The translations under genes and the position numbers were made by a program. From contig JAGOLX010000060.1 of NCBI GenBank assembly GCA_017993835.1, forward strand, positions 1-35,248: a stretch of DNA of 35,248 bases. The letters run 5' to 3'. Origin of the DNA: Phycisphaerae bacterium. GTDB taxonomy: Bacteria; Planctomycetota; Phycisphaerae; Sedimentisphaerales; Anaerobacaceae. The notes beneath the pieces are model-generated. The model was not told the origin of the DNA. It did no database searches and was given only the letters and a program-made list of their open reading frames with translations. Position 1 is the first letter of the stretch. Each line of letters starts with the position of its first letter. Positions 1 to 35,248 of the stretch are shown in pieces.

Positions 1-1
1 C

Positions 2-379
2 GTCGCGGGCGTCATCGGCAAACTCACCAAGGACTTCGTTGTGCCGATCATGTACCTGCACGCAGTCCGCCCGACCGCGGCATGGCGAGTGCTCCTGGAC
101 CTGGTCTCGGTGAACAAGGCGCGGTTCTTCTTGTACCTGCTGGTCCAGGCTGTCATCGGGATGACCATTGTGACTCTGGTCCTGATGGCCGCCTGCTGCA
201 CCTGCTGCCTCGCGGCGTGCCTGTTTGCCCTCCCCTATGTCCGCACGGTCGTCCTGCTGCCGGTGCACGTGTTCACGCGGTCCTACAGCCTGTACTACCT
301 GGCCCAGTATGGACCCGAACTCAACGTGTTCGCCCCCACTCCCGGCGAGCCTTCGATCCCGAGGGAACCCCCGATGTGA
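2..379 (+). CDS. C-terminal part of a multi-pass membrane protein (5' end outside window)
   Basis: The frame is open from base 2 and ends at a TGA at 377-379, so about 125 C-terminal residues are visible. A basic, aromatic stretch (FVVPIMYLHAVRPTAAWRVL) is followed by a long hydrophobic region with a small-residue, Cys-rich segment (MAACCTCCLAACLFALPYV). A second hydrophobic stretch runs into SYSLYYLAQYGPELNVF and a Pro-rich tail. This looks like the last two or three membrane helices and cytoplasmic tail of an integral membrane protein. I cannot name the family with certainty. The last 59 bases overlap the 3' end of the convergent DUF4139 gene. The ATG at 41 is internal to the same frame and is not the likely true start. 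Confidence 0.65.
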   Translation, partial: VAGVIGKLTKDFVVPIMYLHAVRPTAAWRVLLDLVSVNKARFFLYLLVQAVIGMTIVTLVLMAACCTCCLAACLFALPYVRTVVLLPVHVFTRSYSLYYLAQYGPELNVFAPTPGEPSIPREPPM

Positions 380-1775
380 CGGCCTTGAATGCCGTCGCAG
401 GCGCATCCTGTGGCTTGGACAGACGGTCCCAGTCCTCGGATCGCGTGCCCTGGTACATGGTCAGCGTGTACTGGAAGGTCCGCTCGGATCGCGGCGGCAG
501 GAGCAGGTTGAACTCCACCGTGTCCAAGTCCACCTTCTCGAACTCGTCGATTTGTCCAGCTCGCTTCAACGTCCAGTATTGCGTCTCGAAGTTCCGGCGA
601 ATCTCGACCTTGACCGGAACATCCCGCGTGTTCTTGACCTTGACCTCGAACGTCTGAATCTCGTCCCAGCCCGCGACATCCCGATCCCCGTCGAAGCGGA
701 AGTTCTCCGTGCGGGTCTCCATCAACACGGGCTCCACCACGATGTTCTCGACCGGCCCGAGGTCCAGCTCCGCCTCTTCGCCGACCGGGATGTACTTGAA
801 CGAGGACTGGCCCTCGTAAGACAGATGTCCCTGGGCGTCGGCCTTGCGGCAGGCGGTGAGCGTGCCGTCCGGGATGGGCGTCGTGCCGAGCTTGTGCTCT
901 TCGTCGTTGGTGAAGCTCAGGAACCGCTCGACCGCCTCGCCGTATCGCTCCTCTTCGTATTTGTACAGATTGACGACCGGAATCTCATCTACATCAAAGC
1001 TCAACAGTCGCTTTGACCAGCCGTTCGGAATCGTCTCGGTCCCTTCAATGGTGTACAGGAAGTACTCGCTGAGACCTTCCTTGACAATCTCCTTGGGCGC
1101 TTCGAGACCCGCCGCCATCGGCGCTGCGGGGAGGGCGTCCGCCTTGAACAGCAATCTCTCCATTTCCCTCTTGGGCCGCATGCCCCTCGACCGACCCTCT
1201 TCCTCCGCTCCCACCGGTCGGCCATAAGGATACTCGCGTTGGGCCAGTTGGGCGATCTCGTCGAGGATGTGAACCTTGCCGACGATCAGGCGGACCTGGG
1301 CATTCTCGTAGTCCTCGCCGCTGTTGTTCGTGACGCGGACGTAGCCCTCCAGGTGCATCGTCTTCTCGTCCGACGAGAGCGTTCCCATGTAGAAGGCCCG
1401 CCAGGCCAGACCGCTGGTCAGATACGTGATCTCGACGGGGACTTTGCCGCTCGTCCGGCTGCGGACGTCCCACAGGCCCACGTTCTTCACGCGGGCGGGA
1501 TAGGTCAGCTCGGCGATATCGATCTTGTCGGCCTGGGCCTTGGGCAGCATCTCCAGGCTCGTCGGGTCGATCAGCGTATTCTCCCAGGAAAACTGCAGGG
1601 CGTTCTCCCCTTCCTTCAGGGTCAGCGCCCGGCTGTCCCGCACGAGCGTCATGTCCGCGGAATTGTAGATCGTGAGCTGCACCGCGTCGCGAGCCGGCAG
1701 CGTGACCAGATCGACCTTGGCCTGGGCCTCAGCGGCAAACAACCCGATGATTGAAAGTATGCAAAACCGTTTCAT
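321..1775 (-). CDS. Secreted DUF4139-type protein, last gene of the sigma/anti-sigma operon
   Basis: Protein of 484 residues with a signal peptide (about residues 1-19, cleavage after AQA). The N-terminal part (about 20-75) has the pattern LTIYNSADMTLVRDSRALTL...IDPTSL, like the DUF4140 domain that often precedes DUF4139. The main domain carries TYLTSGLAWRAFYMGTL, VRVTNNSGEDYENAQVRLIV, EGLSEYFLYTIEGTETIPN and SYEGQSSFKYIPVGEEAEL. It is predicted to be extracytoplasmic and to form beta-sandwiches; the biochemical function of the family is unknown. The start is supported by AGGAG five bases upstream. It is a close paralogue of the gene just upstream (1936-3288) but ends with about 30 extra residues, reading into the 3' end of the convergent membrane-protein gene. 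No terminator is visible after it. Confidence 0.85.
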   Translation of the reverse strand: MKRFCILSIIGLFAAEAQAKVDLVTLPARDAVQLTIYNSADMTLVRDSRALTLKEGENALQFSWENTLIDPTSLEMLPKAQADKIDIAELTYPARVKNVGLWDVRSRTSGKVPVEITYLTSGLAWRAFYMGTLSSDEKTMHLEGYVRVTNNSGEDYENAQVRLIVGKVHILDEIAQLAQREYPYGRPVGAEEEGRSRGMRPKREMERLLFKADALPAAPMAAGLEAPKEIVKEGLSEYFLYTIEGTETIPNGWSKRLLSFDVDEIPVVNLYKYEEERYGEAVERFLSFTNDEEHKLGTTPIPDGTLTACRKADAQGHLSYEGQSSFKYIPVGEEAELDLGPVENIVVEPVLMETRTENFRFDGDRDVAGWDEIQTFEVKVKNTRDVPVKVEIRRNFETQYWTLKRAGQIDEFEKVDLDTVEFNLLLPPRSERTFQYTLTMYQGTRSEDWDRLSKPQDAPATAFKAVTSGVPSGSKARREWGRTR

Positions 1776-1807
1776 TGTGACTCCTGAAGAAAACCGTCGG
1801 TCTTTCC

Positions 1808-1900
1808 TGTCATCCTGAGCGACAGCGAAGGATCTGGCCTGCGACCGAGAGACACATCTGTGACTGTGCCCAGATCCTTCGGCTTTGCCTCAGGATGACA
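1808..1900. repeat. Palindromic intergenic element, copy A
   Basis: Imperfect inverted repeat of 93 bases. The left arm starts TGTCATCCTGAG and continues to GCGAAGGATCTGG. The right arm ends with the reverse complement, CCAGATCCTTCGGC then CTCAGGATGACA. It lies in the spacer between two paralogous DUF4139 genes. Copy B of the same family is at 3336-3454. It could form a long RNA hairpin or be a small non-autonomous mobile element; no transposase is present. Confidence 0.8.
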
Positions 1901-1935
1901 GGTCCATGTTCTGTCGCGACATACCGAATTCCCCA

Positions 1936-3288
1936 TCATCGGTTCCGCCTGTCCCAATCCTCGGCCCGGGCGCCCTGATAAGTCGTCAGCGTGTACCCGA
2001 ATGTCTTCTTCGACTGCGGCGGCATCTGGAGCGTGAACTTGACCGTGTCCAGATCGACCTTCTCGAAGGCGGTCTCGTCGCCGGACCGCTTGAGGTCCCA
2101 CTGCGGAACGCTGAAATTGCGTTTGATCTCGATCTTGGCGGGCACGTCGCGGGTGTTGCGGACCTCCACGCTGAAGACCTGGACCTCGTCCCAGCCGTTG
2201 ACGTTGCCCTTGGTGTCGAAGCGGTAGTTCTCCGTCTTCGTCTCCATGAGCTTGGGCTCGACGGCCACATCGGCGACCACCCCCAGATTCAGCTCCACCT
2301 CGTCGTTGACGGGGATATACTTGAAGGAGGACTGCCCCTCGTAGGACAGGTGCTTGGCGTCATCGACCGACCGATACACCTTGAGCTGGCCGTCGGGGAT
2401 CGGGGTCTGGCCCAGCTTGTGCTCCTCGTCGTTCTTGAAGCTCAGGAACCGCACGACGCGCAGGCCGTACCGCTCTTCCTCGTACTTGTAGAGGTTGACG
2501 ACGGGCACACCCTCAACGTCGAAGCTCGCCAGACGCTTCGACCAGCCGTTCGGGATCGTCTCGGTCCCCTCGATGGTGTAGAGGAAGTACTCGCTCAAAC
2601 CTTCCTTCACAATCTCTTTGGGCTTCATGGCGACCCCCAAAGTCATCTCGCTGAGCACTCGCCGCCCTGCCGCTCGCTCCATCGCCGGAGCAGGCATAGC
2701 GGTCGGGACCGGACGCTGCTCATCGGGCCGACCGTAAGGGTACTCGCGCTGGGCCAGTTCCGCGATCCGGTCGAGGATGTGGACCTTGCCGACGATCAGA
2801 CGGGTTTGGGCGTTTTCGTAGTCCTCGCCGCTGTTGTTGGCGACGCGGACGTAACCCTCCAGCCGCATGGTCTTCTCGTCCTGGGCCAGCGTGCCCATGT
2901 AGAAGGCCCGCCAGGTCAGGCCGCTGGTCAGGTAGGTGATCTCCACGGGGATCGGGCCGCTGATCTGGCTCTCGACGTTCCACAGACCGAGGTTCTTCAC
3001 TCGCGGCGGGTACACCAGTTCCGCGATGTCGATCTTGTCCGCCTGGGCCTTCGCCAGCATCTCCAGGCTCGTCGGATCGATCAGCGTGTTCTCCCAAGAG
3101 AACTGCAGGGCATTGGTCCCCTGCTTGAGGGTCAGCGCCCGGCTCTCGCGGACGAGCGTCATGTCCGCGGAGTTGTAGATCGTCAGTTGCACGGTGTCCC
3201 GCGAGGGCAGCGTGGTCAAGTCCACCTTGGCCGACGCGACGCCCGCGAACAAGACGCCTATCATCAAACACGAAGTTGTATGTCTCAT
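1936..3288 (-). CDS. Secreted DUF4139-type protein (paralogue of the next gene)
   Basis: Protein of 450 residues with a clear signal peptide (MRHTTSCLMIGVLFAGVASA, cleavage before KVDL). A DUF4140-like N-terminal part (LTIYNSADMTLVRESRALTL) is followed by a DUF4139 domain with TYLTSGLTWRAFYMGTL, RVANNSGEDYENAQTRLIV, EGLSEYFLYTIEGTETIPN and SYEGQSSFKYIPV. The frame stays open upstream to 3489. The start at 3288 is preferred because AGGAG sits seven bases before it, the signal peptide begins there, and the upstream extension would translate palindromic repeat copy B. It is highly similar along its length to the 321-1775 product. Predicted to be exported; function unknown. Third of four DUF4139-type genes in the operon. 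Confidence 0.86.
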   Translation of the reverse strand: MRHTTSCLMIGVLFAGVASAKVDLTTLPSRDTVQLTIYNSADMTLVRESRALTLKQGTNALQFSWENTLIDPTSLEMLAKAQADKIDIAELVYPPRVKNLGLWNVESQISGPIPVEITYLTSGLTWRAFYMGTLAQDEKTMRLEGYVRVANNSGEDYENAQTRLIVGKVHILDRIAELAQREYPYGRPDEQRPVPTAMPAPAMERAAGRRVLSEMTLGVAMKPKEIVKEGLSEYFLYTIEGTETIPNGWSKRLASFDVEGVPVVNLYKYEEERYGLRVVRFLSFKNDEEHKLGQTPIPDGQLKVYRSVDDAKHLSYEGQSSFKYIPVNDEVELNLGVVADVAVEPKLMETKTENYRFDTKGNVNGWDEVQVFSVEVRNTRDVPAKIEIKRNFSVPQWDLKRSGDETAFEKVDLDTVKFTLQMPPQSKKTFGYTLTTYQGARAEDWDRRNR

Positions 3289-3335
3289 ACGAGCACTCCT
3301 ATTGATTCGCTTGCGTGTCGTCCTGTCGGATGGTC

Positions 3336-3454
3336 TGTCATCCTGAGCGAAGCGAAGGATCTGGGCTGCGGAGTGGAGACGGCGCGTACTGCGCGACATG
3401 CCTGGCATTCGCAAGCCAGATGCTTCACTGCGCTTCGCTCCGTTCAGCATGACA
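3336..3454. repeat. Palindromic intergenic element, copy B
   Basis: Imperfect inverted repeat of 119 bases, beginning TGTCATCCTGAGCGAAGCG and ending with the complementary CGCTTCGCTCCGTTCAGCAT then GACA. It is the same family as 1808-1900 and has the same position relative to its downstream gene, just before the ribosome binding site region of a DUF4139 gene. Its centre differs from copy A. If read as protein it gives the ILRFAQDD-type false N-terminal extension. Confidence 0.8.
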
Positions 3455-3501
3455 AGGGGACCGATCATCTTGGATATCCACTCATACATCTCGACGGCAC
3501 G

Positions 3502-4650
3502 TTACGGACGGACGTTGCGACGGTGATAGTGCATCGTCAGCTCTTTCGTCCCCGGGCCTTTCTCGGTTCGGGCGGGCAGCTCGATCTCGAACTTGAGCGT
3601 GAAGGCGTCCTTCTTCGTGTACTGGAGGTTGCACTCCGCCATGTCCCATTGGCCGGGGATGTGTTGGATCATCGTCAGGACCGCGGGGCTGTCCTTGAAG
3701 TTCTCGATCTTGGCGGTGATGCTCTCGTCGGTGTCGAACAGGACGATGTTGCCGCTGTTGTTCTTGCGAAGCTCGATCTGGGCGTCCTTCATCTTCCGCT
3801 GGGTAACGACGATGTCCCGACTGTCGCCGATATAGAGTTCCATCTTCTCGCCGACCGGGACCAGCGAGGCGTTGTCCTCGCCCAGGAAGATCGTCGAGCC
3901 GTGCCCGTCCTGCTGAAAGAGGCGGGCCTTGCCGCCCCACAGGGCGAACTTGCCCAGGCCGCCCTTGTCGCTGTTGGTCACTTCGTAGCTGACCGGGATG
4001 CCCACGTTCTGGTTTTCGAGCTGTTCCGAGTCCCAGGGCAGGCTCGCGGCGTCGAATGTCCAGATCTTGCGGACCGGGACGTTCGGCTCGCTCAGGAACA
4101 GCATCTGCTTGGTTTCCTCATGGTCGATGCCCTGCTCGAAGGCCTCGCCGTAGTCGAGCAGGACGCGGGCCTTCTCGAAGTCCTCGCCGGAGAAGTTGCG
4201 AAGGACCAGGTAGCTCTTGAGGTCCACGAAGGTCTCCGCCTTGTTCGCGACCGCCTTGTACGTGATGAGCCGGTCGATGTTGCTCAGCAGGTAGCTGATC
4301 CGCACCGTCTCCGCGAAGTCGCCTGTGCTGCTGATCTCCCAGACCAGCGCCGCCTCGCCCGGCGGATAGCTGATGCTCAGCAGCGTTACATCGCTCGGAT
4401 GGTCGAGACTCACGAGCCGGATGGAGTCCTCGTTGATCTGGACGCCCTTCCAGGAGAAGTCCACCTTGTTCAGGCCCTTCTGGAGCGTGAGGACGCGTTC
4501 CTCTTCGATCAGGGTCGCGTTGGGATTGTCCAGGCGGATCACAGTCGCGGCCCGCTCGGGCAGCGCCACCAGCTTGATCCTCGCCTGCGCCCCCGCTGCG
4601 ACACAGAGCGACACAAATAGACCAATCACTGCAGCACGTTTTGCGTTCAT
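3502..4650 (-). CDS. Secreted protein, divergent relative of the DUF4139 family
   Basis: Protein of 382 residues with a signal peptide (about residues 1-23, MNAKRAAVIGLFVSLCVAAG then AQA). It shares the domain frame of its neighbours in weakened form: RLDNPNATLIEEERVLTLQKGLNKVDFSW, then ISYLLSNIDRLITYKAV where the others have TYLTSGLAWRAFYM, then VLRNFSGEDFEKARVLLDYG matching VTNNSGEDYENAQVRL. The segment KEGLSEYFLYTIEGTETIPN, nearly invariant in the other three, is replaced by VRKIWTFDAASLPWDSEQLE. It is shorter by about 70-100 residues. The 19-base gap after the anti-sigma gene suggests co-transcription. Exported; function unknown. It may have a role distinct from the other paralogues. Confidence 0.8.
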   Translation of the reverse strand: MNAKRAAVIGLFVSLCVAAGAQARIKLVALPERAATVIRLDNPNATLIEEERVLTLQKGLNKVDFSWKGVQINEDSIRLVSLDHPSDVTLLSISYPPGEAALVWEISSTGDFAETVRISYLLSNIDRLITYKAVANKAETFVDLKSYLVLRNFSGEDFEKARVLLDYGEAFEQGIDHEETKQMLFLSEPNVPVRKIWTFDAASLPWDSEQLENQNVGIPVSYEVTNSDKGGLGKFALWGGKARLFQQDGHGSTIFLGEDNASLVPVGEKMELYIGDSRDIVVTQRKMKDAQIELRKNNSGNIVLFDTDESITAKIENFKDSPAVLTMIQHIPGQWDMAECNLQYTKKDAFTLKFEIELPARTEKGPGTKELTMHYHRRNVRP

Positions 4651-4669
4651 ATCTGTCTCTCCTATTGAA

Positions 4670-6592
4670 TCAGTTGCCTATTCTGATGTTATCCCTCGAT
4701 AGCGTCTCTTGCCGTACACCATGGTATGTCGTCACTTCGTACTCGAAAACTTGCGTCTGTCGGGCCGGGACGGTCAACTCGAAACGGGCGTGGGTCGCAT
4801 CGTGCTTGCGGTATGTTGCGTCGCCGCTCGTGAGCTTCAGCGTCCAGTACGGCGTCTCAAACCCGCGAGTCACCTCGACCTCGACCGGCAGCACGTGCGC
4901 GTTCACGATCTCGATCTTCCAGGCCCGCACGTCGTCCCAGCCGTTGACCTCGCCCTTGGTATCGAAGGTGTGGTTCTCGGTCTTGACGTTCATCAGGACG
5001 GGTTTCACCTCGACCAAGCGGGCGGGACCCAATTCCAGCTCGACCTCTTCGCCGACGGGGATGTACTTCACATCCATGCCGCCGACATAGGACAGGTGTC
5101 CCTGCTCATCCGCCCGACCGTAGACACGGAACGCGCCATCCGGAATCGGAGTTTCGCCGAGTTCGTGCTCCTTGTCGTTAGCGAAGGACAGGAACCGGAT
5201 CGTCCGATCCCCCCACCGCTCTTCATCGTATTTGCACAGACTCGTCACCGGGATGTCATTGGCCTCGAAGGAGAGCAACCGCTTGCCCCACTCGTTCGGG
5301 ATTGTCTCGGTGCCTTCGATTGTGTGGAGGAAGTACTCGCTGAGCCCCTCCTTCTGGATATCCTTGCGTTCTAGAGACTCCGCCAATTGGCCGGCAACTT
5401 GCTCCTCTTGGAAAGACCAACTGCGATCCTTGTCCAGCCCGTACAGCGCATCACCCGCCATTCCACCTAACCCGCCGGTCGGTAACGGACTGCCGTAGGC
5501 GCACTGGCGTCGTGCAAGCTCAGCAATTGCATCAAGAAGATGGACTTGGCCCACAACGAGCCGGGTCCGGGCATCTTCGTAGTCCTCGCCGCTGTTGTTC
5601 TGGACGCGGACGTAGCCTTCCAGGCGCATGGTCTTCTCGTCCTTCGAGAGCGTGCCCATGTAGAAGGCCCGCCAGGAAAGGCCGCTGGTGAAGTAGGTCA
5701 ACTCGAAGGGAGTCGGACCTTCAATCTCGGAGCGGATCAGCCAGCGACCGAGTTCCCTCAGTCGCGGCGGGAAGACCAGTTGCTGAACCTGGACTTCGCC
5801 GTGGTGCTCCAGCGGCTCCAGGTGCAGCGAGGTCGGATCGATCAGCGTGTTGGCCCACATGAACTGGAGCCAGTTCCAACCGCGCTTCAAGGTCAGATTG
5901 CGCCGCTCTCGCACGAGCGTCAGGTCGGCGGCGTTGTAGATCGTCAGTTGCACGTTCTCCCGGCGAGGCAGGATGACCAGCTCGATGGCACTGGCCGGCG
6001 CAAAGGGCGGCTGCTCGTCGATTGCCGTGGCAAGCCTGTTTGTAGTGACGCCGTAAGGCGTTTCCTCATCTGCATATGCCCTTACGGGCACACTACGAAC
6101 CGAACCGACGCCGTCCTCTGCCCCCTTCATCGCGAGCATCTCGCCCGTCCGAGCGGCGTCTCCCTTGGCCATGAGCTGCTCGGCCACAGGAGGTTCCTCC
6201 ACGGCGCCCTTTGGCCTCGGCGCGGTCGCAACGCCCGGTGCAGACGGGCTCAAGGACCTCGCGTCCTTGCCACCCCGATCGGGCACGCTCAGCAGCGCAA
6301 TGCCGACGATGACCGCCGCAGCGACCGCGCCCAGCCAGGGCAATCTGTGAAACAGGATTCGTCTATTGTTCGCCCGCATCGCGGTTCGGATCGTCGCGGA
6401 AAGCAGTTCCGGCGAGGCCTTGACATCGTCGCGGAGCAGTTCCAGCGCCGAGAGCTTGCGGGCCAGTTCCTGGAGCCGCTTGCGGCAGGCCTCGCACTTT
6501 TCGAGATGCGTGCGGGCTTCGTTCGAGTCCGCCTCACAGGCCAGGTCGAACTGGTAGTCGATAAGCTGCTGATCTGTCAGATGCGTGTTCAT
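4670..6592 (-). CDS. Anti-sigma factor with zinc-finger-like N-terminus and extracytoplasmic DUF4139-type domain
   Basis: Protein of 640 residues. Residues 1-80 form a cytoplasmic anti-sigma domain with the ZAS signature H29-x3-C33-x2-C36 (THLEKCEACRKRL). A single membrane helix follows at about 85-103 (WLGAVAAAVIVGIALLSV). A low-complexity linker of about 100 residues leads to a complete DUF4140/DUF4139-like domain (about 205-640) with LTIYNAADLTLVRERRNLTL, TYFTSGLSWRAFYMGTL, RVQNNSGEDYEDARTRLVV and EGLSEYFLHTIEGTETIPN. The start overlaps the stop of the ECF sigma gene (ATGA), so the two are translationally coupled. Inference: it holds the sigma factor at the membrane, and the outer domain senses the signal. 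Its sensor domain is homologous to the secreted proteins encoded just downstream, which is unusual. Confidence 0.85.
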   Translation of the reverse strand: MNTHLTDQQLIDYQFDLACEADSNEARTHLEKCEACRKRLQELARKLSALELLRDDVKASPELLSATIRTAMRANNRRILFHRLPWLGAVAAAVIVGIALLSVPDRGGKDARSLSPSAPGVATAPRPKGAVEEPPVAEQLMAKGDAARTGEMLAMKGAEDGVGSVRSVPVRAYADEETPYGVTTNRLATAIDEQPPFAPASAIELVILPRRENVQLTIYNAADLTLVRERRNLTLKRGWNWLQFMWANTLIDPTSLHLEPLEHHGEVQVQQLVFPPRLRELGRWLIRSEIEGPTPFELTYFTSGLSWRAFYMGTLSKDEKTMRLEGYVRVQNNSGEDYEDARTRLVVGQVHLLDAIAELARRQCAYGSPLPTGGLGGMAGDALYGLDKDRSWSFQEEQVAGQLAESLERKDIQKEGLSEYFLHTIEGTETIPNEWGKRLLSFEANDIPVTSLCKYDEERWGDRTIRFLSFANDKEHELGETPIPDGAFRVYGRADEQGHLSYVGGMDVKYIPVGEEVELELGPARLVEVKPVLMNVKTENHTFDTKGEVNGWDDVRAWKIEIVNAHVLPVEVEVTRGFETPYWTLKLTSGDATYRKHDATHARFELTVPARQTQVFEYEVTTYHGVRQETLSRDNIRIGN

Positions 6593-7176
6593 CTCGTTGC
6601 ACCTATCGAATCGGGCAGTCTCTGGGCCAACGTCGCCAGGGCCCGTGACATCTGGGTCTTCACCGCGCCGACCGAGCAGCCCAGCGCCTCGGCGACCTCG
6701 CGATAGCTGAGCTGCTGGTAGTAGGCCAGGATGAGCGTCGCCCGCTGGCCGGTCGGGAGCGATTCGACCGCCTTGCGGACCTGCTCTTTCTGCTCCTGGC
6801 GGAGCAGTTCATCGGCCGGACTGGCGACATTCTCATCCGCGACCGCGGCGAGCTGGGAACCGGTCTGTTCATCGCAGTCGGTCTCCTGATCGAGGGAAAT
6901 TGTCATCCGACGCTTCCGGCGACGGGCGCCGTCGATGGTGACTCGCGTGGCGATGGTGAACAGCCAGCTCTTGAAGCCTTCGCCCCGGAAGGTGTGGGCC
7001 TTCTCGTGGACCCGCTTGAAGGTCTCCTGGAAAAGGTCTTCGGCCTGGTCTCGATTGCCCGTCATGTGACACAAATACCCCAGCACGCCGTCCCCATAGC
7101 GGCGAACCAGCTCGCGAAACGCCGTCGGATCACCCTTCAGGTGGGCGGCGATCAGATTCTCATCCGAGTATCCCAT
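6589..7176 (-). CDS. ECF-family RNA polymerase sigma factor
   Basis: Protein of 195 residues, normal for an ECF sigma-70 factor. Region 2 (about 20-85) includes GNRDQAEDLFQETFKRVHEK and FKSWLFTIATRVTIDGARRR. Region 4 (about 130-185) has LPTGQRATLILAYYQQLSY and the helix-turn-helix REVAEALGCSVGAVKTQMSR. Sigma 1.1 and region 3 are absent. It should direct RNA polymerase to a small regulon, including this operon if the ECF-like promoter at 7203-7230 is real. It is the first gene of the operon and is followed with a four-base overlap by its presumed anti-sigma factor. Only a weak ribosome binding site (GGAG about 11 bases upstream) is seen. Confidence 0.92.
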   Translation of the reverse strand: MGYSDENLIAAHLKGDPTAFRELVRRYGDGVLGYLCHMTGNRDQAEDLFQETFKRVHEKAHTFRGEGFKSWLFTIATRVTIDGARRRKRRMTISLDQETDCDEQTGSQLAAVADENVASPADELLRQEQKEQVRKAVESLPTGQRATLILAYYQQLSYREVAEALGCSVGAVKTQMSRALATLAQRLPDSIGATR

Positions 7177-7202
7177 CGAGGCTACGACTCCAACTACTCC
7201 CT

Positions 7203-7230
7203 TAGACGAGCGTCGCAGCGGTACGGTTGA
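7203..7230 (-). promoter_or_regulatory. Candidate ECF-type promoter, possibly autoregulated
   Basis: On the minus strand a -35-like TCAACC (7225-7230, containing the AAC typical of ECF promoters) is followed after 16 bases by CGTCTA (7203-7208), like the CGTC -10 core of many ECF sigma factors. The predicted start would lie about 20 bases before the sigma factor ATG. The match is by eye; the sigma-specific consensus is not known. Confidence 0.42.
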
Positions 7231-7265
7231 CCGGTCGTTGGTAAATCCTCTGTAAAACGACGAGC

Positions 7266-7341
7266 ATAGGACGAATGAGACCGATGGGACCGATGCCGGT
7301 CCGGGTCACGCGTCGCGTCCTATGAGTCCCATTCGTCCTAT
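7266..7341. repeat. Inverted repeat between the ECF operon and the isochorismatase gene
   Basis: Sixteen-base arms, ATAGGACGAATGAGAC at 7266-7281 and GTCCCATTCGTCCTAT at 7326-7341, complementary with one mismatch. The loop of 44 bases carries further GGGAC-like words. It sits just downstream of the minus-strand isochorismatase-ThuA stop codon and upstream of the ECF promoter, so it may end or stabilise the upstream transcript. There is no U-tract. Confidence 0.7.
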
Positions 7342-7353
7342 AAGTCCCACTCC

Positions 7354-8961
7354 TCAGTCGCTGGCCATCGCCCAGAAGACCGCATTCGTCAGCAGCTTGC
7401 GGAACTGCGGATTCTCGAAGTCGTCAGGATGTCCGAGCGACGTGTAGAACACCCGCGACTTCCCATATCGATTCGTCCAGGCGACCGGCTCCGGCGGCTG
7501 GTCGGGAATCGTGCCGACCAGTAGCAGCCGCGTGCCGCCCGCAAGCGGGCTGGTCTGGTAGAGCGAACCATTGCTCGCCAGCGGCAGCTCGACCCCCTTG
7601 AGAATCGGATCGTCCGCGACGCCGCCGGCCGCGGTGATCGTCGCCACTGGGCCGGCGCCATGGTGGCCGTGATAATTGCCGCCCAGCACGTCCGCATCGA
7701 ATGTGGGCCATTCCTCATGTCCTTTCGGGCCCGTGCCGCGTGCATCGAACGCATGACTGGCGGTCCGAAGCCCGATCAGCGGCCCGCCGCGAGCCAGGAA
7801 CTCGCGAAGGCACTTCATCTGCTCCGGCTGGAATGCCCGCCGCCGGGCGAAAACCACGACGAGGTCTGCGTCGGTCAGGATCTCCATGCCGTGGATGGCA
7901 TGGATTGCGTCGCCCTGCTTGGCCGTCCTCGCCTGGAGGATCTCGCAGTCCAGGCCGTGCTTGAGCTCCAGCTCGCGTGCGAAGTCGGGCAATGTCTCGA
8001 CCGCCTTATACTCGCTCTCCGCAGAGAGGAACACCACGAGCGGTCGCCTGTCCTCTCTGAAGCGAAATGCCGGCCGACCGGTGAAGACGTTGGACGTGGT
8101 CGTCGGGCAAACGTACTGCTCGACGTGCTCGACGACCAGATCGGTGCCCGTGAAGTGGCTCACCTGCGGCGGTCTGCGGGAGTTGTACATCGTATCGGTC
8201 AGGTCCCGCATGAGGACGACGTTCTTGCCGGCGTTAGCGAGATTGCGAAGCCCGAACGGCCGACCGAGCACGCACATGTTCGTGTGGACTCCCATCACGA
8301 TCACGTTGTCGATGTCCCGGGCCTCCAGCAGATTCCAGACCTCGACGCCGGAATCGCTGATCGCGTCGCGGTCCTCGTCGATCCGGATCGCGCCGACCTC
8401 GCCTGTCCAGGGCGAGCCCTCTTTGCACCGAGGCTCGCAGTCGCATCCGCCATCGGAGGCGTCGATGGGATAGCCGACGGTCCTTTCCGCGTCGTCCTTC
8501 CACGTGCGCCACGACGTGACACCCTGGGGCACGTTCGTCGCCTTCGGAGCCTCGACAGCCCGCTGGCGAGCCAGATGGTCCTTGTAGTGCGCCATCGTGT
8601 CGCTGGGTGCGTGGATGATGAAGACGCCCATGTTCCTGGCAGTCGAGACCACCTGATTCATCGCGGGCGCCAGCTCCGCAACGCGTTCGGTCGCCCCCTG
8701 GCACCAGTGCTGGTCCCACATATCGCAGATGATGATGGCGGTGTCGCACGGGTCCCACTGCTGCTGTTCGTAAACCACGCTGAACCGGCCGGGCGCATCC
8801 GCAATCGCCTCGCGGCTTCGCAGCGGGACCGAGAGCGTCTGCGAGGCAATCGCCTGCCCGCAGACAAGAATCGCCAGAACAAGAACATGTAGGGTGTGCT
8901 GTGCACACCGTCCGCCTGTGCCTGACATCACAAGAGATTCTCCAGCAGTCACTCGACGCAT
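7354..8961 (-). CDS. Isochorismatase-like hydrolase fused to a ThuA-like domain, exported
   Basis: Protein of 535 residues. A hydrophobic signal-like segment (about 24-40, LHVLVLAILVCGQAIAS) suggests export. Residues about 55-290 form a cysteine-hydrolase (isochorismatase-like) domain: IIICDMWDQHWC supplies the first Asp, and VIVMGVHTNMCVLGRPFG supplies the nucleophile-type Cys. A Cys-rich insertion lies near CDCEPRC. Residues about 305-535 resemble ThuA, a class I glutamine-amidotransferase-like fold: RPLVVFLSAESEYKAVETL, LREFLARGGPLIGLRTASHA, GGNYHGHHG and RVFYTSLGHPDDFENPQF. Substrate unknown. The start is backed by AGGGGGA five bases upstream, which overlaps the TAG stop of the preceding SDR gene, so the pair is coupled. 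A later in-frame ATG (codon 12) is possible. Confidence 0.85.
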   Translation of the reverse strand: MRRVTAGESLVMSGTGGRCAQHTLHVLVLAILVCGQAIASQTLSVPLRSREAIADAPGRFSVVYEQQQWDPCDTAIIICDMWDQHWCQGATERVAELAPAMNQVVSTARNMGVFIIHAPSDTMAHYKDHLARQRAVEAPKATNVPQGVTSWRTWKDDAERTVGYPIDASDGGCDCEPRCKEGSPWTGEVGAIRIDEDRDAISDSGVEVWNLLEARDIDNVIVMGVHTNMCVLGRPFGLRNLANAGKNVVLMRDLTDTMYNSRRPPQVSHFTGTDLVVEHVEQYVCPTTTSNVFTGRPAFRFREDRRPLVVFLSAESEYKAVETLPDFARELELKHGLDCEILQARTAKQGDAIHAIHGMEILTDADLVVVFARRRAFQPEQMKCLREFLARGGPLIGLRTASHAFDARGTGPKGHEEWPTFDADVLGGNYHGHHGAGPVATITAAGGVADDPILKGVELPLASNGSLYQTSPLAGGTRLLLVGTIPDQPPEPVAWTNRYGKSRVFYTSLGHPDDFENPQFRKLLTNAVFWAMASD

Positions 8962-8970
8962 ACGATCCCC

Positions 8971-9732
8971 CTAAATGAGAGCGGTCCAGCCGCCATCGAC
9001 GTAGAAGATCTGTCCCGTGATGAAGTCCCCCGCCGAGGAAGCGAGCAGGACTGCGACGCCGACGAGATCTTCCGGCCGACCCCAGCGACCCAGCGGCGTC
9101 TTCGACAGTACCCACCGACTGAACTCGGCATCCGCCTGCAAAGCCGCGGTCAACTCGGTCGCGATGTAGCCCGGCCCGATGGCGTTCACGTTAATGCCGT
9201 ACTTGGCCCACTCGACCGCCAGGGTCTTCGTCAGACCGAGCAGGCCCATCTTGCTGCACGTGTACGCCGCGATGGTCGGTCGGGCCGCATGGCAGGCCAG
9301 CGAACCGATGTTGACGATCCGGCCGCCCTTGCCCAGCGCACGTCGATGCCGGCAGAACGCCTGGGACAGGAGCAACGCCGACGTCAGGTTCACTTCCATC
9401 ACCCGGCTGAAATCCTCCAGCAGCATCTCCTCGGCAGGCCCCCGCACAGTGGTTCCCGCGCAGTTCACAAGGATATCGATCGCCCCGGCCGCTGCGACAA
9501 TGCGATTGAACAGGGACTCAATCCCCCCCAGATCGGCCAGATCGAAAGGGAAGGCCCGCACCTTCCGCCCGGTCCGCGTCTCGATAGACTGTCTCGCCGA
9601 AAGAAGCTGGCTCTCGGTCCGGGCGACCAGGACGACACCCGCCCCCTGCTCGGCCAGTCCATTGGCCAAGGCCAGCCCAATCCCCCGGCCAGCCCCCGTA
9701 ACCAAGGCCGTCCGGCCGGTCAAATCGAACAT
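8971..9732 (-). CDS. Short-chain dehydrogenase/reductase (SDR family)
   Basis: Classical SDR of 253 residues. It has the NAD(P)-binding TGAGRGIG near residues 12-19, the NCAG motif in DILVNCAGTTV, the catalytic Ser in IVNIGSLACHAARPT, and YTCSK as the Tyr-x3-Lys pair. The C-terminal IGPGYIATELT and GQIFYVDGGW are typical. It resembles the FabG/gluconate 5-dehydrogenase group, but the substrate cannot be told. The frame extends upstream to 9867; the ATG at 9732 is preferred because GGAGAG lies four bases before it and a promoter ends near 9745. It is the first gene of a two-gene unit with the isochorismatase-ThuA fusion. Confidence 0.9.
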   Translation of the reverse strand: MFDLTGRTALVTGAGRGIGLALANGLAEQGAGVVLVARTESQLLSARQSIETRTGRKVRAFPFDLADLGGIESLFNRIVAAAGAIDILVNCAGTTVRGPAEEMLLEDFSRVMEVNLTSALLLSQAFCRHRRALGKGGRIVNIGSLACHAARPTIAAYTCSKMGLLGLTKTLAVEWAKYGINVNAIGPGYIATELTAALQADAEFSRWVLSKTPLGRWGRPEDLVGVAVLLASSAGDFITGQIFYVDGGWTALI

Positions 9733-9751
9733 TCGGCTCTCCATGCGACAT

Positions 9752-9781
9752 AATATACGTCCGCACCGGCACTTGCGACAA
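9752..9781 (-). promoter_or_regulatory. Candidate sigma-70-type promoter for the SDR gene
   Basis: Minus-strand TTGTCG (9776-9781), an 18-base spacer and TATATT (9752-9757). The predicted start is near 9745, giving a leader of about a dozen bases before the ATG at 9732. Confidence 0.45.
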
Positions 9782-9837
9782 GTCTCAAGCACAAGATCTG
9801 CACACCGACCTTCGCCGGCAGTCACAAGGTTTTGTGC

Positions 9838-9867
9838 TTTACACAGCGACCAGGGGCGCGTTAGCAT
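9838..9867 (+). promoter_or_regulatory. Weak candidate promoter for the oxidoreductase operon
   Basis: TTTACA (9838-9843), an 18-base spacer and TAGCAT (9862-9867), about 85 bases before the ferredoxin-subunit gene. It is the only plausible pair I see in the divergent intergenic region on this strand. Confidence 0.3.
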
Positions 9868-9954
9868 ATCCGGCGTGTTGGGGGAGGGGTGATGCCCGTT
9901 ACGTTGGGTCGTCCGGGCGAGCGAGAATGCTTAAGAATGCCAGGGACGTAGGAA

Positions 9955-10233
9955 ATGGCAGGGAAGATCATCATCGATGCAGAGCGATGCAAAGGTTGCG
10001 GCCTGTGCATCACGGTCTGCCCAAAACACAATATCGAGTTCTCCAAGGAATCGAACGGGAGCGGCTACTTTCCGGCTCAGGTGAACGACGCCGGCTGCAC
10101 CGCGTGTTGCCGATGCGCGATCGTCTGCCCGGAAGGCGTCATCGAGGTCCAACGAGAGGAGGCCGGCCGCACCCGAAGCGAGGGAGCCTCCCAGAGAACA
10201 GACGCGATAGACATGGTCAAGGAGAAGCGGTGA
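9955..10233 (+). CDS. korD: 2-oxoacid:ferredoxin oxidoreductase, ferredoxin-like (delta) subunit
   Basis: Small protein of 92 residues with two 4Fe-4S cluster motifs: CKGCGLCITVCP (Cys 12, 15, 18, 22) and CTACCRCAIVCP (Cys 48, 51, 54, 58). The pattern fits the bacterial-type ferredoxin subunit of four-subunit 2-oxoacid (pyruvate, 2-oxoglutarate or 2-oxoisovalerate) oxidoreductases, passing electrons from the catalytic subunits to soluble ferredoxin. A charged tail of about 25 residues follows the second cluster. It is the first gene of a four-gene operon and overlaps the next gene by four bases (GTGA). Naming it kor rather than vor is by analogy with four-gene clusters; the substrate is not determined. 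Confidence 0.87.
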   Translation: MAGKIIIDAERCKGCGLCITVCPKHNIEFSKESNGSGYFPAQVNDAGCTACCRCAIVCPEGVIEVQREEAGRTRSEGASQRTDAIDMVKEKR

Positions 10234-11321
10234 GCGAACGGATTCTGATGTGCGGCAATGAGGCCCTGGCGGAAGCGGCGATTATCGCCGGCTGCGACGC
10301 CTACTTCGGCTATCCCATCACGCCGCAGAATGAGATCTCCGCGTACATGGCCCGGAGGATGGCCGAAGAGGGCCGGGTCTTCATTCAGAGCGAGAGCGAG
10401 TTGGCGGCCATCAACATGGTCTTCGGCGCCTCCGCGACGGGAAAACGGGCGATGACCAGCTCCTCCAGCCCAGGCGTCAGCCTGATGCAGGAGGGTCTGA
10501 GCTATATGGCGGGCGCGGAACTGCCCGCGGTCGTTGTCAACATCATGCGAGGCGGTCCTGGACTCGGGAATATCTCGCCCTCCCAGGCGGACTACTTCCA
10601 GGCCACCCGCGGCGGCGGCCATGGCGACTACCGAGCCATCGTCCTCGGGCCCGCCACCGTTCAGGAAATGGCCGATTGCATGCCCTTGGCCTTCGATCTG
10701 GCGGACCAGTACTGCATCACCGTGATGATCCTCGCGGACGGCATTCTCGGGCAGATGATGGAGCCGGTCGTGCTGGAGCCGAAGCCTCGGCGCAAGCTCC
10801 CGCCGAAAGATTGGGCTCTGACGGGCGCCAAGGGCAGGCCGCAGAACATCGTCCGCTCGCTCTGGCTGGGCGAGGGCGTGCTCGAAGCCCTGAACAACAA
10901 GCTCCAGGCCCGATACCGACAGATCCAGGAGAAGGAAGTCCTCTGCGAAGAGTACCGCGTGGGCGATGCGGAGATCATCGTGGTCGCCTACGGGATCGTC
11001 GCGAGGATCGCGCGGGCGGCGGTGGACCAGGCCCGCGACGAGGGCATTCCCGTCGGCATGATCCGCCCGATCACGCTCTGGCCGTTCCCGTCGGAGCAGA
11101 TCAGTCGAGCGGCAAATCCGAGTCAGGACGGCCACGCCGGGCCGTTCCCGATCTTCCTGACGATTGAAATGAGCGCCGGCCAGATGGTGGACGACGTGAA
11201 ACTCGCGGTGGCCGGCAAGGCCCCGGTCCTGTTCCACGGCCGGCCCGGCGGCGGCATTCCCGCGGTCGATGAGGTCCTGGAGAAGATCAGGCAATTGACC
11301 ATCCACAGTGCGCGTCCATAG
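10230..11321 (+). CDS. korA: 2-oxoacid:ferredoxin oxidoreductase, alpha subunit
   Basis: Protein of 363 residues. It starts with a GTG that overlaps the previous stop (GTGA) and has AGGAGA upstream. The N-terminus (MCGNEALAEAAIIAGCDAYF, then GYPITPQNEIS) and the ASATGKRAMTSSSSPGVSLM stretch are hallmarks of the pyrimidine-binding domain of this enzyme family. NIMRGGPGLGNISPSQADY is also typical. The C-terminal part (about 250-363) has the transketolase-C-like ending with GMIRPITLWPFPSEQI and EMSAGQMVDDVKLAV. With the beta subunit it binds thiamine diphosphate and oxidatively decarboxylates a 2-oxoacid to an acyl-CoA. Confidence 0.9.
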   Translation: MSERILMCGNEALAEAAIIAGCDAYFGYPITPQNEISAYMARRMAEEGRVFIQSESELAAINMVFGASATGKRAMTSSSSPGVSLMQEGLSYMAGAELPAVVVNIMRGGPGLGNISPSQADYFQATRGGGHGDYRAIVLGPATVQEMADCMPLAFDLADQYCITVMILADGILGQMMEPVVLEPKPRRKLPPKDWALTGAKGRPQNIVRSLWLGEGVLEALNNKLQARYRQIQEKEVLCEEYRVGDAEIIVVAYGIVARIARAAVDQARDEGIPVGMIRPITLWPFPSEQISRAANPSQDGHAGPFPIFLTIEMSAGQMVDDVKLAVAGKAPVLFHGRPGGGIPAVDEVLEKIRQLTIHSARP

Positions 11322-11352
11322 GGCGCGCCGCGGCGCTGGGAGTGGCTCGATC

Positions 11353-12111
11353 ATGGAAGTGATGGCGAAGAACAGAATGAAGACCGTATTCAAACGGACA
11401 AGCGTCCTGAAGAACTGCGTGACCCACTATTGTCCCGGCTGCGGACATGGCATCGCCCACCGCCTCGTCGCAGAGGTGATCGACGAGTTGGGCATTCAGG
11501 GGCGCACGATCGGCATCGCGCCGGTCGGCTGCGCCGTGCTGATGTACAACTACCTCGACGTGGACATGATCGAGGTCGCCCACGGTCGTGCCCCCGCGGT
11601 CGCCACCGGGATGAAACGCACGAACCCGGACAAGATCGTCTTCTCCTACCAGGGCGACGGCGACCTGGCGGCCATCGGGACCGCGGAGATCATCCACGCG
11701 GCCCATCGGGCGGAGCAGCTCACCGTGGTCTTCATCAACAATGCGGTCTTCGGCATGACGGGCGGCCAGATGGCCCCTACCACGATGCTGGGGCAGGTCA
11801 CGGCGACAACTCCCGGCGGGCGACAATCCAACGGCCAGGGCTACCCGCTGCAAATGAGCGAGATCCTCGCGCTGCTGCCCGGCGCGGTGTACGTGGAGCG
11901 GTGTGCGTTGAGCAGCGTTCCCCGAATCCAGCAGGCGAAGGCCGCGATCAAGCACGCCTTCGAGCTGCAAATGCAGGACGCCCCCGGCCTGTCGCTCGTG
12001 GAGATCCTGTCGCCCTGCCCAACGTACTGGCGAATGTCGCCGAGCGACGCGATGAAGTGGATCGAAGACCACATGAGCAAGACCTTCCCCATCGGCCGGC
12101 TCAAGGGATAG
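11353..12111 (+). CDS. korB: 2-oxoacid:ferredoxin oxidoreductase, beta (thiamine diphosphate-binding) subunit
   Basis: Protein of 252 residues. YCPGCGHGIAHRLVAEVIDE near the N-terminus and GIAPVGCAVLM, VAHGRAPAVATGMKR, the TPP/Mg-binding SYQGDGDLAAIGTAE and NNAVFGMTGGQMAPTTM are characteristic of the beta subunit. The late SPCPTYWRMSPSDAMKW is also a family signature. An upstream GTG at 11308 would keep the frame open and overlap the alpha gene. ATG 11353 is preferred because GGGAG lies about ten bases before it and the family N-terminus starts nearby; ATG 11362 is another option. Acts in the cytoplasm with the other three subunits. Confidence 0.88.
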   Translation: MEVMAKNRMKTVFKRTSVLKNCVTHYCPGCGHGIAHRLVAEVIDELGIQGRTIGIAPVGCAVLMYNYLDVDMIEVAHGRAPAVATGMKRTNPDKIVFSYQGDGDLAAIGTAEIIHAAHRAEQLTVVFINNAVFGMTGGQMAPTTMLGQVTATTPGGRQSNGQGYPLQMSEILALLPGAVYVERCALSSVPRIQQAKAAIKHAFELQMQDAPGLSLVEILSPCPTYWRMSPSDAMKWIEDHMSKTFPIGRLKG

Positions 12112-12114
12112 AGA

Positions 12115-12188
12115 ATTGTTGATTTCGCATGTGTGATTGTTGATTGGCGGAACAGGCGATGCGGCGACCAAAATCAGAAATCAACAAT
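12115..12188. repeat. AT-rich inverted repeat inside the oxidoreductase operon
   Basis: Perfect 12-base arms, ATTGTTGATTTC (12115-12126) and GAAATCAACAAT (12177-12188). A nested GATTGTTGATT (12135-12145) also pairs with AATCAACAATC (12179-12189). It lies between the beta and gamma genes, is far more AT-rich than its surroundings, and could form alternative hairpins in the mRNA. Confidence 0.75.
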
Positions 12189-12243
12189 CAAACATCAAAC
12201 ATGAAGAATGGACGATAGACAATCATCGATCGGTTCAAAGACA

Positions 12244-12807
12244 ATGGCAGCAGGCTATCTCTATGAGGAAATGGTCCTGGCCGGTTTCGGCGGCCAGGGG
12301 ATCTTGCTGGTGGGCAAGCTGCTGGCGCAGACCGCGATGCGCGCCGGCCTGGAAGTGAGCTACATGGCCTCGTATGGGGCCGAGGTTCGCGGCGGGACCG
12401 CCAATTGCATGGTGGTCGTCTCGAACCGGCCGATTGCCTGCCCGATGGTCAATGCCCCGAACTCGCTGGTGATCTGCAACAAGGCGTCGCTGAGCAAGTT
12501 CGCGCCGCGACTGTATTCCGGCGGCCTGCTCGTTTTCAACAGCTCGCTGATCCAGAACGTGCATTCGGTCCCCGACGGCGTACAGGTCATCGGCATCCCG
12601 GCCGAGGAGATCGCACTCGAAGCGGGCTCCATCAAGAGCGCCAACATGGTCATGCTCGGCGCCTACCTCGGCAAGCGAGGCCACCTCAGTCCCGAGCAGG
12701 CGGCCGAGGCGCTGCCCGACGTGCTCGCCCAGCGCCACCACAAGACCATTCCCGTGAACGCCCAGGCCCTCCGCGGGGGCGCGGACTACGCACGCAGCCA
12801 CACATAA
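12244..12807 (+). CDS. korC: 2-oxoacid:ferredoxin oxidoreductase, gamma subunit
   Basis: Protein of about 187 residues. The signature VLAGFGGQGILLVGKLLAQT followed by SYMASYGAEVRGGTANCMVV identifies the gamma domain of pyruvate/2-oxoacid ferredoxin oxidoreductases. ANMVMLGAYLGKRG and PVNAQALRGGADYA complete the fold. The gamma domain contacts the alpha/beta core and helps with CoA binding in family members. The start is uncertain: 12208, 12244 and 12271 (ATG after GAGGAA, giving MVLAGFGG) are all possible, and none of the first two has a strong ribosome binding site. Last gene of the operon, separated from the beta gene by an AT-rich inverted repeat. Confidence 0.87.
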   Translation: MAAGYLYEEMVLAGFGGQGILLVGKLLAQTAMRAGLEVSYMASYGAEVRGGTANCMVVVSNRPIACPMVNAPNSLVICNKASLSKFAPRLYSGGLLVFNSSLIQNVHSVPDGVQVIGIPAEEIALEAGSIKSANMVMLGAYLGKRGHLSPEQAAEALPDVLAQRHHKTIPVNAQALRGGADYARSHT

Positions 12808-12897
12808 CGGAATGCTCCTGGCGAGAAGAACTGATCCGCCATGGGCGCCTTGTCTGTGGGAGGGAACCGGCATCAAGATAGCAGCCCCAACGCAAAC

Positions 12898-13046
12898 CCG
12901 AAGCACGAATGCCGAAACTCGAAACAAGCTCGAATGACCGAAATCCGAAATTCAAAACGGGGACCCGCCGACCATGCGGCAGCGTTTCCGTCATTGGGAT
13001 TTCGTGCTCTGAGTTTGTTTCGAACTTCGTGCTTCGGATTTCGAAT
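12898..13046. repeat. Long imperfect inverted repeat in the korC-clpX spacer
   Basis: The 400-base spacer 12808-13210 holds no convincing gene. Its centre is a wordy palindrome: CCGAAGCACGAA (12898-12909) pairs with TTCGTGCTTCGG (13026-13037). Between them lie diverged complementary stretches built from CGAAAC, GAAATCCGAAATTC and AATGAC-like words. The same word family recurs at the right edge of the window (35206-35248). Confidence 0.7.
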
Positions 13047-13134
13047 TTGCCGACGGACAAGACATCAAGTGAGCGGTGAGGCTCTGATACCGAGAAACGT
13101 CGGTAGACACGCGTCCTGCGGGTCCTGAAAAACC

Positions 13135-13163
13135 TTGCTCCGCGCGGGCGCATCGGCTACAAT
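13135..13163 (+). promoter_or_regulatory. Candidate sigma-70-type promoter for clpX
   Basis: TTGCTC (13135-13140), a 17-base spacer and TACAAT (13158-13163). The start would be near 13170, about 40 bases before the clpX ATG, downstream of the repeat region. Confidence 0.5.
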
Positions 13164-13210
13164 CCACCCAATTACGTATCCATGATCGGTTTGAGAATGA
13201 GAGAACAAGG

Positions 13211-14479
13211 ATGACCAAACAGTCGAACACGCGGAAATCCAAGGCCATCTGCAGCTTCTGCGGCCGCTCGGGCAATCAGGCGGACACCCTGATCGAGGGG
13301 CCGGATGATGTATTCATCTGTCCGGAATGCGTCGAGCTGTGCCACAACATCATCAAGCAGAACCGCCGGCAGATGGACGGACGACGGACGACCGTCGGCA
13401 CAACGCCCAAACCGCGAGAGATCAAGGAGTATCTCGATCAGTACGTGATCGGCCAGAACAAGGCCAAGAAGTACCTCTCCGTGGCGGTACACAACCACTA
13501 CAAGCGACTGCTCCACAGTGACATCGGCGACAGCGACGTCGAGATCGACAAGTCCAACGTCCTGCTCATCGGGCCGACCGGCAGCGGCAAGACCCTGCTG
13601 GCGCGGACCCTGGCCCGCAAGCTGGATGTCCCCTTTGCCATCTGCGACGCGACGACGGTCACCGAAGCGGGCTACGTCGGCGAGGACGTGGAGAACTTCC
13701 TGCTCCGGCTGCTGCAGAACGCGGACTTCGACCTGGAAGCCGCCCAGCGAGGCATCGTCTACATCGACGAGATCGACAAGATCGGCAAGACCAATCAGAA
13801 CATCTCCATCACGCGCGACGTCTCGGGCGAGGGCGTGCAGCAGGCGCTGCTCAAGATGCTCGAGGGGACGGTTTCGAACATTCCGCCGCAGGGCGGCCGA
13901 AAGCACCCCGAGCAGTCCTACATCCAGATGGACACGACGAACATCCTGTTCATCTGCGGCGGGACCTTCGTCGGGCTCGACAACATCGTCCGCAAGCGGC
14001 TCGGACGCAAGATGATCGGCTTCGAGTCGGAGATCGCAGGCAAGGTCGATGACCAAGCCGATCTCACCGACGTCCTGGATCAGGCGATCCCGGAGGACAT
14101 CATCGAGTTCGGCATGATCCCCGAGATGGTGGGCCGGCTCCCGGTCATCGCGGCGCTCGGGGCACTCGACGTCGATGCCCTGGTGGACATCCTGACCAAG
14201 CCGAAGAATGCTCTGTGCAAACAGTATCAGCGGTTCTTCGAGATGGACAACGCGGAGCTGGAGTTCACCGACGACGCCCTGCGGGCCCTCGCGAGAAAGG
14301 CCATCAAGCGGGACACCGGCGCCCGCGCCCTCCGCGCGATCACCGAGGAGTTGATGATGGACCTGATGTACCAGTTGCCCGAGGAGCCCAAGCCGGGCAG
14401 CTACGTCATCACGCGGGACATCGTCGAGGGCAAAGCGAGTCTGGCCGCCGCCCGCCAAATCCGCAAGGAATCCGCCTGA
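13211..14479 (+). CDS. clpX: ATP-dependent Clp protease ATP-binding subunit ClpX
   Basis: Protein of 422 residues, the usual ClpX length. An N-terminal zinc-binding domain (Cys 14, 17, 37, 40) is followed by the AAA+ core. The core has Walker A GPTGSGKT (121-128), pore loop GYVG (154-157), Walker B IVYIDEID (182-189), the pore-2 region and [10 protein letters not shown] with the sensor-type Arg. The C-terminal small domain has [20 protein letters not shown]. ClpX unfolds substrates and feeds them to ClpP in the cytoplasm. No clpP or tig gene lies beside it in this window, unlike the common clpP-clpX order. Its stop is only three bases from the stop of the convergent L,D-transpeptidase gene. 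Confidence 0.97.
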
Positions 14480-14482
14480 CGG

Positions 14483-15595
14483 TCAATCCGAAACCTCGAC
14501 CTGGGAGTAGACCGGGACGAGCAGGTTGTACATCAGGACGACCTCGCCGTTGTACATGCGGATGCAGCCGCGAGAGCCGGCGGAGCCGATCTGGTCCGGG
14601 TCCTTCGTTCCGTGGATGGCGAACCCGGTCCGGCCCTTGGCATTGCCTTCGATACCGTCCAGCGCGATCCACCGCGAGCCCAGGGGGTAGTCCGGATCGG
14701 TGGCCTTGTAGATGTGCCCGGGATTGTCGGGGTCGGTCCAATCGGGGGCAATGAGCTTGCCGCCGTCCTTGACGCGCCACAGGCCGGTGGGCGTTTCATA
14801 GCCCGGCTTGCCGAGCCCGACCTTGAAGCTGCGTACGTAGGTGTCTTGCAGATACAGATCCAGGGTGAACGTGGAACGGTTGACCTTCACGTGGAACGGA
14901 CCCTTGACGACCTTGAGGGCCTTGCCCGCCTGCAAAGCCTGGGGGCGAGGGATGTTGTTGATCTGCATCAGGATCTCGTAGGGCACCTTGAGGCGCCGGC
15001 CAATGACGTCCAGGGAATCGCCGGAACGGACCATGTAGGTGTCGCAGAGCGTATCGCCCGAGAACGTCGCGGGACCCCAGAGCCACTTGTCTGCCAGCTT
15101 GGCCATTTCGCTCTTGACCGTCTCGTGCTGCTGGGCGTTCAACGGCATCGACAGCACCTTGTTCAGGCGGTTGCGGACGTCGATGACCTGGCTGGGCTGC
15201 GTCTGGAGCAGCGAGAGAGCTTCGGAGATAGCGCCCTGGGTCTGCGGATTAGGTGCATCGGCCGGTTGGATCGGCAACTGCGCCGCCAGCAGGGGCTCGG
15301 ACTGCGTCTGGGCCAAGGGGGTCGGCGTAGCCTCGGGAGTCACCGCCGGCTCGGAGGCAGCAACGACGTCCGCGGCCGGTTGGGCCGCCGGGGCTGCTGA
15401 ATCGGGCTGGCCGGTTGCCTGCGTTTCCGTCTCGGGCGTTATCCCGCCAGCAGTCGCCTCCTGCGGGCCGCCGGAACGCCCGCGGAACAACACAAAGACC
15501 ACCGCCGCAAAGAGAACGACCGCTACAACCAAGTAGAGGCCGCCGCCCTTCCAGCCGTGTCGGGGAACCGTGAAATTCGAGAGAAACCGAGCCAT
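14483..15595 (-). CDS. Membrane-anchored L,D-transpeptidase (YkuD) with LysM domain
   Basis: Protein of 370 residues. After a short basic N-terminus one membrane helix (about 20-40, GLYLVVAVVLFAAVVFVLF) anchors it. An Ala/Pro/Gln/Thr-rich linker follows to about residue 125. A LysM-like segment (MVRSGDSLDVIGRRLKVPYE) precedes the YkuD catalytic domain (about 240-370). The active-site signature is IHGTKDPDQIGSAGSRGCIR, with the catalytic Cys in SRGCIRM. It should act in the periplasm, making 3-3 or protein cross-links on peptidoglycan. ATG 15595 is chosen for AAGGAG six bases upstream; the frame opens further to 15664. Only one base separates it from the upstream cyclo-ligase stop. Confidence 0.9.
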   Translation of the reverse strand: MARFLSNFTVPRHGWKGGGLYLVVAVVLFAAVVFVLFRGRSGGPQEATAGGITPETETQATGQPDSAAPAAQPAADVVAASEPAVTPEATPTPLAQTQSEPLLAAQLPIQPADAPNPQTQGAISEALSLLQTQPSQVIDVRNRLNKVLSMPLNAQQHETVKSEMAKLADKWLWGPATFSGDTLCDTYMVRSGDSLDVIGRRLKVPYEILMQINNIPRPQALQAGKALKVVKGPFHVKVNRSTFTLDLYLQDTYVRSFKVGLGKPGYETPTGLWRVKDGGKLIAPDWTDPDNPGHIYKATDPDYPLGSRWIALDGIEGNAKGRTGFAIHGTKDPDQIGSAGSRGCIRMYNGEVVLMYNLLVPVYSQVEVSD

Positions 15596-15596
15596 C

Positions 15597-16178
15597 CTAT
15601 GCTCCTTTCCGTCCGTCGCAATGAACCACCTCCTCGTCCGTGACCAGGAACTCCACAGGCTCATCGCTGTCCGTCGTGGGAATCAAATCCAATATCTGTT
15701 CTGCAAACGCCAATCCGCACCGGCACGCAGTCAACTCCCGGTTCGCGAAGAACCGGTCGTAGAACGACCCGCCGCGACCCAGCCGGTTGCCCATGCGGTC
15801 GAAGCCCAACGCGGGCGCCACCACCAGGTCGATCTGGCCGAATGGGATCGGCACGCCAGTGACCGGGTTGCGAAGTCCCCACGTCCCGGTGGAGAAGCCC
15901 GTATCGAGCGAGTTGATCTGCACGGGAATCATGTGCCGCTGCTGCCAGGAGATCTTGGGCACGGCCACCGTCTTGCCGAGCTGCCAGGCGTGCAGAATGG
16001 CTTCGGACGTGTCCACTTCGTGCGGGAGCGACAGGTACATCATGATGATCGATGCATTCTGATACTGCTGCGTGGCGATCAGATTGTGGCACGCCTTTCG
16101 GCTCTTCTCCTTCCGCTGCTCCGGCGATATGGCCAGCAGCCGATTACGCATTTCGCGACGCAGCTCAACCTTCTCCAT
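15597..16178 (-). CDS. 5-formyltetrahydrofolate cyclo-ligase
   Basis: Protein of about 193 residues, the family's normal length. It converts 5-formyl-THF with ATP to 5,10-methenyl-THF in the cytoplasm. Evidence: the N-terminal [15 protein letters not shown] helix, YLSLPHEVDTSEAI, KTVAVPKIS, and the strongly conserved APALGFDRMGNRLGRGGSFY containing the ATP/folate-binding G-rich loop. The start is uncertain. ATG 16178 fits the family N-terminus and overlaps the rarA 3' end by 14 bases; ATGs at 16199, 16205 and 16229 are in frame. It is the middle gene of a rarA, cyclo-ligase, L,D-transpeptidase set with almost no spacing. Confidence 0.9.
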   Translation of the reverse strand: MEKVELRREMRNRLLAISPEQRKEKSRKACHNLIATQQYQNASIIMMYLSLPHEVDTSEAILHAWQLGKTVAVPKISWQQRHMIPVQINSLDTGFSTGTWGLRNPVTGVPIPFGQIDLVVAPALGFDRMGNRLGRGGSFYDRFFANRELTACRCGLAFAEQILDLIPTTDSDEPVEFLVTDEEVVHCDGRKGA

Positions 16179-17580
16179 GGGCTTGTCTCTGGTCTTCATG
16201 GACATTCGTAGTTTCAGGCACTCGTCCATTAGATATCAAGCTTCGCAGCCTTTGTAAATGAAGCAGGACGTTTTTCTCATGTCCTGCGTCCTTGGGAACA
16301 TAGTACGTCTTGGGCGGCCCGGGCAGGTACTCCTGTGGGACGAAACCGCCCGTGTAATTGTGCGGATACTTGTAGTCCGCTCCGAATCCGGCCTTCTTCG
16401 CGGCCACGTAGTGGGCATCCTTCAAATGCGGGGGCACGGCCCGCACCGGTTCATTTCTGACATCGGCGGCGGCATTCCAGATCGCCGTTGCACTGGCGTT
16501 GGACTTCGGGGCGCAGGCGACGTAGATCGCGGCCTGGGCCAGGGCCAACTGGGCCTCCGGCAGCCCGACGAACTCCGAGATCTGGACGGCCGCCGCAGCC
16601 AGCACGGTCGCCATCGGATCGGCGTTGCCGACATCCTCGGCCGCACAGATGGCAATCCGGCGGGCGATGAAACGCGTATCCTCGCCCCCGGCCAGCATCC
16701 GGGCCAGCCAATAGACGGTTGCATCCGGGTCCGAACCTCTCATGCTCTTCTGCAAAGCGCTGGCGAGATCGTAATGCGTATCACCCGTCCCGTCGTAAAG
16801 GATGGCCTTCTGTTGTATCGACTCTTTCGCCGCTTCCAAATGAAATTTCACGCCCTGTCCGCCGGACTGGCTCATCTGGGAGAGCACCCCCACTTCCAGG
16901 GCGGTCAGCGCCTTGCGGACGTCTCCCTCGGACATCTCCGCCAGGAAGCTCAACGCCTGCTCGTCCGCCTGCACATGGAACTTGCCGAAACCCCGCTCGG
17001 GATCCTTCACGGCCCGTCGGAGCAACGCCAGGATATCCTCGCAGGCCACCGGCTCGAACCGGAACACCGTGCTGCGGGAAATCAAAGGACCGTTAATGGA
17101 GAAGTAGGGATTCTCCGTCGTCGCGCCGATGAGCGTGATAACGCCGGACTCGACGTCGTTGAGCAGGACGTCCTGCTGGGCGCGGTTGAACCGATGGATC
17201 TCGTCGATGAACAGGATGGTCTTGGCCCGGGCGGCGGCCAGCCTGTTCTTGGCCTCACCGATCACGTCGCGAATGTCCTTGACGCTCGCCGCGGGGGCAC
17301 TGAGGTAGTGGAATTTCGCCTTGGTCTGGTTGGCGATGACCATGGCCAGCGAGGTCTTGCCCACTCCCGGCGGGCCGTAGAACAGCACGCTGCTCAGCCG
17401 GTCGGCCTGAAGCATCCGCGTGAGCAGCTTCCCCGGTCCCAGGAAGTGCCGCTGGCCCACAAATTCGTCGAGGGTCCTCGGGCGCATTCGGGAGGCCAGA
17501 GGGGCGGCCGCCCCCAGGTTGGCCTTTTCCTGAGCCTCGAACAACATTCCATCGTTGCGACGGTCGTGCATCGGGTTCAT
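16165..17580 (-). CDS. rarA: Replication-associated recombination protein A (RarA/MgsA AAA+ ATPase)
   Basis: Protein of about 471 residues. The N-terminus [20 protein letters not shown] is diagnostic. Walker A is [13 protein letters not shown], Walker [20 protein letters not shown], and sensor [11 protein letters not shown]. The C-terminal region has [33 protein letters not shown] and [16 protein letters not shown], all typical of RarA. It acts at stalled replication forks with SSB and RecA-related repair. Several starts are possible: ATG 17580 (GGA seven bases upstream), 17571 and 17547. The last would fit the usual MLFE-like family N-terminus and the TATAAT at 17579-17584. Confidence 0.93.
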
Positions 17581-17607
17581 TATAGGGTCCGCCGCACACG
17601 GCGTCGA
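17579..17607 (-). promoter_or_regulatory. Candidate promoter for rarA
   Basis: Minus-strand TCGACG (17602-17607), a 17-base spacer and a perfect TATAAT (17579-17584). It overlaps the ATG at 17580. If used, translation must start downstream, at 17547. Confidence 0.33.
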
Positions 17608-17729
17608 AGCTATTTGCGCGGGCCTCGGGACGGGCCGGCGGGAACGGCTGCCCGAGGCAGACACCGCGGGCGGCCGACGCCACGTGATCGCGCACGGGCG
17701 CCGGGGCGAGTCCAGATTCTGCGACTGCG

Positions 17730-17749
17730 GTATACAAGACTTTGTATAC
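17730..17749. promoter_or_regulatory. Perfect AT-rich palindrome, possible operator
   Basis: Perfect inverted repeat GTATACAA-GACT-TTGTATAC in the divergent rarA/beta-barrel intergenic region, in otherwise GC-rich sequence. Eight-base arms with a four-base centre fit a dimeric repressor site or a short hairpin. It is about 150 bases from either candidate promoter, so the target is unclear. Confidence 0.45.
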
Positions 17750-17896
17750 TCGAAATCTCGTGTATCTACCCGTCGCGCGTCGCGTCCCGCCGTTACAATA
17801 GGAAACCCCTGTCACATCACACCATATCCCCCTCTTTGCCGCGCCACACACACCCGTCACACCCGCAGGAAACACGAAAAAAAGCGATGTTTGCCA

Positions 17897-17924
17897 TTGA
17901 CTCCCCGACGCGATTCTGTACACT
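17897..17924 (+). promoter_or_regulatory. Candidate sigma-70-type promoter for the first beta-barrel gene
   Basis: TTGACT (17897-17902), a 16-base spacer and TACACT (17919-17924). The predicted start is near 17931, giving a leader of about 180 bases that holds a stem-loop and a short Cys/Arg-rich reading frame. Confidence 0.5.
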
Positions 17925-17943
17925 GCTACGAACGTAAACGCAT

Positions 17944-17965
17944 TGCGTATGGGGGTACATACGCA
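17944..17965 (+). other. Stem-loop in the 5' leader
   Basis: Perfect eight-base stem TGCGTATG (17944-17951) / CATACGCA (17958-17965) with a GGGGTA loop, just after the predicted transcription start and before the short leader frame. Possible mRNA-stabilising or regulatory structure. Confidence 0.5.
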
Positions 17966-17983
17966 GTACGGAGGCCGAAGGAT

Positions 17984-18085
17984 ATGAGAGCCAGAGCCAG
18001 GGATCGGCCATGCGATAGAGTGTGTTCCTGTTCTTATCGGAGCAGGTGCAGATGTGGTTGGCAACTCGTAAACCAGTGTGAGTGA
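17984..18085 (+). CDS. Possible 33-residue Cys/Arg-rich leader peptide
   Basis: Short open frame with ATG 17984, GGAGG nine bases upstream and TGA at 18083-18085, 24 bases before the next gene. The peptide has six Cys and eight Arg (CDRVCSCSYRSRCRCGW in the middle). It lies inside the predicted leader of the beta-barrel gene. It may be chance in GC-rich sequence; the good ribosome binding site and position are the only support. Confidence 0.22.
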   Translation: MRARARDRPCDRVCSCSYRSRCRCGWQLVNQCE

Positions 18086-18109
18086 CACAGATTTGAAAGG
18101 GGAGTACTT

Positions 18110-18679
18110 ATGAAACGCGGTTTGACGGTTTTGGCGGTGGCGAGTCTGGTGCTGGCCGGCGTGGCGAGCGCCTCGGTGCAACAAGGTGACACAGAGGTGA
18201 GCCTCAATGCCGGTATCGTGTCGGACAACGGCGCCGGGACTAATGGGAATTCCACGGACATCTATGGTGAGATCGGCCTGGGTTACTTCCTGACCGACAA
18301 CTTCCAGGCCGGCGTTTTGGCCGGAGTGGGTTGGTGGGATGACGAGCCGGCCGGGAGCAGTGACGGCGGTTCCGAGACCACGTACTACCGCTTCGGTGTG
18401 TCTGGCAAGTACCATTTCATGCCCACGAATCAGTGCGTACCGTACATCGGCGCCCGGATCGGCTACGGCTGGGACAAGACTGACTACGACGGCACCAACG
18501 CAGGCGACGGGACCGACGAAGGGATCTGGTATGGGCCGCTGGCCGGTCTTCGCTTCGAACTGAACGAGAACAACGATTTCTTCGCGGAGTATCAGTTCAC
18601 GCTGTATGCCGGTGACTACGACGATTCTTGGGATGAGACGCACGCAGTCTACCTGGGCATTATCCACCAGTTCAAGTAG
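18110..18679 (+). CDS. Small outer-membrane beta-barrel protein (paralogue 1)
   Basis: Protein of 189 residues with a signal peptide (about 1-21, LTVLAVASLVLAGVASA). The mature part has alternating strands with aromatic ends: LGYFLTDNFQAGVLAGVGWW, RFGVSGKYHFMPTNQCVPYI, GPLAGLRFELNENNDFFAEY, and a C-terminal LGIIHQFK. This is the layout of an eight-stranded OmpW/OmpA-like barrel. It shares KYHFxPTN, GPxAGLRxEL, NNDFFAEYQ, AGD and HQF with the next gene. AAAGGGGAG precedes the ATG. It is followed by a strong intrinsic terminator. Cargo or function unknown. Confidence 0.82.
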   Translation: MKRGLTVLAVASLVLAGVASASVQQGDTEVSLNAGIVSDNGAGTNGNSTDIYGEIGLGYFLTDNFQAGVLAGVGWWDDEPAGSSDGGSETTYYRFGVSGKYHFMPTNQCVPYIGARIGYGWDKTDYDGTNAGDGTDEGIWYGPLAGLRFELNENNDFFAEYQFTLYAGDYDDSWDETHAVYLGIIHQFK

Positions 18680-18743
18680 GATTCGAGGTCTCTGGACCGA
18701 GACCCTTGAGCTACACATAGCTCTTGCAGAGCAACAGAAAAGG

Positions 18744-18783
18744 ACGTTGTGGGTTCTCCAAGGAACTCGCAACGTTTTTTTTT
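18744..18783 (+). terminator. Rho-independent terminator after paralogue 1
   Basis: Stem with outer arms ACGTTG (18744-18749) and CAACGT (18770-18775) and inner GTTC/GAAC, a short loop, then nine T residues (18775-18783). It separates paralogue 1 from the next gene, which therefore needs its own promoter. Confidence 0.9.
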
Positions 18784-18843
18784 GCGCCGCCGGCCACGAT
18801 TATCGGTCTCTTCGGATTCCCGCATGGGCGTATCGTCTCCCTG

Positions 18844-18871
18844 TCAAGAGACAAGGCGAAACGGCCGATAA
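18844..18871 (+). promoter_or_regulatory. Candidate sigma-28-like promoter for paralogue 2
   Basis: Perfect GCCGATAA (18864-18871), the -10 consensus of flagellar-type sigma-28, preceded after 12 bases by TCAAGAGA (18844-18851), a partial match to TAAAGTTT. It lies downstream of the terminator at 18783 and about 100 bases before the ATG. The same arrangement is repeated at 19643-19670. Confidence 0.5.
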
Positions 18872-18971
18872 GGGGATCACGCCGGAGCACGCGCATGGAG
18901 ACGTCGTGATCCGTGCGATGAGACTGCTGTAAAGAGACCGTGAGTGGAAAACGCCTTGAAAGGAAACAGGT

Positions 18972-19628
18972 ATGAGACGCAGCTTCGTGCTATGCTTGGT
19001 AGTCTGCCTGGCTTTTGCCGGCGGTGCAAACGGTGCGGTCAGCAAAGGGGATGTCGAGCTCGACTTCCTCGGCGGCTTCACCACCCAGAATGCGGCCAGT
19101 GACGGCGTCGGCTTCGACGCCTGGTTCGTGTCGGGTTCGCTTGGGTACTTCTTCTCCGAGAACGTCCAGGCCAGCGTCGGCGCCTTCGGGATGTGGACTG
19201 AAACGCAGGCGTCCTCTATCCCCTACGACTACGAAGGATACGAGAGCGGACTGTACGGGTCCGCCGATATCGACATGGACATCAGCATCTACGGCATCGG
19301 GGTGAAGGGCAAGTACCACTTCGTGCCGACGAATCCGTGGGTGCCCTACGTGGGCGTCCAGGTCTTCTGGGCCACCGCGGACGTCCAGGCCACGATCAGC
19401 GGCACGATTGGCGAGGGTGACACCGCGGATACCTTCGCGGAGATGGATCTCTTGGACGAGAAGGTGGACGGCATGCTCTGGGGGCCTGTGGCCGGCCTGC
19501 GGTATGAGCTGACCAAGAACAACGACTTCTTCGCCGAGTACCAGTACCATGTGTGGGCCGGCGATCTGAACGATATCCTCGATGACGGCCATGCCCTGTT
19601 CCTCGGCCTGGTCCATCAGTTCCAGTAA
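18972..19628 (+). CDS. Small outer-membrane beta-barrel protein (paralogue 2)
   Basis: Protein of 218 residues with a signal peptide (about 1-21, FVLCLVVCLAFAGGANG, cleavage near AVSKGD). Mature strands include GSLGYFFSENVQASVGAFGM, GIGVKGKYHFVPTNPWVPYV, GPVAGLRYELTKNNDFFAEY and LGLVHQFQ, closely matching its neighbours at 18110 and 19768. An acidic loop lies between strands. AAAGGA precedes the start. Probable monomeric eight-stranded barrel in the outer membrane; function not known. Its leader is homologous to that of paralogue 3, so gene and promoter were duplicated together. Confidence 0.82.
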   Translation: MRRSFVLCLVVCLAFAGGANGAVSKGDVELDFLGGFTTQNAASDGVGFDAWFVSGSLGYFFSENVQASVGAFGMWTETQASSIPYDYEGYESGLYGSADIDMDISIYGIGVKGKYHFVPTNPWVPYVGVQVFWATADVQATISGTIGEGDTADTFAEMDLLDEKVDGMLWGPVAGLRYELTKNNDFFAEYQYHVWAGDLNDILDDGHALFLGLVHQFQ

Positions 19629-19642
19629 GATCATTTCCTGCT

Positions 19643-19670
19643 GAAGAAAACCGGCGAAGCAGCCGATAAA
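19643..19670 (+). promoter_or_regulatory. Candidate sigma-28-like promoter for paralogue 3
   Basis: TGAAGAAA (19643-19650), 12 bases, then a perfect GCCGATAA (19663-19670), 98 bases before the chosen ATG. Sequence from the -35-like block to ACGCC after the -10 aligns without gaps to 18844-18883. Confidence 0.5.
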
Positions 19671-19767
19671 CGGATGACGCCCGGGCGCCTCCGGGCGGCA
19701 GAGTCGGTGGGCCGCCGACGATCGTCGGCGCAGAGCCCGAGTGAGAAACACCATGAAAGGAATGGAT

Positions 19768-20463
19768 ATGGGACGTACTTTGATGCTGCTTTTGGCGACC
19801 TGTCTGGCCCTGGCGAGCGGGACGAATGCCTCGGTCAGGAAGGGCGACGTCGAGATCGAAATCCAGGGCGGTTGGCTCATGGAGAGCGCGCAGGAAGGAG
19901 ACATCGACAGCAGCGACCCCGTGATCGACTTCAGCGAAGTCCTGTCGGGGGCCACCGGAGCGGATCTGGACTCGTGGTTCGTCGGAGCCAGCGTGGGCCT
20001 CTTCACCAGCAGGAATTTCCAGATTGCCGTCTGCGGTTTCTACACACAGATGGATGGCGACGCGGAGACGTTCGAAATCGAGGTGGAGTCGGAGGCCCCC
20101 GCCGCGGAAGTCGACTTCGACGTGGATATGGATATGTACGGCATCGGTGGGCGGGTCCGATGGCACTTCTTGCCCGCCAAGAAGCTGGTGCCCTACGTCG
20201 GAGCGCAGGTCCTCTGGGCCACAGCGGACATCGATGTAGAGGTATCCGCAGCACCCGAGTACGCAGCCATGTTCCCCACGGAGACGGAAAGCGGTACCGA
20301 GAACGGCATCCTCTGGGGGCCGGTCGTCGGTCTGCGATATCAACTGGACAAGAAGCTCGAAGCCATTGTCGAGTACCAGTACCGCCTGTGGTCCGGCGAC
20401 ATCGGCGACATTCTGGACGACGGACACGCGATCTCCGCCGGCCTGTGTATCAAGTTGAACTAG
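19768..20463 (+). CDS. Small outer-membrane beta-barrel protein (paralogue 3)
   Basis: Protein of 231 residues with a signal peptide (MGRTLMLLLATCLALASGTN then A). Conserved strands: SVGLFTSRNFQIAVCGFYTQ, GIGGRVRWHFLPAKKLVPYV, GPVVGLRYQLDKKLEAIVEY and AGLCIKLN. Compared with paralogue 2 it has a longer acidic loop near EVESEAPAAEVDFDVDMDM. The frame opens at a GTG at 19741. ATG 19768 is chosen because AAAGGA lies just upstream and the leader aligns base for base with that of paralogue 2 up to this ATG. Role unknown. Confidence 0.82.
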   Translation: MGRTLMLLLATCLALASGTNASVRKGDVEIEIQGGWLMESAQEGDIDSSDPVIDFSEVLSGATGADLDSWFVGASVGLFTSRNFQIAVCGFYTQMDGDAETFEIEVESEAPAAEVDFDVDMDMYGIGGRVRWHFLPAKKLVPYVGAQVLWATADIDVEVSAAPEYAAMFPTETESGTENGILWGPVVGLRYQLDKKLEAIVEYQYRLWSGDIGDILDDGHAISAGLCIKLN

Positions 20464-20515
20464 ATTGGAACGAAACCCATCGCTTCGGATCCTCCCGAGG
20501 CATGTTGGACAAGAC

Positions 20516-20550
20516 GAAGCTGCGAATTCGCGAGGATTCGCAGCTTCTTC
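20516..20550 (+). terminator. Terminator-like hairpin after paralogue 3
   Basis: Perfect 12-base stem GAAGCTGCGAAT (20516-20527) / ATTCGCAGCTTC (20536-20547) with an eight-base loop. The following tract is only TTCTG, so termination may be partial or factor-assisted. Confidence 0.7.
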
Positions 20551-20570
20551 TGCTTCGACGAACACCCTGC

Positions 20571-20599
20571 TTGACGGGTCCGGGGTCCGCAGGTATAGT
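20571..20599 (+). promoter_or_regulatory. Strong candidate sigma-70-type promoter
   Basis: TTGACG (20571-20576), a 17-base spacer and TATAGT (20594-20599). It sits after the hairpin at 20516-20550 and about 100 bases before the gene at 20704. Confidence 0.7.
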
Positions 20600-20703
20600 G
20601 CCGACGGTGGAAGGACGCAGGAAACAAGCCGGAGATAGGAACTCCATCCGGCGCGTCGGGACATCAATCCCAAGCCAGTGGCTTGCGGAGAAAGGAGCGG
20701 GCA

Positions 20704-21579
20704 ATGAAGAACGTAGGGAACTTCACAACCACGGCGTTCCTGACGCTGACCCTGTGTGTCTCGGTCGTCTCCGCCGGCGCCCCGATGGGACTCTCGATCG
20801 CCACTCTCGCGGAGAGACAATGGTCCCTGGGCGGCGAATTCGCCTTCGAGCAGTCGGACATGGAGGCATTCGGCACAACCACCGAGACCTACGAGCTAGG
20901 CCCATCCACCTATGCCTACGCCCAATCGCTCGATGTCGAGGACTTCGAGACCAACATGGTCTTCGCCACGTTCGGTTACGGCCTATGCGACAACTGGAAC
21001 ATCTTCGTGCGGGCAGGAGTTGCGGACGGAGCGGATGACGTGATCCTCCACCCACAGACCAGTGCTTCCGGCGAGGACCGATTCGCCTTCGACGGGGACA
21101 TGGGACTCGCCTGGGGCGTGGGGACCCGGGCCACGTTCGCTCGGTCCGGCCCCTGGACCTTCGGCGGGCTGGTCCAGGTGACCTGGTTCGACCCTGGCGA
21201 TAGCGACTTTGCGTATGGCGACCCTGCCGACGCGGTCGAGGGCGCCGTGGCGGGAGACGCCCAGATCAAGTACTGGCAGACCCAGGTCGCTCTGACCGTC
21301 GCCTGCCAGATCGACACCTGGACGTTCTGGGCCGGGCCCTTCCTCCAGTACATCGAGGGCGACCTCGACCTGGAGGGACAGATCATCCTGGACGACGAGG
21401 GCATTGGCTACTTCAAGTCTTGCGCGGACATAGAGGAATCCTCTCAACTCGGCGCGCACTTCGGCGCTAACTGGGGATTCGCGAACCAGTGGAACCTGAG
21501 CATCGAGGGGCAAATCACCGGGGACTCCTGGCTCGTCGGCATCGGAACCACGTTCATTCCGGACACTTTCGGGCAATAG
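20704..21579 (+). CDS. Outer-membrane beta-barrel-type exported protein
   Basis: Protein of 291 residues with a signal peptide (about 1-25, TTTAFLTLTLCVSVVSAGA). The mature chain has repeated amphipathic strands with aromatic residues: WSLGGEFAFEQSDM, MVFATFGYGLCDNWNIFVRA, WTFGGLVQVTWFDPGD, VALTVACQIDTWTFWAGPF and SLEGQITGDSWLVGIGTTF, ending in FGQ. This is a larger barrel than the three paralogues upstream and not obviously their homologue. AAGGAG precedes ATG 20704; an in-frame start at 20683 has less support. It has its own promoter. The stop is 47 bases from the convergent polyprenyl synthase stop. Function unknown. Confidence 0.78.
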   Translation: MKNVGNFTTTAFLTLTLCVSVVSAGAPMGLSIATLAERQWSLGGEFAFEQSDMEAFGTTTETYELGPSTYAYAQSLDVEDFETNMVFATFGYGLCDNWNIFVRAGVADGADDVILHPQTSASGEDRFAFDGDMGLAWGVGTRATFARSGPWTFGGLVQVTWFDPGDSDFAYGDPADAVEGAVAGDAQIKYWQTQVALTVACQIDTWTFWAGPFLQYIEGDLDLEGQIILDDEGIGYFKSCADIEESSQLGAHFGANWGFANQWNLSIEGQITGDSWLVGIGTTFIPDTFGQ

Positions 21580-21626
21580 AGAACCGGCGTGGTCCGGCTG
21601 TCCACGGGCGGTCGTTGCCGAGAGGA

Positions 21627-22682
21627 TCACCCGGCCCGGTCGGCCATGAACCGGGCGGTCTCGGCGAGGGCGTCGCGAGCGTCGCCCGCCGGCACGGTAT
21701 CGAGAGCCTCCGTCGCCTTGGCGACGTACTCCTGTGCCCGCTCCCGGGCGTATTCCAGACTGCCGGCGTGTCGCAGCATGTCCGCCAAGTCGCATCGTGA
21801 GACGCTCTGCGACTCCAGCAGGGTTCGCACCTTGGTCTTCCGCGGCTCCTCCACGGTTCGCAGCAGGTGAATCACGGCCAGCGTGAGTTTGTCCTTGGCC
21901 ACATCACTGTGACCCGTCTTGCCCATGCGGATCTCGTCGCCCGTGATGTCGAGAAGATCGTCGGCGATTTGAAACGCGATGCCCGCGAACAGACCGAAGC
22001 GACTCAAAGACTCCACGGATCGCTCGTCCGCGTGGGCCAGCAGAGCCCCCAGTCGACAGCAGCCGCTGAAGAACGAGGCGCTCTTCTCCGTGATGATATC
22101 GAGGTACTGTGTCTCGTCGAGTTGCCAGTTGCCTCGTTGTCCGACCTGACGCAACTCCCCCTCGCAGACCCGGATGGCGGTCTGCGCGACGATCCTCGCG
22201 GCGGAAGCGTCGAGGTCCGCCGCCATGCGGAAAACCTGACTGAGCATGAAGTCGCCCAGGAGCACCGCGGATTCGTTGCCCCAGAGGTGATTCACCGTCG
22301 GGACCCCGCGGCGCATGTGGCCGTCGTCGATCACGTCGTCGTGCAGGAGCGTCGCGTGGTGGATCATCTCGACCATGGCGGACACGCGGATATGCTCGGG
22401 CGTCGGCGGCCCAAAACACGCGCCGGCCAGCAGGACCAGGGCGGGTCGAATCAGCTTGCCGCTGCGAGCATGGAGATGGCCGAGAAGGGCCGCCAGATCC
22501 CCTGCGGGATTGCGGGCCGTCAGCGACTGACGGATCAGTGCGCTCACCTGCCCAAGCTCCTCGTCGATCCGCCGAAACGAGGGGATTCCCCGCCACGGGG
22601 CACTCTCCCTATCGCTCATGCTGATCGACGATTCCATAGCTTGTGAGGGGCGAGTGCATGAATGCGGCAGAGCCCCGTCCAC
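21627..22682 (-). CDS. Polyprenyl diphosphate synthase (trans-isoprenyl type)
   Basis: Protein of about 351 residues that elongates allylic diphosphates with isopentenyl diphosphate, for quinone side chains or carrier lipid. First Asp-rich motif: HATLLHDDVIDDGHMRRG. Second: GIAFQIADDLLDITGD. GKLIRPALVLLAG and AVLLGDFMLSQVF are also family-conserved. Chain length cannot be read by eye. The start may be the GTG at 22682, which overlaps the upstream stop (TAGTG) and has AAGGGG six bases before it. Alternatives are ATG 22637 or 22619, the latter giving a family-typical length. Last gene of the long minus-strand cluster. Confidence 0.9.
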   Translation of the reverse strand: MDGALPHSCTRPSQAMESSISMSDRESAPWRGIPSFRRIDEELGQVSALIRQSLTARNPAGDLAALLGHLHARSGKLIRPALVLLAGACFGPPTPEHIRVSAMVEMIHHATLLHDDVIDDGHMRRGVPTVNHLWGNESAVLLGDFMLSQVFRMAADLDASAARIVAQTAIRVCEGELRQVGQRGNWQLDETQYLDIITEKSASFFSGCCRLGALLAHADERSVESLSRFGLFAGIAFQIADDLLDITGDEIRMGKTGHSDVAKDKLTLAVIHLLRTVEEPRKTKVRTLLESQSVSRCDLADMLRHAGSLEYARERAQEYVAKATEALDTVPAGDARDALAETARFMADRAG

Positions 22683-23548
22683 TATTGCCCCTTCCCATGG
22701 GCGTATGCGAAGAACTTCTCTCTCAGTCGTCGGGTGATGGGTCCCGGCTTGCCGTCGCCGATGGTCCTTCCGTCGATCTCGACCACCCCGATGACCTCGG
22801 CGGCGGTTCCCGTCAGGAAGAACTCTTCACACACGTACAGATCGCATCGGGTGAGGTTCTTCTCGACGACTTCCAGCCCCTCCCGTCGGGCCAGACGGAT
22901 GACGACGGCGCGTGTGACTCCCTCCAGACTGCCGGCCTCCACCGGCGGCGAGATGACCACGCCGTTTCGGACGATGAAGACGTTGTCCCCGGTCGCCTCA
23001 GCTACGTAGCCCTCGTGATTGTACATGATGGCTTCCGGCACATTCGAGTCCAACGCCTCGATCTTCGCCAGGATGTTGTTGAGGTAGTTCAGACTCTTCA
23101 CCTGGGGCGGGATCGCCAGTGGATGGTTCCGAACCGTCGTGGCGCTGATGACCTTCATGCCCTTCTCGTACAGCTCTTCCGGATAGAGCTGGATGCTGCT
23201 GGCGATGATGACCACGCTGCTCTTCTCGCAGTTGAACGGGTTCAGGCCCAGCGACCCGACCCCGCGGGTGACCAGCAAACGGATGTACCCGTCCACGATC
23301 CCATTGGCCTTGACGGTCGTCTCGATGGCGGCGACCATCTCCTCTTTCGTCACGGGCATGGACAGCCGGATGGCGAGCGCCGATTCATAGAGCCGCTTGA
23401 TGTGCGCATCGAGCTCGAACACCCTGCGACTGTAGACCCGAATCCCTTCGAAGACGCCATCTCCATAGAGCACGCCGTGATCGAAAACCGAGATTTTGGC
23501 ATCGGCTTCGTCCACCAGGCTTGTATTGAGCCAGATCTTCAAACCCAT
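22682..23548 (-). CDS. ilvE: Branched-chain amino acid aminotransferase-like enzyme (PLP class IV)
   Basis: Protein of 288 residues. SVFDHGVLYGDGVFEGIRVY is the class IV N-terminal signature. The PLP-binding Lys is in PQVKSLNYLNNILAK, and EATGDNVFIVRNGVV plus LEGVTRAVVIRLARREG match IlvE. It should transfer amino groups between 2-oxoglutarate and branched-chain 2-oxoacids, but D-amino-acid transaminase or aminodeoxychorismate lyase activity cannot be excluded by eye. ATG 23548 is chosen for GAGGTG five bases upstream. It starts two bases after the LolD stop, and its own stop overlaps the next start. Confidence 0.87.
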   Translation of the reverse strand: MGLKIWLNTSLVDEADAKISVFDHGVLYGDGVFEGIRVYSRRVFELDAHIKRLYESALAIRLSMPVTKEEMVAAIETTVKANGIVDGYIRLLVTRGVGSLGLNPFNCEKSSVVIIASSIQLYPEELYEKGMKVISATTVRNHPLAIPPQVKSLNYLNNILAKIEALDSNVPEAIMYNHEGYVAEATGDNVFIVRNGVVISPPVEAGSLEGVTRAVVIRLARREGLEVVEKNLTRCDLYVCEEFFLTGTAAEVIGVVEIDGRTIGDGKPGPITRRLREKFFAYAHGKGQ

Positions 23549-23550
23549 AC

Positions 23551-24264
23551 TCACACCTCATGCTCCCGTTGCCTGGCCCGCCCGTCCACCAGCGTGACAG
23601 TCCGCTGCGCCCTGCGGGCGATCCGCTCGTCATGAGTCACCATGACGATCGTCTGGCCGGCTGTGTTGAGCGTTTCGAAAACATTTAGAATACCACTTCC
23701 TGTTGCGGAGTCAAGGTTTCCTGTCGGCTCGTCCGCCAGCAGCAGCTTGGGCTGGTTCATCAGGGCCCTGCCGATGGCGACCCGCTGTCGCTCGCCGCCC
23801 GACAATTGGTACGGCTTGTGCGCGGCGCGGTCCCGCAGGCCCAACTGGTCGAGCAACTCCTCGGCCCGCTTGCGAACGGCCCGCCGGCCCGTCAGCCAAC
23901 CCACCACGCTGCGGGAAACCATGGCCGGCAACAGAACGTTCTCCAACACACTTAGTTCGTCCAACAGGTGGTAGAACTGAAACACGAAGCCGACCCGCTC
24001 GTTGCGGAACTGGTTCATCTCGCGAGCGCCGACGTGGTTCAGATCGCGTCCGTTGAAGCGGATGACGCCCTTATCGGGCCTGTCCAGGCCGCCCAGGATG
24101 TGGAGAAACGTGCTCTTGCCGCTGCCGGAGGCCCCGATGATGGCGACGAATTCCCCTTCCTTCACGGCCAGATCCGCCCCTTTCAGGACGTTGACCCGCG
24201 TCGCCCCCATGCGATAGGACTTGTGGATGCTCTCGGCTTTCAAAATCACAGGCAACTGGCTCAT
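23551..24264 (-). CDS. lolD: Lipoprotein-releasing ABC transporter ATP-binding protein LolD
   Basis: Protein of 237 residues. Walker A GASGSGKST, Q-loop VGFVFQFYHLLDELSVLENV, ABC signature LSGGERQRVAIGRAL, Walker B KLLLADEPTGNLDS and H-loop VMVTHDE are all intact. The FQFYHLL segment and the MacB/LolD-type spacing fit the LolD group. With the two permeases encoded directly upstream it should form an inner-membrane complex that extracts lipoproteins and hands them to a periplasmic carrier. The 60-base gap to the permease and two-base gap to ilvE indicate co-transcription. Confidence 0.92.
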   Translation of the reverse strand: MSQLPVILKAESIHKSYRMGATRVNVLKGADLAVKEGEFVAIIGASGSGKSTFLHILGGLDRPDKGVIRFNGRDLNHVGAREMNQFRNERVGFVFQFYHLLDELSVLENVLLPAMVSRSVVGWLTGRRAVRKRAEELLDQLGLRDRAAHKPYQLSGGERQRVAIGRALMNQPKLLLADEPTGNLDSATGSGILNVFETLNTAGQTIVMVTHDERIARRAQRTVTLVDGRARQREHEV

Positions 24265-24325
24265 GGACCCTCTGCTGGTGTCGTAGTATCGAATTCCTTA
24301 TCGCAACGCCGGGATCTCGTCAAGC

Positions 24326-25675
24326 CTACGTCCGTTGAGCATGGAGCGTTTCCACCGGGCGAAGCCGGGCGGCCAGGTAGCTCGGGACCAGGGCCCCCAC
24401 GACGCAAGCCGCAATCGCGCTGGCTACGATCACCGCGACGATGCGAGGCTCGATCCGACTGGGGATGTCGCCGATCGCGTAGATCGTGCGGTCCCATAAC
24501 TGCCACCCGAAATGCTCGTAGAGCCACTGCTCGATCCGATTGATCTCCGCCAGGAAGAGCCACCCTACGAGGGTTCCCACGGACGAGCCGATCAGTCCCA
24601 CGCTGAAGGCGAACCCGCAGAACAGCGACAGAACGCTCGCGTTCGACGCGCCCACGCTCTTGAGAATCCCGATGTCCTTTTTCTTGTTGGTGATAATCAT
24701 GTAGAAGACCACGAAGACGATGAAGACCGTGGTGACCCCGACCAGGACGAACATCAGGCTCAGCAAGGCCTGCTCTTTCTCCATGGGAGCGATGAACGCC
24801 CGTCGGTATCTCTTCCAGTCCTGCACGGTCACGGTGTCCAGAAGCCCGCTGTGGAGCGTGCCGGCCCGGTCCTGTTTGAACCGGTTCCAGAGTTCGGCCA
24901 CTCGTCGCGTGCCCTCGGAGACGCCGACTTCCGGCCGAAACCGGATGTAGATGGCGCTGACCCGTTTGCCCGCCTCGTTCATGCACAGCATCTGCGCCTG
25001 CTTGAGGGGGATGTACACGAGCGAACCGTCCACCCGGGCGATCCCCGAGTGGGAGAAATCGCTGCAGCGGAATCCCTGGGTCGTCACCGGGTTGCTTCCC
25101 GCTCCGGCGGGGGCGCCCTTGGCGTTGAGAGGGAAGCACGTCAGGCGGATGGTCAGCAGCGGCGGCTGAACGCCGTACTTGTACCGCCCCCAGTCGTCCT
25201 GCAGATTGACCACGTCGGAACCCCAGACGCTGCCAAGGGCGTTCGGGTCGCCGCTCAGCGAGAATGCATTCTCCGGCTGGTCCGCCCGAAAGTGCAGGGT
25301 CCGCGCAAAACTCGTCGTCCGGCTGTGTAGAACCGGATCGATCCCCAGGATCTCCACGCCGAACTGTCTGTTGCCGTAGTTGATGATCGTCATCAACGCG
25401 TAGTTCCGCACGACGGGCGACGCCCCCGCGACAAACCCCGACTGATCCAGGATACCCAGGAACTCGTCGTAGTACGGGAACCCGACCAGCGAATCGGTCC
25501 CGACGATGCAGTCGCCGACGAAGTCGTGGTTCTTCTGCTTGAACTCCCCGACCAAGCCAGCCATCACGGTCATGACCACGACCACGATGAAGACGCACAG
25601 CGCGACAGCCGCGATCGCGAAATGCGTGATCCGTCGTTTCACCAGATACCGGATTGTCAGGATCAGCTTGTACAA
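24326..25675 (-). CDS. LolC/LolE-type lipoprotein-releasing permease, second copy
   Basis: Protein of 449 residues with the FtsX/LolE topology. TM1 is near residues 18-42 (THFAIAAVALCVFIVVVVMT), followed by a large periplasmic domain to about 300. Three C-terminal helices include LMFVLVGVTTVFIVFVVFYM, the GILKSVGASNASVLSLF coupling region and VAVIVASAIAACVVGALVPS. The ending SYLAARLRPVETLHAQRT is typical. AAGGAA precedes the ATG. It shares plan and scattered identity with the neighbour at 25709, suggesting a LolC-LolE heterodimer served by LolD. Confidence 0.88.
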   Translation of the reverse strand: MYKLILTIRYLVKRRITHFAIAAVALCVFIVVVVMTVMAGLVGEFKQKNHDFVGDCIVGTDSLVGFPYYDEFLGILDQSGFVAGASPVVRNYALMTIINYGNRQFGVEILGIDPVLHSRTTSFARTLHFRADQPENAFSLSGDPNALGSVWGSDVVNLQDDWGRYKYGVQPPLLTIRLTCFPLNAKGAPAGAGSNPVTTQGFRCSDFSHSGIARVDGSLVYIPLKQAQMLCMNEAGKRVSAIYIRFRPEVGVSEGTRRVAELWNRFKQDRAGTLHSGLLDTVTVQDWKRYRRAFIAPMEKEQALLSLMFVLVGVTTVFIVFVVFYMIITNKKKDIGILKSVGASNASVLSLFCGFAFSVGLIGSSVGTLVGWLFLAEINRIEQWLYEHFGWQLWDRTIYAIGDIPSRIEPRIVAVIVASAIAACVVGALVPSYLAARLRPVETLHAQRT

Positions 25676-25708
25676 GACCGTTCCTTCAGAGCCATCTGGG
25701 GAACTCCG

Positions 25709-27055
25709 CTATTCATATCGCAACACCTCGACCGGCCGGGTCCGGGCCGCAACGAAGGCGGGGATCAGGGCTCCCAGGGCAGCCGCCAGAACGGCCAGTG
25801 CCACGATGGGCAGCGCCCCGGCCCAGTCCACCTCGTTGGGGATCTTGTCGAACATGTAAACGCTGCTCTTCCAGAGCTTCAAGCCAAAGAGAACGCGGAT
25901 CCACCCTTCGACGGTGTTGATGTTCCGCGTGATGGCGTATCCGAGCACGGTCCCGATCCCCGACCCCACGACGCCCACGGAGACCCCGAAACCCAGGAAC
26001 AGCCAGACCACGGAGAAACTCGACGCGCCGCAGCTCTTGATGACCGCGACGTCCCGTTGTTTGAGCTTGACCATCATGTAGAAGATGCAGAAGACCAGCA
26101 CGACGACGCTGAAACTCACGACGCCGAAGATCACGAGCAATACGCCCATCTGCTTCTTGATCTCGGCCACATACTGGCTCTGCAACTGCTGGGCCGTGTA
26201 GACGCCGGTATCGATGATGTCGAGCGTCTTCCAGCCCAGCTCCTTCGCGACAAAATCGCCCCAGAGTTCCCGGATCTTCGTCACCGCATCCCACGGATCT
26301 GCGCCCGGCTTGAGACGGATGTTGATCTTCGTCGCCAGATCGTCCTTCCGATCGGGATACAGCTCTTCCTGGAGCGCCTTGATGGGGAGGAAGACGAAGC
26401 CGCTGTCCACGTCGTGCACTCCGCTGTAGACCACGTCAACCACGCGGAAGGAGATGATCCTCCTCTTGGGAGCCTGGTCGGGCCCGGCGGTCGAGCTCAT
26501 GGCGCCGGTCGTCACGCGAACCTGCTGGCCGACGGCGTCTTTCAGAATGGCCTGCTGATCGTACTCGTCGGTTTCTTCATCGGGCCGGCCCACCACGCCG
26601 ATTCCGACGAACCCGCCGATCTCGTCCGGCGCATCAGGCACGGTGAACGATGGCTCCGATTCGGCCTGCCCCTGGAGAAGCAGGGTCTTCTTGAATCCGG
26701 TGACTCTCGCCCTGCGGTCCGGCTGAATCCCCCAGACGCTCACCGGTCGAACGTTGCCCTGGCCCAGGTGCAACAGGCCTTCCGCGGACAACGTCGCCGA
26801 GGCCACTTCGACAACCTCCGACTGCTCCAATCGCTCCAGTAGTGCAGGGTACTTCGCAAACGCCATGTCCGGCGGCGCCACCATCATCACGTCGCCGAGC
26901 ATCTCGACGGCGCTCTGCTCGAACGCCGCAATGAATCCGGTGAACAGGCTGGCGACGACGATGAGCAGAGAGACGGACATCGCCACGGCCGCGATGCTCA
27001 GGAGGATGATCCGCCGCTTGCGAAGGTACTTCAGCCAAAGGAATAGTTTCAACAT
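25709..27055 (-). CDS. LolC/LolE-type lipoprotein-releasing permease, first copy
   Basis: Protein of 448 residues. TM1 is about residues 17-43 (LSIAAVAMSVSLLIVVASLF), followed by a periplasmic MacB-like domain. Helices near GVLLVIFGVVSFSVVVLVFC, the coupling segment DVAVIKSCGASSFSVVWLF, and ALPIVALAVLAAALGALIPA complete the fold, ending in ARTRPVEVLRYE. Only a weak ribosome binding site precedes the ATG. The 115-base gap after lysS is the largest within the cluster. It forms a set with the second permease and LolD. A general MacB-type exporter role is the alternative to lipoprotein release. Confidence 0.88.
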   Translation of the reverse strand: MLKLFLWLKYLRKRRIILLSIAAVAMSVSLLIVVASLFTGFIAAFEQSAVEMLGDVMMVAPPDMAFAKYPALLERLEQSEVVEVASATLSAEGLLHLGQGNVRPVSVWGIQPDRRARVTGFKKTLLLQGQAESEPSFTVPDAPDEIGGFVGIGVVGRPDEETDEYDQQAILKDAVGQQVRVTTGAMSSTAGPDQAPKRRIISFRVVDVVYSGVHDVDSGFVFLPIKALQEELYPDRKDDLATKINIRLKPGADPWDAVTKIRELWGDFVAKELGWKTLDIIDTGVYTAQQLQSQYVAEIKKQMGVLLVIFGVVSFSVVVLVFCIFYMMVKLKQRDVAVIKSCGASSFSVVWLFLGFGVSVGVVGSGIGTVLGYAITRNINTVEGWIRVLFGLKLWKSSVYMFDKIPNEVDWAGALPIVALAVLAAALGALIPAFVAARTRPVEVLRYE

Positions 27056-27170
27056 GCGCGTTCACGACCGCCGCACAAAAGGCTCGTGTTGCGTGGCACG
27101 CCCGGACGCCGCGGGAGCGTATCCTTCGGTGCTGCCCAGCGCGCCCGCGGCAGCAACACCGCAAGCGCAA

Positions 27171-28637
<1,467 letters not shown>

Positions 28638-28666
28638 ACTCGTGCTCCCGAGGAATGCGAGAGTCC

Positions 28667-30976
28667 TCAATTCGCGGCCTGTGCGCCCACTTCGATCAAC
28701 TTCGTCCTGGCGATCAGCGTCCCGACGGCTAACTGGGGGTCCGCCGCAAGCGTCTGTTCTACCGTGCGTTTGGTGACGGGTGTCTTGTCCGCGTTCTCCT
28801 GGCGCACCTGCACCAGCACGTCGTTGTCCCGTTGGACCAGGATCATCTCGCGCAGTTCGTCGCTGGTGAGATCCACCTTGAGATCGGGCCCGACCCCCCA
28901 GTCCTTGCGTCCTTCCTTCTCGACCTCTTCGCGGCTCTTGACCCGCTGGCCCGAAGGCAGGTGGTAGTAGGCCATGGTGTACTTCAGTTGCGCCCCGCCG
29001 CCAGGGTAGTGGGTGATACCCTGAACGCTGCCCTTGCCGTGGGTCCGGGTCCCGACGAGAACCGCCCGCTCATGCTTGTCGTCCCCCAGCGCGCCGGCCA
29101 CGATCTCCGAGGCGCTCGCCGAAGTGGAGTTGATCAGGATCACCAGCGGATAATCCGGGTGCGTCTTGCGACGGTGGGCGTATTCATACTGGGGAATCAC
29201 GCCCGACTTGGGCTGCGTGCGAACGATCAGCCCCTCGCTGAGGAATTTGTCGCAGATGTCCACGGCGCTGTCCAGGAGGCCACCCGTGTTGAAACGAAGG
29301 TCCAGGATCAGGGCCCGCAGTCCCTGTGATTCCAGGGTCTTGAGGACCTCTTCGAAATCTGCGGCCGTCTCGCCGGAGAAGCTGGTGAGTCGGACATAGC
29401 CGATCCGCTCGGTTTCATCGATCAGATATCGCCAGTTCCCGTCGGCCGCCCGTTGCCAGCCTCGGACGGTGGGAACCACGATCTTGTCCCGCGTGATCGT
29501 GATCTCCTCGGCGACCTCCGCGCCCCGACGTCGAACCGACAGGTTGACCGTGGTGCCCTTGGGCCCGGTGATCTTCTTGACCGCACAGTTCAAGCTCATG
29601 TCCTTGGTGGGGATGCCGTCGACCTTCTCGATGACGTCGCCGGCATCGAGGCCGGCACGATAGGCCGGCGTGTCCGGCAGCAGACTGCCCACGGTCAACA
29701 GCCCCTTGGGCTTGGTGATCTCGATGCCGATCCCGCTGAACTCGTTCGTCATCATCTTCTCGAAGTCCGGCACCTGCTGCGGCCACTCGATCACCGTGTA
29801 GGGATCGAGCGTCGCCAGGGCGGCCTCCGTGAAATGGGCGATCAGCGGCTGCTGAGGAAACTCCACCGTGCTGTCGTTCAAGACGAGCACCTTGTCCAGG
29901 ATGGCGAGGAAATCCTCCTTGGAGAACTTGCCCGTGGCCGTCTCGACCTCCCGGCGAAGTCCGGCCAGGGCAGCGGACCATGCGGCCACCTCGTCCGGCT
30001 CAGGCGGTTTCATGGAATTGGCGTCGCTCGGGTCGCTCTTGCGGGCGAACTCAACCGCGAGCACCTCGGCCAGAAGGTCGCATCGCCGGATCGCCTTCAG
30101 AGCCATCTGCGGGTAGTCGATCTCGTTGACGTAGTGGAGACTTAGGACATCCATGGCCCTCGTCAGCATCCGCTTCTCGATGCCCTCATACCGTTCCTTG
30201 CGGGATTCACATGGGCTATCCTGGAACGACACCGCGATGGCGGCCCGATCCAGAAGGCCCTCCGCATAGTCGGTGTAGCCTTTGTTGTTCGGATCGATCA
30301 CACCAAGCCAGTAGAAGTAGCTCGTGTAGGCGTCGAGCCACTTGCCCTTGGCCTCCAGGAGCGTGCTGCGGTCCACAGCGGTCTGCAAGGCCCTCTGGAC
30401 GAATGGGTCGGAAAGCAGCTCGGCCTTCTGCTGACTGCTGGCGAATTCCTCCGCGCGGGCAATGACCGCCAGGACATCCGGGAGGTCGTTCGGTTCGTTG
30501 GCGTCGCGGACCTGGGCGCCTTCAGCGGGGCCTTCATCCCATTCGGCAGCGATGATCCGATCGGGTCTTTCCAGCGCGCCGGAGGACCTCAATCGATTCA
30601 GTTCCGCCAGTTGTTTCTCGAAGGCCGCTTCTCGGGCTGCTCTGCGGCTGGCGTCGATCTGACTATACCGACCGATGATCCCGGCCAGTTGTTGAACTCC
30701 GGGCTTCGCGGAGGCTTCCGCTTCCGCGGCGAGCCGTCGGGCCTCGTCGAACTGCCCTTGATAGATCAACCGACAGGCGGCCACGACCGAATCGACCGAC
30801 GCAGACGCCTCGGACGCAGCAGGCAACGCCACGTTGTTCGCGGACGCGACGCGCGCGACTTCCGCCATCTCGGCGCGGGCCGAGCAACTGTAGCTGCCGA
30901 ACCACGACGTAAGCACGATGCCCGCGCCGCAGGAAAACAGCAGGTAGAACAGCACTCGGCCACTTCGACTACCCAT
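28667..30976 (-). CDS. S41-family C-terminal processing peptidase with PDZ domain
   Basis: Protein of 769 residues, long for the family. One N-terminal membrane helix or signal (about 8-32, LFYLLFSCGAGIVLTSWFGS) is followed by a helical, charged region of about 350 residues of unknown role. A PDZ domain follows (about 420-500, GIGIEITKPKGLLTVGSLLP and AYRAGLDAGDVIEKVDGIPT). The S41 catalytic domain has NSTSASASEIVAGALGDD and RTHGKGSVQ. The Ser (about 623) and Lys (about 648) are 25 residues apart, as in Ctp/Prc proteases. It should cleave periplasmic or envelope proteins. ATG 30976 is chosen for AGGGA six bases before it; the upstream open frame translates a repeat. Confidence 0.9.
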   Translation of the reverse strand: MGSRSGRVLFYLLFSCGAGIVLTSWFGSYSCSARAEMAEVARVASANNVALPAASEASASVDSVVAACRLIYQGQFDEARRLAAEAEASAKPGVQQLAGIIGRYSQIDASRRAAREAAFEKQLAELNRLRSSGALERPDRIIAAEWDEGPAEGAQVRDANEPNDLPDVLAVIARAEEFASSQQKAELLSDPFVQRALQTAVDRSTLLEAKGKWLDAYTSYFYWLGVIDPNNKGYTDYAEGLLDRAAIAVSFQDSPCESRKERYEGIEKRMLTRAMDVLSLHYVNEIDYPQMALKAIRRCDLLAEVLAVEFARKSDPSDANSMKPPEPDEVAAWSAALAGLRREVETATGKFSKEDFLAILDKVLVLNDSTVEFPQQPLIAHFTEAALATLDPYTVIEWPQQVPDFEKMMTNEFSGIGIEITKPKGLLTVGSLLPDTPAYRAGLDAGDVIEKVDGIPTKDMSLNCAVKKITGPKGTTVNLSVRRRGAEVAEEITITRDKIVVPTVRGWQRAADGNWRYLIDETERIGYVRLTSFSGETAADFEEVLKTLESQGLRALILDLRFNTGGLLDSAVDICDKFLSEGLIVRTQPKSGVIPQYEYAHRRKTHPDYPLVILINSTSASASEIVAGALGDDKHERAVLVGTRTHGKGSVQGITHYPGGGAQLKYTMAYYHLPSGQRVKSREEVEKEGRKDWGVGPDLKVDLTSDELREMILVQRDNDVLVQVRQENADKTPVTKRTVEQTLAADPQLAVGTLIARTKLIEVGAQAAN

Positions 30977-31046
30977 AGTCAATCCCTTGCCCTTCAGAAC
31001 AGGTCTGCTTGGTCTGCGCGACTCCAACGAACCGCTCCTTTCAACA

Positions 31047-31094
31047 TTGATTATGGATGACTGATGATGAATGACCTCAATCATCCATAATCAA
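31047..31094. repeat. Perfect 14-base inverted repeat between fba and the protease gene
   Basis: Arms TTGATTATGGATGA (31047-31060) and TCATCCATAATCAA (31081-31094) with a 20-base loop, AT-rich against a GC-rich background. It lies just after the aldolase stop on the minus strand and could end or stabilise that transcript, but no U-tract follows. The wording resembles the repeat at 12115-12188. Confidence 0.78.
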
Positions 31095-31103
31095 CTATCA
31101 ATC

Positions 31104-32048
31104 CTACAGGCACTCCTTGGCCTTGCCGGCACAGCCGAGCACGTGGAGCTTGTGGCGGACCATCTCGCGAATCGCATCGCGACCGGGGGCCAGGTACTTA
31201 CGCGGGTCGAACTCGCCGGGTTTCTCGGCAAAGACCTGACGGATCTTGGCAGTCAGCGCCATGCGCAGGTCCGTATCGATGTTCACCTTGCAGATGGCCA
31301 TCTTCGACGCCTTGGTGATCATATCCTCGGGAACGCCCATCGAGCCCGGCATCTTGCCGCCGTACTTGTTGATCAGATCGCGAAACTCCGGCAGCACGCT
31401 GCTGGACCCGTGCATCACGAGCGGGTAGCCCGGCATCATCTTGCCGATCTTCTCGATCACGTCGAACGCCAGCTTCGGCGCCGTCTTGAACTTGTATGCG
31501 CCGTGGCTCGTTCCGCAGGCGATGGCCAGGGAGTCGCAGCCGCTCTTCTTCACGAACTCGACCGCCTGGTCCGGATCGGCGATGTGCTTGCCGACGTCAT
31601 CGACGCCGACCACATCCTCTTCGATCCCGCCCAACTGGCCCAGCTCGGCCTCGACGACCACGCCGCGAGGATGGGCATATTCCACGACCTTCTTGGTGAT
31701 CGCGATGTTCTCTTCGAAAGGCAGATGGGAACCGTCGTACATCACGGAGGTGAACCCGTCATCGATGAACTGTTTGCAGGTCTCGAACGTGTCGCCATGA
31801 TCGAGATGAATGGCAATCGGGATGTCCGGGTTCTCCGCAACGGCCACGTTGATGATGGCCTTGAGGTAGCTGTTCTTGGCGTACTCGCGGGCGCCGCGGG
31901 AGATCTGCAGGATCAGGGGGGCCTTCTCCTGGGCGATTGCCTCGACGATGCCCTGCGTGATCTCCATGTTGTTGACGTTGAAGGCGCCGACGGCATACCC
32001 ATTCTTGTACGCCATCTGGAACATCTTTTTCGTGCTGACTAACGGCAT
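31104..32048 (-). CDS. fba: Class II fructose-bisphosphate aldolase
   Basis: Protein of 314 residues. It cleaves fructose 1,6-bisphosphate to the two triose phosphates, using a divalent metal. Evidence: GYAVGAFNVNNMEITQGIVE, the catalytic Asp and metal His in IHLDHGDTFETC (D83, H84), VVEAELGQLGGIEEDVVG, the metal His in CGTSHGAYKF, the second in PLVMHGSSSV, and the phosphate-binding NIDTDLRMALT. It fits the class IIB group found in many anaerobes. Start 32048 has a perfect AAGGAG; the frame opens further to 32138. A promoter candidate lies within 100 bases upstream. Confidence 0.95.
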   Translation of the reverse strand: MPLVSTKKMFQMAYKNGYAVGAFNVNNMEITQGIVEAIAQEKAPLILQISRGAREYAKNSYLKAIINVAVAENPDIPIAIHLDHGDTFETCKQFIDDGFTSVMYDGSHLPFEENIAITKKVVEYAHPRGVVVEAELGQLGGIEEDVVGVDDVGKHIADPDQAVEFVKKSGCDSLAIACGTSHGAYKFKTAPKLAFDVIEKIGKMMPGYPLVMHGSSSVLPEFRDLINKYGGKMPGSMGVPEDMITKASKMAICKVNIDTDLRMALTAKIRQVFAEKPGEFDPRKYLAPGRDAIREMVRHKLHVLGCAGKAKECL

Positions 32049-32077
32049 AATCTGCTCCTTATCAAACCATCGACTCT

Positions 32078-32094
32078 GTCGCCACCCTGGCGAC
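32078..32094 (-). other. Small stem-loop in the fba leader
   Basis: Perfect seven-base stem GTCGCCA / TGGCGAC with a three-base loop, between the candidate promoter and the fba ribosome binding site. Confidence 0.4.
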
Positions 32095-32109
32095 CTCGGC
32101 TTCCACGAC

Positions 32110-32138
32110 AGGATACCGGGAACATTGTTTATACTCAA
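32110..32138 (-). promoter_or_regulatory. Candidate promoter for fba
   Basis: Minus-strand TTGAGT (32133-32138), a 17-base spacer and TATCCT (32110-32115). The start would be near 32103, giving a leader of about 55 bases with a small hairpin. Confidence 0.42.
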
Positions 32139-32192
32139 GACCTCTTCCGGAGTCCAGTCCCGTTTACAGTCTGCCCGCCTTGCCCATCCCGA

Positions 32193-34697
32193 CTAATAGT
32201 ACACGTCCGACGCCCCCAGCTCCATGTATCTTCGCAGCCCAATCGCCAGTTCGCCCACCCCCTCGGGCCACAGACTGAGCACGATGCTCTGCTCGTCCAC
32301 CGATTCGTCCACACTGAACGTCAGGGCCAGATTCATCCGGTGGTACTTGCGGATGAGTGTTGCATCCGTTCGCACGTTCACGCCATAGTCGAAGTCGAAC
32401 TGTTCCGCGAGAACCACGGTGTATCGGGGATCGAGCACATAAGTCGCGGCGAAGGTCAGGGAGGTCGATCCCTTCTCACCCAGGGTATTATCGACATTTC
32501 GCAGGTATCGGCTTCCCACATAATAGGTCAAATTCGGCCAGCACAGGCGGGAGAAGCCCACATCAAACTGCTCCACGATCCCGTTCTGCATATCGTAGTA
32601 CAGATCGCTCAGAATGCTGGTCGTATCGGTCAGTCGCAGGACCATCTCCGTGCTGGCGTAGTTCTGCCGGGGCCCGAACCGGCCGGTGCTCCTGCGGTCC
32701 AGCGGCGGGATCATGCGCCCGTCCCGGTTGACCAGGGGAATGAAGGGCTCGTTCCAGAGAATCCGGTCCGGCCCGGCCTCCTCGTCGCTCGAATCCGCCA
32801 CCCAGACGAAATCGGTGTCCAATTCGAGCCAATCGACCGTCCGGCGGCGGTCCGCAGGACCCCGTTTCGTCTGAAACCGCTGGGAGATCCCAAAATCCAG
32901 AGTATCCCGCTGTTCTGCCACCACGTCGCTCTCGACGTACGTAACCGCCGTGAGGCTCGGCCGGATCACGTGCCGAAGCTGGTGGAGATCCCACAGACGC
33001 GACTCGACGTCCGGATACACACACCAGAACGGCTGCATCGACATGCGAATGCCCGCCTCGCCGATTCCGATGGCGTCTTCGTTCTCGACGGCGTCGTCGT
33101 CCAGATCGGATCGGAAGCCGGCAGCGTCCTCATACCCGAATGTTCCGGCCACAAAAGGCACGATCTTCATCGCGCCCGCCGCCAGCGGCAGGTCCAGCTC
33201 GTTGCGGGTCCCGGTAAACGTGAAGTAGTCGTCCGGCTCGTTCATCGCGTTGTCCGGATCGTAGCGATACCGGTACCGGCTCACCTGGTTGTCGCTGAAG
33301 AACGTCAGGCGGTCATTGAGCAGGGACTGGCTCATCAGGTGGTACTCCGCCGTCGGCAGCTCCTCCACCTGGTCCATGAAGTCGTTGATTCGGGTCTTGC
33401 CGAGGAGCGAAAGCCCCCAGTTGTCCTGGATGCGCTTGAGATAGAGCAGCGTTTCCTGCTCCTTGCCCACGTTGAACTCCGACCGGTAAAACTGCTCCAG
33501 GAAGTTCTCGTCCGAGAGGTAGGCGATCTCCGCGGTCACCTGCCACTTGTAGGGCAGGTAGTGCCGGTGGCGGAGCTGGAAGATGCCTCGCGTCTCCTCG
33601 GGAACCGCGATGTCCTTGCGGGTCCGGCTCAGACGGTCCTCGCCCTGATCTTCGATGAGGTAGCCGAGCACCGAGCCGAAGTAGTTCTCCCTCTCATAGC
33701 TGAGATCGACGCCACCGCCGATCCCGCGGTCGCCATAGTAGTCGACGTCTATCGAGGCGTCAGTCCCCTCCGGCTGCCGCAACCCCAGGAGCCGGCTCAA
33801 CCACCAGCGCGTCTCGACCGACGTCCCATAAGTGCTGTTGTGGCCCACGTGAACGCTGCGGATCGGGAGTTCCGAGATCTGCCGATCGCCGTACACCCGG
33901 CGCAGGCCCAGCAGAGTGGTGTTTCCAGCCTTGAGCTTGACGTCCCGCAGTTGGACCTCGAAGCGGCTCTCCGGGAAGACTCCCTGCGGTTCAGCCGTCA
34001 GTTGCCTGTCCACGACGCGGATCTTGGCGGCCTGGAGCGACACTTGCGGCGTCCAGAACTCGCTCGTCGTCAGCGCGATGTCCTCAGCCTCGAACGTGTC
34101 TTCCCCGACCTGGCGAAGCTCCCCCGCCCACACGTAGATCGGCACGTTCCGCGACGGATCGAAGCTCTTCATCACCACCTTGCGAGCCAGCGCCTTCTTG
34201 TTTCGCAGGTCGTAGTACAACTGTTCGGCGCGGATCGTGCGATGCCCCTGGGTCAGGAGCACGTCGCCCGACACGTAGATCGCGGTCACCCCCTTTTCCT
34301 GGACCGCGGTCGGCCCCCGCTCCGGGCGCTTGCCATCGGTCGCGACGCGCCAGACGACCAGGTTATCCGCCTGCAATTCAATCGGGTCCCTGTACTCGCC
34401 CTGGTCGTTCGGCTCCTGCCACCAGACGTACCATCTGCCGCTGAAGGTGATGATCTCCACGTCGCCTTCGGATGTGCTCTGGACCTTCGGCGTGACCTCC
34501 GTCATCGGGCTGATACTGACCGTGTACCCCGCGGCCGGCCTGTCCAACCGCGTTTCTCGCGGCGCAGCAGGAACGCTCCCCGGGGTCTCCTGGGACAACC
34601 GATCCTTCGGGTCCTCGCCGCGTGCGCCCGTCAGTCCGGACGCCAACAGCAGCACACCCATCAATAGCGTTCCATACTGCATATCGGCGAGTATCAT
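32193..34697 (-). CDS. lptD: LptD/OstA-like outer-membrane LPS assembly protein
   Basis: Protein of 834 residues with a signal peptide (about 1-26). The N-terminal part (about 60-250) is OstA/LptA-like: EIITFSGRWYVWW, IELQADNLVVWR, VTAIYVSGDVLLTQGHRTIR and RAEQLYYDLRNKKALARKVV. The rest (about 280-834) is rich in long beta strands with aromatic ends, e.g. GVDLSYERENYFGSVLGYLI and RGIFQLRHRHYLPYKWQVTA, ending near VGELAIGLRRYMEL. This is the LptD layout, a large barrel that inserts LPS into the outer leaflet. The fit is by architecture; a bespoke planctomycete-type LptD homologue is the likeliest identity. GAGGAA abuts the first ATG; ATG 34682 is the alternative. Confidence 0.8.
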   Translation of the reverse strand: MILADMQYGTLLMGVLLLASGLTGARGEDPKDRLSQETPGSVPAAPRETRLDRPAAGYTVSISPMTEVTPKVQSTSEGDVEIITFSGRWYVWWQEPNDQGEYRDPIELQADNLVVWRVATDGKRPERGPTAVQEKGVTAIYVSGDVLLTQGHRTIRAEQLYYDLRNKKALARKVVMKSFDPSRNVPIYVWAGELRQVGEDTFEAEDIALTTSEFWTPQVSLQAAKIRVVDRQLTAEPQGVFPESRFEVQLRDVKLKAGNTTLLGLRRVYGDRQISELPIRSVHVGHNSTYGTSVETRWWLSRLLGLRQPEGTDASIDVDYYGDRGIGGGVDLSYERENYFGSVLGYLIEDQGEDRLSRTRKDIAVPEETRGIFQLRHRHYLPYKWQVTAEIAYLSDENFLEQFYRSEFNVGKEQETLLYLKRIQDNWGLSLLGKTRINDFMDQVEELPTAEYHLMSQSLLNDRLTFFSDNQVSRYRYRYDPDNAMNEPDDYFTFTGTRNELDLPLAAGAMKIVPFVAGTFGYEDAAGFRSDLDDDAVENEDAIGIGEAGIRMSMQPFWCVYPDVESRLWDLHQLRHVIRPSLTAVTYVESDVVAEQRDTLDFGISQRFQTKRGPADRRRTVDWLELDTDFVWVADSSDEEAGPDRILWNEPFIPLVNRDGRMIPPLDRRSTGRFGPRQNYASTEMVLRLTDTTSILSDLYYDMQNGIVEQFDVGFSRLCWPNLTYYVGSRYLRNVDNTLGEKGSTSLTFAATYVLDPRYTVVLAEQFDFDYGVNVRTDATLIRKYHRMNLALTFSVDESVDEQSIVLSLWPEGVGELAIGLRRYMELGASDVYY

Positions 34698-34741
34698 TTC
34701 CTCGGCAGTCCGGGCCTCCCGCCCGGCTCGTGTTTTCGCAG

Positions 34742-34747
34742 ATTATA
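34742..34747 (-). promoter_or_regulatory. Perfect -10 element upstream of lptD
   Basis: TATAAT on the minus strand, about 45 bases before the lptD ATG. No good -35 is seen at 16-18 bases (TGGTCT at 16), so an activator or an extended contact may be needed. Confidence 0.4.
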
Positions 34748-34798
34748 GCCCTCGATTGCGCAAAGACCAGCAAAAACCCCCATCGATATGCGGTCCCC

Positions 34799-34827
34799 TT
34801 GATTTGTCAGCCCGCGCGCGATACAAG
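34799..34827 (+). promoter_or_regulatory. Candidate promoter for the small gene at 34908
   Basis: TTGATT (34799-34804), a 17-base spacer and TACAAG (34822-34827). The start would be near 34834, divergent from the lptD -10. Confidence 0.42.
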
Positions 34828-34860
34828 CAGGCCATTGCGGGTCGGGACCCGTGAGAGAAC

Positions 34861-34879
34861 AGGCCGGAAGGTCCGGCCT
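34861..34879 (+). other. Perfect GC-rich hairpin in the leader
   Basis: Eight-base stem AGGCCGGA / TCCGGCCT with an AGG loop, between the candidate promoter and the ribosome binding site of the gene at 34908. Confidence 0.5.
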
Positions 34880-34907
34880 CCACGACCCCTCCTCGAAAGG
34901 GCGCTTT

Positions 34908-35189
34908 ATGGCACAACAGAACTACACGCCGCACCAGCAGGCGATCATCTCACAGTACTACAACCAGTTGGACACCATCATGCTGACCAAGCTCCAGGAA
35001 CTGGTCAGCGAACTCTATCTCGCGGACAGCGACGCCAAGAAGAAGAAACTCTGGGAGCGGGTCCAGAAGGCCATGATGAAGCTCAACGTCCCCGCGACGA
35101 TCCTCGAACACATCATGGCCAAACGCGACGTCCAGATCCTCGCCAAGAACGTGCAGGAGTGGTTCATCCAGAGCACGCGAAAGAAATGA
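34908..35189 (+). CDS. Small uncharacterised helical protein
   Basis: Protein of 93 residues with no signal peptide or membrane segment, predicted mostly alpha-helical and basic. Visible features: QQAIISQYYNQLDTIMLTKL, a charged middle (LADSDAKKKKLWERVQKAMM), then LNVPATILEHIMAKRDVQIL and a C-terminal WFIQSTRKK. I do not recognise a family. The start at 34908 is supported by AAAGGG about six bases before it; an upstream in-frame start at 34851 would translate the leader hairpin. It stands alone on the plus strand, divergent from lptD. Consistent coding bias suggests a real gene. Function unknown. Confidence 0.75.
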   Translation: MAQQNYTPHQQAIISQYYNQLDTIMLTKLQELVSELYLADSDAKKKKLWERVQKAMMKLNVPATILEHIMAKRDVQILAKNVQEWFIQSTRKK

Positions 35190-35205
35190 CGCCGGGCCAC
35201 AGGAC

Positions 35206-35248
35206 GGGAAATCCGAAATTCGAATATCGAAATCCGAAACGAACTCGA
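35206..35248. repeat. CGAAATCCGAAAC-type repeat at the window edge
   Basis: Tandem-like words GAAATCCGAAATTCGAATAT then CGAAATCCGAAACGAACTCGA, the same word family as 12898-13046. The element is cut by the window end, so a partner arm may lie outside. Confidence 0.65.

What the first reader, a model, noticed from the sequence alone, without database searches (positions are those of the whole stretch)
4670..6592. ZAS-type anti-sigma factor fused to a complete DUF4140/DUF4139-like domain
Seen: HxxxCxxC at residues 29-36, one membrane helix at about 85-103, a long linker, then over 430 residues matching the secreted neighbours nearly end to end. Most anti-sigma factors have short or unrelated outer domains. 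The outer domain keeps all the motifs conserved in the secreted proteins, so it is probably functional rather than a relic.
Basis: seen in the sequence. Interest (0 to 1): 0.62.

Follow-up and report, generated by a model that had tools for sequence, protein, structure and literature searches.

The report
Anti-sigma receptor controlling secreted serpin regulon
In a group of little-studied Planctomycetota bacteria, a copy of a secreted protein of unknown function has been joined to a membrane-bound switch that holds back a gene-activating (sigma) factor, and the sequences suggest that the switch controls the secreted relatives together with a secreted protease inhibitor, so it may sense attack by proteases outside the cell.

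Summary
Window 4670-6592(-) encodes one 640-residue protein: an invariant zinc anti-sigma head (H4, H29xxxC33xxC36), one membrane helix, a variable linker and a full DUF4139-type outer domain. There is no DUF4140 match. It is not an assembly join: the same ECF-fusion-PA-PB operon occurs in more than 50 loci (Phycisphaerae, Sedimentisphaerales, Kiritimatiellota/Lentisphaerota bins). The fused outer domains form one clade, sister to the secreted paralogues downstream, under similar purifying selection.

New here: (1) the sigma gene carries a near-invariant promoter, GTCAACC-N16-YGTCT, in 43 loci. (2) A refined form of it found 29 sites in 30 genomes, 0 for the reversed control: 18 precede the ECF gene, 6 a secreted serpin with an inhibitory-type hinge, 2 a stand-alone secreted DUF4139 gene. 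Serpins also sit inside the operon in several genomes. (3) A six-residue motif, PFAPAS, is invariant at the linker/outer-domain junction of fusions and absent from all 153 secreted paralogues examined.

Best reading: a receptor-type membrane anti-sigma factor, its sensor derived from its own secreted effector, controls a small envelope regulon that includes a protease inhibitor. That the input is proteolysis is inference. Nothing was tested experimentally.

The parts
7204..7231 (-). ECF-type promoter GTCAACC-N16-CGTCT, 28 bp before the ECF start codon
   Evidence: only such match in the window; same place and same 28-nt length in 43 loci
6589..7176 (-). ECF sigma factor, 195 aa
   Evidence: Sigma70_r2 63 bits, Sigma70_r4_2 62 bits; 4-bp overlap with the fusion gene
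4670..6592 (-). anti-sigma/DUF4139 fusion, 640 aa
6443..6592 (-). cytoplasmic zinc anti-sigma head (residues 1-50; H4, H29, C33, C36)
   Evidence: invariant residues; ungapped weak match to ChrR 4-76 and match to RsiW; zf-HC2 in relatives
6284..6340 (-). membrane helix (residues 85-103)
   Evidence: hydropathy up to 2.2; helix 88-101 in the model
6008..6280 (-). disordered, fast-evolving linker (residues 105-195)
   Evidence: pLDDT <50 over 102-188; mean top-residue frequency 0.18 over residues 105-189; variable length
5990..6007 (-). fusion-specific invariant motif PFAPAS (residues 196-201)
   Evidence: invariant in A1; FAPAS in 57 membrane-anchored fusions, 0 of 153 secreted paralogues
4718..5989 (-). 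DUF4139-type outer domain, mostly beta (residues 202-625)
   Evidence: PF13598 at 297-622; outer-domain model mean pLDDT 86.8
3502..4650 (-). PA: secreted divergent DUF4139 relative, 382 aa
   Evidence: DUF4139 subthreshold, 12 bits; signal peptide visible; conserved in operon
1936..3288 (-). PB: secreted DUF4139 protein (likely start at internal ATG with signal peptide; longest ORF begins at 3489)
   Evidence: PF13598 50.7 bits; N-termini of orthologues
321..1775 (-). PC: lineage-specific duplicate of PB, secreted, 484 aa
   Evidence: PF13598 44.7 bits; tree

Best explanation
It is a membrane-anchored, receptor-type anti-sigma factor. The zinc head binds and silences the co-transcribed ECF sigma factor in the cytoplasm; the DUF4139-type outer domain, derived long ago from a duplicate of the secreted PB protein, sits outside the inner membrane on a flexible linker and acts as sensor. 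A signal there leads to loss of the anti-sigma (most likely regulated proteolysis: a cut in the linker, then RseP in the membrane) and frees the sigma factor. It then transcribes its own operon (sigma, anti-sigma, secreted DUF4139 proteins PA/PB/PC) and, in many genomes, a secreted or lipid-anchored serpin, a protease inhibitor. Shown by sequence: gene order, promoter class, shared promoters, single origin, conservation. Inferred from the known families: sigma binding and proteolytic release. Inferred from the regulon only: that the signal is proteolytic attack on the envelope (cutting of the exposed linker), with the serpin closing a negative feedback loop; I give that particular input about 0.3. 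The confidence below is for the module and its regulon, whatever the input.
For: Operon order and 4-bp overlap; invariant HHCC head; single membrane helix; promoter GTCAACC-N16-YGTCT at exactly 28 nt in 43 loci, none before the fusion, PA, PB or PC genes of the operons (best dyad in 31 of 57 upstream regions, 3 at most in shuffles). Regulon: refined pattern 29 hits in 30 genomes, 0 reversed controls; 18 ECF, 6 serpin, 2 secreted PB, 3 other. Of 13 stand-alone serpins in relatives, 6 have an exact site in the 450 bp upstream of the domain, against a shuffle mean of 0.004 genomes; inner bases that were not part of that search are shared with the operon sites in 5 of the 6. Serpins inside the operon in L067, L069, L071, L072, L076, and by position in G026 and G042. 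The 11 stand-alone and 5 in-operon serpins whose loop was read carry the hinge EEGTEAAA. RseP homologue in the genome. Linker disordered and fast-evolving.
Against: No experiment. Of the 30 genomes searched 10 had no detected serpin, and several serpins have no site before them, so the serpin is not a universal member; some absences may be incomplete bins. What DUF4139 proteins bind is unknown. Site-1 cleavage is not shown. Nearly all genomes are metagenome bins.
Confidence: 0.65

Rival explanations
1. Rival on the input: ligand receptor. The outer domain binds a specific ligand (for instance a polymer or a protein, also bound by the secreted PA/PB) and binding exposes a cleavage site, as for RsiV with lysozyme or RsgI with polysaccharides; the serpin only protects the secreted proteins.
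For: The sensor is homologous to the secreted effectors, the logic described for RsgI (PMC12203970); the outer domain is far more conserved than the linker.
Against: No ligand or binding site known; structure matches gave no functional lead.
Confidence: 0.4
2. Rival on the input: titration. The secreted PA/PB proteins bind the outer domain and keep the anti-sigma intact; their loss or engagement elsewhere triggers the response.
For: Sensor and secreted proteins are paralogues made from one operon; in L066 the C-terminal halves of the sensor and of a secreted paralogue have been exchanged, so the halves are compatible.
Against: No direct evidence of complex formation; the exchange is a single case in one metagenome contig.
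Confidence: 0.2
3. Relic fusion: the outer domain is passive baggage and the head senses an internal cue such as redox state through its zinc site.
For: Zinc heads in soluble anti-sigmas can be sensors of internal redox conditions (PMC7406223).
Against: Outer domain conserved from Phycisphaerae to Kiritimatiellota with dN/dS 0.13-0.21 in four species pairs; retained where head and sigma factor have been replaced (L085).
Confidence: 0.05
4. Assembly or gene-calling artefact joining two genes.
For: None found.
Against: Full-length orthologues in many independent assemblies with head and outer domain in one open frame.
Confidence: 0.01

Closest known systems
RsgI anti-sigma factors of Clostridium thermocellum (PMC12203970)
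   Same: Membrane anti-sigma with an outer sensor domain of a kind also found in secreted proteins of its regulon; stepwise proteolysis
   Different: Partner there is SigI, here an ECF factor; no RsgI-type or carbohydrate-binding domain detected here; outer domain is DUF4139
RsiV of Bacillus subtilis (PMC5014341, PMC4183432)
   Same: ECF anti-sigma whose outer domain is a receptor for an external protein and controls its cleavage
   Different: Unrelated outer domain; ligand here unknown
Class I anti-sigma factors with Hx3Cx2C (ChrR, RsiW; PMC7406223)
   Same: Zinc head, encoded next to its ECF factor
   Different: Large sensor domain homologous to the secreted neighbours
DUF4139 / MuiA-like proteins (PF13598, TIGR02231)
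   Same: Outer domain is a DUF4139 member by Pfam score
   Different: Secreted PA-PB pairs elsewhere in the phylum have no sigma factor beside them; TIGR02231 far below cut-off; no DUF4140 match

Membership tests
Class I (ASDI/ZAS) anti-sigma factors | Hx3Cx2C motif across helices 2 and 3 (plus upstream His) | tested here: met
   H4, H29, C33, C36 invariant in 43 fusions
Class I (ASDI/ZAS) anti-sigma factors | Profile match of the head | tested here: inconclusive
   zf-HC2 in 27 relatives, best E 1.7e-5; antisigma NF052375 25 bits, below cut-off; RsiW/ChrR E 0.1-0.6
Class I (ASDI/ZAS) anti-sigma factors | Encoded next to its ECF sigma factor | tested here: met
   4-bp overlap in the window; synteny across loci
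Class I (ASDI/ZAS) anti-sigma factors | Binds and inhibits the ECF factor | not testable with these tools
   needs an experiment
DUF4139 (PF13598) | Score over Pfam's gathering cut-off | tested here: met
   38.3 vs 31.8 bits; all 83 members of A2 hit it at E up to 10
DUF4140 (PF13600) | Match in the N-terminal part of the outer domain | tested here: not met
   no hit in the window protein at E up to 1 or for its outer domain at E up to 10; structural equivalence not tested
RsgI family | RsgI-type head and SigI partner | tested here: not met
   Pfam lists only DUF4139 for the fusion and ECF-type sigma-70 regions 2 and 4 for the partner
Ribophorin I / Ost1 fold | Same fold by structural superposition | tested here: inconclusive
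   Foldseek E 1.8e-7 to 3e-6 but TM 0.12-0.18, rmsd ~25; not in the VIA-align top 50; PF04597 finds nothing in this genome

The most novel reading that the evidence does not exclude
A protease-sensing anti-sigma system: the exposed linker (with the invariant PFAPAS junction) is cut by proteases that reach the envelope, which frees the ECF factor and induces a serpin and secreted DUF4139 proteins that stop the proteases, a homeostatic protease/antiprotease loop.
Probability: 0.3. Interest if true: 0.85.

Novelty: new variant of a known kind. Interest (0 to 1): 0.64.

Why it matters
It gives DUF4139 proteins, a family without known function, a testable setting: a defined promoter, a small regulon and a protease-inhibitor partner. 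It also offers a possible case of transcriptional control of bacterial serpins, about whose regulation little is known (PMC10090351), and a sensor that evolved from the effector it controls.

Tried and rejected
Assembly error (rejected). DUF4140 domain (no match). Recent copy of a neighbour (rejected by trees; quick searches without bootstrap). Broad regulon: the loose pattern with one mismatch shows no excess over the reversed control in the own genome; only the refined pattern is specific. It was refined after seeing operon and serpin sites, so part of its yield is by construction; the shuffle test used the unrefined pattern. Signal peptidase cut at PFAPAS: unlikely, since the motif lies about 90 residues from the membrane helix. 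Ribophorin I/Ost1 similarity: repeated in two models of the same domain but poor superposition, left as a lead. Other exact own-genome promoter matches (C66, C71, C112) lie inside long open frames and were not pursued.

Full report
Observation. The protein at 4670-6592(-) is as described: 640 residues, zinc-type anti-sigma head, one membrane helix, linker, and an outer domain that matches the secreted neighbours over about 435 residues at 53% identity. DUF4139 is over Pfam's cut-off; DUF4140 is not found. The gene overlaps the ECF sigma gene by 4 bp. The head is weak in profile searches of the single protein, but its four metal-site residues are invariant in 43 relatives and it aligns without gaps with ChrR.

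Distribution and origin. Full-length fusions at 43-74% identity occur in many genomes. The order ECF, fusion, PA, PB (and PC, a later duplicate of PB) recurs across Phycisphaerae, Sedimentisphaerales and records named Kiritimatiellae, Pontiellaceae and Lentisphaerae; in part of the loci extra genes stand between fusion and PA, or PA is not seen. In more distant Planctomycetota the secreted PA-PB pair exists without a detected sigma factor or fusion. A tree with those pairs puts the fused outer domains in one clade (SH-aLRT 99) beside the secreted PB/PC of the same group: one duplication and one fusion, long ago. Two exceptions in the larger tree come from L066, where the C-terminal halves of the fusion and of the next secreted gene have been exchanged; one misplaced row (L080) has a very long branch and probably reflects my trimming. 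In L085 another ECF factor and a head without the zinc motif are joined to the same kind of outer domain, so head and sensor are modular.

Constraint. dN/dS of the outer domain is 0.13-0.21 in four species pairs, like secreted PB (0.12-0.20); PA is slower (0.07-0.11). The linker is faster (0.21-0.51, saturated in one pair). AlphaFold2 gives most of the linker pLDDT under 50, and the outer domain, modelled alone with 83 aligned sequences, 86.8 on average. At the end of the variable linker PFAPAS is invariant in the 43 aligned fusions; FAPAS is found in 57 anchored proteins, including the swapped-head L085, and is absent in 153 secreted paralogues and in two secreted copies of the sensor type (L016, L076); L074, cut by the contig end, has a variant. 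Its role is unknown.

Promoter. Upstream regions of the ECF genes share GTCAACC-N16-YGTCT; the best dyads occur in 31 of 57 upstream regions and in at most 3 of shuffled ones. With spacers of 14-18 allowed, all 43 sites before ECF genes have a spacer of exactly 16; only 4 other matches lie in 770 kb of the same loci, and none is before the fusion, PA, PB or PC gene. In the window it is 7204-7231(-).

Regulon. In the window's genome a further site on contig C5 lies 48 bp before the likely start of a serpin with a signal peptide. Serpins are also inside the operon, between fusion and PA, in five loci, and directly before PA in L136, a genome in which no fusion was found. Among 13 stand-alone serpins in related genomes, 6 have an exact site in the 450 bp upstream; shuffles give a mean of 0.004 and at most 1. 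Four of the six are from the window's genus, so they are not independent; G025 and G036 are other genera. Five of the six share the inner bases G-[CG]-T-A-N-N-A-T with the operon sites, which had not been searched for; G025 does not. A pattern with these bases, one mismatch allowed, gives 29 sites in 30 genomes and none for the reversed control: 18 before ECF genes, 6 before serpins, 2 before stand-alone secreted PB genes, 3 others. Because the pattern was refined on operon and serpin sites, its count is a description, not an independent test. The serpins whose loop could be read (11 stand-alone, 5 in-operon) carry the hinge EEGTEAAA, typical of inhibitory serpins (meaning from general knowledge).

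Mechanism. A head that holds the ECF factor, a membrane helix, and release by stepwise proteolysis follow from the known behaviour of such proteins; an RseP homologue is present. That the outer domain senses is inferred from its conservation and position. That it senses proteolysis is inferred from the serpin in the regulon and the exposed linker; a ligand receptor of RsiV or RsgI type is as likely or more so. Papers on RsgI and on class I anti-sigma factors were consulted. Text searches found only two papers that mention DUF4139, by title neither on this system, and none that by title concerns sigma/anti-sigma control of serpins; the library holds only open papers.

Limits. No expression data; nearly all genomes are bins; trees are quick searches; DUF4139 function and ligand unknown; the ECF group was not assigned.

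Noticed in passing
L066:7989-11208: Anti-sigma fusion and the next secreted paralogue have exchanged C-terminal halves; one metagenome contig.
   Followed up: partly
L085:1411-3189 (same as L020, G033): Different ECF factor and a head without zinc motif joined to the same outer domain and PFAPAS motif.
   Followed up: partly
L040:9969-11264, L049:9853-11226: Gene between fusion and PA coding for a secreted protein with HEVGH, possibly a metallopeptidase; no Pfam match in L040.
   Followed up: partly
L130:6033-7163(-), L138:6112-7296(-): Histidine kinase gene directly before PA in loci without the fusion: perhaps another regulator for the PA-PB pair.
   Followed up: partly
window:4670-6592 outer domain model: Foldseek's best solved-structure matches are all oligosaccharyltransferase entries (Ost1/ribophorin I by my reading of the chains), E 8e-9 to 3e-6, but with poor superposition.
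   Followed up: partly
L076:12852-14279, L016:3-1484: Sensor-type outer domains that have become secreted proteins and lack PFAPAS.
   Followed up: partly
L080:7394-10495, L073:5797-8214: Unusually long fusions (1034 and 806 aa) with extra sequence not examined.
   Followed up: no
window:7354-8961(-): Isochorismatase-like and ThuA domains in one protein upstream of the operon.
   Followed up: no
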